Of a stretch of DNA of 64,000 nucleotides, positions 1 to 64,000 are shown in pieces. The DNA is from Lysobacterales bacterium. GTDB lineage: Bacteria; Pseudomonadota; Gammaproteobacteria; Xanthomonadales; Marinicellaceae. The stretch covers positions 1-64,000 of the forward strand of contig JAMOMK010000130.1 in NCBI GenBank assembly GCA_027067055.1, read 5' to 3'. Below the pieces are notes generated by a model that saw nothing but the letters and a program-made list of their open reading frames with translations, was not told where the DNA came from and did not search any database. The position numbers and the translations under genes were made by a program. Numbering within the stretch: the first letter of the stretch is position 1; the number at the start of each line of letters is the position of its first letter.

Positions 1-148
1 ATAGCAGGCATTCATATTAGAATACAAGGTATTATCAGAACAGTTTTCAGCAAGTTGGAAATATTGAGATTTTAACTAAAAACCATGTCAAGAAATATCT
101 TTTATATTCGCTGAATAGTTACATTTAAATAAAGAATTTAATAGAATT
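1..148 (+). other. Degraded or frame-broken 5' part of the ATPase gene
   Basis: No single frame is open through this segment. The frame of the downstream ATPase has a stop at 116-118. The next frame is open from 21 to 125 and encodes residues that read naturally into the ATPase if one frame change is allowed near 123-125 (KKYLLYSLNSY then LNKEFNRIVGFG). A second possible break lies near 63-66, where another frame is open from 5 to 64. This suggests that the real N-terminal half, which would carry the Walker A motif, lies upstream of the window and that the gene is damaged here. A sequencing indel is an alternative. Confidence 0.4.
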
Positions 149-1129
149 GTGGGGTTTGGTAGTAAGGAAACTCTGAGATTTGACAAACAAGAAAACAGTC
201 AAACTTTATCCATAGTCTTACAAATTGAAGGTAAAGGAAAATTTCAAATACCAGAAAGAATTTTAAGTAAAGTTATAAGTGATTCGATTGTACAGATATT
301 ATTTGATAGTATTTTGCCTAAACCCTTTGTGGTTACTTCTGAAAGAACAGGTATTTCTCTATTTTATAAAGAATTAGATGTAAGCAAAAATAGGATATTT
401 AAACAACTTGCCGCAAGTGATGACATAAACCCTATTGATTTACTTAATAGTATGAGATCTAGATATGCAGAACCAATAGATGATAATATTAAAGTTATTA
501 GAGATTATGAAGAATTAAGTAAAAGAAAAAGTTTTCTTAGAGAGAATAGAGCTAAATATAAATATGTATTAGATGCTTTACAAGATTTATTGTGTGGAAG
601 TTTCAAAACAATAAATAAGCAATTAGTATTTTCCCCTAAAAAAGAAAGAAATAGAGAAAAGGTTACTATACCTGTATATTTGGCATCTTCATCAATTAAG
701 TCACTTTTTTTAATTGATTTTTATATTAATTGTTTGGCTGAAAAAAATGGCCTTTTAATAATTGATGAACCTGAATTAAATTTACATCCCGAAAATCAAC
801 GGAAAATGGCAAGCTTATTAGCTAAATTAATAAATTCTGGAATCAAAGTCTTAGTTACAACACATAGCGATTTTTTATTAAGAGAATTAAATAACAGAAT
901 TATGTTAAGTAGTAATATAAAAAATAAAGATAAACTTTTAAGAAAAAACTGTATTTCCCCTGAAGAAATTTTAAAGCCATCTCAAGTAAAAGCTTATAGT
1001 TTTGATAAAAATCATAAAATCTTAGAATCAACGGTAGATAAATTTGGTATTAACATGGAAATATTTGATGATGTTATAAGTAATACAAATTCCTTATCAA
1101 ATGAAATATATTATAGTATTGAGGAATAA
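149..1129 (+). CDS. AAA/ABC-type ATPase (OLD-like fold), lacking the N-terminal Walker A part
   Basis: The open frame from a GTG at 149 gives 326 aa. The C-terminal half carries an ABC/SMC-type Walker B and signature region: LLIIDEPELNLHPENQRK followed by an H-loop (VLVTTHSDFLL), as in AAA_21 and OLD-like ATPases of defence systems. No P-loop GxxxxGK[ST] is present, although the family needs one near its N-terminus, so the product is truncated or frameshifted. The GTG has no clear ribosome-binding site. The next gene starts 2 nt after the stop, so the two form one unit. Sampled lines are about one quarter G+C, well below metH next door, which suggests acquired DNA. A role in phage defence is inferred from the architecture only. 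Confidence 0.6.
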   Translation: MGFGSKETLRFDKQENSQTLSIVLQIEGKGKFQIPERILSKVISDSIVQILFDSILPKPFVVTSERTGISLFYKELDVSKNRIFKQLAASDDINPIDLLNSMRSRYAEPIDDNIKVIRDYEELSKRKSFLRENRAKYKYVLDALQDLLCGSFKTINKQLVFSPKKERNREKVTIPVYLASSSIKSLFLIDFYINCLAEKNGLLIIDEPELNLHPENQRKMASLLAKLINSGIKVLVTTHSDFLLRELNNRIMLSSNIKNKDKLLRKNCISPEEILKPSQVKAYSFDKNHKILESTVDKFGINMEIFDDVISNTNSLSNEIYYSIEE

Positions 1130-1130
1130 A

Positions 1131-1715
1131 ATGTTAATAGATGTTTATAAGGATATAATCAACCCTGAAGTAGTTCTTCCAATTGATACTAGTGTTGGGA
1201 CATTAACTCTTAAAGAACCTGATGTTTGTAGTAAGATTAAGAAATTATATATTAATAATGTTCCAGAAGAATCATTTGCTTTTACTCTTGATTTTTCTCC
1301 AAATAAAACAAAAAAAAAGATATATTCAAAATTGTCAAATTATTTAAATCCAAAAAATAAAATTGGTATCAATAAAAGTTGTGATTTAGTTATATTATTT
1401 AAGGATAATAATTGGAAGATAATATTATTAGAATTAAAGTCAGATCGCCCTGTAAAATTAGCCACTGAAAAACAACTAATAAACTCGGAACTATTTATTA
1501 AATATTTAGAGTTAATGATTGCACAATACTATCCAGAAACAAATGGAAAAATAAATACATTTAATAAAACTGTTGTAGTAACTTCTAATAGAAATATTCC
1601 AAAAAATTCAACATATAGACCAAGTATGAAACCTATCAAAAACATAATTAATTATCTCCATACATCAGTACTGAGCTCTAAAGAGGCGCATATACATTTT
1701 AATCAGTTGATTTAA
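1131..1715 (+). CDS. Hypothetical protein with possible PD-(D/E)XK-like nuclease signature, partner of the ATPase
   Basis: This 194-aa product starts at ATG 1131, preceded by gagga at 1121-1125; the upstream in-frame ATG at 1101 lies inside the ATPase gene. I do not recognise the family. The middle contains an Asp in CDLVILF and, about 15 residues later, a beta-strand ending in LLELKSDRP. The D...ELK spacing resembles the catalytic core of PD-(D/E)XK nucleases, and a long helix with a Gln (EKQLINSELF) follows as in that fold. There is no signal peptide or membrane segment. Tight coupling to an ATPase suggests an ATPase-plus-effector pair, such as an anti-phage module. The nuclease call is inference from a short motif. 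Confidence 0.5.
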   Translation: MLIDVYKDIINPEVVLPIDTSVGTLTLKEPDVCSKIKKLYINNVPEESFAFTLDFSPNKTKKKIYSKLSNYLNPKNKIGINKSCDLVILFKDNNWKIILLELKSDRPVKLATEKQLINSELFIKYLELMIAQYYPETNGKINTFNKTVVVTSNRNIPKNSTYRPSMKPIKNIINYLHTSVLSSKEAHIHFNQLI

Positions 1716-1813
1716 TTTTATATTATAGATGTAAAACAGAACGAGTAATTCTGTGAAAAATTCTTTTGGTGTTTCCTTTCGTAAATTTCATACCCTTTAT
1801 TGTAAAATAATAG

Positions 1814-1833
1814 ATACCTGCCTTCGCAGGTAT
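1814..1833. repeat. Dispersed palindromic repeat, copy 1
   Basis: Perfect 8-bp stem (atacctgc / gcaggtat) around a cttc loop, followed by gacga. The reverse complement of the element at 34596-34615 has the same core, loop and flanking gacga but with paired substitutions in the stem, so this is a family of hairpin repeats. It lies in the gene-free strip between the accessory pair and metH. Confidence 0.7.
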
Positions 1834-2011
1834 GACGAAATTCATAATGAACTTTGCGACCTTTGCGTCGTATACTTGGCAGACTTTGCGTTACTCTTTT
1901 AAAAATCTCCGTGTAGTTCTGTGATTCCTCCGTGGACCTGTGTGTTCCTTAGTCTTTAAACGAAACCACGGTTCCCAATGAGATTGCCACGTCGTTCCTC
2001 CTCGCAATGAC
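1834..2011. repeat. Composite intergenic repeat strip
   Basis: No gene is visible between 1716 and 2029. The strip contains short degenerate direct repeats: three variants of (a/c)ctttgcg(a/t) at about 1851-1893, then ctccgtg/ctgtg variants at about 1909-1947, and a segment at 1978-2011 (gattgccacgtcgttcc and ctcgcaatgac) resembling dispersed intergenic repeats seen in many proteobacterial genomes. It contains no coding potential of note. Confidence 0.45.
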
Positions 2012-2029
2012 TGTATTTTTTTTACTTTT

Positions 2030-5000
2030 CTACAAATTAGGTGCTAAGATTTTCCTTGCTGCTTCAATGTCCATGCCTTTTCTTTTGGCATAATCTTGCA
2101 GTTGGTCTTCGCCAATTTTGCCTAAGACGAAGTACTGGGATTGCGGGTGGGAGTAATAAAAACCACTAACCGAGCTGGCTGGATACATGGCGTAGCCTTC
2201 TGTTAGTTGGATACCGATTTTGTTTTCTACATCGAGCAATTTAAATAATAATTCTTTTTGGGTATGATCAGGGCAGGCTGGATAGCCTGGAGCTGGTCTT
2301 ATTCCTTGGTATTTTTCGTTGATTAATTGGTCGTTATCCAAACTTTCATCTTTGGCATATCCCCAATATTCAGTTCGAACAAGTTTATGCAAATGTTCGG
2401 CGAAAGCCTCAGCAAGACGATCGGCTAAGGCTTTGAGTAGGATAGAGGAGTAATCATCGTGGTTGTCTTCAAATTCTTTAATCTTTGTTTCTATGCCGAT
2501 ACCTGTTGTTACGGCAAATGCGCCGATGTGGTCAGTTTTACCTGTTTCTTTAGGGGCGATAAAATCACTAAGGCATAAATTGTTGCCAGCTTTTTCTTTT
2601 TGTTGGCGTAGGTTGTGTAGTGTGTATTCTTTATCTTCGTATTTCAAATCAACGTCATCACCATTGCTGTTAGCATCAAATATACCGAATATTGCTCGGG
2701 CTGTGAGCCATTTTTCATCAATGATCTTCTTGAGCATGGCTTGGGCGTCTTTAAATAATTCACTGGCACTTTCACCAACCACTTCATCGGTTAAGATTGC
2801 TGGGTATCGTCCGTGCAGTTCCCATGTTTGGAAAAACGGTGTCCAGTCGATGGTTTCGGCAATTGTTGCTAGTGGATAGTCTTCTAAGATTTTTATGCCT
2901 GTGAACTGTGTATCCATCGGTGGTGATTGTTGCCAATCAATCTGAAATTTATCAGCACGGGCATCGCTTATAGGTAGCTTTACTTTTTTACTTGGACGTT
3001 TAAGTCTTCTTTCGCGAATATCTGCGTATTCGGCTTTAATTTTATCAACGAAGGGTTTTTTGAGGTCTTTTGAACCCAGTAAGTTTTGGGCAACGCCTAC
3101 GGCACGTGAGGCATCTTTTACCCAAATGGTGTCGCTTTTGTAGTTGGGTTCTATTTTTAGGGCGGTGTGTGTGCGTGATGTGGTAGCGCCTCCAATTAGT
3201 AAAGGTGTTGTCATGCCGCGTTTTTCCATTTCTGCGGCAACATCGCACATTTCATCCAATGAGGGTGTGATTAATCCGCTTAATCCAATGATGTCAGCAT
3301 TGTGTTCGATAGCGGCATCTAGGATTTTATTAGCAGGCACCATGACCCCTAAATCAATAATGTTGTAGTTATTACAGCCTAAAACTACGCCTACGATGTT
3401 TTTGCCAATGTCATGCACATCGCCTTTGACGGTTGCCATGATGATGGTGCCATTGTCGCTGGTGTTGCCTTTTTGTTCTTCAATAAGTGGTAATAACCAT
3501 GCCACGGCTTTTTTCATAACACGTGCGGATTTAACCACTTGCGGTAAGAACATTTTGCCATCACCAAACAAATCTCCTACTTGGTTCATGCCAGTCATTA
3601 ATGGTCCTTCGATCACCCCTAGAGGGTCATTGAGGTGTATGTAGGCATCTTCGGTGTCTTGGTCAATAAATTCTGTTATGCCATGGACTAAAGCGTAAGA
3701 TAAGCGTTCTTGAATCGGCAATTTGCGCCATTTGTTGTCGGCTTGTTTCTGCTTTTTGCCTTCTATACCACTGGCAATATCCATTAAGCGTTCGGTGGCA
3801 TCATCACGGCGGTTAAAGAGTAAATCTTCGATGCGTTCTTTTACTTTTGCATCAATGTCATCGTATAAAGTCAACATGCCAGGGTTAACAATGCCCATAT
3901 CCATACCCGCTTTGATGGCGTGGTATAAAAATACCGAATGTATCGCTTCACGCAGTGGATTGTTGCCACGGAATGAAAAAGAGATATTGGAGACACCGCC
4001 GGATATATGGCACAAAGGCATTTCTTGTTTTATAACACGCGTGGCTTCGATAAAATCAATGCCGTAGTTGGCGTGTTCAGATAATCCTGTGCCAATTGCA
4101 AAAATATTGGGGTCAAAAATAATGTCTTCCGGTAAGAAACCGACTTTATTAACTAAAACATCATAACTGCGTCGACAAATTTCAATTTTCCGTTGTTTTG
4201 TATCGGCTTGCCCTGTTTCATCAAATGCCATGACTATCACGGCAGCGCCGTATTTTTGGATGGTTTTGGCCTGTCTGATAAAGTTTTCTTCACCTTCCTT
4301 GAGTGAAATGGAATTAACCACACCTTTGCCCTGAATATGGCGCAAACCGACTTCTAAGACTTCCCACTTGGATGAGTCTAACATCACAGGTACTTTGGCA
4401 ATATCGGGTTCGGTAGCGATGATATTTAAAAATTCGCGCATCACGGCTTTGGCATCAATTAAACCTTCATCCATGTTGATGTCAATGATTTGTGCACCAT
4501 TTTCGACTTGGTCAAGGGCGACTTGAACGGCTTCTTCGTAACTCTCTTCTTTAATCAATCTTTTGAATTTAAGTGAACCTGTAACATTGGTACGTTCACC
4601 TACGTTGATGAAGTTTAAATCATCGGTGATGTTAAAGGCTTCCAATCCTGCCAGTCGGGTGATGGGTTTTAATTGAGGAAGAACTCGTGGTGTTTTGCCT
4701 TGCATGGTTTTGGCGAGCACATCAATATGCTTTGGTGTGGTGCCACAACATCCTCCGATGATATTAATCTGCCCAGCATCGGCCCATTGCTCGATAATTT
4801 GTGCCATTTCTTCTGGTGTTTCATCGTATTCCCCTAGTTCATTGGGTAAGCCTGCATTTGGGTGTACACTAACAAAGCATTCGCAAATTTGGGAAAGTTC
4901 TTGCACATAGGGACGCAGTTCATCGGCACCGAGTGCACAATTTAAGCCTATGGATAAGGGTTTGATATGGCGAACAGAGTTGTAAAACGCTTCATTGGTT

Positions 5001-5668
5001 TGACCTGACAAGGTGCGACCGCTGGCATCGACAATTGTGCCAGAAATCATGATGGCAATGTCTTCATCGCGCTCATCTAATACTTCAGAAATGGCGAATA
5101 GGGCAGCTTTACAATTCAAAGTATCAAATATCGTTTCGACCATGAGTAAATCTGCACCACCATCAAGCAAGGCATTAGCGCATTCGATGTAGTTATCGAC
5201 CAGTTCTTGAAAAGTCACATTACGAAAACCCGGGCGATTGATATCTGGTGAAATAGAAGCCGTACGGTTTGTTGGCCCAAGTACACCAACTACGAAACGT
5301 GGTTTTTCGGGAGTGGAATATTCTACGCATGCTTGTTTGGCTAGCTTGGCAGATTCAAAATTAATTTTGTAATTTTGATCTTCCATACCATAATCGGCTT
5401 GAGCTATTTGAGTGGCGTTAAATGTATTGGTTTCGAGTAAATCCGAACCTGCTGCCAAGTTTTTGCGGTGAATATCTAAAATGGCTTTGGGTTGTGTTAA
5501 TGAAAGTAAGTCATTATCGCCCTTGAGCGGCATTTCATGGTTAGTAAAGAGGTCACCACGGAAGTCACTTTCGGTAAATTTATGTGCCTGAATCATGGTT
5601 CCCATTGCAGAGTCTAACAATAAGATGCGTTGTTTTAGGAGTTGAGTGAGTTGTTGTTTAATGTTCAT
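2030..5668 (-). CDS. metH: Cobalamin-dependent methionine synthase
   Basis: The 1212-aa product matches the usual full length (about 1,220 aa). It transfers a methyl group from 5-methyltetrahydrofolate to homocysteine through cob(I)alamin, in the cytoplasm. Domains in order: homocysteine-binding barrel with zinc cysteines (NCALG near 242 and GGCCGTTP near 305), pterin-binding barrel ([11 protein letters not shown] near 355), cap plus B12-binding domain with [11 protein letters not shown] near 750, and a C-terminal AdoMet-activation domain with [13 protein letters not shown]. The ATG at 5668 follows 26 nt after the ArsR-methyltransferase gene, so the two are likely one operon, and that regulator probably controls it. 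No defect is seen. Confidence 0.97.
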
Positions 5669-5694
5669 GGTTTTCTATGATGGACAAGACCCAT

Positions 5695-6615
5695 CTACGG
5701 TTTTATGGCTTCTAATGTAATGACTGCAAAATGTGGTTTGCGGTTTTCTTTTGAGGTGACTTTAACCTTAATATCAGTTAACCCTGCATTTTTGGCAAAT
5801 TGCTCCAGTTCCTTAGGTGTAAATCCATTATTTAGGTGTCCAAAATCATTAACTATATCGGTGTGATTGTGTTTGGCTAATGTTGAAATTAATATTTTTC
5901 CACTGGGTTTTAATCTCAAACTGGCTTGCTCAAGGGCTAATTGTGGGTTTTTTGAATAGGTTAAAACATGTAATAAGAATACAGTATCAAAAATATCTGT
6001 CAAATTTAAATTATGCATGTCTGCTACTTGGTAACTGATGTTTTTAGCGTGTGATAAGCGTTTTTGTGCTTCTTTTATAACCTTTTCACTGCTGTCAACG
6101 CATGTATAGGTTTGTGCGCGTTGGTGTAATAGCTCGGCTAATACACCATCACCTGAGCCAATATCAAGGACATCACCTAAATCTAATAAATAACTTATTG
6201 CACGGGTTGTTGCTTCCCACGATCGGCCTGGAGAGTATTGACGTTCCATATCGCCCGCCACCGAATCCACCCAGTTTTTATTCTTTGCTCGTTCAGATAA
6301 GACAAGTTTTAAACGTATTTCATCTTGTTTGACTAAGGAGTCGTCTTGGCCTTCTTGAATTAAACTATCCCAGAGACTTTTGTGCTTTTCAGAGATGAAG
6401 GATAAATTGAGGCGATAATAAGTCGATACACCATCTTTTCTTCCTAAAACAAAACGTTGTTCTTTGAGCTTGGCTAGGTGTGTCGAAATCCTTGGTTGTG
6501 CTAATTGCAATGTAGCACAGAGTTCTGCCACTGTTAACTCATTGTCTTGTAACAATAAAAGCAAGCGTAAACGTGTTTCATCAGCTAGTAATTTAAATAC
6601 TTGTGCAATATTCAT
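5695..6615 (-). CDS. ArsR-family regulator fused to a SAM-dependent methyltransferase domain (SahR-like)
   Basis: This 306-aa protein has an N-terminal winged helix of the ArsR type (residues about 1-90, LADETRLRLLLLL and the recognition helix QPRISTHLAKL). A class I methyltransferase fold follows (VLDIGSGDGVLAELL near 140, with a VDSS acidic end of strand 2 and later LRLKPSGKILIST). Regulators of this architecture beside methionine-cycle genes include SahR, a repressor that senses S-adenosylhomocysteine. Position directly upstream of metH supports that role. ArsR metal-binding CxC motifs are absent, so a metal sensor is unlikely. Autoregulation is suggested by the inverted repeat in its promoter. 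Whether the methyltransferase domain is catalytic or only binds ligand cannot be told. Confidence 0.8.
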   Translation of the reverse strand: MNIAQVFKLLADETRLRLLLLLQDNELTVAELCATLQLAQPRISTHLAKLKEQRFVLGRKDGVSTYYRLNLSFISEKHKSLWDSLIQEGQDDSLVKQDEIRLKLVLSERAKNKNWVDSVAGDMERQYSPGRSWEATTRAISYLLDLGDVLDIGSGDGVLAELLHQRAQTYTCVDSSEKVIKEAQKRLSHAKNISYQVADMHNLNLTDIFDTVFLLHVLTYSKNPQLALEQASLRLKPSGKILISTLAKHNHTDIVNDFGHLNNGFTPKELEQFAKNAGLTDIKVKVTSKENRKPHFAVITLEAIKP

Positions 6616-6620
6616 CTTTA

Positions 6621-6675
6621 TATCTTGATTTAGAGATGTCTTAATTTTAACTAACTAACTCATCGGGTCAAGATA
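6621..6675 (-). promoter_or_regulatory. Promoter of the regulator-metH operon with bracketing inverted repeat
   Basis: On the minus strand a -35 TTGACC (6666-6671) and a -10 TAAAAT (6644-6649) are 16 bp apart. A perfect 8-bp inverted repeat, tatcttga at 6621-6628 and tcaagata at 6668-6675, brackets the promoter: one arm overlaps the -35 box and the other lies just downstream of the expected start. This would suit a repressor acting at two half-sites or a looped dimer pair. The operator assignment is inference. Confidence 0.45.
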
Positions 6676-6693
6676 ATAGGGTGATTATTTAAT

Positions 6694-8031
6694 TTAATGG
6701 CGCTTATATCTTAGTTTTTGACCATTTGCTTCGCCTTTGAGTTTATTGTTATTCCATTTAAGTTCACCATTGACCCATGTTTTTTCAATTGATGTTGAAA
6801 AAGTCTGGCCATCATAAGGTGTCCAGCCACAGCGATAAAGCATTGATTTATGTGAAATAGTGTGTTCTTTGTTCATATCTACTAAGACTAAATCAGCGAA
6901 ATAACCTTCACGAATGTAACCACGTTTTTTAACGTGAAAAAGATCGGCAACATTATGAGCTGTTTTTTGTACAATTTTTTCAATCGTAAACTTACCTTGA
7001 TTTACTTGAGTTAATAAACTACTTAATGCCGTTTGCACCAATGGCAAACCAGATGGTGCTTTAAAATATTTGTTGTGTTTTTCTTCCCAAGTATGTGGTG
7101 CATGGTCTGTGGCTATAACATCAAGATTTCCATGGTTTATGCCATCAATAATCGCTAACTTATCAGAGCGTTGTTTAATAGCTGGATTGCATTTGATTAA
7201 GGCTCCTAACTGGTCATAATCATGGTCATCAAACCAAGTAAAGTGAACGCAAGCTTCGGCAGTAATTTGCTTTTGTTCTAATGGCAGTTGTTTAAATAAA
7301 GCCACTTCTTCGGCTGTAGAAATATGCAAGACATGTAGCTTAGATCCGTGTTTTTGCGCCAGTGACATAGCCATATTTGTAGATGCTATACAGGCTTCAC
7401 GCGATCGAATCAAGCCATGTTGGTTAATTGGCACATCTTTACCATATTTTTCTCGGGCTAACAGTTCATTTTTGGTAATAATTGGTGTGCTTTCGCAATG
7501 TGTGGCTATGAGAAGGGGCGCGTGTTTAAAAATCTTGTTGAGTGTTTTCTCATTATCCACCAACATATTACCAGTTGAAGCTCCCATAAAAACCTTAACG
7601 CCACATATTAAACTGGTGTCAATTGATTTAATATCTTCAATATTGTCATTGGTGGCACCAAGGTAAAAACCATAGTTACAATGCGAATGACCAGCAATTA
7701 AATTGTGTTTGTCAATAATGGCTTGTTCGGTGATGGTTAAAGGTGATGTATTGGGCATATCCATGACAGAGGTAATGCCTCCAGCAACAGCTGCGGCTGA
7801 TTCAGTGATGAATTTGCCTTTATCAGGCATGCCAGGTTCTCTAAAGTGGACTTGGTCGTCTATCATGCCAGGTAAAAGATACATGCCATTGGCATCAATA
7901 ACTTTATCAGTGTCTTTAATGGTTAGATTGTTTCCAATTTCAAGAATTTTGTCACCTTTAATGATTATGTCAGATTCAAAAATCTGCATTTCATTAACGA
8001 TTTTTGCATTTTTTATGACGGTTCTACTCAT
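6694..8031 (-). CDS. pyrC: Dihydroorotase (multifunctional-complex type)
   Basis: This enzyme closes N-carbamoyl-aspartate to dihydroorotate in pyrimidine synthesis. The metal-binding HVHFREPG motif (here DQVHFREPG), the [12 protein letters not shown] segment, KVFMGASTG with its active-site lysine, [13 protein letters not shown] and [12 protein letters not shown] are all in place, as in the TIGR00857 class. I place the start at ATG 8031 (MSRTVIKN, 445 aa) because the 15 further residues encoded upstream lie inside yidD. It overlaps the end of yidD by 8 nt (ATGAGTAG), implying translational coupling. pyrB lies far away at 41787. An allantoinase or hydantoinase is less likely. Confidence 0.85.
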
Positions 8032-8275
8032 GGTTATGCTCACATTTGTTTGGTTTGTTGTTTCGCTCAGGTACATGATCTATACCACCTTCGCAACCTG
8101 GGTGACAACGCCCAAGTCGTTTGATGCCTAGACCAATCCCTTTAAACACACCAAAGCGTTCAATCGCAGACATCATATACTCAGAACAACTGGGATAATA
8201 CCGACAGTTGTTACCAAATAGAGGGCTAATAAAATACTTATAGCCCTTGAGAATTTGAATAAAAATAAATTTCAT
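8024..8275 (-). CDS. yidD: YidD membrane protein insertion efficiency factor
   Basis: The 83-aa protein has the family pattern: an amphipathic N-terminus ([19 protein letters not shown]), the cysteine-rich core [14 protein letters not shown] and the end [16 protein letters not shown]. YidD is a small inner-membrane-associated protein that assists YidC-dependent insertion. It normally sits between rnpA and yidC; here it is the first gene of a two-gene unit with pyrC, which is unusual. It is divergent from dksA across about 156 bp. Confidence 0.93.
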
Positions 8276-8316
8276 GTGTTTTTTGTAAAATTATGTCTTT
8301 TTATTTGCTCTTAACA

Positions 8317-8353
8317 ACTCTTTGCGTTATAAAGAGTCGCCTAAATTTTAGGC
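8317..8353. promoter_or_regulatory. Two adjacent perfect hairpins upstream of dksA
   Basis: A 7-bp hairpin (actcttt / aaagagt, loop gcgttat, 8317-8337) is followed after one base by a second 7-bp hairpin (gcctaaa / tttaggc, single-base centre, 8339-8353). Both lie in the divergent yidD-dksA gap, 79 nt before the dksA ATG. They could be a structured leader or overlapping operators; there is no long T-run. Confidence 0.4.
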
Positions 8354-8431
8354 AGTAAAAATTTGGGAACTAAATTAACAAATTTCATTCTAACATGGGG
8401 TTTAAACTGCACAAATAAATAGGAGAATTTA

Positions 8432-8893
8432 ATGTCAGAAAGAAGCATTAATGATTTGCCAGAGGGTTATGTACCTGAAATTGAGTTAAAAGAAAATTAT
8501 AAACCTTTATTAAAAGACGAATATATGTGTCCAGAACACATTGAATTTTTTCGTAGAAGATTGGTTCAATGGCAAGAAGACTTAATAAAGGAATCACAAG
8601 AAACAATTAGTAATTTACAAGATGAAGTACGTGATATTGGTGATGACGCAGAACGAGCATCTCGCGAAACTGAAAATACTTTAGAACTTAGAACACGAGA
8701 TCGTTACAGAAAATTATTATCGAAAATCAGTAAAACCTTAGAGTTCATTAAAGATGGTGATTATGGTTATTGTGAAGATACTGGTGAAGAAATTGGACTT
8801 AAACGTTTGATGGTTCGACCCATTGCAACCATGACAATTGATGCACAAGAACGTTGGGAATTACGTCAAAAATTACTAAAAGAAGGCAGATAA
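8432..8893 (+). CDS. dksA: DksA-family RNA polymerase-binding regulator, zinc-poor variant
   Basis: The 153-aa protein acts with ppGpp in the RNA polymerase secondary channel. A long coiled coil (residues about 35-105) carries the tip motif DIGDDA, fitting the functional DxxDxA. The C-terminal globular part aligns with the DksA zinc finger (GDYGYCEDTGEEIGLKRL ... TMTIDAQERWELR), but only the first of four zinc cysteines remains; the others are Thr, Thr and Ala. This resembles cysteine-poor forms such as Pseudomonas DksA2, which work without zinc. A good ribosome-binding site aggag lies at 8422-8426. It is followed by prfB 42 nt downstream. Confidence 0.9.
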   Translation: MSERSINDLPEGYVPEIELKENYKPLLKDEYMCPEHIEFFRRRLVQWQEDLIKESQETISNLQDEVRDIGDDAERASRETENTLELRTRDRYRKLLSKISKTLEFIKDGDYGYCEDTGEEIGLKRLMVRPIATMTIDAQERWELRQKLLKEGR

Positions 8894-8935
8894 ATAATTA
8901 TTTAGATTTATAAATATATTGAAAGATAAAAAATT

Positions 8936-10031
8936 ATGGAAACAGCACCGCAACATGCTCAATTAAAAGATTTTAGCTTAAGAACCTCCGAACTTCGGAG
9001 GTTTCTTTGACTATGACGTCAAAAAAGAAAAGCTCGAAGAAGTTAATTTAGAACTCGAAAGCCCTGATGTTTGGAATAATCCAGAACATGCACAAGCTTT
9101 AGGAAAAGAACGCTCATCCCTAGAAGAAATTGTCAGCACTATTGATTCATTAGACTCTGGCATTGCTGACGCAAAAGATTTTTTGGAAATGGCAGAATCA
9201 GATAATGACGAAGACACCTATCAGATTGTTGTTCAAGATTTAGCTAAATTACAAAAAACTTTAGAAAAACTCGAATTTAAAAAGATGTTTTCTCATCCTA
9301 TGGACCCTAATAATTGTTTTGTGGATATTCAATCGGGTTCTGGTGGTACTGAAGCACAAGATTGGGCAGAGATGATTTTACGTATGTTCTTGCGTTATTG
9401 TGAGAAAAAAGACTTCAAAACAAAATTGTTAGAATGTTCTGCTGGCGATGTTGCTGGAATTAAATCAGCAACAATCGAAGTGCAAGGTGAATATGCTTAT
9501 GGCTGGCTACGTACAGAAATAGGCGTTCATCGTTTGGTTCGAAAATCACCCTTTGATTCAAGTAACAAACGCCACACCAGTTTTGCCGCTGTTTTTGTCT
9601 CACCTGAAATAGATGATGATATTGATATTGAAATAAATCCAGCAGATTTACGCATTGATGTTTATCGTGCATCTGGAGCTGGAGGTCAGCACGTTAATAG
9701 GACTGAGTCAGCTGTTCGAATTACTCACAATCCAACTAATACAGTTGTGCAATGCCAAGATGATAGATCGCAGCATAAAAATAAGGCATCAGCAATGAAA
9801 CAATTAAAAGCTAAGCTTTATGAGTTAGAAATGCAAAAAAGAAGAGATGAGTCTCAAACAACAGAAGATTCAAAAGCGGATGTGGGCTGGGGTTCTCAAA
9901 TTCGTTCCTATGTATTGGATCAGTCACGTATTAAAGACTTACGCACAGGAGTTGAAAATACTAGTACACAGTCTGTGCTTGATGGCGATTTGGATAAATT
10001 TATTATTGCCAGTTTAAAGCAGGATTTATAA
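8936..10031 (+). CDS. prfB: Peptide chain release factor 2, expressed by programmed +1 frameshift
   Basis: RF2 reads UGA and UAA stop codons. Translation from ATG 8936 runs 24 codons (ending ELRRFL) to an in-frame TGA at 9008-9010. Skipping one base at 9008 continues as [11 protein letters not shown] to 10031, giving 364 aa, the usual RF2 length. The slip site CTT TGA C and a Shine-Dalgarno-like GGAGG three codons upstream copy the known autoregulatory frameshift of bacterial prfB. The stop-codon-recognition motif SPF (VRKSPFDSS) and the catalytic GGQ ([11 protein letters not shown]) are present. An open frame from 9183 alone would lack the N-terminal domain. A strong terminator follows. Confidence 0.96.
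8983..9011 (+). promoter_or_regulatory. prfB recoding site with overlapping perfect hairpin
   Basis: The frameshift element is ggagg (8997-9001), ttt, then the slip codon ctt (9005-9007) before tga c. The bases 8983-8992 (aacctccgaa) and 8994-9003 (ttcggaggtt) form a perfect 10-bp inverted repeat around a single C, so the Shine-Dalgarno-like element is the 3' arm of a hairpin. The tract tttcttt just after it makes the whole resemble an intrinsic terminator inside the coding region. Confidence 0.85.
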
Positions 10032-10058
10032 AAAAACCTGAAATGAGTTAAGTGAGAC

Positions 10059-10094
10059 AAAACCTGAATATGAAACCATATTCAGGTTTTATTT
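10059..10094. terminator. Bidirectional intrinsic terminator after prfB
   Basis: A perfect 14-bp stem (aaaacctgaatatg / catattcaggtttt) with loop aaac is followed by attttg on the plus strand and, read on the minus strand, by T residues from aaaa. It separates the convergent prfB and the hydrolase gene at 10123-10755. Confidence 0.85.
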
Positions 10095-10122
10095 TGCTTT
10101 CTATGTTATGCAAATACTTCTT

Positions 10123-10755
10123 TTATACCGTATGTGTAAAATGCACTTCCGGTTCTAAGCTAGCGTCCTCTGCAAAAGGCAATTTAGGTGATTTTTTATC
10201 ACCATAATCTCCAGGAGCGACACTGTTATCAATAAGGGAGTCAGGAAAAATTCCTAAATGGATATAGGTGTTTGTCGCTAATTGACTACAAAAGAATGTT
10301 TTTTGATTAGCTCTTTTCCCAGCTTTTCCATCAAGATAATTTTTGGCCATATTTTCTAGAGTGGGAAATGAACGTCCATCAACAGAACGCATGAAACTTT
10401 CTAATTGAGGCATTAAATCTGTAATCTTTGAATAATCTAATTTTCTCCATGAGTAAGTATAATGTTCCCCTTTTTTATTGGTCCGACTAGCCGTTAAATC
10501 TAGTACACTCTGCAAGTTCATCAAATGAACTCCTGGGTGTAAGCCTTCGTTTAAAAAGTCTTTGATTGTAGTGATTTCATCACTAGACCAAAGTAATGGC
10601 TGATCAGAAAGTTCTGGTATCTTCATTACCATTGCAACGTGAGAATAGGGTGAGTCATCGACAAATTCAATGATTTCGCTTTCAATACCAAAGCCATGAA
10701 AAAGTATTAGGTCGCCAGTAGATAGGTGTGAAATAATTTCTTTTAGTGTTGTCAT
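10123..10755 (-). CDS. YiiX/YebB-like permuted papain-fold cysteine hydrolase
   Basis: The 210-aa protein shows the permuted papain-like order: GDLILFHGFG near residue 15, the conserved His in SPYSHVAMVMK near 35-45, and the catalytic Cys in FFCSQLATNTY near 155. This is the peptidase C92 / NlpC-P60-related group, whose members are amidases or lipid-modifying enzymes. There is no signal peptide, so it is probably cytoplasmic. Substrate unknown. It is a single gene, convergent to prfB and divergent from the diguanylate cyclase. Confidence 0.75.
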   Translation of the reverse strand: MTTLKEIISHLSTGDLILFHGFGIESEIIEFVDDSPYSHVAMVMKIPELSDQPLLWSSDEITTIKDFLNEGLHPGVHLMNLQSVLDLTASRTNKKGEHYTYSWRKLDYSKITDLMPQLESFMRSVDGRSFPTLENMAKNYLDGKAGKRANQKTFFCSQLATNTYIHLGIFPDSLIDNSVAPGDYGDKKSPKLPFAEDASLEPEVHFTHTV

Positions 10756-11017
10756 ATTTTTATTATAATTTTAATGAATTATTAACATACTTGATTATTC
10801 TTTAAATTTCAATAGAATAGAATGAATAAGGAAACTAAAATAAGAATAATATAAGAGACCTTTGTATAACTCTGGGACGATGGAAAAAAGAATGAAAAAA
10901 ACTCCAATCAAGGCAAAAAATGAGTTAAATAGCTCGCTATTTGTGAGTTTTTTAACGCAGAGTGGTGTTTTTTGTAACTTTTTTACACGTTCCACGGGTT
11001 GTGCAAAGATCTCTAGA

Positions 11018-13234
11018 ATGAATAAATACAAAGCAAATGGAATAAAGCGATTAAAGTTATTATGCTTGTATTTTGTTATTCTCTTTGTTTTAACAGCTTG
11101 TGATTATGCTTATAAACCTAATGATCTTGATCAGATTGTTATTGAAATTTCTCCTATAGATGTTAAGCAGCAAAGTGTTCAGAATTCTGATATAGCTAAT
11201 CTTAATTTCAAGCCATTCAAAAATGGCTCGTTGGTCAATTTTAAAAATAGCCATAACATTTTTAAAATTCATCTGAAACCACAAACGCATGAACCTCAGA
11301 CTTTATTGATTCTTCCTCATTATTTCGATGATGTTTATTATTTTAATGACAATTTTAAACTAATTGATAGGATTACAAAAAATGCATATAAAGAAAATAG
11401 AAGTTATTCAAGTAATCTTCTAGCTTTTGATGTTTCCAAGGAGTCTTTTTATATAGTAATTTTCAATAAATCAAAAAGGAAAGTGCTGTTTTCTGTAGAA
11501 AACAGTTTGAAGGTTAAGAGTTATGACCAGAAACTTAGCTTTACCTTTGTTGCTGTTTATACAGCAATATTGACTTTATTTGTGATTAATGTCATCTTTT
11601 TTTATTTTTTAAGAAAAATTAATTATCTCTATTATGCTTTGTATTTGTTTTTCTCTTTATTTGCACTATTATTTCAAGAAGGGTTTATTGCTTATTTTCC
11701 AACTCTTTCTCAGCCAGTTTTGGGAATATACACGCAAGCATTTTGGTTAAAGTTACCGACCGTTTTCTTTTTATTATTCATTTTTAATTTTTTGGAACTG
11801 AAAAAACATTCAAAATTTGATTATAAATTAATGCAAACACTATTTGTTGTTGATATTTTAATGCTTGTTTTAGCCGTCTTTTTACATCTTTCAGGACTTA
11901 ACTCTATTTCAAATTACTATTCACTAGTTATTAATCTTTATAGTTTAATAGGGATTGTCATATTATTTTATATTTCTATTAAGTACACTTCGCTAAAAGT
12001 GCCAATGGCAAAATATTTATTATTTGGCTGGTTAGCTTATTATGGCACATTGGTAATTCGGGTTTTTTATGCATTGGATGTGGAACCATTGGCTTTTTGG
12101 ATGCCACGAGCTTTTGAATTTGGATTATTGATAAATGCACTTGCTTTGTCATTTGGTTTGGCTGATCAAACGTTGAATTTGATTAAGGAAAAGGATTTGG
12201 ACCGACAAAAAATTGCACTAAAGGAAAGGGCGCTATTTTGTAATGAGTTGGTTAAGTCCTTCCAAGTAAGAACAAATAAGACAATAGGGAAATATTATGG
12301 AAACCAAAAGTTGCTAGATAGAATTATAAATAAATCATTTGTATCATCAATTATGCAATTAATTGATGTGAAAGATGTTTTTTATATATACGAATACAAT
12401 ACCAAGTTAGGTTTTCAAAAAATATCGCGTAATAAAATAGGTTTTAATATTACACACTATGTTGAAGATAATAAAGTGCTGCTCAATACAGTTTGTGATA
12501 GAAATAAAGCGGTACTAAATGTAACAAATTTAAGAGATTTTGGTGAATTGCCATTTATTATTATTCCAATAAGTGACCATAAGTACGATAATTTATGTTT
12601 ATTTTTAACCATTCCAACTTATGAGATAATTAACCCTGAAATCATAGATGACCTCAATCAATTTGCTAATGATATGACAATTGCATTGATAGAAGCACGA
12701 AAGTTCAAGCAAACAACAGATGCGGCACGATTTGATGGTTTGACTCACTTGTTAAATAGAAAATCTATAACCGAAAAACTCAATGAAATTATTAACTTGG
12801 CACAAATTAATGCCAATACAGTAACATTTGCTTTTATAGATATTGATGATTTTAAAAACATAAATGACGTTCATGGCCATGATGTGGGTGATGATTGTTT
12901 GGTTTTCTTAAGTGAACAAATGAGAAAACAGTTTAATGAAAATTGCTATACTGGTCGTTTTGGTGGTGATGAATTTATTGTTTTAATTAATAATTTACCC
13001 CAAAAAGAGGTGGAAAATAAATTCAAGAAATTATTTAAGTTTCTAAATAACAACAAGATTAAAGGGATTGAATTGCGAATCTCTATTGGTATTGCAACAG
13101 CAACGCCTGAAAATAATTTGTTTGATGTTAAAAAGCTAATGAAAGCAGCAGATGTTTCATTGTATGAGTCAAAGCAAAAGGGAAAAAATCAATTAACCTT
13201 CTCAAAATGGAGTAATCAGGCAAAGATTTTGTGA
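11018..13234 (+). CDS. Membrane diguanylate cyclase with 7TM-DISM-type sensor (GGDEF)
   Basis: I start at ATG 11018 (738 aa), because the signal sequence begins there; the open frame extends 52 codons upstream without recognisable sequence. Residues 8-28 form a signal peptide ending in the lipobox LTAC (Cys28), then a periplasmic domain of about 150 residues, a bundle of about seven membrane segments (about 175-390), a cytoplasmic linker with a GAF-like region, and a GGDEF domain with the intact motif at 649-653 (GRFGGDEF). No RxxD inhibitory site precedes the motif. It should make cyclic-di-GMP in response to an external or membrane signal. Confidence 0.85.
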   Translation: MNKYKANGIKRLKLLCLYFVILFVLTACDYAYKPNDLDQIVIEISPIDVKQQSVQNSDIANLNFKPFKNGSLVNFKNSHNIFKIHLKPQTHEPQTLLILPHYFDDVYYFNDNFKLIDRITKNAYKENRSYSSNLLAFDVSKESFYIVIFNKSKRKVLFSVENSLKVKSYDQKLSFTFVAVYTAILTLFVINVIFFYFLRKINYLYYALYLFFSLFALLFQEGFIAYFPTLSQPVLGIYTQAFWLKLPTVFFLLFIFNFLELKKHSKFDYKLMQTLFVVDILMLVLAVFLHLSGLNSISNYYSLVINLYSLIGIVILFYISIKYTSLKVPMAKYLLFGWLAYYGTLVIRVFYALDVEPLAFWMPRAFEFGLLINALALSFGLADQTLNLIKEKDLDRQKIALKERALFCNELVKSFQVRTNKTIGKYYGNQKLLDRIINKSFVSSIMQLIDVKDVFYIYEYNTKLGFQKISRNKIGFNITHYVEDNKVLLNTVCDRNKAVLNVTNLRDFGELPFIIIPISDHKYDNLCLFLTIPTYEIINPEIIDDLNQFANDMTIALIEARKFKQTTDAARFDGLTHLLNRKSITEKLNEIINLAQINANTVTFAFIDIDDFKNINDVHGHDVGDDCLVFLSEQMRKQFNENCYTGRFGGDEFIVLINNLPQKEVENKFKKLFKFLNNNKIKGIELRISIGIATATPENNLFDVKKLMKAADVSLYESKQKGKNQLTFSKWSNQAKIL

Positions 13235-13555
13235 TGTTATGGAGAGAAAGGAATACCAAAACTTATTGATAAACAAGTGACTATTATTCAATTGAAAGAA
13301 AAGTACCCCCAAATATACCCCTTTTTTTTGGTTGTACCCATGAGAATATTTAAACAACGCAAGCTGCCATGTGATGGACATGTTTTGTTGGAGTGTTTGC
13401 TAATGAGGGAGGGATGTATTGAAAACGTCCTGTTTTCATCGCTTCGCGACGCCGATGGCGATAAAAAATGTTCCAGACATTTGTTCGAACACTCGGGTTC
13501 TCATGCCAACCCTAATAGCATTATCAAACAGACCAAAAAGACGTCAGTTTAATAA
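13235..13555. other. Gene-free stretch 3' of tRNA-Ser
   Basis: No credible gene. On the plus strand three tacccc-type C-tracts occur between 13303 and 13338 (tacccccaaatatacccc, then ttgtaccc). Minus-strand short frames (at 13416-13327 and upstream) have no recognisable product. The position next to a tRNA 3' end would suit an old integration scar, but no integrase or duplicated tRNA end is present. Confidence 0.4.
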
Positions 13556-13643
13556 TGGCGGTGAGAGAGGGATTCGAACCCTCGATACGTTTCCGTATAC
13601 ACACTTTCCAGGCGTGCGCCTTCGACCACTCGGCCACCTCACC
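13556..13643 (-). tRNA. tRNA-Ser (anticodon GGA)
   Basis: Read on the minus strand, the 88-nt sequence begins GGTGAGGTGGCCGAG and ends CTCTCACCGCCA with encoded CCA. The anticodon stem-loop is CACGC-CTGGAAA-GTGTG, anticodon GGA, decoding UCC and UCU. A long variable arm (TATACGGAAACGTA) and a GGTTCGAATCC T-arm confirm a class II serine tRNA. Confidence 0.97.
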
Positions 13644-13679
13644 ATGTTTTTATTACTACTGCTTTCTATGAGGAGCGAG

Positions 13680-13708
13680 ATATTAACTGATTGTTTGTTG
13701 CTTATCAA
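13680..13708 (-). promoter_or_regulatory. Promoter of tRNA-Ser
   Basis: On the minus strand TTGATA (13703-13708) and TAATAT (13680-13685) are separated by 17 bp and followed by a GC-containing discriminator (ctcgctcc), typical of stringently controlled stable-RNA promoters. The distance to the tRNA 5' end is about 36 nt. Confidence 0.6.
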
Positions 13709-13798
13709 GATTTTCAAATAATATGTGACTATTTACCTATTGTTTCATTTATCAAGAAGGTATAAAATCGCAATCAAAATTAGTTAAGAGAATATTTC

Positions 13799-16687
13799 AT
13801 GAAATTATATAAAAGTATGGGTTTGGTTTTTAGTGTGGCTTTAGTTGTTGGTTGTTCGGCAAATAATGTTGCAAATCATAAAGTAAAAGATAATAAAACA
13901 ACAAAGCAGGCACAGCAAAGCAGTGATAAAATTTTTAGTATGCCGTATGTTATGCGTGATTTGGATAATGGTTTACGAGTGATTGTATTAAAAACAGATT
14001 ACCCTGAGGTTGTTTCGGTACAAATTCCTGTACAAACTGGTTCTCGTAATGAGGTAGAAGAGGGCAAATCAGGCTTTGCTCACTTTTTTGAGCACATGAT
14101 GTTTCATGGAACGAAAAATTACACTGCGGATACTTATGGTGCGATGCTTAAAGACATTGGTGCCGATCAAAATGCCTATACTACGGATGATTACACCAAT
14201 TATCATACAACTATCACTAAAGATGGTTTGGAAACATTGTTAAAGTTAGAAGCTGATAGGTTTCAAAACTTGGAATACACTGAAGCAGAGTTTAGAAATG
14301 AAGCTTTAGCAGTCAAGGGTGAGTACTTAAAAAATTCAGCCAATCCATTTTCTAAACTACGTGAGACTATTCGTGACAATGCTTTTTCAACACATACTTA
14401 TAAGCATACGACAATGGGCTTTTTTAGAGATATTGAAAACATGCCTAATCAGTACGAATATTCACACCAGTTTTTTGATCGTTGGTATCGCCCGGAATAC
14501 TCATCAGTGATAGTTGTGGGTGATGTGGATGTGGAAAAAACCTTTGCTTTGGTTGAAAAGTATTTTGCCTCTTGGCAACGTGGGTCATTTAAGACCAATA
14601 TTCCAACTGAGCCACAGGCAACTGGTCAAGTGTATAAACATGTCAAGTGGGACTCTCCTACACAACCATGGTTCACATTAGCTTTTCATGGGCCAGCTGA
14701 TTCTGGTGAAACGATTGATAAAGAAGCGTTAGATTTATTAACACAAATATACTTTGGTAGAACTTCTGAGGTTTATCAAGAATTAGTCACCAATAAGCAA
14801 TTAGCCGATCAATTTTATGCTTTTACTCCTTCCAAAAAAGACCCTGGTCTGATTTATTTTGCAGCACGTTTAACTGATGAAAAGAATTTTAAACCAGTTA
14901 AAGATGCCATTGTGGCAACAATTGTTAAAGCACGCAGTGAATTGGTAGAAAAATCAAAACTTGATGATTTGAAGTCGGCTTCTCGTTATGGGTTTGCTAC
15001 AACACTAGATAACTCTGAAACTATTGCCGACATTATGGCAAGCGTAGTTCAAAGAAATCGCGACCCAGAATTGATTAATAAGCAATTTGCACTATTAAAG
15101 AAAGTAACACCTGCTGATGTTAAAATGGTGGCCAATAAATACTTGGTCGATGATGGGCGAGTGATGGTTAGTTTAGCGCAAATGGATAAGGTTGAAGGAC
15201 TTGGAAATGATTTTAATCTTACATCACTTGTCGAGGATGCCAATAAGGTACAAGAACCTCAATTTAAGGTGCTTGATAAAAGAAACCAAAGTCCTATTGT
15301 TGATTTGAATTTATTATTCAATACAGGCCCAGCTTTTGAAGATAGTACAAAAAATGGTGTAGCAGTTTTAACTGCGAGTATGCTGACTGATGGTGGTTCA
15401 AAATTACATTCTTCAACTGAAATCAATAAACTTATGCTACCAATGGCGGCAGGATTCTGGAGCCAGACGGATAAAGAAATGATGAGTTTTAGAGGGCGTG
15501 TGCATCAAGAAAAAGCCAAAGAATGGTTAAATCTAGTTCTTGAGTCGCTATTGAAACCAGGGTTTAGAGAAGATGATTTTAAACGGCTAAAACAAGAACA
15601 AATCAATGCCATCAAAACCGATTTGAAAGGCAATAATGATGAGGAATTGGGTAAAGAGGTGCTGTACAGTAAACTTTATCACGGACACCCTTATGAAACG
15701 ACTAATTTAGGGGATTTGTCTGAATTAGAAAGTGTGACATTGGACGATGTTAAAAATTTCTATGATACTCAATTAACTCAAATGAATCTAACTATTGGTG
15801 TGACTGGAAATTTATCAGATGAATTGTTTTTAGAATTAAAAACGCAGCTTAACAAAAAATTAGCTGTTGGAACTAAAGCGAATACTAAAGTGGCAAAAGC
15901 GCCTATATTATTGAAACATCCTGTAACCATTGTAGAAAAAGAAACCTTGGCAACAGCTGTGTCATTTGGTTTTCCAATTGATATTACTCGTGCTGACAAA
16001 GATTTTGTTGCCTTATGGTTAGTGCGTTCATATTTGGGAGAACATCGCAATTCAAATAGTCATCTTTACAGTGAAATCCGTGAAAAACGTGGCATGAATT
16101 ATGGTGATTATGCTTATATTGAGTACTTTCCTCGTGGAATGTATCTGACTCAACCAGATGCAAATTTAGGTCGCAGTTCACAAATATTTCAAGTGTGGTT
16201 GCGCCCGTTACGTACCAATAATGATGCTCATTTTGCAACACGTACTGCAATGTATGAATTGCATCATTTGATTAAACATGGTTTGACAGCAGAGCAGTTC
16301 GAGAGCACACGTAACTATTTGGATAAATATGCTGGATTGTTGGTTAAGAGCCAAGATAGAATCTTGGGTTATGCCTTAGATAGCGAGTATTATGGTATCC
16401 CGCAATGGACAAAATACATTAAAGAAGGCTTAGCAAGTCTAACGCTGGATGAAGTTAATATGGTTATTAAAAAGTATTTGCAAGAAGATAATATTCAGTT
16501 CGTATTTATCACCAAAGACGCTAAAGACATGAAAAAACGTCTGATTTCAGGTCAAGAGTCTCCCATGAAATACAATTCAGAGAAAGATGAAAAGCTGTTG
16601 AAAAAAGACAAGTTTTTACAGAAATTCCCATTGTATATTGATGAAGATGAAGTGGAAATTATCTCAGTTGATCAGGTGTTTGAATAA
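13799..16687 (+). CDS. M16-family zinc metalloprotease, lipoprotein
   Basis: The 962-aa protein begins with a lipoprotein signal (LVVGC, Cys19), so it is probably anchored in a membrane facing the periplasm. The inverted zinc motif HFFEH is at residues 95-99 in the first M16 half, with the distal Glu region (NEALAVKGEY) about 75 residues later. The second half (from about 490) is a catalytically inactive M16 domain lacking HxxEH, as in pitrilysin-type two-domain proteases. It probably degrades peptides or processes envelope proteins. It is monocistronic: the tRNA lies divergent upstream and a terminator lies downstream. Confidence 0.9.
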   Translation: MKLYKSMGLVFSVALVVGCSANNVANHKVKDNKTTKQAQQSSDKIFSMPYVMRDLDNGLRVIVLKTDYPEVVSVQIPVQTGSRNEVEEGKSGFAHFFEHMMFHGTKNYTADTYGAMLKDIGADQNAYTTDDYTNYHTTITKDGLETLLKLEADRFQNLEYTEAEFRNEALAVKGEYLKNSANPFSKLRETIRDNAFSTHTYKHTTMGFFRDIENMPNQYEYSHQFFDRWYRPEYSSVIVVGDVDVEKTFALVEKYFASWQRGSFKTNIPTEPQATGQVYKHVKWDSPTQPWFTLAFHGPADSGETIDKEALDLLTQIYFGRTSEVYQELVTNKQLADQFYAFTPSKKDPGLIYFAARLTDEKNFKPVKDAIVATIVKARSELVEKSKLDDLKSASRYGFATTLDNSETIADIMASVVQRNRDPELINKQFALLKKVTPADVKMVANKYLVDDGRVMVSLAQMDKVEGLGNDFNLTSLVEDANKVQEPQFKVLDKRNQSPIVDLNLLFNTGPAFEDSTKNGVAVLTASMLTDGGSKLHSSTEINKLMLPMAAGFWSQTDKEMMSFRGRVHQEKAKEWLNLVLESLLKPGFREDDFKRLKQEQINAIKTDLKGNNDEELGKEVLYSKLYHGHPYETTNLGDLSELESVTLDDVKNFYDTQLTQMNLTIGVTGNLSDELFLELKTQLNKKLAVGTKANTKVAKAPILLKHPVTIVEKETLATAVSFGFPIDITRADKDFVALWLVRSYLGEHRNSNSHLYSEIREKRGMNYGDYAYIEYFPRGMYLTQPDANLGRSSQIFQVWLRPLRTNNDAHFATRTAMYELHHLIKHGLTAEQFESTRNYLDKYAGLLVKSQDRILGYALDSEYYGIPQWTKYIKEGLASLTLDEVNMVIKKYLQEDNIQFVFITKDAKDMKKRLISGQESPMKYNSEKDEKLLKKDKFLQKFPLYIDEDEVEIISVDQVFE

Positions 16688-16720
16688 ATATTTCAGGTTT
16701 TCTTATTTCTAAAATAACCT

Positions 16721-16752
16721 AACCCTGATATTTAACTGTCAGGGTTTTTTGT
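16721..16752 (+). terminator. Intrinsic terminator after the M16 protease gene
   Basis: An 8-bp stem (aaccctga / tcagggtt) with a 10-base loop runs into a tttt tract on the plus strand, 33 nt after the stop codon. Confidence 0.75.
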
Positions 16753-16947
16753 TATTAATTTCTTTATTGGTAAGACATTTGACTATTCTAGAATGGCCAA
16801 TAAATATGTTAGACTAGTTAGAAAAGAAAGTTTGATTGGAAACAATTAATCTAAGAGTAATTTACTTGATTGAAGCAATTAAAAGATAAGTTGTAAAAGA
16901 TTAAAATGTTCGTATAATCATGAATGAACTAATATTTATCTCTTTCA

Positions 16948-17511
16948 ATGACATCTATAGAAAACATCACCCAACATATTATCGCTTATTCTGAAGGGGA
17001 TATCGTTGAGTTGGGTTTTATTGTTGATGCATTGTACAAAGAATTGTGCTTAGTTGCCCAGTCACAAATTAATAAACTAGGTTCAAGAGAAGTCTCGCCA
17101 CAAGAACTGGTGCACGAAGTCTATTTGAAGTTTTCAAAATCATTTACTATCAATGCCAATTGCCGCAGACATTTTTTAGCCATTGCTGCCAATGCTATGC
17201 GTTATTTAATTATTGACCAAATAAGAGCAGACAATAGTCAAAAACGAGGTGTGAATTTTTGTGCGACCACATTGTCTGATAGTAAACTTCCTATTTATGA
17301 TAATGCCAAAGAAATACTATATGTTCATGAAGGCATAGAAAAATTAAGGGGTATAGATGAAAAACTAGCCATTACGGTGGAATGTAAATATTTTGCAGGT
17401 TATTCTGAAATTGAAACAGCGCAAGCACTAAATGTCAATGTAAGGACTGTTAGACGTTACTGGAAACGTTCAAAAAAATGGTTGGCTATTGAATTTAGTC
17501 AAGACTTGTAG
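16948..17511 (+). CDS. ECF sigma factor of the kinase-associated (TIGR02999, ECF43-like) type
   Basis: The 187-aa protein has a sigma-2 region (residues about 25-95, with QELVHEVYLKF and AANAMRYLIIDQIRA) and a sigma-4 region (about 130-180, ECKYFAGYSEIETAQALNVNVRTVRRYWKRSK). The wording matches the TIGR02999 family. No anti-sigma gene is adjacent; instead a Ser/Thr kinase starts 19 nt downstream. In Vibrio the related pair EcfP-PknT works by kinase phosphorylation of the sigma factor, and I infer a similar mechanism. No strong ribosome-binding site is seen before the ATG, so the exact start is open. Confidence 0.85.
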   Translation: MTSIENITQHIIAYSEGDIVELGFIVDALYKELCLVAQSQINKLGSREVSPQELVHEVYLKFSKSFTINANCRRHFLAIAANAMRYLIIDQIRADNSQKRGVNFCATTLSDSKLPIYDNAKEILYVHEGIEKLRGIDEKLAITVECKYFAGYSEIETAQALNVNVRTVRRYWKRSKKWLAIEFSQDL

Positions 17512-17530
17512 GCAGTGTAAGAATCATAAT

Positions 17531-20500
17531 ATGTCAGATACCAAAGTTAACCAACTGCTAAAAAAAGCACTGTTTTTAGAAACGCATGAACGCACTGCCT
17601 TTTTAGAGCAGTTAGAAGAAGGTGAACTCAAACAAAAACTGACATTGCTTTTAAATGATGATATAGAACTAACACAATTTGTATTAAAAACATCATATGG
17701 CGCACAAGCTTTAGGCAAACACCAAATTAAAGACTTAAAACCAGGTGATAAGGTTAAGCAATTTACAATTATTAAGCTCATTGCTAAAGGAGGGATGGGT
17801 TCGGTATATTTGGCATACGATGAAAAGCTCAAGCGTAATGTGGCAATAAAAACCATTCGATCAGAGTACATTAAAAATAAAGCAACTCAACAACGATTCA
17901 AACAAGAAGCTCAAATACTATCACAAATTAATCACCCCTCTATTTGCCAAATATACGAATATATTGATTATGATGGTGGTGATATGTTAGTACTTGAATT
18001 GGTCGATGGCATTACATTAAGTAACATGGAATTATCTGACCATGAAAAATTAGAGGTGTTTATTCAAATAGCCTCGGCTTTAGAAGTAGCCCATAAAAAA
18101 GATGTTATCCATCGTGACTTAAAGCCCGATAATATCATGTGTGATAAAAACAATAAAATAAAAGTATTGGATTTTGGTATTGCAAAATCAACAGTTGTGA
18201 AATCACCTAAGTCAGTTATTCGTGAAGAAGAAATAAAGAATATCGACAAGCCATTAACCAAAATGGGAACTTTGATGGGAACATTGTTGTATATGAGTCC
18301 AGAACAAGCACAAGGAAAAGAAGTCACTAAAGCTAGTGATATTTATTCTCTTGGTATCATTATGCAAGAAATATTAACAGGTGTTGCAGTTTATGATTTA
18401 GCAAATGCTGAAGATTTAAAACAACAAGTTATTCAGGCAAAAAAAATTAATATAGGCTTCATTCCTAGAGTTTTTCAAAGTCTAATTGCATCATTAACTC
18501 ATAGAAACCCAAATAAAAGACTCTCTGCTCAAGAGTTAAAACAATCATTATTAGAAATAAAACAAGCACCACAATTAAAAAAACGAAAGTTAAGAAACTC
18601 CATGATTGCATTATCAGTAATAAGCTTAATTTTAATACTAGCGTATCAATGGTATGATTTTAATCACCAACAGAATAAAACCTTATTCATTAGTAGTATT
18701 AATAATGATGCATCTGAAATTATCTCTACATGGAAAAATATCTATACATTACCATTGCATAATATCAAAAACGATGTACAAAATTTATTGGATGTAAAAG
18801 AGGGTATATTCTTAAAAATTGACTCTTCAGATTTATTGACAATTGACGAAAAAAAATTACTTCAGGGTAGAGTCTACTGGAGCAATCGAGAGTATAAAAA
18901 AGCATTGCCTCTATTAGAAGGTGCTTGGAAATCTGGTATTAAAACTGTTAAATTAGCTAGAGAGCTGGCATTAAATAATCTTATGGTTTATTTTTTGGAA
19001 GCCAAAAAATTTGTGAATGAAAATGCCTATAAGGATGAAAAATATTTTAGTAAAATTGAAAATCTTTATATTAAGAGTGCAGAGAATTATATTAAATTTT
19101 TGGGGGGAGAATTTGAAGAATATTCTATAACAAATGCTTTAATGATGTGGTATAAAAAGGATGATCAGAAAGCAATAAATATACTTAAGCATATTACAGA
19201 AAATAAAAATTGGGATTTTGAAGCTTTTCAAATTCATGGTGAAATAATCGCAACAATTGGCATGAATCACCTTAGAAAAGGTAATATGGAAACAGGCAAT
19301 GAATATTTGCAAAAAGCAAAAAAAGTATATTACCAATCTAGTATAAGAGGAAGAAGTTTTGTAACTGCATATTTAAGAATATGTGATATGAGTTCAGCTC
19401 AATTACAAAAAACAGTTGATGTTTATGGCGATAAAGCCTCCGCGTTTTTTCAAGAAACCGTAAAAAATTGTGAATTTGCGGTTAATATTAATGACAATAA
19501 TAGAGCGATAAATACTTTAGCAGTAGCATATAATAGATATGGATTTTCATTAATTAAGAGAGGAGAAAATCCATTAGAATATTTGAATAAATCAATTAAA
19601 TATAGCAATGAAATCGATCAAAGTTTCCGTAAATATTTTATGATGGCAGTTTCCTTTACTTACAAAGGTTTATACAAAAACAATATTGGAGGCAACCCTT
19701 TAAGTGACTTTGATAAGGCAATAAAATATAACTTAAAATCAATTTCTTCGGCCAACAAAAAACTCGATATCAATTTTTCAAATATAATGTATATTCATTT
19801 AATGAAATTATGGTATGAATTTAATTTGGGAATAAGTCCCAATGATGGCATACAAGAAATATTGAATCTTAATGAGAAATCGATAAAATCCGCTTCCTCA
19901 GTGGTGGCACTAAATAATTCAGTTGTCTACCGAAACTCAATAATAGCAAATGCTTATTTAACAAAAGCCCAGTACCTAAATTTAAAAGATGAAGATCCAG
20001 TAGTAGTATTGGATTTCATCAAAGATAATTTTGCTAAAATTAAAAAAGTAACAGATGAGGATTTGATAATAGATAATGTATTGGTGGATACTTATAATGA
20101 GATTATTAGCTATAACCTCAAACACAGTAAAAGTTCATTAAATGAATTTAATCACGCACTCAGTTTAATCAATAACTGTATTGAAAAAACACCTAGCAAT
20201 GATAGTGTTATTACTTCAAAAGCTCAATTATTAATTAATCAACAACTTATAGTTAAAAGGGACAATAAAGACAGTGAATTAAATTTTGATTCTCCGCTTG
20301 AATTACTTAAGCGGGCAAACATCATTAACCCAAACTCAGATTCTACCCATACTCAAATTTCAGAACTTTATTATTTAATAGCAGAAAACTCATCATCTCA
20401 AGAGGAAATAAAGAAAGCATTGAATCTTGGCATAATTCAATCAGATACAGCTTTAACAATAAATCCAAACTTTCCTTTTGCATTTTCTTCAAAAGCAAAA

Positions 20501-20614
20501 TTAATAAAATTGGGTATAGACACAGGTATATTTTCCCAACATAGGCAACAAGAAGTTAATGAACTTTTCTTAAAGGCAAACAAGTTGAACCCGTTACTGA
20601 AAATTCCTAAATAA
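17531..20614 (+). CDS. Membrane Ser/Thr protein kinase with C-terminal TPR-like sensor region
   Basis: I start at ATG 17531 (MSDTKVNQ, 1027 aa); the open frame begins 14 codons earlier inside the sigma gene. The kinase domain spans about residues 78-350: glycine loop AKGGMGSVYLAYD, VAIKTI lysine, HRDLKPDN (Asp196), DFGIAKS (Asp214) and GTLLYMSPEQA, all catalytic residues intact. One membrane segment (about 357-376) follows, then about 640 residues of helical repeats resembling TPRs, probably periplasmic. It lies directly behind the ECF sigma gene and probably phosphorylates it. The repeat ligand is unknown. Confidence 0.9.
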   Translation: MSDTKVNQLLKKALFLETHERTAFLEQLEEGELKQKLTLLLNDDIELTQFVLKTSYGAQALGKHQIKDLKPGDKVKQFTIIKLIAKGGMGSVYLAYDEKLKRNVAIKTIRSEYIKNKATQQRFKQEAQILSQINHPSICQIYEYIDYDGGDMLVLELVDGITLSNMELSDHEKLEVFIQIASALEVAHKKDVIHRDLKPDNIMCDKNNKIKVLDFGIAKSTVVKSPKSVIREEEIKNIDKPLTKMGTLMGTLLYMSPEQAQGKEVTKASDIYSLGIIMQEILTGVAVYDLANAEDLKQQVIQAKKINIGFIPRVFQSLIASLTHRNPNKRLSAQELKQSLLEIKQAPQLKKRKLRNSMIALSVISLILILAYQWYDFNHQQNKTLFISSINNDASEIISTWKNIYTLPLHNIKNDVQNLLDVKEGIFLKIDSSDLLTIDEKKLLQGRVYWSNREYKKALPLLEGAWKSGIKTVKLARELALNNLMVYFLEAKKFVNENAYKDEKYFSKIENLYIKSAENYIKFLGGEFEEYSITNALMMWYKKDDQKAINILKHITENKNWDFEAFQIHGEIIATIGMNHLRKGNMETGNEYLQKAKKVYYQSSIRGRSFVTAYLRICDMSSAQLQKTVDVYGDKASAFFQETVKNCEFAVNINDNNRAINTLAVAYNRYGFSLIKRGENPLEYLNKSIKYSNEIDQSFRKYFMMAVSFTYKGLYKNNIGGNPLSDFDKAIKYNLKSISSANKKLDINFSNIMYIHLMKLWYEFNLGISPNDGIQEILNLNEKSIKSASSVVALNNSVVYRNSIIANAYLTKAQYLNLKDEDPVVVLDFIKDNFAKIKKVTDEDLIIDNVLVDTYNEIISYNLKHSKSSLNEFNHALSLINNCIEKTPSNDSVITSKAQLLINQQLIVKRDNKDSELNFDSPLELLKRANIINPNSDSTHTQISELYYLIAENSSSQEEIKKALNLGIIQSDTALTINPNFPFAFSSKAKLIKLGIDTGIFSQHRQQEVNELFLKANKLNPLLKIPK

Positions 20615-20708
20615 ATTTAATTGTAAAAAATACTTGTTTCATTTAGCTACTTTAAAAATAGTATTTAGTTATGAATTACAGGCATGTTTCAGTTGTAGAA
20701 ATAACAAC

Positions 20709-21326
20709 TTATTTGGAAACTTTATTCTTAATAGCAATTAAAATAGCCAATACAAAAAATGCGCCTGGTGGCAGTATCGCAATTAAAAACCCTTGGTAAT
20801 CGTCGAATATTTGCCATTGTATCTTATTACCAAAGTCACCAAAGAGTAAATGAGCTTGATTAAATAGGCTGCCGTTGCCGAGGATCTCGCGGATTGCTCC
20901 AATTATGACCAAAACAAGTGCAAAGCCTAACCCCGTGAAAAAGCCATCTTTAATGGCAAGCCATACGGAGTTTTTGGATGCAAAGCTTTCGGCGCGTGCC
21001 ATGATGATACAGTTGGTGACGATAAGTGGTATGAAAATACCAAGAATTAAATACAATTCGTGGAAGTAAGCATTCATAAACATTTCCAATGCTGTCACAA
21101 CACTAGCGATGATGAGTACGAAGAGCGAGATGCGAATTTCTTTGCTGATAATAGGTTTGATGGCAGAGACAAGTGCATTGGTTAGAGTTAAGGTAAATAC
21201 TGTGGCAATGGCAAGTCCCAAAGCGTTGACTACGGAGTTGGAAACTGCCAAAAGAGGACATAGCCCTAAAAGTTGCACCAATGCGGCATTGTCATCAATG
21301 ATGCGTTTACGTATAAATCCACTCAT
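20709..21326 (-). CDS. rnfE: Rnf complex subunit RnfE
   Basis: The 205-aa integral membrane protein shows NAALVQLLGLCPLLAVSNSVVNALGLA and six predicted membrane helices, the RnfE/RnsE pattern paralogous to RnfA. It is part of the ion-translocating ferredoxin:NAD+ oxidoreductase and contributes the conserved cysteine region that binds an iron-sulfur centre in the membrane. Its ATG overlaps the rnfG stop by 4 nt (ATGA). It is the last gene of the rnf operon and converges on the kinase gene. Confidence 0.95.
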   Translation of the reverse strand: MSGFIRKRIIDDNAALVQLLGLCPLLAVSNSVVNALGLAIATVFTLTLTNALVSAIKPIISKEIRISLFVLIIASVVTALEMFMNAYFHELYLILGIFIPLIVTNCIIMARAESFASKNSVWLAIKDGFFTGLGFALVLVIIGAIREILGNGSLFNQAHLLFGDFGNKIQWQIFDDYQGFLIAILPPGAFFVLAILIAIKNKVSK

Positions 21327-21937
21327 TCTATTTCTCCATTAGTTAGCTTGGTGTAGGATTTTTGAAAAAGTAATGCTTGCTTGATGGCGGCAACAACAGC
21401 TCTTGGAGTGATGGTTGCACCTGTAATTTGGTCAAATTGACCACCGTCACGTTTGACTTTCCAGTTTTTTTCGCGAATTTCTTTGAGTGAAAGTGTGGGA
21501 AATTGCTTGAGCCAATTACTTTTGTTGGCTTGAATTAAATCACCAAGTCCAGGTGTTTCGTGTTGTTCTAAAATTTTGACAGCAGTTATTTTACCATTGT
21601 TTTTTATGCCAACCATTAAGTCAATATCACCTGAATAACCATTGCGAGCGGTGACAGGTACTGCCAAAACGGTGGTTGTACCGTTTAATGTGCCGATGTA
21701 CAAGGCTTGTTCTTTGCGGTGCCCTAATAGTTTTGGACGGTTGATTAATGATGCGTCTTGAGTCAAATCGTTATCGTGTAATTCATCAGGAATCAAATCT
21801 TTTAAGCTTTCTAATAATAGTGTTTTCTTTTGCTCAGCGATTTTGTCACGTGTGGCATTTTCGCTAAATATAATTAAGCCACTAGTTAAGAATGTCACCA
21901 TGGCTAAAACCAGAGGGATTTTGATAAAGCTGCTCAC
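21323..21937 (-). CDS. rnfG: Rnf complex subunit RnfG (covalent-FMN protein)
   Basis: I start at GTG 21937 (SSFIKIPLVLAMV..., 204 aa, the usual length), with aagga a few bases upstream. The open frame continues 45 codons further upstream, but that part is translated from a dispersed repeat and is not protein-coding. One N-terminal membrane anchor is followed by a periplasmic FMN domain; the flavin-attachment motif TGATITPRAV near residue 180 carries the acceptor Thr. The protein passes electrons within the Rnf complex. ATGA coupling to rnfE. Confidence 0.94.
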   Translation of the reverse strand: MSSFIKIPLVLAMVTFLTSGLIIFSENATRDKIAEQKKTLLLESLKDLIPDELHDNDLTQDASLINRPKLLGHRKEQALYIGTLNGTTTVLAVPVTARNGYSGDIDLMVGIKNNGKITAVKILEQHETPGLGDLIQANKSNWLKQFPTLSLKEIREKNWKVKRDGGQFDQITGATITPRAVVAAIKQALLFQKSYTKLTNGEIE

Positions 21938-21956
21938 TAGTTTGTCCTTATAAGTG

Positions 21957-22028
21957 TTGTCATACTCGCGAAGACGGGTATCCAGAGTTTTAAATAGGAC
22001 TGGATTCTCGTTTTCACGGGGATGACAA
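21957..22028. repeat. Dispersed GTCAT...ATGAC repeat between rnfD and rnfG
   Basis: A 72-bp element ends in the perfect 7-bp inverted repeat ttgtcat / atgacaa. Inside, each end holds an imperfect hairpin of the type catactcgcgaagacgggtat and gattctcgttttcacggg, and the two ends face each other around tccagag...ctgga. Translated on the minus strand it gives the phrase CHPRENENPV...LDTRLREYD, typical of this widespread repeat class. It sits inside the rnf operon. Confidence 0.75.
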
Positions 22029-22052
22029 TAATAGAATTTAATGTGATTAATT

Positions 22053-23099
22053 TCATTTGTCTTTTTGTCCAAAAGCTTTGGGAATAGTCAAACGATCAAT
22101 CAACGGTGCTGACATGTTCATTATTAATATACCAAAAGCCACGCCATCTGGGAAGTTGCCAAATTCGCGGACTAAGATGGTCATTATGGCAACACCTGCA
22201 CCAAAGATGAGTTGTCCTTTGTGTGATGAACAACCAGAGGTTGGGTCGGTGGCAATAAAAAAAGCACCAAGCATCAACCCACCTGAAAAAATATGTTGTA
22301 ATGGTCCGATAAAATTATCAGGGTCAATTAAATAAAAGGGCAGAGAAAAAGCAATGGCTGTTAACAATACAGCGGCTGGTACACGCCAAGTAATAATCTT
22401 TTTATAAATTAAAAATAGTCCACCTAGGAAATACATGTTGGCAACCCATTCCCAACCCACTCCTCCAAAATTACCAAAGGCTATCCCTGTTGTGATTTCA
22501 CTCATCATACTGTCTTGCGAAATACCCGTTTTGATTAAATCCAATGGCGTTGCTTGAGTTAATGTGTCAAAATCAATGGTGCTAGGAAACTGATTAAAAA
22601 AGATGGCTTGCAGGTTTTCGACAAAACTCATGGCGTAAGGGCTAATAGAGTGGGGTGGTAACCACATACTCATTGCTTGTGGAAATGAAATCAAAACTAC
22701 GGCAAACCCCAGCATTGCTGGATTAAATATATTTTGCCCTAAACCACCAAATAAATGTTTGGCAACAACAATAGCAAAAAACATGCCGATAAAGCTAATC
22801 CACCATGGAGCAACGGGTGAAATACATAAGGCAAACAACAAGCCAGTAACAAAGGCAGAATAATCCTTGAGAAATAATTTTATTGATTTACCCAACAATT
22901 TCAAAGAGATAGCTTCAAAACATAAAGCAAAAATAACAGCTAAAGTTAATTGTATAATAATACCTGTGCCAAAAAAGAACACATGAGCAAGTATGGCAGG
23001 AGTAAGGGCAAGACCAAGGGTGAGCATGAGTTTAGCAACACTATTTTTTTTAGGTATATGTGGTGCACTTTGTGTGTTGAAGACTTTATTTTGAGTCAT
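22053..23099 (-). CDS. rnfD: Rnf complex subunit RnfD (membrane flavoprotein)
   Basis: I start at ATG 23099 (MTQNKVFN, 348 aa), overlapping the 3' end of rnfC by 14 nt; the longer open frame upstream is inside rnfC. About nine membrane helices are present. The covalent FMN site is in the segment TQATPLDLIK (acceptor Thr before PLD) near residue 180. The motif DPTSGCSSHKGQL near 280 is conserved in RnfD/NqrB. It forms part of the membrane ion channel. The gap to rnfG is 115 nt and contains a repeat, unlike the other tightly packed junctions. Confidence 0.95.
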   Translation of the reverse strand: MTQNKVFNTQSAPHIPKKNSVAKLMLTLGLALTPAILAHVFFFGTGIIIQLTLAVIFALCFEAISLKLLGKSIKLFLKDYSAFVTGLLFALCISPVAPWWISFIGMFFAIVVAKHLFGGLGQNIFNPAMLGFAVVLISFPQAMSMWLPPHSISPYAMSFVENLQAIFFNQFPSTIDFDTLTQATPLDLIKTGISQDSMMSEITTGIAFGNFGGVGWEWVANMYFLGGLFLIYKKIITWRVPAAVLLTAIAFSLPFYLIDPDNFIGPLQHIFSGGLMLGAFFIATDPTSGCSSHKGQLIFGAGVAIMTILVREFGNFPDGVAFGILIMNMSAPLIDRLTIPKAFGQKDK

Positions 23100-24663
23100 T
23101 TTTAGTCTCCAGTTTGGTGTCTTGTCTTGCGGCTTTAGCTTTTTGTATTCGTTCCATTGTGGCACTCAAGTCTTTTTGTATTTTGTCTGTATTAGTGGTT
23201 CTGCGTCTAGTTCGTTTACGTTTAGCAGCACGCTCGGCTTTTAAACGCTCCAATCGGGCTTCACGTTGTTCATGCCTGATTTGGGCTTGATCGGATTTTT
23301 CACGTTTGTAATCTAAGTATTTTAACTCGGATTTAGCATAACGGTAATAATCAACCAGTTTGATTTGACTTGGGCAAACCCACGCACAAGCGCCACATTC
23401 GATGCAATCGAACAAATGATGCTCGCGTGCTTTTTCAAGATTTTCACCTTTGATATACCAATGCAGCTGTTGTGGTAAAAGTCCCGCAGGACAAACGTTG
23501 ACACATTCCCCGCAACGAATACAAGGCAAGGCATCACCATAGTGCTGAGTGATATTTTTACTGAGTGCCAAGATGCAATTGGTAGTTTTATCAATGCCAG
23601 TGGAGCAATCAGGCATAGAGTACCCCATCATTGGTCCACCAATAATTAACCTATGAGTTTTGTCTTTATGAAACTGTGCATGTTGTAGCAAGTGACTCAT
23701 GGGTGTGCCAATCGCAGTAATAAAGTTTTGCGCCATACCGATACAATCACCAGCAACCGTAACAATTCGTTCAACCAAAGGGCGACCTTCGCTAATAAAA
23801 TCACTAAGTGCTTTAATAGTACCGACATTTTGTACGATAATGCCAAGGTTTAGGGGTAAACCACCGGAAGGAACTTCTCGCCCAGTTAATACTTTAATCA
23901 GTTGTTTTTCGCCACCAGCGGGATAAATAGTAGGAACTTTGGTGACAATAATATTATTTATTTTTCTTTGTTTTATATGTTTTTCAATAGCTGATTTAAT
24001 ATTACCCACTTGATCTTCTAATGCGAAAATGGCTTGACTAGCAGCAGATGCTTTCATCATTAATAAAATGCCACTAATCAAATCTTCAGGATAAGATAAC
24101 ATCAATTGTTCGTCACAAGTGATATACGGCTCACATTCTGCACCGTTGACGATTAAGGTATTAATTTTGGTATCATTTGATGTGTACTTTAAATGTGTTG
24201 GGAAACCAGCACCTCCAAGTCCAACAAGACCAGCATTATGTATGCTATCAATAATATCTTTAGCACTAACAGAGTCAATATATGCTTGATTTATTGGTTT
24301 TTTATTTAGCAAGACCCATTGTTCTTTGCCATCAGTAGTGATTTCAATAACTGTAGAAATATCAGCCTCAGGACTGGCAGTCGCACGTTGCATGATAGCG
24401 GTGATTTCACCTGATGTAGATGCATGAATATATGAGCCGTTGGTAGTATCTGGTTTGGCAATTATTTGTCCTTTTAAGACTTTATCACCGACTTTAACTA
24501 GTGCTTTGGCAATATTGCCACGATTAATACGTAAGGAAATGTAAACTTTGTCGGCAATTGGTAAGTGTGACAAGCCATTTTGTAAAGAGTCATTTTTATG
24601 GTGTGGAAGTTTAATGCCACCTTGTAATTTGTATAGTTGTTGTGAATTGATAGAGCTTACCAT
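23086..24663 (-). CDS. rnfC: Rnf complex subunit RnfC
   Basis: The 525-aa soluble subunit carries a glycine-rich nucleotide/FMN-binding part ([15 protein letters not shown] near 145) and two 4Fe-4S motifs, [12 protein letters not shown] near 380 and [12 protein letters not shown] near 420. It is the NAD(H)-facing module of the complex. The C-terminus is a charged, lysine/arginine-rich tail (about 455-525), shorter than the long alanine-rich tails of enterobacterial RnfC. It overlaps rnfB by 7 nt and rnfD by 14 nt. Confidence 0.96.
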
Positions 24664-25229
24664 TGTTGTGCCTGCTCAATGGTTGAATAAAGTGCCGGTT
24701 TGTCAATACGCTGAACAAACTTTGGCAGTGGAGCTTCAATGGTAATAATGCAATCAACAGGACAGGCAGGAATGCAGAGGTCACAGCCAGTACAGGCATC
24801 AATAATTATCGTGTGCATGTGTTTGGCAGCACCAACAATGGCATCAACTGGACAAACTTGAATACATTTTGTGCAACCAATACAGTCTTTTTCGATGATT
24901 TCTACCACCATATCAATTTCTTTGGCTTCGCCATTATCTGGATTCAGCTCTATTACTTCTACATCTAATAGTTCTGCTAATTTTTTAACCCCTTCTTCTC
25001 CCCCTGGAGGGCATTGGTTTATTTGTGCCTCACCACTTGCTATGGCTTGAGCATAAGGTTTGCAACCTGGATAAGTGCATTGTCCACATTGAGTTTGTGG
25101 TAATATCGCATTGATTTGTTCGACAATGGGGTTGCCTTCGACCTTGAATTTTTTCGATACCCACATGACTATCAGCCCAAAGACCAACGACACAAATGAG
25201 ATAATGATTAAACTAACAAAAGGATTCAT
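24657..25229 (-). CDS. rnfB: Rnf complex subunit RnfB (iron-sulfur protein)
   Basis: The 190-aa subunit has an N-terminal membrane anchor, then the RnfB-specific cluster [16 protein letters not shown] (near 48-62) with its fourth Cys in NQCPPGG, and two ferredoxin-type motifs, [12 protein letters not shown] and [12 protein letters not shown]. It is the entry point for electrons from ferredoxin. Its start adjoins the rnfA stop directly. Confidence 0.97.
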
Positions 25230-25808
25230 TTAACGTACCATTCCACCAAAGCCCATAAACGCAATCGACATAATGCCAGCAGTAACTAGAGCAATAGGTG
25301 TGCCTTTAAATGATTCTGGAATATCAGCCATCTCAATACGTTCGCGAACAGCTGAGAATAAAACCAATACCAAGGTGAAGCCAATAGATGCACCAAAGCC
25401 GAATACGGCTGATTCGATTAAATTATTTTGTTCTTGAATATTTAGCAATGCGACACCTAAAACTGCACAGTTGGTCGTAATCAATGGCAAGAAAATACCT
25501 AAAACCTGATAGAGTAAAGGTGAGGTTTTATGTAAAATCATTTCGGTGACTTGTACAGTTACTGCAATAACTAAGATAAAACTCAAAGTTTTGAGGTATT
25601 CGAGCCCAAGAGGAACTAATAAATAAGTGTGGATGAAATAACTTAAGATGGATGATAAAGTCAATACAAAGGTCGTTGCTAAACCCATCCCAAGAGCCGA
25701 TTGGTATTTGCTAGAAACGCCCATGAATGGACACAAACCCAAAAACTTCACCAATACGAAGTTATTGATGAATACCGCACTAATAAAGATAAAAAATAAC
25801 CCACTCAT
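25230..25808 (-). CDS. rnfA: Rnf complex subunit RnfA
   Basis: I start at ATG 25808 ([10 protein letters not shown], 192 aa), which matches the family length; the open frame extends 23 codons further without family similarity. Six membrane helices and the motif [18 protein letters not shown] at the N-terminus identify RnfA, the partner of RnfE in the membrane iron-sulfur core. It is the first gene of the rnfABCDGE operon. Confidence 0.96.
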
Positions 25809-25846
25809 AAATTGATATTTAATAAATTGACCGCATATTTTAACGA

Positions 25847-25862
25847 CTATTGAAAACAATAG
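25847..25862. promoter_or_regulatory. Palindrome between divergent rnfA and truncated haemoglobin gene
   Basis: A perfect inverted repeat, ctattg / caatag around aaaa, lies centrally in the 84-bp divergent gap. It could be an operator for either direction. No known consensus is matched, so the role is open. Confidence 0.3.
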
Positions 25863-25892
25863 TATAACATTAGTCAAATATTGAGAATATAA

Positions 25893-26303
25893 ATGAACAA
25901 TTACGGTACATTAGATGCTTCTTACAAAGCGGCAGGCGAAGAAAAGGGTATTAGAAAATTAGTGGATGATTTTTACCACGAAATGGAAACGCAATCCAAA
26001 GGTAAACACATACGTTCCATGCATAAAGATTCATTGGATGTGATTAAGGATAAGTTGTCCTTGTTTTTGATGGGATGGCTTGGTGGTCCACGTAAATATG
26101 CAGAGAAATACGGTGGCATTTCTATACCAATGGTGCATAAACATCTTGTTATTAATGAAGAAGAACGCGATGCATGGTTGTTTTGTATGCAACAAGCATT
26201 AAAATACCAAGATTATGATGAAGACTTTAAAGAGTATTTACTTATTCAGTTGGCACGTCCAGCGAATCGAATTATGCAAGTTTCACAAGCCAATCACAGT
26301 TAA
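25893..26303 (+). CDS. Group II truncated haemoglobin
   Basis: The 136-aa protein begins [21 protein letters not shown] and contains the proximal-His region [10 protein letters not shown] and the distal [10 protein letters not shown] (the Trp at G8 is typical of group II truncated globins). It binds haem and probably O2 or NO, in the cytoplasm. It diverges from the rnf operon. The next gene starts 7 nt after its stop, so it is the first gene of a three-gene run with the methyltransferase and yhiN. Confidence 0.88.
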
Positions 26304-26310
26304 GAAAAAT

Positions 26311-27027
26311 ATGAAAATAGCACAAATACCCATAAACAAAACCTGTAAAGAACGTGAAATCCTTAATAATGAATTATCGTTTGATAACAAAAAAATACTC
26401 GAATTAGGCTGTGGCAAGGCAAAACTCACACGCATTATTGCGCAAGGTGGCAAGAATGGTGGCAAGAACAGGCATGTCACTGCTACAGAGGTGGATAAAA
26501 TTCAACATGAGAAAAATTGTGCGATAACAGACTTGCCTAATGTGGATTTTGTTTTTGCAGGCTCTCAAGATTTACCTTTTGAGGATAACAGTTTTGATGT
26601 TATTCTTTTGTTTAAATCCTTGCATCATGTGCCGATGGAATACATGGCATCTGCCATGAAGGAAATTGCACGGGTTTTAAAACCTGGTGGTTTGGTTTAT
26701 ATTTCTGAGCCGATTTTTGCAGGTGACTTTAATGATATACTGCGTTTGTTTCATGATGAGCAAGAGGTTAGAGCAGTGGCCTTTGATGCGATTAAAAATT
26801 CTGTGAAAGCAGGCGATTTAAAGCTAGTGAAGCAAATTTTCTTCAATACACCACGTAACTATCCTGAATTTAGTGATTTTGAGCAATTAATTATCAATGT
26901 TACTCATAGCAATCACCACCTAAGTGATGAATTAATGATAGAAGTTAAAGAAAAATTTATGGCACACATGACGGATACTGGCGCACATTTTGATACGCCA
27001 ATTCGGGTGGATTTGTTGACTAAGTAA
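26311..27027 (+). CDS. Class I SAM-dependent methyltransferase
   Basis: I start at ATG 26311 (MKIAQIPINK, 238 aa); the earlier in-frame part lies within the globin gene. Motif I is ILELGCGKAKLTR, an acidic loop follows (TEVDKIQHEK), and motif IV/post-motif is FDVILLFKSLHHVP with ARVLKPGGLVYISEP, the Methyltransf_11 pattern. The substrate is unknown. It is contiguous with yhiN, which starts on the next base. Confidence 0.85.
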   Translation: MKIAQIPINKTCKEREILNNELSFDNKKILELGCGKAKLTRIIAQGGKNGGKNRHVTATEVDKIQHEKNCAITDLPNVDFVFAGSQDLPFEDNSFDVILLFKSLHHVPMEYMASAMKEIARVLKPGGLVYISEPIFAGDFNDILRLFHDEQEVRAVAFDAIKNSVKAGDLKLVKQIFFNTPRNYPEFSDFEQLIINVTHSNHHLSDELMIEVKEKFMAHMTDTGAHFDTPIRVDLLTK

Positions 27028-28203
27028 ATGAATAAAGTTGATGTCATCATTATAGGTGCTGGAGCTGCTGGTTTGATGACAGCAATCAGTGCAGGCAAAC
27101 GAAGCAGAAAAGTACTTGTACTTGATCATTCTAATAAAGTGGGCAAGAAAATTTTGATGTCAGGTGGTGGGCGTTGTAATTTTACTAATTATGATATTCA
27201 ACCTGAAAATTATATTTCACACAATTCACATTTTTGCAAATCAGCATTGAGTCGTTACACGCAATGGGATTTTATTGCTTTGGTTGAAAAGCATGGTATT
27301 GCTTATCATGAGAAAACACTAGGTCAATTGTTTTGTGATAATAAATCCAAAGATATTTTAAACATATTATTAGATGAATGTGAACAAGTCAAAGCTACAG
27401 TTCGAGACCATTGCAGCATTGAAAAAATAATCAAAGTTGAACAAGGCTTTAAAGTCAAAACCAATCAAGGCAACTATCAATGTCAATCTTTGGTCATTGC
27501 CACGGGTGGATTATCCATTCCCAAGATGGGGGCTACAGGATTTGGTTATGAAATTGCCAAACAGTTTGGCATTGATGTTTTACCCACTCAAGCTGCACTT
27601 GTGCCATTCACCCTAAATGACAAGATGAAGGCGGATTTTGTCGAATTGTCGGGTACATCAGTTGATGCCATTGTTACGTGTAACAATCAATCATTTCGAG
27701 AAAACATCTTGTTTACTCATCGCGGACTAAGTGGTCCTGCGATTTTGCAAATCTCAAGTTATTGGAATCAAGGGGATGATGTCACCATTAATTTATTGCC
27801 TGATTGTGATGTTATGAAACTATTAAATAACAATCCAAAGAAACAACTCAACACCGTATTAAATGATTGTTTTAGCAAAAAACTAGCCCAAACATTATGT
27901 CATTTGTGGTTTAAGGAATTCACTAACAAAGCATTGATAGAAATCTCCAAAGAAAATAAAGAAAAAATCACTCAACAATTGACCAATTGGCAATTTAAAC
28001 CAAATGGAACAGAAGGTTATCGTACTGCCGAAGTCACTCGTGGTGGTATTAATACAGATGCAGTTTCTTCCAAAACATTCGAAAGCCATAAAGTAAAAGG
28101 CTTATATTTTATCGGTGAAGTCCTTGATGTCACCGCACACCTAGGCGGCTACAACTTTCAATGGGCCTGGTCATCAGGTTATGCAGCAGGGCAGTTTGTT
28201 TAG
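27028..28203 (+). CDS. yhiN: YhiN-type (HI0933-like) FAD-dependent oxidoreductase
   Basis: The 391-aa flavoprotein opens with the dinucleotide fold VIIIGAGAAGLMTAI and has the family motif KKILMSGGGRCNFTN, TRGGINTDAV and the C-terminal GEVLDVTAHLGGYNFQWAW segment, identical in order to E. coli YhiN. The physiological substrate is not known. It ends 7 nt before the convergent tesB. Confidence 0.93.
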   Translation: MNKVDVIIIGAGAAGLMTAISAGKRSRKVLVLDHSNKVGKKILMSGGGRCNFTNYDIQPENYISHNSHFCKSALSRYTQWDFIALVEKHGIAYHEKTLGQLFCDNKSKDILNILLDECEQVKATVRDHCSIEKIIKVEQGFKVKTNQGNYQCQSLVIATGGLSIPKMGATGFGYEIAKQFGIDVLPTQAALVPFTLNDKMKADFVELSGTSVDAIVTCNNQSFRENILFTHRGLSGPAILQISSYWNQGDDVTINLLPDCDVMKLLNNNPKKQLNTVLNDCFSKKLAQTLCHLWFKEFTNKALIEISKENKEKITQQLTNWQFKPNGTEGYRTAEVTRGGINTDAVSSKTFESHKVKGLYFIGEVLDVTAHLGGYNFQWAWSSGYAAGQFV

Positions 28204-28210
28204 TTTAGCT

Positions 28211-29095
28211 TTATTTTTGTTTCTTATATCCGTCTCTGGCTTTTTTGCGTTGACGGATTAATCCTTGTTGTGAAGTATTAGCAACAAGCTTTCCATCTAA
28301 GGTAAAGACACGTCCTTGAGCAAAACCTCTAGCTTCACTAGCCACGGGACTAAAACAATCATAAAGCAACCAATCATTGACATTAATGTCATGGTGAAAC
28401 CACATGGCGTGATCAAGACTAGCAATTTGCAGGGTTGGATCGAGGTAAGACACAGGATGTGGGAATGTTGAGGTGGCTACAAGGTGAAAGTCTGAAACAA
28501 AGGCTAGCAGCTGACGGTGTAATGGCTGGTGGTCAGGCACTTTGTAGCGAGCTTTAAACCATATTTGTCTAATAGGTTCGTTATTGCCTAAATCAAATGG
28601 ATCAATATCATCGGCGAAGCGGAATTCAAACGGGCCTTGTGTTGTCATTAAGCGGCGCATTCTTGGTGTTAATGACTGCATTTGTTTATTGGTTAAAAAG
28701 GGTTTTTCATCCAGTTCATCGGGTTTGGACAAATCTGGTGCATCAACTTGATGCTCGTAGCCTTCTTCTGGTATTTGAAAAGAGGCTGCCAAATTGAGTA
28801 TCGGGCGACCATGTTGAATAACAACGACTCGGCGATTACTGAAACTACGTCCATCTCTGGCTCGATCGACTTGGAAAACAACGGGTTTTTTGACATCGCC
28901 TTCTCGTAAAAAATAAGCATGAAAGGAATGTGCTTGTCTGCCTTCCACAGTACGATAGGCAGCTGCCAAAGCTTGAGATAAAACTTGCCCGCCAAATATG
29001 CGTCCAGTACCAATGTCTAAAGATTGGGCACGGTAGAGATTTTCTTCCAGTTTTTCAAGATTAAAATATTGTAATAAGTTTTCGATTTGATTCAT
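28211..29095 (-). CDS. tesB: Acyl-CoA thioesterase II
   Basis: The 294-aa protein has the double hotdog fold of TesB: IFGGQVLSQALAAAYRTV, FHAYFLREGDVKKPV, RDGRSFSNRRVVV and the second-half segment SLDHAMWFHHDIN with the catalytic Asp region. It hydrolyses acyl-CoAs to free fatty acids in the cytoplasm. Its ATG overlaps the stop of the amidase gene by 4 nt (ATGA), so the two are cotranscribed. Confidence 0.95.
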   Translation of the reverse strand: MNQIENLLQYFNLEKLEENLYRAQSLDIGTGRIFGGQVLSQALAAAYRTVEGRQAHSFHAYFLREGDVKKPVVFQVDRARDGRSFSNRRVVVIQHGRPILNLAASFQIPEEGYEHQVDAPDLSKPDELDEKPFLTNKQMQSLTPRMRRLMTTQGPFEFRFADDIDPFDLGNNEPIRQIWFKARYKVPDHQPLHRQLLAFVSDFHLVATSTFPHPVSYLDPTLQIASLDHAMWFHHDINVNDWLLYDCFSPVASEARGFAQGRVFTLDGKLVANTSQQGLIRQRKKARDGYKKQK

Positions 29096-29673
29096 GATTT
29101 TTTACTCAATGAGCCTGTGTTGATTAAGGGGATTTGTTTCATGACCTGTTCCCATGGAAACATTTTACCAGGGTCCATTTTTCGGCGAATATAAATTTCT
29201 GGATTGTTTTCAGATTTAATTAAACGTGTATCTAAATCTTCATGACCGGTGATGTACTTGAGTGATGGGATATCTTTCTTTAATTGATTGAGTAAATCGA
29301 TAAGTGCATCAATTTGAACTTGCGGGTAGGGATCATACATAATTTGTGCGTTAGTTTTATGCCAATTAGGAAAACGTCCTAGATTATCGAGTTCGATACC
29401 AATAGAATTGGGGTTATGCCCGCGAACATGGTGAGCAATGCGATTGTTTTCAACCCATTGTTCGACTTTTCCTTGTTTTGACACATAATAGTGCCCAGAA
29501 TTGCCCGTGCCAGAATCGTAATGGATTTTTTCACCATAAATACGAGCAGATGGAATGTCAGGGAGTTCCGTACAATGGATAACAATCATTTCAACCTCTG
29601 AAAGTTGACGGGTCTGTAGTTTGTTATTGTAAGGCAATAAGTTTTTCAATAGCTGAGACAATATAATAACCAT
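29092..29673 (-). CDS. N-acetylmuramoyl-L-alanine amidase, AmpD-like (Amidase_2)
   Basis: The 193-aa protein shows the zinc-amidase motifs VIVIHCTELPD, GHYYVSKQGKVEQWV, NPNSIGIELDN and ITGHEDLDTRL with MDPGKMFPW, the AmpD/PGRP fold. It cleaves the lactyl amide bond in muropeptides during cell-wall recycling. The short N-terminal segment before EMIVIHC has no clear signal peptide, so a cytoplasmic role is likely. It is upstream of tesB in an operon and divergent from yceD. Confidence 0.85.
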   Translation of the reverse strand: MVIILSQLLKNLLPYNNKLQTRQLSEVEMIVIHCTELPDIPSARIYGEKIHYDSGTGNSGHYYVSKQGKVEQWVENNRIAHHVRGHNPNSIGIELDNLGRFPNWHKTNAQIMYDPYPQVQIDALIDLLNQLKKDIPSLKYITGHEDLDTRLIKSENNPEIYIRRKMDPGKMFPWEQVMKQIPLINTGSLSKKS

Positions 29674-29719
29674 GATAAAAGAATATATTTTAACAAATTA
29701 AATCCATTTTATAAGTTTT

Positions 29720-29748
29720 TTGTAAATTTAGTGTGTAATTAGTAAAAT
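29720..29748 (+). promoter_or_regulatory. Predicted promoter for yceD-rpmF
   Basis: TTGTAA (29720-29725), a 17-bp spacer and TAAAAT (29743-29748) sit 53 nt before the yceD start. Confidence 0.45.
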
Positions 29749-29801
29749 CTACTGAATTATTATTTGCAAAGACCATATAAACCAAGTAAAATCCGCCGGC
29801 T

Positions 29802-30293
29802 ATGAAACAACTACCAGAAAAAATTGCTTTGGATAAGGCAGTTCACGGACAAAGGCACTACCAAGGAAGTACAGTAATTGAAAAAATGTCTCGTTTACTT
29901 GATGTTTTAGCGGGCTCTGATGGAAAAGTTGATTTTTCAATTCAGTTTGGTCGAGCTGCACGGTTATTAGGTAAAGCAGAGATTAGTATAAATGCTGATT
30001 TGCCTTTGATTTGTTCGGTAACTGGTAAAGAGTTTTTGTTTCATGTAGAAATTAATTCTACCGTGGGGTTTATTGATGATTTAGCTTATGAAGAATTCAT
30101 TGGCGAAAACATGGAAGCCTCCTGGGTAGAGAATGGTTTTGTTAAACCATTAGAAATAATAGAAGATGAGTTGATTTTAGCTGTACCTGATGCACCTTTT
30201 GCTGAAGATTTCACTAGTGAAGTTGAACAAGAGGTTGTCGTTAAGACAGATAAAAAGCCCAACCCATTTGATGTATTAAAAAGTTTAAAATAA
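29802..30293 (+). CDS. yceD: YceD / DUF177 family protein
   Basis: The 163-aa protein has the DUF177 pattern: an internal [13 protein letters not shown] segment where the family usually shows a CxxC pair but only one Cys is kept, an [15 protein letters not shown] block, and the ending [13 protein letters not shown]. It is found with rpmF in most bacteria and in plants is linked to 23S rRNA processing. Here it precedes rpmF by 25 nt. Substitution of the second Cys is a small deviation. Confidence 0.9.
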
Positions 30294-30318
30294 TTGTAGA
30301 TTTACTGGAGAATATACC

Positions 30319-30516
30319 ATGGCAGTACAAAAAAGCCGCAAAACACCTTCGAGAATTGGCATGAGACGTTCTCATGATAGTTTAAAAGCACGCACATTAT
30401 CAACTGACCCAGAAAGCGGTGAAGTTCATATCCGTCACCATGTAACAGCTGAAGGCTATTACAAGGGTCAAAAAGTTATTGATATGTCTGATGACTTTAT
30501 TGAAGACGAAGATTAA
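30319..30516 (+). CDS. rpmF: 50S ribosomal protein L32
   Basis: The 65-aa protein begins [20 protein letters not shown], the L32 signature, and ends in an acidic tail. The zinc-binding cysteines seen in some L32 forms are absent, as in the gammaproteobacterial type. Ribosome-binding site ggag at about 30307-30310. Confidence 0.98.
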
Positions 30517-30522
30517 ATTGCA

Positions 30523-30590
30523 CTAAGCTTTTTTAGCTTAGGGATGAAAATTTAGAACGGAGTTTAGATTGTCTAGGCTCCGTTTTTTTA
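30523..30590 (+). terminator. Tandem hairpins ending the yceD-rpmF transcript
   Basis: A 7-bp hairpin (ctaagct / agcttag, 30523-30541) is followed by a second (aacggag / ctccgtt, 30556-30584) that runs into a tttttt tract. The second has the full intrinsic terminator form; the plsX promoter begins 20 nt further on. Confidence 0.75.
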
Positions 30591-30609
30591 TGGAATTTAA
30601 TTCATCATT

Positions 30610-30638
30610 TTGTGTCTAATCGCCTTTGACGTTATAAT
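30610..30638 (+). promoter_or_regulatory. Predicted plsX promoter
   Basis: TTGTGT (30610-30615), a 17-bp spacer and a consensus TATAAT (30633-30638). The plsX ATG is only 9 nt after the -10 box, so the transcript would be nearly leaderless. Confidence 0.5.
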
Positions 30639-30647
30639 TGCTGAACT

Positions 30648-31643
30648 ATGGATAATACTAAACAAAAAGAATTAACAGTTATTTCTGTTGATTTAATGGG
30701 TGGCGATGACTACCCAGATACGCGATTTGAAACTTTGTTGCGTATATTAAAATCGCAAGAAGGGATTGGTTTTCGGGTCTTTGTTTCTCAGAGTTACCTT
30801 ACAACCATAGAGCACCGTATAGTTTCTTTGGACAAAAAACACATTGAATTTATTGCTTGTGGACGCTCAGTTTCAATGGCTGAATCTCCTTTTAGTGCTT
30901 TACGTCAAAAACGTGATTCAAGTTTATCATTGGCCATTAAAGATGTGGCAGAAAATAATTCAGATGCATGTGTATCAGCTGGAAATACTGGTGCTATGGT
31001 GGCATTAGCGAAACATTGGCTCAACCCTTTGTATGATATTGAAAAAGTGGTTTTAGCTACTTTGCTTCCCAGTCGATCCAAACGCTCTTTATTATTGGAT
31101 GTAGGTGCAACAATCGAAGCCAGTGCTGATGATTTATATGATTTTGCTAGGTTAGGTAGTGCTTGGCAAAGTGCTGTTAATGGGATTGATTCCCCTGAAG
31201 TCACATTATTAAATATTGGTATGGAAAGTAATAAAGGTGTCGATGCAGTAAAACAAGCCGATGTGATGTTAAGAGAATCTGATTTAAATTACAAAGGTTA
31301 TTGCGAAGGTACACATTTGTTTAATGGCTATTCGGATGTCATTTGTTGTAATGGTTTTGTTGGAAACATCACTTTAAAGTCGTGTGAAGCGATGGCATCC
31401 TTTATCAAAAATGAAAGTGATGACCCTACTAAAAGCTCATTATGGCAAAAAATCAAAAAAGGTATGCGAATTGTTGAGCCAGATAAGTATAATGGAGCGC
31501 TTTTACTGGGTTTAGAAGGCGTGATTGTAAAAAGTCACGGTGCTTGTAATGCCATGGCATTTGATGCGGCATTGCACCAAGCATTTAAAACAGCACAACA
31601 ACCCATAATTTCTAAAATGATAGAACTACTGGAGAAATCTTAA
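30648..31643 (+). CDS. plsX: Phosphate acyltransferase PlsX
   Basis: The 331-aa enzyme makes acyl-phosphate from acyl-ACP for phospholipid synthesis, acting at the membrane surface. Motifs: VDLMGGDDYPD, SVSMAESPFSALRQKRDSS, SAGNTGAMVALA and VICCNGFVGNITLKSCE. It is followed without a gap by fabH. The N-terminus is a little longer than usual before the DxMGGD motif, and a later start is possible given the very short leader. Confidence 0.95.
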   Translation: MDNTKQKELTVISVDLMGGDDYPDTRFETLLRILKSQEGIGFRVFVSQSYLTTIEHRIVSLDKKHIEFIACGRSVSMAESPFSALRQKRDSSLSLAIKDVAENNSDACVSAGNTGAMVALAKHWLNPLYDIEKVVLATLLPSRSKRSLLLDVGATIEASADDLYDFARLGSAWQSAVNGIDSPEVTLLNIGMESNKGVDAVKQADVMLRESDLNYKGYCEGTHLFNGYSDVICCNGFVGNITLKSCEAMASFIKNESDDPTKSSLWQKIKKGMRIVEPDKYNGALLLGLEGVIVKSHGACNAMAFDAALHQAFKTAQQPIISKMIELLEKS

Positions 31644-32615
31644 ATGACAATTTATTCAAAAATCATAGGTACTGGTCGATATTTGCCAGAAAAAGTATTA
31701 ACCAATAAAGACTTAGAAAAAATTGTCGATACCAATGACCAGTGGATACAAGAACGTACAGGCATCAAGCAAAGGCATATTGCTGCAGATGGGCAATACA
31801 CATCAGATTTATCTTACAATGCTTCCATAAAGGCACTTGAAGCTGCTGGAATTGAAGCAACAGATTTGGATATGATTTTAGTAGGAACAACAACTCCAGA
31901 TTTGATTTTTCCAAGTACTGCCTGCTTATTGCAAAGTAAATTAGGTTGTCCAGGAATAGCTGCCTTTGATGTTAATGCCGCGTGCAGTAGTTTTGTTTAT
32001 GCTTTGAGTGTTGCTGATAAATACATAAAATCTGGTACACATAAACGCATACTGGTTGTTGGCGCTGAGACGCTAACTCGAATCATCAATTGGGAAGACC
32101 GCACAACTGCCGTTTTATTTGGTGATGGAGCAGGGGCTGCTGTCTTAGAAGCCAGTGAAGAACAAGGAATTCTTTCAACACATATTCATGCTAATGGCGA
32201 CCATGCAGATTTGTTAACGACCAATAAAGGACCTTCTCGCGGAATGGATGATTCTGAAACAGGCCCAATTGCCATTATGATGAAAGGCAATGCTGTTTTT
32301 AAAGTCGCTGTGAAAACATTGGGTTCAATTGTTGATGAAACATTAGAACACAATAACATGGAAAAATCTGATATAGATTGGTTGGTTCCACACCAAGCAA
32401 ACCTTCGCATTATTACTGCAACAGCCAAAAAGCTCAAAATGGACATGGATCAAGTGATTGTCACTGTTGATCAAACGGGTAATACCTCAGCTGCATCTGT
32501 GCCAATGGCATTGGATTATGGTATACGTTCAGGAAAAATCAAAAAAGGACAAATGGTATTGCTCGAAGCATTTGGTGGCGGCTTTACATGGGGCTCAGCT
32601 TTACTCAAACTCTAA
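31644..32615 (+). CDS. fabH: 3-oxoacyl-ACP synthase III
   Basis: The 323-aa enzyme condenses acetyl-CoA with malonyl-ACP to begin fatty-acid synthesis. The catalytic triad is Cys in [10 protein letters not shown] (near 113), His in PHQANLRI (near 250) and Asn in GNTSAASVP (near 280). The protein ends [13 protein letters not shown], as is usual. Its start adjoins the plsX stop. Confidence 0.97.
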
Positions 32616-32623
32616 ACTCGTAA

Positions 32624-32639
32624 GGTGGGCTTGCCCACC
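32624..32639. repeat. Palindrome ggtgggc-tt-gcccacc between fabH and fabD
   Basis: A perfect 7-bp inverted repeat with a two-base loop lies in the 57-nt fabH-fabD gap. The sequence resembles a dispersed intergenic repeat (GGTGGGC...GCCCACC) seen in many bacteria. There is no T-run after it, so it is not a terminator. Confidence 0.6.
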
Positions 32640-32672
32640 ATTGCCATATAATAAAATATAAAAGGTGATAAG

Positions 32673-33614
32673 ATGAAAAATCTCGCATTCGTATTCCCAG
32701 GACAAGGCTCGCAAGCTGTTGGCATGATTGCTGACTTATATGAAGCTTACCCGCAAATTCAGCATCAATTTGCTCGTGCAAGTGATGTGTTAGAGCTTGA
32801 TTTGATGGAGATGGTAACCTCTGATCCACACAATCAACTCAATCAAACCCAATACACCCAACCAGCATTGCTGACAACATCCGTTGCCATTTGGGAATTA
32901 TGGAAAGAAAAATCCAAACTTCGTCCAACCTATATGGCAGGCCATTCCTTAGGTGAATATTCTGCATTGGTCTGCGCAGAGTCACTCAGTTTTGAAGATG
33001 CCGTCTTACTCACTCATAAGCGTGGACAATACATGCAAGAAGCGGTACCAGCAGGAACTGGCGCAATGGCGGCTATTTTGGGTTTAACGGACCAACAAGT
33101 TATTGAAATATGCAGTGATGATAACGTCACAGCAGCCAATTTTAACTCACCAGGGCAAGTGGTTATTTCAGGCAGTAAAGAAGCCGTTGAAAAGGCAGGA
33201 GAACTGGCAAAAGAAGCCGGTGCCAAACGAGTGATGCCATTACCAGTCAGTGTGCCATCACATTGTGAGTTGATGCGACCAGCTGCCGAAAAATTAGCTG
33301 AAGATTTGGTCACAGTAGATATGAAAACACCCATGACACCAGTGATTCATAATGTTGATGTTTTGCCGCATATCTCACCAGAAAACATCAAGACGATACT
33401 AGTCAAACAACTCTATCATTCCGTTAAATGGACTCAAACCAATCAATATTTGTTAGATAATAATATTGAAACTATTGTTGAATGTGGACCCAATAAAGTT
33501 TTATCAGGTTTAGCCAAACGATTTAATCGTTCATGGAATATTTATTCATTAAACACCACCAAGGGTTTTGAAAAAGCCCTAAGCATTGATAATGATGCAG
33601 GAGAAAAAGCATGA
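32673..33614 (+). CDS. fabD: Malonyl-CoA:ACP transacylase
   Basis: The 313-aa enzyme loads malonyl groups onto acyl carrier protein. It has FPGQGSQAVGM at the N-terminus, the nucleophile motif GHSLGEYSALV (Ser near 92), the His in VPSHCELM (near 200), and a glutamine/arginine oxyanion region (QYTQPALLTT). It overlaps fabG by 4 nt (ATGA). Confidence 0.97.
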   Translation: MKNLAFVFPGQGSQAVGMIADLYEAYPQIQHQFARASDVLELDLMEMVTSDPHNQLNQTQYTQPALLTTSVAIWELWKEKSKLRPTYMAGHSLGEYSALVCAESLSFEDAVLLTHKRGQYMQEAVPAGTGAMAAILGLTDQQVIEICSDDNVTAANFNSPGQVVISGSKEAVEKAGELAKEAGAKRVMPLPVSVPSHCELMRPAAEKLAEDLVTVDMKTPMTPVIHNVDVLPHISPENIKTILVKQLYHSVKWTQTNQYLLDNNIETIVECGPNKVLSGLAKRFNRSWNIYSLNTTKGFEKALSIDNDAGEKA

Positions 33615-34351
33615 AAATCACATTAAATAACCAAGTAGCTCTAGTAACTGGCGCTTCTCGTGGAATAGGTGCCGCTATTGCTCAAACACTAGTCGATGCA
33701 GGTGCATTTGTGATTGGAACGGCAACATCCGAAGCAGGTGCTCAAGCCATTGACGACAAGTTACGTGAAAATGGATGTGGTAAAGTCTTAGATGTCAGTA
33801 ATGCCGATTCAATCGCTGCATTGATGGCTGATTTAAAAGCGGATAAAAAGTTACCAACTATATTAATCAATAACGCAGGAGTTTCAAAAGATAATTTACT
33901 CATGCGATTAAAGGATGATGAGTGGGATTGGCTAATGGATACCAATCTAAAATCAGTCTACCGCATGAGCAAAGCGTGTATGCGTCCAATGATGAAGGCT
34001 CGAAATGGACGTATTATTACCATAGGGTCAGTAATCGGATCAATGGGAAATCCAGGGCAGAGTGTTTACGCAGCAGCCAAAGCGGGTTTAATCGGCTTCA
34101 GTAAATCACTGGCAAAAGAAATTGGTTCACGCAATGTCACGGTCAATGTAATAGCGCCAGGATTTATCCAAACCGATATGACCAAAGAAATGAGTGAAGA
34201 AAACAAAGAAGCGATGGCAAAAACCATACCGTTAGGCAAACTAGGCGAAGCACAAGACATAGCCAATGCTGTGTTGTTTTTGGCATCGGATATGGGTCGA
34301 TACATAACTGGTGAGACATTACATGTAAACGGCGGCATGCTCATGAATTAA
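33611..34351 (+). CDS. fabG: 3-oxoacyl-ACP reductase
   Basis: The 246-aa short-chain dehydrogenase has the cofactor motif TGASRGIGAAI, the NNAG motif (INNAGVSKD), catalytic Ser in IGSVIG and YAAAKAG (Tyr and Lys), and ends ITGETLHVNGGMLMN. It catalyses the NADPH-dependent reduction step of fatty-acid elongation. acpP, which usually follows fabG, is not present downstream. Confidence 0.97.
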   Translation: MKITLNNQVALVTGASRGIGAAIAQTLVDAGAFVIGTATSEAGAQAIDDKLRENGCGKVLDVSNADSIAALMADLKADKKLPTILINNAGVSKDNLLMRLKDDEWDWLMDTNLKSVYRMSKACMRPMMKARNGRIITIGSVIGSMGNPGQSVYAAAKAGLIGFSKSLAKEIGSRNVTVNVIAPGFIQTDMTKEMSEENKEAMAKTIPLGKLGEAQDIANAVLFLASDMGRYITGETLHVNGGMLMN

Positions 34352-34643
34352 TTCTGATAATGCGCCATTAATTACCTCTCTCTGCGTTAAAAATGCTCAC
34401 GTATGCTTATACACTCACATTTTAAGCCTTGATAGAGAAAATTATTGGCACATTCTAAGCATTAATTTGTAATATTATGTTCAATCTAAGCCCTTAGAAA
34501 AGAATCATTTATACTTATAAACTCATTTTTTTAACAACTTACCTTGAGCATTTCTAAAACGATCTAAGCGTTAATTTTTCTTTTGAGAAATCGTCATTCC
34601 TGCGAAGGCAGGAATCTTATAAAATAAATGGTATAAATAAAAT
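34352..34643. other. Gene-free stretch after fabG
   Basis: No coding potential; acpP is absent. Visible structures are an imperfect stem (gttaaaaatg ... cattttaa, about 34389-34425), a direct repeat ctaagc(a/g)ttaattt at 34454-34467 and 34564-34577, and a dispersed hairpin repeat at 34596-34615. Confidence 0.5.
34596..34615. repeat. Dispersed palindromic repeat, copy 2
   Basis: Perfect 8-bp stem (attcctgc / gcaggaat) with loop gaag, preceded by tcgtc. It is the reverse complement family of the copy at 1814-1833; the third stem pair is exchanged in both arms, so pairing is kept. Confidence 0.75.
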
Positions 34644-35078
34644 ATGAGCATACCTAACTACGGCAAAAAACTAATAAAAGACGGTGAGCTTGTCGCTGAA
34701 CCAGTGTTATTGCATCCGCATGATTTTTATAAAGTGTGGACACCAGATTTTATGGAGTCTATTACTTTTGTCTGCGCAGCAAAGGGTAAATACACCTCGG
34801 CTTTATGTTTTTTCTGGCAAACTATCTTTCATGCACGCGAGGTGATGAATCAAACTGATGCGGAAGAAATTTTTACATCCACACACTTGTATAAAGTTAC
34901 TTTGCAAGAAGCCAAAGATAAAATTAAGCAAACCGCCTCGCAATGGTTTGATGAGCACAAAGATTTAATCCCCAATGCTAAATGGTCACATATCATCTGG
35001 AACGATAAAAACGATATTTTCATCATCTTTGAAGACGAAGAAATGTATTACGGTTGGGGTTGGGATTGTACGCTATGA
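34644..35078 (+). CDS. Hypothetical protein
   Basis: A 144-aa soluble protein that I do not recognise. It is rich in aromatic residues (HPHDFYKVWTPDF, YYGWGWDCTL), has no signal peptide or membrane segment and looks like a compact alpha/beta domain. Its stop overlaps the start of the alpha/beta hydrolase gene by 4 nt (ATGA), so the two proteins are made together. Confidence 0.75.
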   Translation: MSIPNYGKKLIKDGELVAEPVLLHPHDFYKVWTPDFMESITFVCAAKGKYTSALCFFWQTIFHAREVMNQTDAEEIFTSTHLYKVTLQEAKDKIKQTASQWFDEHKDLIPNAKWSHIIWNDKNDIFIIFEDEEMYYGWGWDCTL

Positions 35079-35854
35079 AAGGCTTCTTTAGTTTAAAACG
35101 CTTATTCACTTTAGTGGTTCTTATCTATATTCTTGCTACTGTTTTTGCACACTTTTATGCACAACAACTTATCTTTCCTTATCACCAAAGCAGTTATGAT
35201 GAAAAGGTATCTGGCTTAAAATTTCTAAAAGCCAAAGATGGTACTAAAATTGCCACACGGTTTTGGAAAGCTGATAATGAAAAGGCGTTGATTCTTTATT
35301 TTCATGGCAACTACATGGATATGGGCTATTTGGATGGTATTGCTGAATTTCTTAATGTCAAAAGCTATTCAATATTAGCCATGGATTACCGTGGTTATGG
35401 TTTATCTGAGGGTGAAGTTAAAGAAAGCAATGCTTATACTGATGCTCAACTGGTTTATAATTATGCATTAAAAAGTGGTTATGATTCAGGTGATATTGTT
35501 ATCCTTGGTCGTTCGGTAGGTTCTGGAATTGCTACAGAGCTTGTCCTTAAAAATGAAGCGAAAGCTTTGGTGTTAATTAGTCCTTTTTTGTCTATTTATC
35601 GGGTCATGACAAAATACCCATTGTTCCTTTTTGATAAATTTAACAATGTTGCCAAAATTGATAAGGTTCATACACCATTATTTATTGTACATGGCTCAAA
35701 TGATCAAGTTATCCCTGCATGGCACAGCCAAAAACTTATTGAAAACCACCAAGGTAGACACAAAAGGGTATTAATTCAAGGAGCAGGGCATAATGATATT
35801 TATGATGATAAATACTTGCCTTTTATTGATGAAGTTGATTCTTTTTTAAATTGA
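35075..35854 (+). CDS. Alpha/beta hydrolase, BEM46/S33-like, membrane-anchored
   Basis: I start at ATG 35075 (MKGFFSLKRL, 259 aa), overlapping the upstream stop; the in-frame ATG at 35054 lies inside that gene. An N-terminal membrane segment (residues about 8-30) precedes the hydrolase domain: oxyanion motif YFHGNYMDMG, nucleophile elbow ILGRSVGSGIA (Ser), acidic residue in HGSNDQVIP and His in GAGHNDIYDD. Substrate unknown. A terminator follows. Confidence 0.85.
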   Translation: MKGFFSLKRLFTLVVLIYILATVFAHFYAQQLIFPYHQSSYDEKVSGLKFLKAKDGTKIATRFWKADNEKALILYFHGNYMDMGYLDGIAEFLNVKSYSILAMDYRGYGLSEGEVKESNAYTDAQLVYNYALKSGYDSGDIVILGRSVGSGIATELVLKNEAKALVLISPFLSIYRVMTKYPLFLFDKFNNVAKIDKVHTPLFIVHGSNDQVIPAWHSQKLIENHQGRHKRVLIQGAGHNDIYDDKYLPFIDEVDSFLN

Positions 35855-35891
35855 CAAACCTGTGGGCATAAGTTGAAAATAATGGATATAA

Positions 35892-35918
35892 AAAAAGCGG
35901 ATGAAGAATCCGCTTTTT
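35892..35918. terminator. Bidirectional terminator between hydrolase gene and rpoD
   Basis: An 11-bp stem (aaaaagcggat / atccgcttttt) with loop gaaga has A and T tracts on both sides, so it can stop transcription from either strand. Confidence 0.85.
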
Positions 35919-35939
35919 ATACGTTTAGAAATTAAATTT

Positions 35940-37778
35940 TTACAAATTCATGAAACCACGTAGAAGTTCCGAGCGACTTGGGTGACGTAATTTGCGTAAT
36001 GCTTTGGCTTCGATTTGACGAATACGTTCACGGGTTACATCAAACTGCTTGCCAACTTCTTCAAGTGTGTGATCGGTATTCATATCAATACCAAAACGCA
36101 TGCGTAATACTTTAGCTTCTCTTGGTGTTAAGCCTTCAAGCAAGTTAGTTACTGTATTAGTTAAACCATTAACTGTTGCTGAATCAAGCGGTGATAAGAT
36201 GTTACCATCTTCAATGAAATCACCTAAGTGAGAATCTTCATCGTCACCAATAGGGGTTTCCATTGAGATAGGTTCTTTAGCAATTTTGATAACTTTGCGC
36301 ACTTTGTCCACTGGCATTTCAAGAATTTCTGATAACTCTTCTGCAGTGGCATCACGACCTTTTTCTTGCAATAATTGTCGTGAGACACGGTTAAGCTTGT
36401 TAATTGTCTCAATCATGTGTACTGGAATACGAATCGTACGTGCTTGATCAGCAATAGAACGAGTGATAGCTTGACGAATCCACCATGTTGCATAAGTTGA
36501 GAATTTGTAACCTCGACGGTATTCAAATTTTTCAACAGCCTTCATTAAGCCAATATTGCCTTCTTGAATTAAGTCAAGGAACTGTAAACCTCGATTGGTG
36601 TACTTTTTCGCAATAGAAATAACAAGACGTAAATTCGCTTCAATCATTTCCTTTTTAGCACGCCTTGATTTAGCTTCGTTAACTGTAATATTACGATTGA
36701 TTTCTTTGATTTCTGGAATGGTTAGTTTGTAACGTCCTTCCAAGTATTTCATTTTAGTTTGTAATTTAACGATTTCATCTTTATAAACCGCTAATAGAGT
36801 GGCGTTTTTAGGATTTTTCTCAATAGCCGTGTCAATCCAAGTCACGTCGGCTTCTTTTCCAATAAATGAACGGATGAATTTACCACGCATCATGCCACAT
36901 TGTTCGGTACAGATATTCATGATACGGCGTTCGATGTAGCGGATGTTTTCTTGTGCAATCTTGACTTGCATATTGTATTTTGAATTTAAACGTACTGAAA
37001 ATTTAAATTCAATCATGATTTCAGAAATCTGATTCATGTATTTTTTTTGTATTTCTTGTCCAAGACCTTTAGTTTCGACAGATTTCAAAAATTTGTTGTA
37101 GATTTTATTGACAGCAATTCGACGAGACTTAACCTCGGCAGGATCTAGTCCTTGAGGTTCTTCATCTTCTTCCTCTTCATCTCCTTCTTCCACAACATCT
37201 GTGGGTTTCTTAACCTTTGGAATAATAGCTTCTTCGTGCGGGTTGTAGATATCCAATACAACATCATGAAGTTTAAAGCCTTCTTCATCCATGTCAGCCA
37301 ACTCTTCAATCATTGTTTCGGCAGTTTTTGGAAATTTTGCTATGGCTTCTATAATAAAATGAGCACTACGTTCAATACGCTTTGCAATAGCAATCTCTTC
37401 TTTGCGGGACAATAACTCTACTGAACCCATTTCACGCATATACATACGAACAGGGTCGGTGGTTCGACCAATATTGGCATCAACAGCAGAAAGTACCGCC
37501 ATAGCCTCTTCGGTTGCTGTGTCATCATCCTCTTTGGCAGCATTGTCATTTAATAAAATGGTGTCTTCATCAGGTGCTTCATCGTAGACTTGAATGCCCA
37601 TGTCATTTATCATTTGAATAATGTCTTCAACCATTTCAGTTTCAACAATGTCATCAGGTAAGTGATCATTGATTTCGGCATAAGTTAAATAGCCTTGGTC
37701 TTTACCTTTAATGATAAGGAGCTTCATTTGAGATTGTGAATTTTCAGTCATTGTTTCTTTTTCTTGCGGTTGTTCCAT
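35940..37778 (-). CDS. rpoD: RNA polymerase primary sigma factor
   Basis: The 612-aa protein is the housekeeping sigma-70. Region 1.1 is at the N-terminus ([21 protein letters not shown]), region 1.2 is [21 protein letters not shown] near 105, region 2 is [19 protein letters not shown] and [14 protein letters not shown] near 385-440, and region 4.2 is [20 protein letters not shown] near 575. An acidic insert (about 205-225) lies in the non-conserved region. It is the last gene of the rpsU-yqeY-dnaG-rpoD operon. Confidence 0.98.
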
Positions 37779-37791
37779 AAAATTTATGCTT

Positions 37792-39483
37792 TTATAAGAT
37801 TTGATTGGTTAATAATTCAACTAATTTTTGTTTCTCTTCATTTGTTAAACCATCGTTTGCTTGCTTTTGGCGTAATCGGTCTATTTTAATCTTTCGTATG
37901 CTTTTTTCAAAATGTTTTTTAATATCTTTTAACTCTAAGAGCATTTGTTCGTCATTTAAGTTCAAAGATGTTGATGTAAGCGTGCTTAAATGTGAATATG
38001 TTTCTTCATTTCTAAAATTTTCCAGTAAAGAAGCTGTACTGATATTGGGACTTTGATGGCATAATTCAACTATTTTTTGCAAAATATTTGTGCCATTTTG
38101 TTGTATTTGGTTAAATTTCATATCTGCTGGAAAATTTATAACTAATCCAGGTTGATTTAATAAAATAGCTATGGCTTTTCGAACCGGTGTCCATTGGTCA
38201 ATGCTTTGCAATTTCATTGGTGGTTTGGGTGGCTTAAAATCGATAGAGGATTTAGCAATTTGCTCTATTTCTTCGGTTAATAATTTTCGAAATTGTCCTT
38301 TTGGCAACTCGGTCAAATAGGCTTTACTCTTGTCGATAAATTGCGCTCTGCCATCGATTGTATTAATATTTAAATTTTCTTGTAGTTTTTTTAGTAAAAC
38401 AGTGGAGAGCATCGAGGCATTATCTAATTGTGTTTGAAAAGCCTGAGTACCAACTTCTTTTACATAGGTGTCAGGATCATGCTTATCAGGTAAAAACAGG
38501 AAGCGAATACTTTTGTCGTCTCGATAAACAGGTAAAGAAATAACCAGTGCCTTAAATGCAGCGTCTATACCAGCTTGATCACCATCAAAACAAAAAACTA
38601 TCTCTTCATAACTGCGTAATAGGGTGACTATATGGTGTTGACTAGTAGCTGTACCTAGAGTGGCTACGGCATTTTTAAAACCGACTTCATGCAAAGCAAT
38701 GACATCCATATAGCCTTCTACAACAATAATGCTTTTTGAATTGCTGTGTTTTCTAGCTATATTCAGACCGTACAGTTCTTTGCCTTTGTGAAAAAGTGGG
38801 GTCTCGGGAGAATTCAGGTATTTTGGTTTTTGATCGGGCAATAAAGCACGTCCACCGAAAGCAATAACACGACCTCTCCGGTCTTGAATCGGGAACATAA
38901 TGCGCCCACGGAATTTGTCGTAAATTCTGCCTGCATCATTTTGTGCGAGTAAACCAGCTTTTAGTAGTTCTGCTTGGTTGCTTTGGTTGAGTTTTTTTAA
39001 CAGGCCATCCCATTGGTCGGGTGCATAACCCACTTGAAAGGTTTGGCAAGTTTCGGGAGAAATTCCACGATTTGTAATGTAATTTTGTACATCTTGATTA
39101 TTGTGAAAGTGATTGACGAAGTATCGGTTGGCATTTTCTACAATTTGATAAAGGTTTTTACTGCTATTGTTGGTGTTGTAGTTGCCTTGGTTTGGTACTT
39201 CCATGCCTGCGCTTTGTGCTAATGTTTCAACTGAATCAACAAATTCCATTCCTTCAAATTCCATCAAGAAGCCAATCGCAGAACCACTTTTTCCACAACC
39301 AAAACAGTGATAAAATTGTTTATTTTGGCTGACGGTAAATGAGGGAGTGTTTTCAGTGTGAAAAGGACACAGAGCTTGGTAGTCTTTGCCTGCTTTTTTT
39401 AAGGTTATTCGCGGAGAAATAACATCGACAATATCCACTCGGTCTAATAACTGATCTATAAATTCTGAGGGAATACCTGCCAT
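37792..39483 (-). CDS. dnaG: DNA primase
   Basis: The 563-aa enzyme makes RNA primers at the replication fork. It has the zinc-binding CHC2 domain ([13 protein letters not shown] and [10 protein letters not shown], residues about 40-65), the RNA-polymerase core, and the TOPRIM motif [12 protein letters not shown] near 258 with CFDGDQAG near 305. The C-terminal helicase-binding domain (about 430-563) is weakly conserved, as usual. Gap to rpoD is 13 nt. Confidence 0.97.
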
Positions 39484-39564
39484 TAGATGATGTGTTCTTT
39501 TGAATTGTGAAAAATCTTACCACACATCCTTGTGTGATTAAAATTTATTAAAGATCTCTTGTAT

Positions 39565-40011
39565 TTACCCTTGGAGTAAATCTTTAATCTTCTGACTTAA
39601 TTGACCCATGTCTGCTTTTCCTGCAACTTGAGGTCTTAGCATTCCCATGACTTTTCCCATGTCCTGCATGCCTTGAGCACCAGTGGCTGAGATGGCTTTT
39701 TGGATAAGATCTTCCAATTCTGATGAAGAGAGTTGCTCTGGTAAGTATTTTTCTAAAACACCTATTTCATAAATCTCTTGATCAGCTAAGTCTTGTCTAT
39801 CGGCATCTTGGTACTGTTTAGCAGAATCTTTACGTTGTTTGACCATTTTTATAATAATGGCAAGAACGTCATCATCTGATACATCTCTTCTTTCATCAAC
39901 TTCCACCTGTTTTATGGCTGCAGTTAATAAACGAATAGTACCGAGAAGTTTTTTCTCTTTTGCCCGCATGGCGGACTTCATGTCTTCTATAATTCGTGCT
40001 TTAAAAGTCAT
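39565..40011 (-). CDS. yqeY: GatB/YqeY domain protein
   Basis: The 148-aa protein has the YqeY pattern: RAKEKKLLGTIRLLTAAIKQVEVDERR, EIGVLEKYLPEQLS and GKVMGMLRPQVAGKADM. The domain resembles the C-terminal part of GatB, which binds tRNA; the function of the free form is not settled. It lies between rpsU and dnaG, 3 nt after rpsU. Confidence 0.94.
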   Translation of the reverse strand: MTFKARIIEDMKSAMRAKEKKLLGTIRLLTAAIKQVEVDERRDVSDDDVLAIIIKMVKQRKDSAKQYQDADRQDLADQEIYEIGVLEKYLPEQLSSSELEDLIQKAISATGAQGMQDMGKVMGMLRPQVAGKADMGQLSQKIKDLLQG

Positions 40012-40014
40012 GAT

Positions 40015-40227
40015 TTAGTACATGCGTTTGCGCATTCTTTGCATTCTTGCTTGACGTTCTGTACGTTTCACAGCTGCAGCACGCTTTCTTTTGCGTTCTT
40101 GAGTTGGTTTCTCATAAAATTGTCTTTTACGTGATTCTGCTAAAGTTCCTGCTCGCTCGCATGAGCGCTTAAAACGTCTTAGAGCGATATCAAATGGCTC
40201 ATTATCCCTTACTTTTACGCTAGGCAT
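40015..40227 (-). CDS. rpsU: 30S ribosomal protein S21
   Basis: The 70-aa basic protein begins [20 protein letters not shown], the S21 signature. It helps initiation by contacting the mRNA-binding platform. It is the first gene of the macromolecular synthesis operon. Shine-Dalgarno ggag lies before the ATG. Confidence 0.98.
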
Positions 40228-40269
40228 CGTGTACTGTCTCCAAATTTGTGGATGATTAAAAAGGCGAGT

Positions 40270-40298
40270 ATTTTAACTGTATTGATTCTAAATGACAA
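40270..40298 (-). promoter_or_regulatory. Promoter of the rpsU-yqeY-dnaG-rpoD operon
   Basis: On the minus strand TTGTCA (40293-40298) and TAAAAT (40270-40275) are 17 bp apart and point at rpsU, 43 nt before its start. Confidence 0.6.
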
Positions 40299-40363
40299 AG
40301 AAAAGTCTGTTATTTATCTGCTAAAAAGCGTTAAAATAGCTGTTTTAAGCAATTTAAGGGTTT

Positions 40364-41014
40364 ATGAGCATAGAAAAACGCTACATTTCGGTTAAATCGA
40401 GGATAAATAATAATGCTGTTAAATTATTGGCAGTCAGTAAAAAACAACCTATTAGTAAGATTCGACAACTCTACCAATTAGGTCATTGTACTTTTGGTGA
40501 AAGTTATGTTCAAGAAGCCATAGAAAAAATTGAATTATTAAGTGATTTAGCAATTCAGTGGCATTTTATTGGTCCGATTCAATCAAATAAGACAAAATAC
40601 CTCGCGAAGTACTTTGATTGGGTGCAATCGGTAAGTTCTTTGAAAATATTGAGCCGTTTAAATAGGCAGCGAGACCCAAGTCGTGGAAAACTTAATGTGT
40701 TACTGCAATTAAAAGTGGGTAATGAGGAGTCTAAGAAAGGTTTTGATACCAATGAACTGCTTGCTATATGCCAAAAGCAAGAAGATTTTGAAAATATTCG
40801 TATTCGTGGTTTAATGTCAATCCCTAAACCGAGTGATGATTACAATGTTCAGTTAGAGCAGTTTTCACATTGTAAGGACGTTTTTGAACAGATGAAAGCC
40901 TATGTTGCTGTTGATACCTTGTCTATAGGGATGTCATCTGATTTAGAGGCTGCTATTGAAAGCGGTTCAACCATGGTTAGGGTTGGAACAGATATTTTTG
41001 GAGAAAGAGAGTAG
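40364..41014 (+). CDS. yggS: YggS-family pyridoxal-phosphate homeostasis protein
   Basis: The 216-aa single-domain barrel protein binds PLP and helps control vitamin B6 and amino-acid pools. Conserved parts are LLAVSKKQPISKI (PLP lysine), FGESYVQEA, WHFIGPIQSNKTK and LSIGMSSDLEAAIESGSTMVRVGT. It diverges from rpsU and precedes a membrane protein gene by 5 nt. Confidence 0.95.
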   Translation: MSIEKRYISVKSRINNNAVKLLAVSKKQPISKIRQLYQLGHCTFGESYVQEAIEKIELLSDLAIQWHFIGPIQSNKTKYLAKYFDWVQSVSSLKILSRLNRQRDPSRGKLNVLLQLKVGNEESKKGFDTNELLAICQKQEDFENIRIRGLMSIPKPSDDYNVQLEQFSHCKDVFEQMKAYVAVDTLSIGMSSDLEAAIESGSTMVRVGTDIFGERE

Positions 41015-41019
41015 AGGAT

Positions 41020-41790
41020 ATGAATGTGAATAATAAAAATAGAAGTGTGGGTTTGTTGATTGGCTTGATTTGTGTCTCTGCTTTTGTTGCAGTATTTTTT
41101 GTTGAGCCAATTGCTCAAGATTTCGCCTATCATAATTTTGCTGATACCAATGAGTTCTTAGGAATTGCAAATTTTTGGAACGTTGTTTCCAATATTCCAT
41201 TTTTGATTGTTGGTCTAATGGGTTTGGCTCAGCTTAAACGTTTAAATATAATACCTGAAATGGGAGTGGCTTATTGGCTATTGTTCTTTGGTGTGGCATT
41301 GGTGGCTTTTGGTTCTGGTTACTATCATTTAAACCCAAACAATAAAACATTGGTATGGGATAGGTTGCCTATGACGATAGCTTTTATGTCTTTGTTTGCT
41401 GTTATTATTGCAGAGTTTGTTAATCAACAACGAGGCAGCTTATTATTGTTTCCATTGCTGATTGCGGGAATTGCTTCAGTTTTCTTTTGGCAATGGACGG
41501 AATCTAAAGGCGTTGGGGACTTGCGTTTTTACGCGTTAGTGCAATTCTTGCCTATTATTATAATTCCTTTGATTCTTTTGGCTTACCCTTCAAAATTCAC
41601 AAATGTTTCTGCTTATTGGTGGTTGTTGTTTGCTTATATCGTAGCTAAAGTGTTGGAATATTTTGATGGGCCTATTTATCATTTGTTCAATCAACAAATG
41701 AGTGGGCATGCCATTAAGCATGTGGCAGCAGCTTTTGGTATGTATGTGTTGTTACGAGGTTTTCGTCATCGTTCTATAGTGACAAATTAA
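41020..41790 (+). CDS. Ceramidase-like (CREST superfamily) membrane hydrolase
   Basis: The 256-aa protein has about seven membrane segments. Motifs of the alkaline ceramidase/CREST group are visible: FWNVVSNIPFL with a conserved Ser, FGSGYYHLNPNNKTLVWDRLP with Ser/His/Asp, and SGHAIKHVAAA with two His in HxxxH spacing; together these residues could bind zinc. Eukaryotic members cleave ceramides; the bacterial substrate is not known. It follows yggS by 5 nt. Its stop overlaps the stop of pyrB on the other strand by 4 nt. Confidence 0.75.
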   Translation: MNVNNKNRSVGLLIGLICVSAFVAVFFVEPIAQDFAYHNFADTNEFLGIANFWNVVSNIPFLIVGLMGLAQLKRLNIIPEMGVAYWLLFFGVALVAFGSGYYHLNPNNKTLVWDRLPMTIAFMSLFAVIIAEFVNQQRGSLLLFPLLIAGIASVFFWQWTESKGVGDLRFYALVQFLPIIIIPLILLAYPSKFTNVSAYWWLLFAYIVAKVLEYFDGPIYHLFNQQMSGHAIKHVAAAFGMYVLLRGFRHRSIVTN

Positions 41791-42692
41791 GATTTTTGTA
41801 ATAAAGTTGCCAGAATAGCTTGTCTAATCAGTACGCCATTGGCAACTTGCTCAAGTATTACAGAGGGTGTGTTGTCAGCAATTTCAGAAGATATTTCAAC
41901 CTCACGATTAATTGGACCTGGGTGCATAACGATACACGCATGGTTGGCAAGAGCGAGAGTTTTTCTATTCAATCCAAAGCTCTGATGATAGTCATTCAAG
42001 TTTGGAATTGAATTGTCTGCAATGCGCTCTTTTTGAATGCGTAACATGACAATAACATCAGCATTATTGAGGGCTTGGTTCATATTTAAGCAAATAATGC
42101 CTTTTTGAGAGCTTTCTGGCAATAGTTTGTCGGGTCCATAAAGGTTAATATTCTGATTGCCTAATATGTGTAGAATATCAATTAAAGAATTCGCAACACG
42201 TGAGTGTTTTATGTCTCCAATTATTGTGATTTTTAAATCCCCTATCTTTTTTTTATGTTGTAAAATGGTATAGGTATCAAGTAAGGCTTGTGTCGGATGC
42301 TGGTTGTTACCATCACCTGCATTTATTATTTTAATATCTGGGTTGAGCCATTGTTGAATCTCTTTGCCTATATGGTTTTGTGAGTGTCTCACGACAAAGG
42401 CATCAATATCCATTGCTTGTAAAGTTTGAACGGTGTCCTTTAATGTTTCCCCTTTTGCTGTTGAACTCTTGGCAAGGTTCAAATTAACAACATGTGCACC
42501 CAAACGTTTGGCAGCTAATTCAAAAGAGACTAAAGTGCGTGTGCTGTTTTCAAAAAACAAATTAGCAACAGTTTTACCACGGAGTATTTTTCTATTTTTC
42601 TTTTTGGAATTGGCTTTAATTTTATCTGCTTTTAAGAATAATTGTGTAATGTCTTTTTTAGATAAGTTCTTAATATCAATGAGATTGTTCAT
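41787..42692 (-). CDS. pyrB: Aspartate carbamoyltransferase catalytic subunit
   Basis: The 301-aa enzyme performs the first committed step of pyrimidine synthesis. The carbamoyl-phosphate motif FFENSTRTLVSFELAAKRL is near residue 52, with RHSQNHIGKE, GDGNNQHPTQAL and HPGPINREVEI following. No pyrI (regulatory) or inactive pyrC-like partner gene follows, although Pseudomonas pyrB has one. It overlaps yqgF by 4 nt. Confidence 0.96.
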   Translation of the reverse strand: MNNLIDIKNLSKKDITQLFLKADKIKANSKKKNRKILRGKTVANLFFENSTRTLVSFELAAKRLGAHVVNLNLAKSSTAKGETLKDTVQTLQAMDIDAFVVRHSQNHIGKEIQQWLNPDIKIINAGDGNNQHPTQALLDTYTILQHKKKIGDLKITIIGDIKHSRVANSLIDILHILGNQNINLYGPDKLLPESSQKGIICLNMNQALNNADVIVMLRIQKERIADNSIPNLNDYHQSFGLNRKTLALANHACIVMHPGPINREVEISSEIADNTPSVILEQVANGVLIRQAILATLLQKS

Positions 42693-43108
42693 AATAATGT
42701 ATCCAGATAACGTTGTAGTATGTTTTTGGCAGCATGAGCATCAAGGCTTTTGCCGTGTTTTCTCTTTGCATTTCCCATGGCTCTCGCTTGAGCAAACTCT
42801 TCTTGTGCAGCCATTGAGCTGTACCTTTCATCCACTTCATAAACAGGAAGTTTATATCTGTTTTTTACCTTGTTGGCAAAATTATGTGCCTGTTTTGTTG
42901 TGAGTTGTTCTTTCCCATCTTCGGTCAATGGTCGTCCAATGATTATGGCTTTTGGTAGCCATTTATTAATAATGTCATCCAATTCATCCCATGTAAATTT
43001 GTTGTTAATGTGAATTGTTTTTAGTGCCGAAGCTGTATTGGTAATGGACTGTCCTACCGAGACACCTATATTCTTTAGACCGAAATCGATACCAATATAG
43101 CTATGCAT
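42689..43108 (-). CDS. yqgF: Holliday-junction-resolvase-like protein YqgF (RuvX)
   Basis: I start at ATG 43108 (MHSYIGIDFG, 139 aa, family length), which overlaps the end of yqgE by 8 nt; the longer open frame lies within yqgE. RNase H-like fold motifs: IGIDFGLKNIGVSVG, IIGRPLTEDG, VDERYSSMAA and DAHAAKNILQRYL. The family takes part in 16S rRNA 5'-end maturation and was once proposed as a Holliday junction resolvase. Confidence 0.95.
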   Translation of the reverse strand: MHSYIGIDFGLKNIGVSVGQSITNTASALKTIHINNKFTWDELDDIINKWLPKAIIIGRPLTEDGKEQLTTKQAHNFANKVKNRYKLPVYEVDERYSSMAAQEEFAQARAMGNAKRKHGKSLDAHAAKNILQRYLDTLL

Positions 43109-43646
43109 GGGCAATACCTGAAATGGTTTTATAATCATCGATACCAATAAGAGATAGGGCTTTTTTCCACCTTTCTTGAGCAGGTGTGTTGAATATCAAG
43201 TCTATGTCAATAGGGCATGTAAGCCAAGTGTTTTGGGCTATTTCCGTCTCGAGTTGATCTTTGTCCCACCCAGAGCAACCTAATATAAAGTGCCATTTAT
43301 TGTTTAGTTGGTGAGTGGATATTTTTTCGAGCAAGTCTTTAGAGGTCGTTAAAGTTAAGTTGTTTAATATGTTAATAGAGCTTTTGAATCGTTGATTGTC
43401 ATTATGCAATACAAAACCAGTGCTTTTATTTACAGGACCTCCATCAAGAACGTGTAAATTATCTTGAGGTTGCGCTAAACCAAGCTCGTTAAATACTTGG
43501 TTAGTGTCAATATCTTTAATCGGATGATTGATGACTAATCCCATTGCTCCATCGCGATTATGTTCGCATACAAGAATAATGGCTTGTTTAAATCGAGGAT
43601 CTTGCATGTCAGGTAATGCGATAAGTAATTGGTTATTTAGGTTCAT
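43101..43646 (-). CDS. yqgE: YqgE/AlgH family protein
   Basis: The 181-aa protein (UPF0301) has LLIALPDMQDPRFKQAIILVCEHN, GAMGLVINHPI, DGGPVNKSTGFVLH and LGCSGWDKDQLETEI, all in family order. Function is not established; in Pseudomonas AlgH has been linked to alginate regulation. It starts one base into the tonB stop (TAATG). Confidence 0.95.
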   Translation of the reverse strand: MNLNNQLLIALPDMQDPRFKQAIILVCEHNRDGAMGLVINHPIKDIDTNQVFNELGLAQPQDNLHVLDGGPVNKSTGFVLHNDNQRFKSSINILNNLTLTTSKDLLEKISTHQLNNKWHFILGCSGWDKDQLETEIAQNTWLTCPIDIDLIFNTPAQERWKKALSLIGIDDYKTISGIAHA

Positions 43647-44497
43647 TATTTTTGTTTAAGTTTATTTCCAGGTAAAAATTGCCAGGTACGAGTAATATAA
43701 AGAATGTCGATGTTGTCAGTGTTTTCTGGTATGGCTTCAAATGGTTCCGAAAGGTAGACTAAATGAATGGCTGCATCATCAATCGCTTTGAATCCAGAGC
43801 CTTGAATGATTTTTATTTCTTTGACATAGCCATCGATATCAACTCCTACAGACATGACCAATGTGCCAATGAAGTTCTTTTGCCTTGCTTCTTCTGGGTA
43901 GTTTAAGTTGCTTACTCGTTCAATTTTTTTCACCCATGTTTGCATATAATTGGCAAACTCATAAGATTTAGTGCTGGCAGATAAGTATTTAGACTTAGGT
44001 CTTTTGGCATATTTTTCTATACGATTTGATATGTTGTTTTCTAGTTTTGCCAAGCGTTGATTTTTTGTCAATTGTGTGGATTCGTTTTTAGGGTTAATTG
44101 ACTCGTGCAGCTTTTTGGCACTTTGCACCTGGGTAGAGGGCTCGTTTGTTGTGACTAAACTCAAGTTTTTTGCTTCTTTGATGTTTGGAATGTTTTCGAT
44201 TTGCTCTTTGAGATGATTGCCTTGATCATCAACGGCAATGCCCGTTTTTATGTTTTGTGGGCGTACACTTTTTTTAGACTCTCCACCGCCTTGTTGGTTG
44301 TTTTTAGCAAGATAGTCGGCTTTTTCTGGTGTTTTTAAGCTCTTTTGCTTAGATAAGATAATATCAAGACTAGGCAATGAGTCATTTATGTTGGGGTCCT
44401 CAAGTGTGAAAACAATACCCATTATTAGAGCGCTTACTAATAATGCGCTCAGAGTGAAAGTTAGAATATTTTTGTCAGTTGTTGAAATAGGATGCAT
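43646..44497 (-). CDS. tonB: Energy transducer TonB
   Basis: The 283-aa protein has one N-terminal membrane anchor (residues about 12-32), a long polar periplasmic spacer without the common proline-rich repeats, and a C-terminal TonB domain (LNYPEEARQKNFIGTLVMSV ... IIQGSGFKAIDDAAI). It passes proton-motive energy to outer-membrane receptors. ExbB and ExbD are not in the window. Position between gshB and yqgE matches Pseudomonas tonB3, which is tied to twitching. Confidence 0.88.
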   Translation of the reverse strand: MHPISTTDKNILTFTLSALLVSALIMGIVFTLEDPNINDSLPSLDIILSKQKSLKTPEKADYLAKNNQQGGGESKKSVRPQNIKTGIAVDDQGNHLKEQIENIPNIKEAKNLSLVTTNEPSTQVQSAKKLHESINPKNESTQLTKNQRLAKLENNISNRIEKYAKRPKSKYLSASTKSYEFANYMQTWVKKIERVSNLNYPEEARQKNFIGTLVMSVGVDIDGYVKEIKIIQGSGFKAIDDAAIHLVYLSEPFEAIPENTDNIDILYITRTWQFLPGNKLKQK

Positions 44498-45447
44498 TAG
44501 TTTACTATTTTTTCAATCTCATCAAAAAGCGTACTGGCAATGTTTAAGCCAAACTGTTCATCAAGTTCACGTATGCATGTAGGGCTGGTGACATTGATTT
44601 CAGTTAAATGTTTGCCAATAACGTCAATTCCTGCAAAAATTATCCCCATTTCTTTTAGTACTGGACCCACTTGCTTGCAAATTTCATAGTCGCTTTTGGA
44701 TAGTGGTTGACCAACGGCTTTTCCGCCTTTGGCTAAATTGCCTCTAAAATCATCCTTTGATGGTATTCTAGCTAGTGCATAATCTACGGGAATGCCGTTT
44801 ATCAAAAGGATTCTTTTGTCACCTTGGGTGATTTCCTCTATGTACTCTTGAACCATCGTTGTGCAAGTGCCATTTTTTGTCACTGTTTCAATAATGACAT
44901 TTAGATTCTTATCATTTTTACCTGTTTGAAAGATAGAAGATCCACCCATGCCATCCATTGGTTTTATGATGGCTTTGTCTAAGGTTTTTGCAAAATCTTT
45001 AATGCGGTTTTGATTTCTTGAAATAACACATTTGGGACTAAAGTTTGGAAAATATTCAGTAAAAAACTTTTCATTTGCGTCTCTTAAAGCTTGTGGATTA
45101 TTGCAAATTAATACGCCTTTTTCTTTTGCCATGTCGAGAATGTAAGTATCCATGATGTATTCCATGTCAAAAGGAGGGTCTTTTCTCATCATGATGACAT
45201 CTAAGCTTGTTAGGTCAAGTAGTTGTGATGAAAGAACCTCATGCCAATTATTTGTGTTATCGCTTAGTTTTATGAGTTTAGAGGATGCAAATGGTTTATT
45301 ATTTTGCACAAAAGTGTCATCTTGGGTGAAATAGTATATTTTATAATTTCTGGTCTGCGCTTCTAACATCATGGCAAATGTTGAATCTTTTTTTGTGTTA
45401 ATTTCTTCAATTTGGTCCATTAAGAATCCGATTTTCATGGCAGTCAT
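44497..45447 (-). CDS. gshB: Glutathione synthetase
   Basis: The 316-aa ATP-grasp enzyme joins gamma-glutamylcysteine and glycine. Motifs: GFLMDQIEEINTKKDSTFAM, MRKDPPFDMEYIMDTYILD, IIKPMDGMGGSSIF and VTSPTCIRELDEQFGLNIA. A start three codons later (ATG 45438, MKIGFL) fits the family slightly better; neither has a strong ribosome-binding site. It shares a 1-nt junction with tonB. Confidence 0.96.
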   Translation of the reverse strand: MTAMKIGFLMDQIEEINTKKDSTFAMMLEAQTRNYKIYYFTQDDTFVQNNKPFASSKLIKLSDNTNNWHEVLSSQLLDLTSLDVIMMRKDPPFDMEYIMDTYILDMAKEKGVLICNNPQALRDANEKFFTEYFPNFSPKCVISRNQNRIKDFAKTLDKAIIKPMDGMGGSSIFQTGKNDKNLNVIIETVTKNGTCTTMVQEYIEEITQGDKRILLINGIPVDYALARIPSKDDFRGNLAKGGKAVGQPLSKSDYEICKQVGPVLKEMGIIFAGIDVIGKHLTEINVTSPTCIRELDEQFGLNIASTLFDEIEKIVN

Positions 45448-45633
45448 CTCATCTGTTAATTTGGTATTAAGTTAATTATACTCAACTGAAACTTATTATC
45501 ACTTGAAATGTTGTATTAATTGGTTTCTTGTGAATAAAGAGCTATTTTACAAAAAAATTAGAAAAATTGATTTTTAGATTTGAAATAAGAAATAAAATAC
45601 GTTAGCTTGTTAAGCTTTACTAACTTAGCTTAA

Positions 45634-45799
45634 TGCCCAAATCCTGATAGTGAAAATACGATTATAGCACAACCCCTAGCACGCTTAGCGAATCCAAAAA
45701 ACACCTAACCACTAATGAGGTGGTAACGTATTTTTTAGATTCGCTATACATACCAAGTGATAGTGCTCTATTTCGTGTTTCTATATGGGGATTTGGGTA
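45634..45799. repeat. Long imperfect inverted repeat (MITE-like or structured RNA)
   Basis: The gene-free 520-nt gap between gshB and pilG holds a 166-bp element bounded by cccaaatcc (45636-45644) and ggatttggg (45789-45797). Inside, 45685-45704 and 45728-45746 (ttagcgaatccaaaaaacac versus gtattttttagattcgcta) pair with two mismatches, and the outer arms also pair with small gaps. The centre holds a further small hairpin (accac / gtggt). No open frame is present. Confidence 0.65.
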
Positions 45800-45907
45800 A
45801 TAAGTTAATGAATTAATTTAAGAATAAATTGATAAAAAATAATGAAAAATTAAGCCATTTCAAGTATCCTTAGTGCAAAGTACGGGATAAATAGGAAAAT
45901 GTAGTGG

Positions 45908-45936
45908 TTTAACTAATATTTTTTATTTCCTATAAT
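45908..45936 (+). promoter_or_regulatory. Predicted promoter of the pilG-chpC operon
   Basis: A consensus TATAAT (45931-45936) lies 17 bp after a weak TTTAAC (45908-45913), 31 nt before the GTG start of pilG. The weak -35 box suggests an activator or low basal activity. Confidence 0.45.
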
Positions 45937-45967
45937 GAATAATAAATAAATAAAAAAGAGTATAACA

Positions 45968-46366
45968 GTGAGTGATAATAGTAAAGAGTTGGATTTTTCA
46001 GGTTTGAAGGTGATGGTAATTGATGATTCTAAAACCATTAGAAGAACTGCAGAAACATTATTAAAAAAGGAAGGTTGCGATGTTGTATCGGTGGAAAATG
46101 GTTACGATGCTCTTTCATTAATATCAGATTTGCATCCAGATGTTATCTTTGTGGACATCATGATGCCACGTTTAGATGGTTATAAGACGTGTGCATTAAT
46201 CAAAATGAATAAAGAATTCAAATCTACCCCAGTGATTATGCTGTCATCTAAAGATGGTCTTTTTGATAAAGCAAAGGGGAAAGTTGTCGGAGCAGAGCTG
46301 TACTTAACCAAGCCGTTTACAAAAGAAGAATTGCTTGATGCAATAAAATCGAATAGAAAAGGGTAA
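45968..46366 (+). CDS. pilG: PilG-type single-domain response regulator
   Basis: The 132-aa receiver domain starts at GTG 45968. It has the phospho-acceptor Asp63 (VIFVDIMMPRLDGY), the acidic pair VIDDSK, and the run FKSTPVIMLSSKDGLFDKAK with Lys in LTKPF. Wording matches Pseudomonas PilG more closely than PilH. In the Pil-Chp system PilG is phosphorylated by ChpA and promotes pilus extension. No second regulator gene (pilH) is found next to it. pilI follows by 5 nt. Confidence 0.92.
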   Translation: MSDNSKELDFSGLKVMVIDDSKTIRRTAETLLKKEGCDVVSVENGYDALSLISDLHPDVIFVDIMMPRLDGYKTCALIKMNKEFKSTPVIMLSSKDGLFDKAKGKVVGAELYLTKPFTKEELLDAIKSNRKG

Positions 46367-46371
46367 ATTTC

Positions 46372-46908
46372 ATGTCAAAAAACAATGTAAAACCGTTTGA
46401 GTTGCTTGCAGAATACGAAAGGTTGAGTTTGAAGCATAAAGTTGAAGTGCTAACAGAAAAAGTTAGAGACCAATGGTCTGGTGTAGGTTTTAAAGTTGGC
46501 GACACTTATTATGCTATTGCAATTGAGAAAATTGTAGAGGTTTTGATTCTGTCAGAAACCACAAAAATCCCAGGAATTTCAAAGTGGGTGTTAGGGTTGG
46601 GTAATATTCGTGGTAATTTATTGCCTATAATTGACTTTAAATCCTATTTATCTAATCAACCAATAAAAATTACGGCACACACACGTATGGTTGTTATTAA
46701 GCAAATTGTTGGTCAAGTTGGTATTGTTGTAGATGAAGTCTTTGGTCAAAAACATTTTGTAAACAAACAAATAATCAAAAACAATAAAAAAGAGAATGAA
46801 TTGAAATATTCTGAGTTGGCTTTTGAAGACAAGGGTATTGTATGGAATGTGTTGGAAGATGAGAAGCTTATCAATGATCCATTATTTCAAAATGCTGCGG
46901 CAGTATAA
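46372..46908 (+). CDS. pilI: CheW-like adaptor PilI
   Basis: The 178-aa protein carries one CheW domain: GVGFKVGDTYYAIAIEKIVEVL, VLGLGNIRGNLLPIIDFKSYL and VGIVVDEVFGQKHF. It links the receptor PilJ to the kinase ChpA. An N-terminal stretch of about 35 polar residues precedes the domain. It lies between pilG and pilJ. Confidence 0.93.
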   Translation: MSKNNVKPFELLAEYERLSLKHKVEVLTEKVRDQWSGVGFKVGDTYYAIAIEKIVEVLILSETTKIPGISKWVLGLGNIRGNLLPIIDFKSYLSNQPIKITAHTRMVVIKQIVGQVGIVVDEVFGQKHFVNKQIIKNNKKENELKYSELAFEDKGIVWNVLEDEKLINDPLFQNAAAV

Positions 46909-46929
46909 CAAGAGAAGAGAGTATAATAT

Positions 46930-48948
46930 ATGAGTGTTACATCAAATGATTTAGGCGGACAAGCTAGAACTTTGCCAACGTGGCAAGTTTTTATCTTGTT
47001 GTTACTTATTATAGGGTTCGTAGTCAACTCTATTGCATTAAGCACAATTGAATCAAATAAGGTACAACATGTACAAGCAGCTGATGATATTCAAATTAAA
47101 GCACAGCAATTGGCTCAACATGCTATTTCATCCGCGTCTGGAGAAGAGGATTCGTTTAAGAAACTTAAATTCACTCGAGATTATATATCCAAAAAAATTG
47201 ACTCATTAGTCAATGGTAATTCAGATTATCCATCTGTTCCAGTAGAGGTTAATGACTCGTTAGATGTTGTAGAAACCACCTGGAAAGCAATGAACTCTAA
47301 TGTAGGAAAGATATTAGATAAACAGGAATTGATTAAGGATATGTCCTCGATTTATAATAAATTTGCATCTCAAATCCCTGAGCTACAAACAAAAAATGAT
47401 AAAGTGGTTAAACTATTGGTTAAGATTAATGGTTCTAGAGAAATAATCCGTTTAGCAGGTCAACAACAAGTATTGGCGGATAGAATGTTAAGACGTATGG
47501 GTGAAGTGCTAAAAGGAGGAATGAATGCTGTCCAGGAATCAGAAGCTTTAAAGGATGACACAAATCGATTTTCAAAAGTGTTGAATGGAATGTTTAATGG
47601 TGATGGAAATATAAAAGCTGTAGCAAATAAAAGTGTGATTGAAGCACTTGGCTCTGTGTATAATGTTTTCAATGGCTTGCAAGCTGATGTCAACGAAGTA
47701 ATGAAAGCTCAAGATTTATTTGAAGCACAAACTGCAACAGATGATATAGTATTTGATACACCATTATTTGTTGATCAAACCAAAGAGTTGTCGACTCATT
47801 TAAAAGAAATCAAAACGACCCTGCCATCTGCAAATGCACAGTACATACTAGGTGGGTTAGCTCTATTATGGCTAATATTTATATTGTTCTCATTGACTAA
47901 AAGTGATAGAAAAAGAGCTACAGAAGCACAAGATTTGAATGAAAGAAATCAGTTGGCTATTTTAAGATTGCTGGATGAAATGGGTTCATTGGCTGATGGT
48001 GATTTAACGGTAAATGCAACAGTGAGTGAGGATATTACAGGAGCTATTGCGGATTCTGTTAACTTTGCTGTTGAGGCTTTAAGAAGTTTGGTAAAAACAA
48101 TTAATGATGCATCGGTTGGCGTGGCATCTGCTGCCCAAGAAGCGCAAGCAACAGCTTTACACTTGGCCGAAGCCTCAGAACATCAAGCACACCAAATTAC
48201 CAATGCATCGGCCGCAATTAATGAAATTGCTGTATCAATTGATGAAGTATCGATTAACTCGTTAGAGTCCGCAGATGTGGCGCAACGTTCAGTACTAATT
48301 GCACATAATGGTGCGGAAATTGTACGCCAAACTATTGAGGGTATGGATAATATTCGCAATCAGATTCAAGAGACTTCTAAACGTATTAAGCGATTGGGTG
48401 AAAGCTCACAGGAAATTGGTAACATAGTTGAATTGATTAATGATATTTCTGAACAAACAAACATTTTAGCACTAAATGCAGCCATTCAAGCTGCATCAGC
48501 TGGTGAAGCTGGACGTGGTTTTGCCGTGGTTGCCGATGAAGTACAATCACTTGCTGAACGTGCGTCAAATGCAACGAAACAAATTGAAACACTAGTACAA
48601 ACCATTCAGTCAGATACTAACGAAGCGGTATCCTCAATGGAACAAACGACAGCAGAGGTAGTGGATGGTGCTAAACGTGCAGAAAATGCGGGTGATGCAT
48701 TGACTGAAATTGAAGCGGTATCAAACGATTTGGCTGAATTGATTCAGAATATATCAGAATCTGCAAAACAACAGTCCGTAGCTGCAACAAATATTTCAGG
48801 AACCATGAACGTGATTCAAGAAATTACGACTCAAACCTCTGTTGGTACTCAGCAAACTGCAGAATCTATTGGGAATTTAGTGGAGCTTGCAAATGAATTA
48901 CGCTTGTCAGTACAAGATTTCAAGTTGCCAACTGATGAATTTAATTAA
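46930..48948 (+). CDS. pilJ: Methyl-accepting chemotaxis protein PilJ
   Basis: The 672-aa receptor has two membrane segments (about 17-40 and 305-325) enclosing a helical periplasmic domain with the PilJ-type motif [17 protein letters not shown], a HAMP-like linker, and the signalling tip [20 protein letters not shown] with [19 protein letters not shown]. It is likely to sense pilin or surface contact and transmit through PilI to ChpA. Glutamine/glutamate methylation sites lie on both flanks of the tip, served by PilK and ChpB. Confidence 0.93.
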
Positions 48949-48953
48949 TTAAA

Positions 48954-49811
48954 GTGAAAAATTATTCAAATGAAGGGTTGATTTTTTTGCCCGATTTTAA
49001 ATTGTTCGATTATGAAGAGTGGTCACAATTACTAGAAAAAAGAGTTGGAATAACTATTCCGAAAGAAAGAGAACTTTTTTTGCAAACAAAAATTTGGTCT
49101 AGGATGCGAGAACTTGGAATTTCATCATTTTCAGAATACTGGCAAATGGTTAAAAATGGTATTACAGGAAATTTAGAATGGAGCGAATTGTTAGATAGAT
49201 TGACAGTTCATGAAACCAGTTTTTTTAGGCACGGACCTTCTTTTAAATTGGTTGAGAATGATTTTAACAATATTCTTGAGAATAAAGCTAAGTTTCATTA
49301 CAAAGTATGGAGTGTTAGTTGTTCTACAGGAGAGGAGCCGTATTCCTTAGCTATGATGTTACATCAATTAAAAATTAAGGCAGAAAAGAATAATGTTTAT
49401 TACGGAATTACTGCAACTGATGTGAGTAAGCCAGCATTGATGCAAGCTGAAAATTGTTTCTACAGTAAAGAAAAAGTAAAAGAAATAGATTTGAATTATA
49501 GAAAATATTTGACGAGTGTTAATTCAAATATTTTTACAATTGATGAGACTATAAAAGATCGAGTAGCGTTTGGCGTATTTAATTTGTTGAAAATTGAAAA
49601 AATGCCAACTATTAAGTTTGATATTATATTTTGTCATAACGTATTAATATATTTTTCAAAAGGAAAAAAAATAAAAATTTTAGAAGGGTTGAAAAGGTTT
49701 TTGAAAAAAGGGGGATTGCTTGTTTTAAACCCAACTGATATAGGTAGTTGGAAAAGCCAAGGCATGACGCGAATAACATATAAGAGAACTTTAGCATATA
49801 AATTGGATTAG
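48954..49811 (+). CDS. pilK: CheR-type methyltransferase PilK
   Basis: The 285-aa protein starts at GTG 48954. It shows the CheR pattern: N-terminal helical domain, then LTVHETSFFRHGPSF, VWSVSCSTGEEPYSLAMML (SAM site), ITATDVSKPALMQA and FDIIFCHNVLIYFS. It methylates receptor glutamates, presumably on PilJ. Five nt separate it from pilJ and eight from chpA. Confidence 0.93.
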   Translation: MKNYSNEGLIFLPDFKLFDYEEWSQLLEKRVGITIPKERELFLQTKIWSRMRELGISSFSEYWQMVKNGITGNLEWSELLDRLTVHETSFFRHGPSFKLVENDFNNILENKAKFHYKVWSVSCSTGEEPYSLAMMLHQLKIKAEKNNVYYGITATDVSKPALMQAENCFYSKEKVKEIDLNYRKYLTSVNSNIFTIDETIKDRVAFGVFNLLKIEKMPTIKFDIIFCHNVLIYFSKGKKIKILEGLKRFLKKGGLLVLNPTDIGSWKSQGMTRITYKRTLAYKLD

Positions 49812-49819
49812 ATAAAAGT

Positions 49820-52800
49820 ATGAGTGAAATAGAACAAATAGATTTCTCAACATTAATTTGGGTAAAAAAAGAGCTTGATGAAACCTTGAGTAAGGCACAG
49901 TCAGCAATTGAAGCCTATGTGGAGAATCCAGAAGATGAAAATCAATTGCAGTTTTGTGCTACCTATCTACATCAAGTACAAGGTACTCTTAAAATGGTGG
50001 AACTCTATGGTGCAGCAATGGTTGCCGAAGAAATGGAACAAGTTGCTACCAAGATACTAGATAAAGAAGTTGATTCAGAAAAGGATGCTTTTGAGGTGTT
50101 AACAAGAGGCATTTTATTGCTACCAGATTATCTAGAAAGAATACAACTAGGGCATAAAGATATACCAATGGTGTTACTGCCGTTGGTTAATGATTTGAGA
50201 ACAGTAAAAGGTGATCAGCTACTATCAGAAAGCGCCTTGTTTAACCCGAATTTAAGTTTAGGAATTCCTGAGTCAAGCTTCAACTCTAGCTTTATTCTAA
50301 GTGAAAACCAGTTAACTCAAGTCGTTAACAAAATAAGGAGCGTTTATCAGCTTAGTTTATTAAACTGGTTGAAAGGGAATGATGTAGATGCTAATTTAAA
50401 GAAGATTCAAATTATCATAGATAAGCTAAAAACTGTTGTTCTTGAGCAGGATGAAAAACAAATGTTTTGGGTGGCAGGAGGTTTGTTTGAAGCTTTAATT
50501 AATGGAAGTTTGGACAGGTCTGTCACAGTTAAACAGCTTGCAGCAAGGTTAGATCAAGCAATTAGAATGATAGTTTCAAATGATAATGCTTTAAATGATA
50601 GACCCTATAAAAAAATCACCAAAAACCTTTTATATTATGTTGCTTTAGCTCAAAGTAATGATAGACGAATTAAAGAAATCCAAAAGTTTTTTAATTTATC
50701 CGACTTTATTTCTGATGAAACAGAGATTGCACATGCGAAAACAAGTTTGTCTGGAAAAAATAAAGAGCTTTTAGAATCAGTTACAACTGTCATTAAAGAA
50801 GATTTAATGACAGTGCAAGAGAGTTTGGATTTGTATAATCGTAAAGAAAATGCTGATGTTTCTGATATGAGGATAATACTGGAATCATTGAATAAAATAT
50901 CAGATACACTTGGAATTATAGGTGTGGGGATTGCACGTTCACGAATAAAAAAGGTGATAGAAAGTGTAGAGAAAGAGATTGAAGAATCTGAAAACGTAAA
51001 TAAAGACTCTCTGATGGAAATTGCTGAGACAGTTCTTTTTGTGAATTTAGCTTTAGATGAAAATATTCTTTCTCTTGGTGAAATTAGTGATATTGATGTG
51101 GATTCTGAGTCAAATATTGCATCTTCAGAAATTCGTAAAATTAAAGATATTTTAGCACAGGAGTCAATAAATTCATTACAGAAGGTTAAGCAGAACTTTA
51201 TTCAATACATTGAGTCTTCGTGGGATCAAAAGCACTTAGAATCATCTCCAAAACTGCTCAAACAAATAAGTGGTGCTTTAAAAATGTCTGGTTTTCTTGA
51301 GGTTGCTGACGAAATTGAGAAAATTGAAGAGTACACTTCAAATCACATGCTAGAGAAAAATTATGTTCCTGATGTAGAAAAGTTAGATGTTTTAGCTGAG
51401 GCTATCGCAAGTTTAGAATATTATTTGGAATATTTAAGTGAAGGAACACGAGGGGAAATAAGTATATTAGAACTGGCACAATCCAATATTAAGAAATTAT
51501 TTGATTCAAAAATTCAAGAAGATAAAAATGATATTCTTAAAGACCCAGTAGATCAACTTGATGATGACGATAATAGTATTAACCAGTATGAGAAAACTAC
51601 AGAAGATATTCAATTAACAGAAGAAATTGAGAAAGAATCATCAGCCATTTCATTAGTGGCAGAAAATGAGTTGAGTTCAGAAGACGAATTAAATTCAGAG
51701 CTTGATGGTATTAATGAGATGGAGTTTGATGAGTCTCTAGATAATGAAATTATTAATGAGCATGAGTTTACACAAAGTGTTGAGAGATTAGTTGTCGCTT
51801 TTAGTGAAGACACTGATGATGACATAAAAGAAGTGTTTTTAGAAGAGTTTGAAGAAGAGGTTGAACACCTTAATGACATCTATCCCCGATGGAAAAACAA
51901 TCCAGAAGAACAATTTGAACTGTTGGGTGAAATACGCCGTATCTATCATACATTAAAAGGTAGCGGAAGATTGGTTGGAGCTATGGCAATTGGTGATTTC
52001 AGTTGGAAGATTGAAGACATGACTAATCAGGTCTTAAATAAAACACGAGATGGATCCGCATCCTATTTATTGGTTATGGATGCATCACAGAACATATTGC
52101 CAAGTTTATATCAAGCATTAAAAGATGAAGCAGAAGTTCCTCCTGGTTATTATGCTATTTTGAAAGCAGCAGAATCGGTTATAGACGGAAATACTATTAC
52201 CGAAATAATAATAGATGAAGACGACGTAGGTTTGGATGCTAAACCTCTTGAAAAGAAAGATGATTCGATTGTAGCTCAAGATTTTGACAGTATCGAGTTG
52301 AAAAATGAAGGTTTAAATGACTTGCCAATCGATAAAGCTGATGATGTCATGATTTCAAATGAAGACTTATTAGACTTTGATGATGAGTTGTCAAGTTTAG
52401 ACGATGACTTTATGGATGAGTCAGATTTATCTGTAGACCCCGTGTTTGTTGAAATATTGCAACAAGAGGTAGAAGGTCATTTAAATGATATTGGAGAATA
52501 TTTAGATAATTCAAAAAAATCTGGCAATTATTCACCAACAGATAAATTTATAAGAATTGTACACACCTTGAATGGAGCAGCCAATATGGCATCCGTTAAT
52601 AGCATTGTGTCTATGACAACCCCATTAGAATTGTTTGCAAAGTCAGTTTTAGATACTAAAAAAGTGTTTGACGAAAAAAGTATTCAACAAATAGAAATGT
52701 TTAAAAGTGAATCTGAAAAGATTATGAAAGATTTGTCTCATTTATCCACCCCTACTGATGAGATTAATAAAATCGGTTCATTCTTTAAAAATGCGAACAT

Positions 52801-55800
52801 TGAAATAAATCAAGAAATAAATGTATCGGATGATGAATTAACAGACTTTGATTTGAAACAGTTCATTGATGAATCAGATGATGAGTTAAGTAATGAAGAG
52901 TTAATGAGTCAGTTTGATGATTTAGAATCTGAAATTAATGATGTTAAGGATTGGTCTGAGGACAGATCTGCTCTTGATGACTCATTGAGTGGAGATGAAG
53001 ATTTAACTCTAGAAATTGATGACTTTAATTTAGGAGAAGAAATTTCTCTTGAAATCGAAGAATTAGGTTTAGTTGAAGAATTAGATCATTCTTCAGAAGA
53101 ATTAATTCTTGAAATTGAAGAACTAGAGTATAGCAATTCAGAAGAAGGCTTAGAAGCAGAATCAGAAGATGATTTAGAAGATGACTTAGAAGAAGAGTCA
53201 GAAGATGACTTAGAAGCTGATTTAGAAGAAGATTTAGAAGATGATTTAGAAGAAGAATCAGAAGAAGACTTAGAAGAAGATTTAGAAGCTGGTTTAGAAG
53301 AAGACTTAGAAGAAGACTTAGAAGATGATTTAGAAGATGATTTAGAAGATGATTTAGAAGCTGATTTAGAAGAAGGATCAGAAAAAGGTTTAGAAGAAGA
53401 CTTAGAAGCTGATTTAGAAGAAGAATCAGAAGAAGGTTTAGAAGAAGACTTAGAAGAAGACTTAGAAGAAGATTTAGAAGCTGATTTAGAAGAAGACTTA
53501 GAAGCAGAATCAGAAGATGACTTAGAAGAAGACTTAGAAGCAGAATCAGAAGCCGACTTAGAAACTGATTTAGAAGACGAGTCATTAGAATTAACTAAAC
53601 AAGATCATATTTCAGCTAGTGTACCGACTAGTTATAATTCTCAATCAGAGTCTTCAGAACAAGAGTCTTCAGAAGAGTTTGACGAAGAGCTATTAGAGAT
53701 ATTCCAAGAAGAAGCAGATGACATATTGGATAGAACAGAGCATGTTTTATCAGATTTAGAAGAGGATCCGAATAATTTATCGTTAATTGAAGCATTACAA
53801 CGAGACTTACATACCTTGAAAGGTGGGTCAAGGATGGCAGGCCTGTATAATATTGGCGAATTAAGCCATGTTTTAGAATCACTGCTTGAAAAAATAGGAG
53901 AAGATAAACATGAGGTTGATGGAAAAACATTTGGTATTATTCACGACTCTTTTGATACGTTAAATAAGTTAAAAAATGAAAGTGATTTTGGACAGTCATC
54001 TGATATATCTACAAGCGTTACGAATGTTAAATCTCTATTAGGGTTAAGCGATAATATAGTCCCAGAAAAGTCCAAATTAGATATAGATGAATTTGACTCT
54101 GTTAATCCAATGCAGGTGATAACAGATGAAGAGGTGGATATTGATGAAGCGACAGTTAATGTGCCATCGAAAAAATCTAATGTATTATCAGGCAATCAGA
54201 TAAAAGTAAATTCTGAATTATTAGATAATTTAGTGAATTATGCAGGTGAAGTGAGTATTTACCGTTCACGACTAGAGCAAGAAGTTGGCTCCTTTAGGAT
54301 TAACTTAACAGAGCTGGGTAATACTGTTGCACGTATTAGGGAGCAACTAAGAAAATTAGATGTAGAAACTGAAGCACAGATTATTTCAACCTTCCAGATT
54401 GAAGAAACTGGAGAAGGGTTCGATCCTTTGGAAATGGATAGATTTTCACAATTGCAACAACTATCACGATCATTAACTGAGTCTGTATCAGATTTGACGA
54501 GCATTCATAGTTATCTAGATGATGTTGCTCGTAAATCTGACAATCTCTTAACTCAACAATCTCGAGTGAATGCTGAGTTACAAGATGGTTTAATGGAAAC
54601 GCGATTAGTTTCTTTTAATTCAATCGTTCCTCGTTTAAGAAGATTAGTCAGAACAACATCTAAAGAATTGAAAAAGTCAGTGAAATTAGATGTGCATGGA
54701 GCTGAAGGTGAAATGGATAAGACCGTCCTTGAAGGAGTAATAGCTCCTCTTGAGCACATGATAAGGAATGCTCTTGCACATGGTATTGAATCAAATCGTA
54801 AGAAAGCTAAAAAAGCTGATGCTGGTCATATTTCATTGGATTTAAGACGAGAAGCAACAGAGGTTGTTATTACGGTAATAGATGATGGTGCCGGTATTGA
54901 TCGCGAGAAAGTAAAACAAATTGCTATAGAAAAAGGCATAATTGAAAAGGATAAACAAATATCTGATAATGAAATTGATAGACTTATACTTCATAGTGGA
55001 TTCTCAACAGTTGACAAAGTTTCCAAAATTGCAGGACGTGGTGTAGGAATGGATGTCGTTGTTAATCAAATAAATCTATTAGGCGGAAGTTTAGATATTA
55101 GTTCGGATTTAGGTAAAGGGACGAAGTTCATCATACGATTGCCTTATACCTTAGCTCTTTCTAATGCATTGTTAGTTGAAGTTTCTGAACAAGTTTATGC
55201 AATACCAATATCTGGATTAGAAGGCGTGATACGTATGTCTTATTCAGATTATTTGCAAAGACAGAAAGATGACAATATGGTTTATAATTATGCTAATGAA
55301 GAATACCAAATATATGAATTGAATAATTTATTAAATATTGATTCTGAGGTCATAGTTGAAAACAATCAAATACCACTTGTTATGATTAGATCTGGAGAGG
55401 ATGGTGTTGCTTTAAGGGTTGATAATGTCTTAGGCTCTCGTGAAATAGTTGTGAAAAATGTTGGTGCTCAAATTTCTAGTGTTCCAGGTATATACGGAGC
55501 AACAATATTAGGAGATGGAAATGTAATCCTGATATTAGATGTGATTCCACTCTCTAGAAGTTATGTTAAGAAACTTAAAGACATTGAAGAAAGTGGTTAT
55601 GTTGCTGAAGAAATTGAAGTAACAAGAGACCCTATAATAATGATTGTAGATGATTCTATTACGATGAGAAAAGTTGGGGAAAGAATTTTACGTAGAAATG
55701 ATTATGATGTAGTAACTGCAAAAGATGGTATAGATGCACTTGATCAGCTTAAAGAAGTTGTTCCTGATGTAATGTTGTTAGATATTGAAATGCCAAGAAT

Positions 55801-56002
55801 GGACGGTTATGAGTTAGCAATTGAAATGAAGAAAATAGAATCTTATGCTAATGTCCCAATTATTATGATTACTTCAAGAACAGGTGAAAAACATAGACAA
55901 AAAGCAATGGATCTTGGAGTCAATAGGTATTTAGGCAAGCCATATCAAGAGGCTGATTTATTAGAAAATATAAGTGAACTAATTGAAGAATTTAAAAACT
56001 AA
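49820..56002 (+). CDS. chpA: ChpA hybrid histidine kinase with multiple Hpt domains
   Basis: The 2060-aa protein is the kinase hub of the Pil-Chp system. Hpt-type modules with the His in place are at His51 (HQVQGTLKMVE), His710 (HTLKGSGRLVG), His915 (HTLNGAANMAS) and His1331 (HTLKGGSRMAG). A further module near 480 (KQISGALKMSG) has Lys481 where His would be. The dimer and ATP-binding domains (LEHMIRNALAHGIE, DDGAGIDREK, GRGVGMDVV) span about 1480-1790, then a CheW-like part and a receiver domain with Asp near 1987 (DVMLLDIEMPRMDGY). An acidic tetrapeptide-repeat linker of 148 residues (1107-1254) separates two Hpt modules. Confidence 0.95.
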   Translation: MSEIEQIDFSTLIWVKKELDETLSKAQSAIEAYVENPEDENQLQFCATYLHQVQGTLKMVELYGAAMVAEEMEQVATKILDKEVDSEKDAFEVLTRGILLLPDYLERIQLGHKDIPMVLLPLVNDLRTVKGDQLLSESALFNPNLSLGIPESSFNSSFILSENQLTQVVNKIRSVYQLSLLNWLKGNDVDANLKKIQIIIDKLKTVVLEQDEKQMFWVAGGLFEALINGSLDRSVTVKQLAARLDQAIRMIVSNDNALNDRPYKKITKNLLYYVALAQSNDRRIKEIQKFFNLSDFISDETEIAHAKTSLSGKNKELLESVTTVIKEDLMTVQESLDLYNRKENADVSDMRIILESLNKISDTLGIIGVGIARSRIKKVIESVEKEIEESENVNKDSLMEIAETVLFVNLALDENILSLGEISDIDVDSESNIASSEIRKIKDILAQESINSLQKVKQNFIQYIESSWDQKHLESSPKLLKQISGALKMSGFLEVADEIEKIEEYTSNHMLEKNYVPDVEKLDVLAEAIASLEYYLEYLSEGTRGEISILELAQSNIKKLFDSKIQEDKNDILKDPVDQLDDDDNSINQYEKTTEDIQLTEEIEKESSAISLVAENELSSEDELNSELDGINEMEFDESLDNEIINEHEFTQSVERLVVAFSEDTDDDIKEVFLEEFEEEVEHLNDIYPRWKNNPEEQFELLGEIRRIYHTLKGSGRLVGAMAIGDFSWKIEDMTNQVLNKTRDGSASYLLVMDASQNILPSLYQALKDEAEVPPGYYAILKAAESVIDGNTITEIIIDEDDVGLDAKPLEKKDDSIVAQDFDSIELKNEGLNDLPIDKADDVMISNEDLLDFDDELSSLDDDFMDESDLSVDPVFVEILQQEVEGHLNDIGEYLDNSKKSGNYSPTDKFIRIVHTLNGAANMASVNSIVSMTTPLELFAKSVLDTKKVFDEKSIQQIEMFKSESEKIMKDLSHLSTPTDEINKIGSFFKNANIEINQEINVSDDELTDFDLKQFIDESDDELSNEELMSQFDDLESEINDVKDWSEDRSALDDSLSGDEDLTLEIDDFNLGEEISLEIEELGLVEELDHSSEELILEIEELEYSNSEEGLEAESEDDLEDDLEEESEDDLEADLEEDLEDDLEEESEEDLEEDLEAGLEEDLEEDLEDDLEDDLEDDLEADLEEGSEKGLEEDLEADLEEESEEGLEEDLEEDLEEDLEADLEEDLEAESEDDLEEDLEAESEADLETDLEDESLELTKQDHISASVPTSYNSQSESSEQESSEEFDEELLEIFQEEADDILDRTEHVLSDLEEDPNNLSLIEALQRDLHTLKGGSRMAGLYNIGELSHVLESLLEKIGEDKHEVDGKTFGIIHDSFDTLNKLKNESDFGQSSDISTSVTNVKSLLGLSDNIVPEKSKLDIDEFDSVNPMQVITDEEVDIDEATVNVPSKKSNVLSGNQIKVNSELLDNLVNYAGEVSIYRSRLEQEVGSFRINLTELGNTVARIREQLRKLDVETEAQIISTFQIEETGEGFDPLEMDRFSQLQQLSRSLTESVSDLTSIHSYLDDVARKSDNLLTQQSRVNAELQDGLMETRLVSFNSIVPRLRRLVRTTSKELKKSVKLDVHGAEGEMDKTVLEGVIAPLEHMIRNALAHGIESNRKKAKKADAGHISLDLRREATEVVITVIDDGAGIDREKVKQIAIEKGIIEKDKQISDNEIDRLILHSGFSTVDKVSKIAGRGVGMDVVVNQINLLGGSLDISSDLGKGTKFIIRLPYTLALSNALLVEVSEQVYAIPISGLEGVIRMSYSDYLQRQKDDNMVYNYANEEYQIYELNNLLNIDSEVIVENNQIPLVMIRSGEDGVALRVDNVLGSREIVVKNVGAQISSVPGIYGATILGDGNVILILDVIPLSRSYVKKLKDIEESGYVAEEIEVTRDPIIMIVDDSITMRKVGERILRRNDYDVVTAKDGIDALDQLKEVVPDVMLLDIEMPRMDGYELAIEMKKIESYANVPIIMITSRTGEKHRQKAMDLGVNRYLGKPYQEADLLENISELIEEFKN
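53138..53581 (+). repeat. 37-unit, 12-bp coding minisatellite in chpA
   Basis: The 444 bp divide exactly into 37 units of 12 bp, each reading (tta or tca) gaa NNN NNN and encoding (L/S)E(D/E/A)(D/E). Units such as LEED, LEDD, LEAD, LEEE and SEDD recur in irregular order. All units stay in phase, so gain or loss of units would not shift the frame. Leucine repeats seen in the minus-strand frame of this segment are a by-product. Confidence 0.9.
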
Positions 56003-56939
56003 ATTAGTTGGAATAATACACTTAGGAAAGCGAGAAAAATCAGGATCGCAAATACTGGAAAAATTAAAACAGTATGGTTTTGAAGTTCGTGAGTGGGATA
56101 TTGTTGATAGTAATGATTCAATAGTTGGTATAGAAAAAGTTGATGTGGTTATTATCAACATAGGAAATGCTATATTCGATTATGATTTTATTTTAGATAA
56201 AATCTTTGATTTGGATTTAACAGTTATTATTAATGAAGCACTATACAGTAATAAACTTGTTGGTAATAACCGGCAAAGTTGGGAGCGACATTTGTTACAT
56301 AAAGTTGATTCTACATTTAGTGTTTTACCAAAATTTTCGAAAACTGACTTTAATAAAAATAAGCTAATTGACTTAACTCATTTTGGTATTGATCAAGTGT
56401 GGTTATTGGCAGCTTCAATAGGTGGTCCTGAAGCCATTCAAGCATTTTTGTCTCAGTTTAATGGTGATGAAAAAATTCTTTTTATTATTATACAACACAT
56501 GGATAAAGAGTTTGTTCCAATGATGCAAAGTCAGTTTAGTTCTAGAAGTCACTTTGACATTGAGATTCCTTTATCTGGAATGAAAATTGAAGAGGTTAAA
56601 TGTTTGATACATCCAGTAGATGAGTTTATATCATTTTCAAATGGTTCGTTAGATTTAGAGGCTATGAATGAAGTATTTGCCTACACGCCTTGTATAGATG
56701 AATGCACAAAGAATTTAGTCAACAAAATAAAAAATATAAATATAGCAGTTTTTAGTGGAATGTCATCAGATGGAGTACGAGCTGCGGAGCTAGTGAAAGA
56801 AAAAGGCAATAAAGTAATAACACAGACAGAAGACAGTTGTGTACTGTCTTCGATAATATCTGGTGTGAAAAATAGATTAACAGTTGATTTTGATGGTATG
56901 CCAACTGATATGGCAGATTATATAATTAAAACGCTCTAA
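55983..56939 (+). CDS. chpB: CheB-type methylesterase ChpB
   Basis: The 318-aa protein has the CheB catalytic triad: Ser145 in LLAASIGGPEAI, His172 in IIIQHMDKEFVP and Asp near 262 in VFSGMSSDGVRA. There is no phosphorylatable receiver domain at the N-terminus; its first 130 residues form an alpha/beta domain without the receiver acidic residues. It removes receptor methyl groups opposite PilK. Its start lies 20 nt inside the chpA 3' end. Confidence 0.9.
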   Translation: MKNLKTKLVGIIHLGKREKSGSQILEKLKQYGFEVREWDIVDSNDSIVGIEKVDVVIINIGNAIFDYDFILDKIFDLDLTVIINEALYSNKLVGNNRQSWERHLLHKVDSTFSVLPKFSKTDFNKNKLIDLTHFGIDQVWLLAASIGGPEAIQAFLSQFNGDEKILFIIIQHMDKEFVPMMQSQFSSRSHFDIEIPLSGMKIEEVKCLIHPVDEFISFSNGSLDLEAMNEVFAYTPCIDECTKNLVNKIKNINIAVFSGMSSDGVRAAELVKEKGNKVITQTEDSCVLSSIISGVKNRLTVDFDGMPTDMADYIIKTL

Positions 56940-56953
56940 TTTGGAGATTAGAA

Positions 56954-57427
56954 ATGGCTAATGAAATTCGTGGAATTTTAATTCCAGTAGCAAATGAAAA
57001 AAAGGTACTACTTCCTAATGCAATTATTGCTGAGGTAGTTTCTTATAAAGATTTAAAGGTATCAGCGTCCGCTCCAGATTGGTATGTTGGGGCTGTTAAT
57101 TGGCGTGGTTATGAAAATGTACCTGTAATTTGTTATGAGTCTCTTTCAACTAACGGAGTAACAACTCGTGAAAAAGAAGGTAGAGTTGCAGTGATTAAAG
57201 CGCTAGGTGAGTTAGAGGGTCTGCCTTATTTCGCACTTATTGTTAAAGGTGTTCCAAGATTGCAAGTTGTGACTCAAGGTGATTTGCAAGTGCATGAACT
57301 AGAGGAAGATACTAATAATGCTATTGCTTCTCAAGTGACTATACAAGATGAATTGTCGGATATTCCTAATATCCGTTTTATTGAGCACGTAATCAATGCA
57401 TTGCTTTCTGTTCAAGAAGAAGAATAG
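56954..57427 (+). CDS. chpC: CheW-like protein ChpC
   Basis: The 157-aa CheW domain begins GILIPVANEKKVLLPNAIIAEVV and contains WYVGAVNWRGYENVPVICYE. A ribosome-binding site ggag (56942-56945) precedes the ATG. ChpC is an accessory adaptor in the Pil-Chp system and the last gene of the operon; it converges on the cytochrome gene with an 8-nt gap and no visible terminator. Confidence 0.92.
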   Translation: MANEIRGILIPVANEKKVLLPNAIIAEVVSYKDLKVSASAPDWYVGAVNWRGYENVPVICYESLSTNGVTTREKEGRVAVIKALGELEGLPYFALIVKGVPRLQVVTQGDLQVHELEEDTNNAIASQVTIQDELSDIPNIRFIEHVINALLSVQEEE

Positions 57428-57435
57428 CTTACCTT

Positions 57436-59334
57436 TTATTCTCCTATTTGAATATTTTTACTCTCTTGTTTAGCTTGTAGCTTAAGTTTTAAAAGTGTAT
57501 TGGCATCAAGAGTGTAATTTTCATCCAACAAACTATTCTTTGGTGGTTTTGACCAGCTGTTTTTATTTATATGTTTAAATTCATCCCATGCATTTTTGAG
57601 CACTTGATCTCTTTGCGAATAATCTGAAATAAAATCAAAGCTCTCAAGAGAGGTATATAAACTTTCTAATCCTTTAGATTCAACTAAAACATCTTCGAGA
57701 ATTGAGTTTAGGCTTTTGAATGAAAATCGTCTGATAGCTGGATAATTATCTTCCATGGCAATTAATAAATGGGGGATAAGAAACAGTTTTTCTGAGTTAC
57801 TCATATTTGTGCCTGTGTAATTTAAATTGTTTGCTGCTATTGCTCGTTCAACAGGATCTCCTGAATGCAGTTTATAAATTGTTTGGATAATATTTGTAAA
57901 ACTTTCATTATATGGTTTTAATGAAGGCCAAAGTTCTATGCTTTTAGTCTGAATCCATTTATCCGTTTTGTCTAAATGACAAGCACTGCAACTACTGGGT
58001 TTATTGTTTTTTAATTCGAGGGTAGGATTCGGCGATTCTATTTTATGGCTGCGATGGAAAGCCATTACACCATAGACAATCTTAGGCATGTGGCAGTTGT
58101 AGCAAAGACTACCATCAGATTTGCTTTTATGTTTTGTATGAGGAGCAGGGTTTTTGACTAACTCTTGATGGCAAGCTTCACAAGCTTTATTGGTCAGATT
58201 ATCTTTTGTTATCATGCCTTTGGGGTTGCCCTCATGCATATTATGGCAATTATTACAGGTTAAATCACCCTCAATATGGCACTTTGATTGTTTTAATCCT
58301 TGGTATTCGTATGCAGATAACCGAGGAGTTCCATCTTCCCAAAAACGAAGTTTAAATATATCACTGCTTTTAGTATTTAATTGTGATTTTTTAAAGACGG
58401 GATTAACATGATCCTCTAGGTTGTCTCCTGGTCGGTAGCTAGGACCTTTTTCCATCCATTCTCGTGCGAGTTCGTATGTTTTAGGCGTTCTTTGACCATG
58501 ACATTGCCCACATATGTCCATCGATTTTTTAGCGGACAATTTATGTGGGCTAACAATGCTTTTATCATCGGTGTCAGTAAAACGAAGAAAGTAACGTCTT
58601 ATTGGATTTTGATTTACCTTTATATGTTCTTCACCGTTAGCATGACAGGATTCACAACCAATCCCTAAGTCAGAAACATGGGAATCAAATCGAGAATCAA
58701 CTTTTAAATTTAACTTTTTACCAGCCTTTGTTTGTTGGACGATTTCATCGTAGTTCAGCATGTTAGGTTTTATGCCTGTATTATGACAAAAGATACAATT
58801 TTGGTTCCAGATTCCTGTGTGTGAATCAAATGCTTGGTGGTCATTTCCTAAAAATGCTCCATTTAGGTGTACCCACCTCTTGTCTAGAATATGCCATAAA
58901 AGTTCTAAACGGTAATAGTTGCCATCAGTGTTTTCAGTTTTAGCTAAATATTGTTGGTAGCGGCGAGAACCAACAGTACGTGTGATTTCTAATGAATATA
59001 AGAAATCTTTTGTTGAAGGGTCGAAGTAATTGAAATAGTATTTTCCATTTTTTAATTGTGGTTGAACAGTTATGCCCCAGTAGGTGTAGTGTTTCCCATC
59101 AAAATCACCTTGGACATTTTGAATGTTTGCTTCCTGAGTCATTGTACTGTGGTAAGTCTTTCTCCACGAGTTAAATTGTTCTTCATGGCAGGTTTTACAC
59201 TTTGACGCACCAACATAAGAATCATTATGAAAATCTATTTTAATCGAGGCTGACCTCTGAGCATAAATTGAGGCAAATATAAGCAAAGCAAAAATTAAAA
59301 TTACAATAAAAAGAGGAAGGTGTTTTTTTGACAT
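57436..59334 (-). CDS. Octaheme c-type cytochrome
   Basis: The 632-aa protein starts with a signal-anchor sequence (residues about 6-25) and carries eight CxxCH haem motifs: CKTCH, CIFCH, CESCH, CGQCH, CNNCH, CEACH, CYNCH and CSACH. Several extra His residues can serve as distal ligands. The C-terminal 150 residues contain no haem motif and resemble HEAT-type helices (DNYPAIRRFSFKSLNSIL). It is exported, membrane-attached and probably part of periplasmic electron transfer. Relatives include cytochrome c554 and octaheme oxidoreductases; substrate unknown. Confidence 0.85.
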   Translation of the reverse strand: MSKKHLPLFIVILIFALLIFASIYAQRSASIKIDFHNDSYVGASKCKTCHEEQFNSWRKTYHSTMTQEANIQNVQGDFDGKHYTYWGITVQPQLKNGKYYFNYFDPSTKDFLYSLEITRTVGSRRYQQYLAKTENTDGNYYRLELLWHILDKRWVHLNGAFLGNDHQAFDSHTGIWNQNCIFCHNTGIKPNMLNYDEIVQQTKAGKKLNLKVDSRFDSHVSDLGIGCESCHANGEEHIKVNQNPIRRYFLRFTDTDDKSIVSPHKLSAKKSMDICGQCHGQRTPKTYELAREWMEKGPSYRPGDNLEDHVNPVFKKSQLNTKSSDIFKLRFWEDGTPRLSAYEYQGLKQSKCHIEGDLTCNNCHNMHEGNPKGMITKDNLTNKACEACHQELVKNPAPHTKHKSKSDGSLCYNCHMPKIVYGVMAFHRSHKIESPNPTLELKNNKPSSCSACHLDKTDKWIQTKSIELWPSLKPYNESFTNIIQTIYKLHSGDPVERAIAANNLNYTGTNMSNSEKLFLIPHLLIAMEDNYPAIRRFSFKSLNSILEDVLVESKGLESLYTSLESFDFISDYSQRDQVLKNAWDEFKHINKNSWSKPPKNSLLDENYTLDANTLLKLKLQAKQESKNIQIGE

Positions 59335-59441
59335 ATGCCATTATAAAATAAAATAAAGAAAAATGAAATTTCCTTATAAAAAAAATGTCTATAGTGTATG
59401 ATAAAAATACTCAAAAGCAACCAAGACTATAACAATAATAA

Positions 59442-60683
59442 ATGAAACTCTCATTAGCCATTGGACTTCGGTATACCCGAGCCAAAAAGAAAAATCATTT
59501 CATCTCATTTATCTCATTAATTTCTATGGCAGGAATTGCCCTAGGAGTCATGACAGTAATTGTCGTAATTTCTGTCATGAATGGCTTTGATAAAGAACTT
59601 AAAGATCGTATGCTAGGCTCTGTTGCACATGCAACTATTTCTTCTTACAATCATGAGTATATCCAAGGTTGGGAAAGTGCTATCGAAGTCGCACAGAATA
59701 CCACAGGTGTAGTTAGTGCTTCTCCTTATGTTAGCTCGGAGGCTATGTTACAAGGAGCAAGAACAACAGGGGCACTAATTCAGGGTATTAGCCCAGAGTT
59801 AGAAAAAACGGTCACAAAAATATCAGAACACATGAAATATGGTAGTTTTGATGATTTGGTTGAAGGGCAATGGAATATCATCTTAGGATTTGACTTGGCA
59901 GCGATGTTAGGGGCAGGCCCTGGTGATAAAGTGATGGTCTATATTCCGCAATTTAAAACCACAGCAGTAGGGCTTTCACCCCGCATGCGTAAATTTACAG
60001 TCGTAGGTATCTTTGAAATGGGATCCTATGAATACGATTCAAAGTTGGCATTAGTTCATTTGACCAGTGCTCAAAAATTAAAAATTACGCATGGTGGCAT
60101 CGAAGGTATTCGAATTAAAACTAATGATTTAATGCAAGCACCTAAAATTGCGTATCAATTGGGTGAAAAGCTTGGTGGGTTTTTTAAAGTGAGAGATTGG
60201 ACACAAGAAAATGCCAGTTTTTATCAAGCAACTCAAACTGAACGCATGGCTATGTTTATTATATTATCCATGATTATAGCTGTTGCTGCTTTTAATATCT
60301 TATCGACGATGGTGATGTTAGTAACAGATAAGAACAGTGACATTGCCATATTAAGAACACTAGGAATGTCTGGCGGACAGGTAATGAATATTTTCATGGT
60401 CACAGGTATTATTATTGGTAGCATTGGAACCGTAATTGGCGTCATACTTGGATTGATTGTCTCTTTTAATGTCACTACAATTATTTTGTGGTTAGAAGAG
60501 TTTTTCAAAACAGATTTCATGCCATCAGATGTTTACTATGTTACTGAATTAACTGCTGATATTCATCAAGCAGATGTCATTGCGATTGCAATTGTAGCAT
60601 TTGGCTTATCTTTTTTGGCAACAATTTATCCTGCATGGCGCGCCAGCCGAATACAACCAGCTGAGGCATTACGCTATGAATGA
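59442..60683 (+). CDS. lolC: Lipoprotein-releasing ABC transporter permease LolC/LolE
   Basis: The 413-aa protein has one N-terminal and three C-terminal membrane segments with a large periplasmic domain between, and starts with ALGVMTVIVVISVMNGFDKELKDRML, a LolC/E hallmark. It works with LolD to move lipoproteins out of the inner membrane. Only one permease gene is next to lolD, so it may act as a homodimer (LolF-like) or pair with a permease elsewhere. It overlaps lolD by 8 nt. Confidence 0.93.
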   Translation: MKLSLAIGLRYTRAKKKNHFISFISLISMAGIALGVMTVIVVISVMNGFDKELKDRMLGSVAHATISSYNHEYIQGWESAIEVAQNTTGVVSASPYVSSEAMLQGARTTGALIQGISPELEKTVTKISEHMKYGSFDDLVEGQWNIILGFDLAAMLGAGPGDKVMVYIPQFKTTAVGLSPRMRKFTVVGIFEMGSYEYDSKLALVHLTSAQKLKITHGGIEGIRIKTNDLMQAPKIAYQLGEKLGGFFKVRDWTQENASFYQATQTERMAMFIILSMIIAVAAFNILSTMVMLVTDKNSDIAILRTLGMSGGQVMNIFMVTGIIIGSIGTVIGVILGLIVSFNVTTIILWLEEFFKTDFMPSDVYYVTELTADIHQADVIAIAIVAFGLSFLATIYPAWRASRIQPAEALRYE

Positions 60684-61356
60684 TATTATTTTAGAGTGTC
60701 AAAATATTAGTCAACAATTTGAAGATGGCAAAACAATAATCTCTGTTTTAAATGAAATAAATTTCAGTATTGAACATGGGCAAAGTGTTGCTATCATGGG
60801 TGCTTCGGGAGCTGGGAAGTCAACGTTACTGCAACTTTTAGGTGGTTTGGATAACCCAACATCTGGTCGGGTGCTAATTAAAGGCAATGATTTTGCACAA
60901 GTCAGTCAAAAACAACGTGGTTTACTGAGAAATAAATATTTGGGCTTTATTTATCAATTCCATCATTTATTACCTGAGTTTTCAGCACTTGAGAATGTCA
61001 TGATGCCTTTGTTGATTGCAAAGATACCAAAAAAAGAAGCCAAACTAAAAGCTATGGGTTTGTTAGCTGAAGTGGGTTTAGAAGAGCGTGTAAAGCATCG
61101 GCCAGGACAATTGTCAGGTGGCGAGCGACAAAGAACGGCAATTGCACGTGCAATGGTTACAAATCCAGCTTGTATCTTAGCAGATGAGCCCACAGGAAAT
61201 TTAGATGAGTCTACTGCTACAACTGTTACAGAACTCATGTTACGGCTCAATCAAAAGCACAATAATGGCATGATTGTAGTGACTCATGACAAAATATTAG
61301 CAGCTAAAATGCAAAAAACTTATGAATTAACTGGAGGGAAACTCGTCCTTCAGTAA
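60676..61356 (+). CDS. lolD: Lipoprotein-releasing ABC transporter ATPase LolD
   Basis: I start at ATG 60676 (MNDIILECQ, 226 aa); the 25 further residues encoded upstream lie inside lolC. Walker [11 protein letters not shown]-loop region [19 protein letters not shown], signature [14 protein letters not shown] and Walker [12 protein letters not shown] are complete. It powers lipoprotein release. The next gene, comEC, starts 26 nt downstream. Confidence 0.96.
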
Positions 61357-61382
61357 TTCAGAAGCGGGACAAAGGATTTGTC

Positions 61383-63653
61383 ATGTTAGTTTTATCACTT
61401 AGCTTTTTAATAGGAATTTCACAACTGTTGTGGCTGCCAACAATAGATTTAGCCTGGTTATATGCCAGTCTGATTGTTTTAACTGTTTGCATCGTTTCAC
61501 TTTTTTATATAAGTAAATACCGTCAACTCTTCTTGCTCGTTATTTTCTTTATATTTGGTTTTTCATATGCCCTAATAGTAGCTAATTTATATAAGTCACA
61601 GCAACTTCAAAAAGCCCCCGCTGAATTGATTGTTGTCAAAGGGTATGTCGCTGATATTCCATCTGTGTCTGCCAATAAAGTCAAGTTTGTTTTGGAGCTT
61701 GAAAATACAGTCGATTATTTGCCAGTTAAAAAATTACTTATTAATTGGTATGATACGGAACAAAAAATAAAGCCAGGTCAAATATGGCAATTAACTCTAA
61801 AAATCAAACCAATTCATGCTCTCTACAATCCTGCTACATTTGATTATAGCAAATGGTTGTTTCGAAATGGAATTGATGCAACAGCGACAGTTAAAAAAGG
61901 CATTTTATTAAATGAATCTCATAAAGGTTTCTTTTCACGAGTCAACTCTATAAGGGTTAAACTTGCCCAAGTAATTACTGAAAACACCAGTTCGAAACGT
62001 GTTGAGTCTTTACTCACTGCATTGATGATTGGAGATAAAAGTTTAATTTCTAAGGAAGATTCTCACTTATTTCAAAAAACTGGAACGGCTCATTTAATTG
62101 CAATATCAGGCTTACATATTGGGCTGATGGCTTTTGTTGGTTTATTAATCGGTCGCTTTGTTTTTTATATCTTTACATCACAAACTCACAATCGCTATGT
62201 ATATGAAGCATTATTTACAATTACATTTGCCTTAATATATGCTTTATTAGCAGGAATGTCGACCCCAACAATTAGAGCATTAGTTATGGTTGTAGTTTTT
62301 GCTGCATCTTATGTCAATAAGTCCCATGTTTCTCGATGGAGTGCTTGGTCTTATGCATTGTTTATTGTTTTGTTATTTGATCCATTAAGTGTTTTAGATG
62401 CAGGTTTTTGGTTTTCTTTTATTGCTGTAGCAGTATTGATGTTTGCTTATTCAGGAAAGATGTTTGAGAAAAACAAAGTATTAGGGTTTATCAAAGCCCA
62501 ATTTGTCATATTGATCGGTCTCATGCCCTTGATGGTTGTGGTTTTTCATCAATTTAATATTCTGACTCCTTTTGCAAATTTTTTAGTCTTGCCACTTGCA
62601 TCCATTGTTTTGATACCATTGTTGTTTTTGTCTTTGTTTGTTTTTTTTATTTCAGAATCTCTCGCTCATTTTGTGTTTTTAGCAGTGGAAAAAACAGCAG
62701 AACTTTTTTTCTATGTATTGGATTATCTCTCCCAGTTTGATTATTTAAAAATTTCAATGCCTTCATTTAGTGGGTTGTATGTTGTCATATTATCTCTATC
62801 CGTAATTATTTTACTATTACCGCGCTTATTTCGTTGGAAATGGTTAGTATTGGTTCTATTTATTCCAATGTTTTTACCTGTAAACAATGACTTAAATGAA
62901 AAAGAATTCAAAGTTAATATTTTGGATGTAGGGCAGGGTTTATCCATTATTATTCGTACCAAGAAGCACACATTGGTTTATGATACTGGAGCTAAATATG
63001 AGTCTGGATTTTCAATGGCTCAAGCTATTGTAATGCCTGTCTTGCAGAATTTTGGAGTTAGAAAATTAGACAAGTTAGTGTTATCACATGTGGATAATGA
63101 TCATGCGGGTGGAACACAAGACTTAATTACATTTTATAACCCTAACGTGTTTGATGTTATGGGTGAATTTAATAGCTGTCAATACCCTTTGTCATGGAAC
63201 TGGGATGGCGTTGATTTTGATGTTTTGAGTCCTTTTGAGCTAGAACCCTATTTGGGTAATAATACTTCATGTGTAATTAAGGTGAGTAATGAAATAAATT
63301 CTATTTTATTAACTGCCGATATTGAAGAACCTGTGGAATACCGTTTACTCACGCAATTTCCTAAAAAAATAAAATCTGATGTTTTATTGGTTCCACATCA
63401 TGGAAGTTTAAGCTCTTCGAGTGAAGATTTTATTAAAGCAGTTAATCCACTATTTGTTGTTAACTCATCGGGTTATGTTAACCAGTTTCACCACCCTCAT
63501 GCCAAGGTAAAACGACGATATGAGTTGCTTGAAATTCCATTTTATGATACTCAATCAGCTGGAATGATAGAAGTATATTCAGACAATAGTGAAATATATG
63601 TCATTACCTATCTGAGTAACAACCAACATTTTTGGCATTCTGGAAGCCTGTGA
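61383..63653 (+). CDS. comEC: DNA uptake channel ComEC/Rec2
   Basis: The 756-aa membrane protein has an N-terminal OB-like segment, the Competence domain with about ten membrane helices (LIAISGLHIGLMAFVGLL, LLAGMSTPTIRALVM), and a C-terminal metallo-beta-lactamase domain (VLSHVDNDHAGGTQDL, LLVPHHGSLSSSS). It passes single-stranded DNA through the inner membrane. The MBL metal ligands are intact. With the Pil-Chp genes in the same region, natural transformation is plausible. Confidence 0.95.
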   Translation: MLVLSLSFLIGISQLLWLPTIDLAWLYASLIVLTVCIVSLFYISKYRQLFLLVIFFIFGFSYALIVANLYKSQQLQKAPAELIVVKGYVADIPSVSANKVKFVLELENTVDYLPVKKLLINWYDTEQKIKPGQIWQLTLKIKPIHALYNPATFDYSKWLFRNGIDATATVKKGILLNESHKGFFSRVNSIRVKLAQVITENTSSKRVESLLTALMIGDKSLISKEDSHLFQKTGTAHLIAISGLHIGLMAFVGLLIGRFVFYIFTSQTHNRYVYEALFTITFALIYALLAGMSTPTIRALVMVVVFAASYVNKSHVSRWSAWSYALFIVLLFDPLSVLDAGFWFSFIAVAVLMFAYSGKMFEKNKVLGFIKAQFVILIGLMPLMVVVFHQFNILTPFANFLVLPLASIVLIPLLFLSLFVFFISESLAHFVFLAVEKTAELFFYVLDYLSQFDYLKISMPSFSGLYVVILSLSVIILLLPRLFRWKWLVLVLFIPMFLPVNNDLNEKEFKVNILDVGQGLSIIIRTKKHTLVYDTGAKYESGFSMAQAIVMPVLQNFGVRKLDKLVLSHVDNDHAGGTQDLITFYNPNVFDVMGEFNSCQYPLSWNWDGVDFDVLSPFELEPYLGNNTSCVIKVSNEINSILLTADIEEPVEYRLLTQFPKKIKSDVLLVPHHGSLSSSSEDFIKAVNPLFVVNSSGYVNQFHHPHAKVKRRYELLEIPFYDTQSAGMIEVYSDNSEIYVITYLSNNQHFWHSGSL

Positions 63654-63708
63654 TTTATTGTTTCTGTAGGTATATAAAAATGATGAATTAAATGAATGGT
63701 TAACTATT

Positions 63709-64000
63709 TTAACTCAATAAATTCTTTATCTCATCTTCTCCAAGTTTTTTCAATTTTTTTTCTAAGTTATCAAGATGAATGACGATTTCATTAGATACTT
63801 CAACAAGAAGTCTATATTTAACTTTTGCTATTTTATGGTCATCTGTACTAGCCTTTGATGTTTTACCAATTAATCGACTAAAAAAGGAAAGTTTTTTTTC
63901 TTGAAATAAAAGTTTAAAAATTTCCATATATATTAAATGTAAATTCGAGTGAGAGTTTTCAATTTTTTTAAATTCTTGGAGACTTGAAAGGTTTTGGCCT
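63709..64000 (-). CDS. 3' part of an unidentified gene running off the right edge
   Basis: The frame is open from the last base of the window to the stop at 63709-63711 (about 96 codons). An ATG at 63927 would give 72 aa, but the coding-like frame continues upstream (SSLQEFKKIENSHSNLHLIY), so the real start probably lies outside. The visible end is rich in Lys, Leu and Glu with a coiled-coil-like tail (LDNLEKKLKKLGEDEIKNLL). I do not recognise it. It converges on comEC. Confidence 0.45.
   Translation of the reverse strand, partial: GQNLSSLQEFKKIENSHSNLHLIYMEIFKLLFQEKKLSFFSRLIGKTSKASTDDHKIAKVKYRLLVEVSNEIVIHLDNLEKKLKKLGEDEIKNLLS

Follow-up and report, generated by a model that had tools for sequence, protein, structure and literature searches.

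An ECF43-like sigma factor of the Marinicellaceae without the usual sigma-2.2 acceptor threonine, paired with a kinase whose outer domain is exchanged between close relatives

Introduction

The closest described counterparts of the locus analyzed here are two ECF sigma factors that are paired with a kinase. EcfP of Vibrio parahaemolyticus works with the kinase PknT and without an anti-sigma factor, and its single switch is the threonine of an STTA motif that contains no acidic residues (PMC8999054 and PMC13147305). EcfK of Xanthomonas citri is an ECF43 sigma factor encoded beside PknS, a membrane-bound Hanks kinase with periplasmic TPRs, and it controls a T6SS (PMC13147305). Both sigma factors are phosphorylated on a threonine in sigma region 2.2 that is kept in 88% of ECF43 members, and EcfK has a further phosphosite, T106, in the linker, at a position that is Ser, Thr, Asp, or Glu in 76.9% (PMC13147305). 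A T51A variant of EcfK works while a T51A/T106A variant does not, and its QATE motif keeps a Glu beside T51 (PMC13147305).

The pair studied here lies in a stretch of 64,000 nucleotides from a marine Lysobacterales bacterium of the GTDB family Marinicellaceae (contig JAMOMK010000130.1, positions 1 to 64,000), called the window below. In the part of the PMC literature that was searched, we found no report on a clade of such sigma factors without the sigma-2.2 threonine or on exchange of the sensor.

Results

An earlier, sequence-only reading of the window had described an ECF sigma gene and a membrane kinase gene 19 nt apart, had seen no anti-sigma gene, and had likened the pair to EcfP and PknT. 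Open reading frame coordinates confirm the two genes and the 19-nt gap between the sigma stop and the kinase ATG (Table 1). No anti-sigma gene was recognized adjoining the pair, whose neighbors encode an M16 peptidase upstream and, downstream and convergent, RnfE. The sigma factor consists of sigma2 and sigma4 only; its PF07638 (Sigma70_ECF) match of 94.9 bits (E 7e-27) exceeds the gathering score, and on TIGR02999 of the same family it reaches 122.2 bits, just below that model's cut-off of 126.15. With a Ser/Thr kinase adjacent and no anti-sigma gene, the pair belongs to the known kinase-partnered kind of sigma factor represented by EcfP/PknT and EcfK/PknS. The kinship proposed earlier fits, as does the proposed direction, with a kinase acting on sigma and no anti-sigma factor; the proposed phosphosite fared differently (below). 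The source genome holds seven such sigma genes, and a kinase lies directly behind five of the six paralogues and before the sixth.

Table 1. Features of the sigma/kinase locus, in window coordinates
Feature	Position	Strand	Basis or remark
Sigma-70-like promoter, TTGTAA-16 nt-TATAAT	16891..16918	+	Read from sequence 5' of the sigma gene
ECF sigma gene, ECF43-like	16948..17511	+	187 aa; ATG 16948, stop 17511
Gln52 at the EcfP/EcfK acceptor Thr site, with its fixed acidic neighbor Glu53	17101..17106	+	Alignment
Thr107-Thr108-Leu109, sigma2-sigma4 linker, proposed phospho-switch	17266..17274	+	Clade alignment
Membrane Ser/Thr kinase gene	17531..20614	+	1027 aa; ATG 17531, stop 20614
Hanks-type kinase domain, residues 79-339	17765..18547	+	PF00069 Pkinase, E 9e-49
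Exchanged cassette, kinase C-lobe end to just behind the stop codon	18431..20706	+	Breakpoints approximate, taken from the break in the G006/G007 DNA match
Single membrane helix, about residues 354-372	18590..18646	+	Hydropathy scan
Outer domain of allele type A, a TPR-like solenoid of helical repeats (654 aa)	18650..20611	+	AlphaFold2, Foldseek

In the promoter upstream of the sigma gene, GTATAAT is kept in all four aligned rows (the window and the three nearest orthologues), while the DNA 5' of it is too diverged among orthologues for comparison. This conserved element resembles a sigma-70 promoter, which suggests housekeeping expression of the sigma gene and leaves autoregulation unsupported. 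A plasmid origin of the locus was also considered and dropped, with no match among plasmids. The Rnf electron-transport operon (window 20709-25877) runs convergent with the kinase gene, and the exchanged cassette described below has one of its borders at the end of this operon. Elsewhere, window 46930-55999 carries a type IV pilus-type chemosensory cluster with a PilJ-like receptor, CheR, and a 2060-aa Hpt/CheA/receiver fusion.

An unlinked anti-sigma factor or other partner might nevertheless hold the sigma factor, with the kinase phosphorylating that partner, much as SigH and SigE of Mycobacterium tuberculosis are released via PknB phosphorylation of their anti-sigma factors (PMC8999054). 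We regard such an arrangement as very unlikely, given that no anti-sigma gene was recognized by eye beside the clade sigma loci inspected and that zf-HC2, one anti-sigma family, has no match anywhere in the genome.

Orthologues of the sigma factor, 48-85% identical to it, were found in 15 of 32 other genomes of the same GTDB family searched, a clear gap from the paralogues at 37% or less. A wider contig scan gave 14 loci of the clade in named records, all from Marinicella or gammaproteobacterial MAGs; the next-best relatives beyond the clade, from Acidobacteriota and others, were 38% identical. Among the sequences searched, the clade thus appears only in the Marinicellaceae. The comparisons below use a family set of 52 loci, a subset of the family matches (36 non-clade and 16 clade rows, one of the latter cut short), and a wide set of 66 non-clade and 14 clade rows from the wider scan.

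At the site of the EcfP/EcfK acceptor threonine, the window has Gln52. The alignment of sigma region 2.2 is not in doubt, because a nearly invariant L-V motif follows the site at a distance of two residues (SPQE-LVHE in the window). Thr occupies this site in 1 of 15 readable clade rows (G020, SATE) compared with 36 of 36 other family-level relatives, the clade being one lineage whose counts are therefore not independent. Elsewhere in the clade the residue is Gln (4), Asn (4; G003, G004, G009, and G013), Ala (3), or His (3), and the residue after it is Glu or Asp in all 15 readable rows. The wide set gave the same contrast, with Thr at the site in 60/66 non-clade and 1/14 clade rows and an acid directly after it in 11/66 versus 14/14, from a scan by peptide patterns of which one favors an acid before LVHE. 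G020 sits inside the clade on the sigma tree, and at least two changes at the site must therefore have occurred; its retention of Thr counts against a switch that has relocated. The earlier reading had suggested a search for threonine phosphosites in sigma region 2, and the EcfP/EcfK threonine is precisely what is absent from 14 of the 15 readable clade sequences.

Could an EcfP-like switch have moved to a neighboring residue, with Ser50, or Ser at 51 in relatives, replacing the lost threonine? Of 14 readable clade rows, nine do have Ser or Thr at position 50 and five have Ser at 51, but these positions drift, neither is conserved, and the G017 orthologue (L062) reads MGAE with no Ser or Thr at 50-52. 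As the adjoining acid is in addition always present, we consider a neighboring switch quite unlikely.

The linker between sigma2 and sigma4 offers another candidate. All 16 clade rows have Thr107 and Thr108, and Leu109 is likewise invariant in the rows displayed, while most other linker columns vary; across a 13-row alignment, only columns 8, 107, 108, and 167 are Ser or Thr in every row. Outside the clade, column 107 is Ser or Thr in 1/66 rows of the wide set (2%), and column 108 is Thr in 33/66 and Ser in 12/66; in family paralogues, where the linker alignment is unsure, Thr is found at 107 in 6/36 and at 108 in 12/36. Being Ser, Thr, Asp, or Glu in 79% of the wide set, column 108 is by share the best counterpart of EcfK T106, in a register inferred without the EcfK sequence, and T108 would then supply the residue expected there; plain spacing from EcfK T51 would instead favor T107. 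With the acceptor threonine missing, looking for phosphosites in region 2 alone would probably miss the switch, for which T108 or T107 is the stronger candidate. Column 110 is acidic in 0/15 clade rows, 49/66 rows of the wide set, and 4/36 family paralogues, again in an unsure linker alignment; as these paralogues also do without that acid, we do not claim that the linker traded a fixed acid for Thr.

Eleven of the 16 clade genomes encode a kinase next to the sigma gene or in its vicinity. The kinase lies behind sigma in the same direction in eight (G000, G005, G006, G007, G013, G017, G025, and, at 1.3 kb, G023), before it in one (G020), and convergent in two (G012 and G016). No kinase was found in the flanks examined of four others (G003, G004, G022, and G029), and the G009 contig breaks off 74 nt after sigma. 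G003 and G004 encode a cNMP-binding/EAL protein directly behind sigma (1-nt gap read in G004; L039 4215-5408; L040), in the kinase's usual place. Both this substitution and the four flanks without a kinase count against a kinase-switched sigma factor.

These arrangements, together with the two convergent ones and the drift from Thr to Gln, Asn, Ala, or His in region 2.2, would fit a sigma factor that is competent unphosphorylated, the acid at 53 restoring core binding, beside a kinase that has other substrates or a loose tie to sigma. The linkage in 11 genomes speaks against it, and the Thr-Thr-Leu is invariant even in clade genomes where the kinase is unlinked. Moreover, kinases at other loci of G003, G004, and G009 group (97/97) with the linked kinases of G000, G005, G006, G007, and G013, and their tree follows the same order as the sigma tree, which points to coinheritance. 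The cases of G022, whose nearest kinase (46%) is cut by a contig end, and G029, whose kinase (40%) is from another kinase group, are weaker. Phyletic match of sigma and kinase is itself a weak test, since type-A kinases (defined below) occur also in genomes without the clade sigma factor, in several cases next to glyoxylate-shunt-like genes; G008 carries part of an outer domain where a contig ends. On this evidence we find a phosphorylation-free sigma factor somewhat unlikely, and prefer one that is switched by its kinase.

Several observations concern the surroundings of these genes. Sigma and kinase are convergent in M. pacifica and M. gelatinilytica, and the related G029 has the same neighborhood without the kinase (L064 3669-6176; L065; L066). 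The culturable Marinicella litoralis carries the pair in linked form (L101). A second kinase group, 43-46% identical to the window kinase domain and with no sigma gene adjoining, occurs in several family genomes (L079, L090-L094), where its neighbors resemble glyoxylate-shunt genes. Large secreted proteins with a recurring TYQGEL motif and beta-helix-like repeats adjoin several sigma/kinase loci (L099 1213-4684; L074 4110-7500; L005, L006, L007) and could be outputs of the regulons.

The kinase, read earlier as having intact catalytic residues, has its catalytic Lys, HRD Asp, and DFG Asp, with HRDLKPDN, DFG, and SPE intact; the first Gly of the P-loop is replaced by Ala (IAKGGMG). The single membrane helix proposed before corresponds to the one hydrophobic stretch, and the KKRKLR run that precedes it should, by the positive-inside rule, place the N-terminal kinase in the cytoplasm. 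Beyond it, the sequence-only reading had counted about 640 helical-repeat residues and suggested structure prediction; about 650 were found, and an AlphaFold2 model built from 6 sequences has 28 helices and no strands (pLDDT 86.1, pTM 0.77). The best Foldseek matches in the PDB are TPR superhelices (TTC7B at 2.6e-8, O-GlcNAc transferase, and others), with TM-scores of only about 0.2-0.5. The earlier label of TPR-bearing thus suits the predicted fold, but no Pfam TPR model reaches its cut-off on the window outer domain (best TPR-like match E 0.006). Relatives with the other outer-domain type, B, do match Pfam TPR (TPR_12, 1.9e-30 and 4.7e-37).

Comparison of close relatives showed this domain to change as a unit. 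The DNA of G006 and G007 is 95.5% identical along 1627 nt that run from sigma into the kinase gene, and 97% identical along 2007 nt behind that gene. Between these stretches, starting near kinase residue 300 and reaching to the stop, the same kinase domain carries unrelated outer domains: type A in G006 (1034-aa frame) and type B in G007 (854-aa frame). The window itself matches G007 up to 18432 and again from 20706 onward. Type B is present also in G005, 33% identical to that of G007, and its relatives were found in separate kinases of G003, G004, and G020. The window and G006 have type A in common, at 86% amino-acid identity (versus 79%, which makes it the better-conserved half). Its synonymous difference (pS) of 0.35 compares with 0.73 for sigma, 0.67 for kinase residues 1-300, 0.45 for residues 301-345, and 0.65 (rnfE), 0.59 (rnfG), 0.62 (rnfD), 0.75 (rnfC), 0.49 (rnfB), and 0.49 (rnfA), and a value below those of the flanking genes is what one would predict if the cassette had moved once the lineages had diverged.

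All four kinase-bearing ECF43-like loci shared by G006 and G007 diverge beyond the membrane segment, two being matched on both sides and two on one side only (contig ends or changed flanks), whereas none of four other kinases does (Fisher two-sided p 0.029); these controls, without such a sigma factor, were the kinases that could be paired, and one (402 aa) is too short for a large outer domain. One shared sigma factor without a recognized kinase is collinear. Between G003 and G004, exchange was seen at 0 of 2 readable loci, the other pairs being cut by contig ends, and of five kinase pairs between the window genome and G006, two have kept the outer domain (the window kinase and L070/L188) and three have had it replaced.

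Because G006 and G007 are metagenome-assembled and strains may have been mixed, swapped outer domains could in principle be assembly chimeras. That would require two joins per locus at domain borders with frames intact (loci 1 and 2), and it would leave unexplained the independent type B of a third genome, G005, the lowered pS of the type A common to the window and G006, and the collinearity of all four control kinases; we hold it to be most unlikely. The comparisons, made in genomes that are mostly MAGs, instead indicate a cassette-like exchange of the outer domain between close relatives. The domain's earlier description as poorly conserved is right between genera, where four of the five relatives aligned share 16-21% identity with it, and understates this exchange.

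Discussion

We propose that the sigma factor is made constitutively but idle and that the cotranscribed membrane kinase would switch it on by direct phosphorylation. In this clade, the acidic residue at 53 may provide some of the contact that sigma 2.2 makes with RNA polymerase beta-prime; the usual threonine would thereby have become dispensable and been lost, leaving control to T108 (or T107) in the linker, much as with T106 in EcfK. A periplasmic TPR-like solenoid would gate the kinase as a replaceable cassette, and lineages could change the input by recombination while kinase domain and sigma factor stay. Phosphorylation, its site, activation rather than inhibition, and sensing are the parts we infer; we give this account of a linker-switched, EcfK-type sigma factor under a kinase with an exchangeable sensor about an even chance of being right as a whole.

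The likeness to EcfK/PknS goes beyond gene order, as EcfK also has an acid beside its sigma-2.2 site and a phosphosite in the linker. Given that EcfK T51A is functional and that Glu adjoins T51 in the EcfK motif, the clade resembles a natural T51A state. Unlike EcfK, which keeps T51 as a second site, the window sigma factor has lost it, and the outer domain of its kinase is larger, gives a weak TPR signal, and is exchanged between relatives (PMC13147305). EcfP differs in the switch itself: SPQE has one acid and no Thr, whereas EcfP depends on the threonine of an acid-free motif (PMC8999054, PMC13147305). More tentatively, and with rather less confidence than in the account above, the sigma-2.2 acid may have freed the acceptor threonine and left the Thr-Thr-Leu as sole switch, with the sensor becoming a hypervariable, recombining cassette that rewires the regulon to new inputs between near-identical species.

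The Marinicellaceae lineage is a case in which evolution removed the sigma-2.2 threonine, and it makes directly testable the open question of whether that threonine is essential in kinase-controlled sigma factors or whether a linker site is enough. Cassette exchange, in turn, provides natural chimeras, with the same kinase and sigma factor behind different outer domains, for finding what these kinases sense.

Follow-up and report, generated by a model that had tools for sequence, protein, structure and literature searches.

The locus described here raises the question of what a long run of 12-bp repeats is doing in the middle of a gene for a surface-sensing kinase, how it came to be there, and whether related bacteria carry something similar at the same place. 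The window, meaning the whole stretch of DNA that was analysed, comprises 64,000 nucleotides. On sequence grounds the gene is chpA, coding for a Tfp-class CheA, and it lies within a Pil-Chp cluster. The features needed in what follows are listed below, with ChpA residues numbered from the ATG.

45968-46366, plus strand: stand-alone receiver, pilG-like, first gene of the Pil-Chp cluster (domain match)
46372-46908, plus strand: CheW-like protein, pilI (domain match)
46930-48948, plus strand: pilJ chemoreceptor, with PilJ N-terminal and MCP signal domains
48954-49811, plus strand: CheR methyltransferase, pilK (domain match)
49820-56002, plus strand: chpA, a pilL-type CheA of 2060 aa with Hpt domains, HATPase, CheW-like domain and C-terminal receiver
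51809-52126, plus strand: third detected Hpt domain of ChpA, about aa 664-769, with His710
52430-52741, plus strand: penultimate Hpt domain, about aa 871-974, with His915 in VHTLNGAANMA
52742-53674, plus strand: acidic linker joining the penultimate and last Hpt domains, in full, about aa 975-1285 (311 aa, net charge per residue -0.45), including the array
52892-52984, plus strand: short stretch of linker preceding the array, LMSQFDDLESEIN, with partial conservation in three species; a helix in the structural model (residues 149-179 there)
53138-53581, plus strand: 37 x 12-bp in-frame minisatellite, aa 1107-1254, consensus (L/S)E(E/D/A)(D/E)
53675-53989, plus strand: last, kinase-proximal Hpt domain, about aa 1286-1390, with His1331 in LHTLKGGSRMAG
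54743-55150, plus strand: HATPase domain of ChpA, aa 1642-1777
55637-55972, plus strand: C-terminal receiver domain of ChpA (domain match)
55983-56939, plus strand: CheB methylesterase, chpB (domain match)
56954-57427, plus strand: second CheW-like protein, chpC (domain match)

Pfam matches in ChpA comprised three Hpt domains, HATPase_c, CheW and Response_reg, while a local HMM detected five Hpt domains, two of them at about aa 11-109 and 439-541 and the other three as listed. The canonical Hpt histidines of the protein are residues 710, 915 and 1331, and the last Hpt domain matches CheA P1 structures, e.g. 1tqg and 2ld6. The receiver at the head of the cluster is pilG-like and is taken to be pilG. 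No pilH was found between this receiver and pilI (positions 45968-46908), and the remaining lone receivers in the genome showed about 31% identity to PilG or less.

The array occupies 444 bases and consists of exactly 37 phased units in frame 0 of the chpA ORF, in full agreement with the coordinates and the count given in the initial annotation of this DNA. An independent call by TRF placed it at 53136-53577, with a period of 12, 36.8 copies and a score of 464, the second-best score anywhere in the window being 52. The encoded 148-aa peptide has a net charge of -94 (95 Asp and Glu residues, one Lys and no Arg) and, in its Pil-Chp context, is the acidic in-frame spacer between Hpt modules that had been proposed. 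When the codons of the array were shuffled in 200 trials, the TRF score averaged 109 and did not exceed 232, indicating that composition alone fails to explain the order of the units. Codon usage in the array was uniform: all 29 Leu codons in the array were TTA (50% elsewhere in chpA; chance 2e-9), all eight Ser codons were TCA (32% elsewhere; chance 1e-4), and the second codon was GAA in all 37 units (72% elsewhere; chance 5e-6). Synonymous third positions have therefore stayed uniform, showing that the array grew by duplication of DNA and not by convergence at the amino acid level. With head-to-tail units, a period that is a multiple of three, a position within an ORF and an order beyond composition, it is a coding minisatellite. 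It is not a contingency or phase-variable locus, as a 12-bp unit preserves the frame at any copy number.

The units are, however, more diverse than the initial annotation had described. The pattern (L/S)E[DEA][DE], attributed to all of them, applies to 31 of the 37, the exceptions being SEEG (twice), LEAG, LEEG, SEKG and LETD. Nor can they be called near-identical: 19 distinct sequences were counted, with TTAGAAGAAGAC accounting for only seven units, neighbours differed on average by 2.4 of 12 bases, the same unit was repeated no more than three times in succession, and the longest exact direct repeat inside the array was 35 bp. It follows from this degeneracy that ordinary short reads suffice to establish the count of 37, and that slippage is expected to be slower than in a pure array. 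Of the suggestion that copy number changes by slippage without frameshift, the part concerning the frame holds, whereas the present array is less prone to slip than was claimed and, being degenerate, may now be stable. An antisense ORF of 186 aa, rich in Leu and Ser, overlaps the array on the minus strand (53025-53585); it was not regarded as a gene, since most likely it merely accompanies the repeat on the coding strand.

To place the array in context, chpA was compared in one genome per species (given here by working labels), the threshold being set at a TRF score of 100 or more. The family set comprised 26 genomes with the Hpt-kinase region of chpA plus G009, whose contig stops just past the linker, 27 in all. 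An in-frame acidic array in the last or the penultimate inter-Hpt linker was found in 22 of the 27, in the last linker in 18 and in the penultimate linker only in four (G020, G042, G045 and G047); two of the calls were borderline (G008, score 119; G042, score 112). The five members without an array at this threshold (G012, G013, G017, G024 and G043) indicate that the presence of an array is not a requirement. At a score of at least 100, no family array lay within a domain, and none lay N-terminal of the third-last Hpt domain except in G009 (a 36-bp array at aa 607-641, score 142). When the same query and threshold were applied to a class-wide sample, 13 of 77 other genomes had any array; the corresponding Fisher test (p = 3e-9) treats species as independent although they are related, and is to be read as a clear family difference and not as a measured probability. 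Strong arrays do occur outside the family, for example an 18-bp array in the class member G190 and, in the wider order, a 15-bp unit repeated 33.5 times in G025 and an 18-bp unit repeated 46 times in G029. In the last of these, a single-contig genome (L081), one unit of the array (5694-6523 of the reverse complement) is one base short and splits chpA into two overlapping frames, through an error of sequencing or else through a genuine frameshift inside the array.

The repeated unit itself varies by species, with translations that include LEED, EEDS, LEDETLE, ETDEA, EETAE, EA and a 27-aa unit. Periods were 12 bp for EEDS (G001 and G005), 21 bp for LEDETLE (G010), 6 bp for EA (G016 and G021), 78 bp in G007, 81 bp in G003 and G009, 93 bp in G020 and 96 bp in G045, and 15-bp units (ETDEA, EETAE, EEATA, AEVDE, EEVAE and others) were also found. 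G000, G003 and G007 are 88% identical over the Hpt-kinase region and yet have unrelated-looking units of 12, 81 and 78 bp, respectively. The 81-bp unit is common to G003 (3.0 copies) and G009 (6.1 copies), in which the flanks are 82-87% identical. Between G001 and G005, which share 96% DNA identity and the 12-bp EEDS unit, the order of unit variants differs beside the end of the array. Contigs of five genomes (G001, G005, G014, G022 and G041) stop inside their chpA arrays; it is the purest arrays that break short-read assemblies, and copy numbers in those contigs are lower bounds. L034 was also considered as a contig broken at an array, but proved to be contig C139 of G007, in which the break lies near the penultimate Hpt domain.

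Complete last linkers in the family ranged from 83 to 407 aa, with a net charge per residue of -0.24 to -0.48. As this range of charge is held while the units are unlike between species, charge and reading frame persist and sequence does not. Rapid change of both the length and the sequence of the spacer between species is supported by these comparisons. The initial annotation had overlooked this wider pattern, in which the same linker of other species, or the one next to it, carries an acidic minisatellite of another kind, and to which the repeats of FimV described below also belong. It was also found that the lengths of the last and the penultimate linker were anti-correlated (r = -0.85, n = 20, counting family members in which neither linker is truncated), although this was a post hoc test and much of the raw signal is a contrast between genera. 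When the main genus was taken by itself, the relation was weaker (r = -0.55, p = 0.04; Spearman p = 0.07), as it was in phylogenetic contrasts (r = -0.44, p = 0.05). It is hypothesized that the two linkers compensate for each other and so keep the total span.

FimV provides a second case of an expandable acidic stretch. FimV loci, located by a FimV_core search of the family and then analysed by TRF, contained 18-bp arrays of in-frame length in four species, with one shared unit type and 9.6 (G000), 8.9 (G003), 12.9 (G007) and 14.6 copies (G009). The unit is acidic and STEEM- or MPSTDE-like; the array of G000 lies on C84 near 25377-25595 (L258), and the others are L259, L260 and L261. Like the array in chpA, the FimV array of the same genus is an in-frame acidic minisatellite of variable copy number in the type IV pilus polarity system, but its unit is homologous across species, unlike most of the ChpA arrays. 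In P. aeruginosa, PilG associates with FimL and FimV in a complex at the pole (PMC5812489). Expandable acidic stretches in two proteins of one system suggest a shared role, as a lead and not as proof. Genome stretches amounting to 449 kb, together with the window, served to gauge the background of repeats; outside the window, the arrays with TRF scores of at least 100 were a 45/90-bp array (L247), a 30-bp array (L116) and a 9-bp array lying at the end of a contig. The translation of the first of these (L247:976-1249; G000:C55) resembles, by eye, the head repeats of YadA-type adhesins.

An AlphaFold prediction, of the kind that the initial annotation had proposed as a check, was run with AlphaFold2 on ChpA aa 877-1400, using a shallow alignment of three sequences, and gave a mean pLDDT of 52. 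In this weak model the last Hpt domain had a pLDDT of about 57-83 and the helix in the upstream linker about 80, while the array, at about 32-50, was mostly without secondary structure, with helix confined to model residues 292-303. The array is thus likely to be intrinsically disordered. The conserved upstream segment at 52892-52984 (LMSQFDDLESEIN), if helical as modelled, could serve as a docking motif.

Taken together, the linker is probably a disordered polyanionic spacer, built by tandem duplication and turned over throughout the family, that separates the distal Hpt domains from the kinase core. The array grew through in-frame tandem duplication of DNA rich in GAN codons, and across the family such acidic arrays repeatedly arise, expand, degrade and are replaced, with acidity, reading frame and, probably, disorder persisting in the linker and the sequence not. 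The spacer would let the distal Hpt domains roam far from the kinase core and the receiver, and charge repulsion would keep the chain open. In P. aeruginosa ChpA, the kinase phosphorylates Hpt4-6, phosphate is exchanged between the receiver of the protein and Hpt2-6, and PilG and PilH obtain their phosphate mainly from Hpt2 and Hpt3 (PMC5812489). If the plan in the present bacterium resembles that of P. aeruginosa, the linker with the array divides kinase-proximal from distal Hpt domains, and the receiver would have to bridge the two. With the generic exponent for disordered chains, by which end-to-end distance scales as N^0.598, the 311-aa linker is predicted to span about 170 Å, against 116 Å without the array. 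By the same estimate the array would cut the effective concentration between the two sides about threefold, and a gain or loss of five units would shift it by about 11-13%. A shift this small for a few units suggests that length, if it acts at all, is a graded dial and not a switch.

Several other accounts of the array have to be set against a disordered spacer. It is extremely unlikely that the array or its copy number was created by short-read assembly, an outcome that the initial annotation had named as fatal to its proposal. The genome is in 145 contigs and, as noted, contigs of five relatives stop within arrays; on the other hand, ordinary short reads resolve the order of units, no exact internal repeat being longer than 35 bp, the contig continues beyond chpA with the 2060-aa ORF intact, and many independent genomes carry different arrays at the same place. 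A rigid rod, in which the four-residue period (LEED) forms one long single alpha-helix and fixes the spacing of the Hpt domains, is also highly improbable. The Glu- and Leu-rich period of this species would suit such a helix, and a helical spacer had been put forward in the initial annotation. The model based on three aligned sequences is almost free of helix over the array, however, and relatives have units of 5, 6, 7 and 27 residues at the same place, so that helical phasing is not conserved. With a single Lys and no Arg among its 148 residues, and a model that is mostly non-helical at low confidence, the array lacks the character of a single alpha-helix. A net charge of -94 without compensating Lys or Arg disfavours a single helix at neutral pH.

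How far the length of the spacer matters is harder to judge. It is an even bet that the array is a neutral by-product, in which self-similar GAN codons slip, a disordered linker tolerates any length, and selection acts only against frameshift or loss of charge, with no tuning. The confinement of arrays to linkers that are already acidic is in keeping with this account, as are the arrayless close relatives and the wide range of complete linker lengths; the anti-correlation of the last two linkers, weaker as it is within the genus and in contrasts, speaks against it by suggesting a constraint on total span. Adaptive tuning, as proposed in the initial annotation, in which repeat number would shift fast in populations and set the output of the Pil-Chp system, generating heritable variation in surface behaviour, is considered doubtful. 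In its favour are the rapid turnover between species, the different unit order in the closely similar G001 and G005, the same-unit array in the partner protein FimV with 8.9-14.6 copies over four species, and the example of tolA, in which repeat number alters stress phenotypes (PMC3477136). Against it, the short exact repeats and the divergence of adjacent units imply slow slippage, and adding or removing a few units is expected to move the effective concentration by only about 10%. A more elaborate version is a little less probable still, namely that the linkers of ChpA and FimV are evolutionary tuning dials, with minisatellites setting the distance of the Hpt domains, the last two linkers compensating, and the flow of phosphate to the pilus regulators being adjusted. 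A spacer remains the likely role of the linker, a helix is unlikely, and tuning is a conjecture.

The variable repeat of tolA is the closest precedent for the array in chpA. In E. coli, the in-frame repeats of tolA vary among strains, changes in their copy number alter stress tolerance, and they contract at a rate of 6.9e-5 in a RecA-dependent manner (PMC3477136). Both are in-frame repeats in a protein related to the cell envelope or motility, and in both a change in length preserves the frame. However, tolA varies among strains and isogenic variants have been tested, whereas the differences in chpA are between species; moreover, ChpA is a cytoplasmic kinase, and its unit sequence itself turns over between species. 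P. aeruginosa ChpA (PMC5812489, PMC10542144) shares the order of the cluster and the arrangement of N-terminal Hpt domains, HATPase, CheW-like domain and C-terminal receiver, but has eight or nine Hpt domains, compared with five detected here. The present protein also differs in having a 148-aa acidic minisatellite between its last two Hpt domains; no mention of such repeats was found in the passages of these two papers that were searched. The CheA proteins of E. coli and T. maritima have long linkers (PMC10542144), and in CheA kinases the Hpt (P1) domain is tethered to the kinase core in this way, but the linker here is a hyper-acidic tandem array that parts one Hpt domain from another. No report of tandem repeats or VNTRs in chpA was found in the open-access literature, subscription journals being outside the scope of the search.

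The large number of phosphotransfer domains in ChpA, and the route that phosphoryl groups take through them, are described as poorly understood (PMC12632253). Short-read MAGs break at the purest arrays and probably under-count them, and most variation of this kind therefore escapes notice in the data available today. The more interesting result is that these acidic linkers have been rebuilt again and again, each lineage in its own way. Related kinases in which the spacer between the kinase-proximal and distal Hpt domains has been remade from unrelated acidic repeats constitute a natural experiment on whether the length or the charge of a linker matters to a multi-step phosphorelay.
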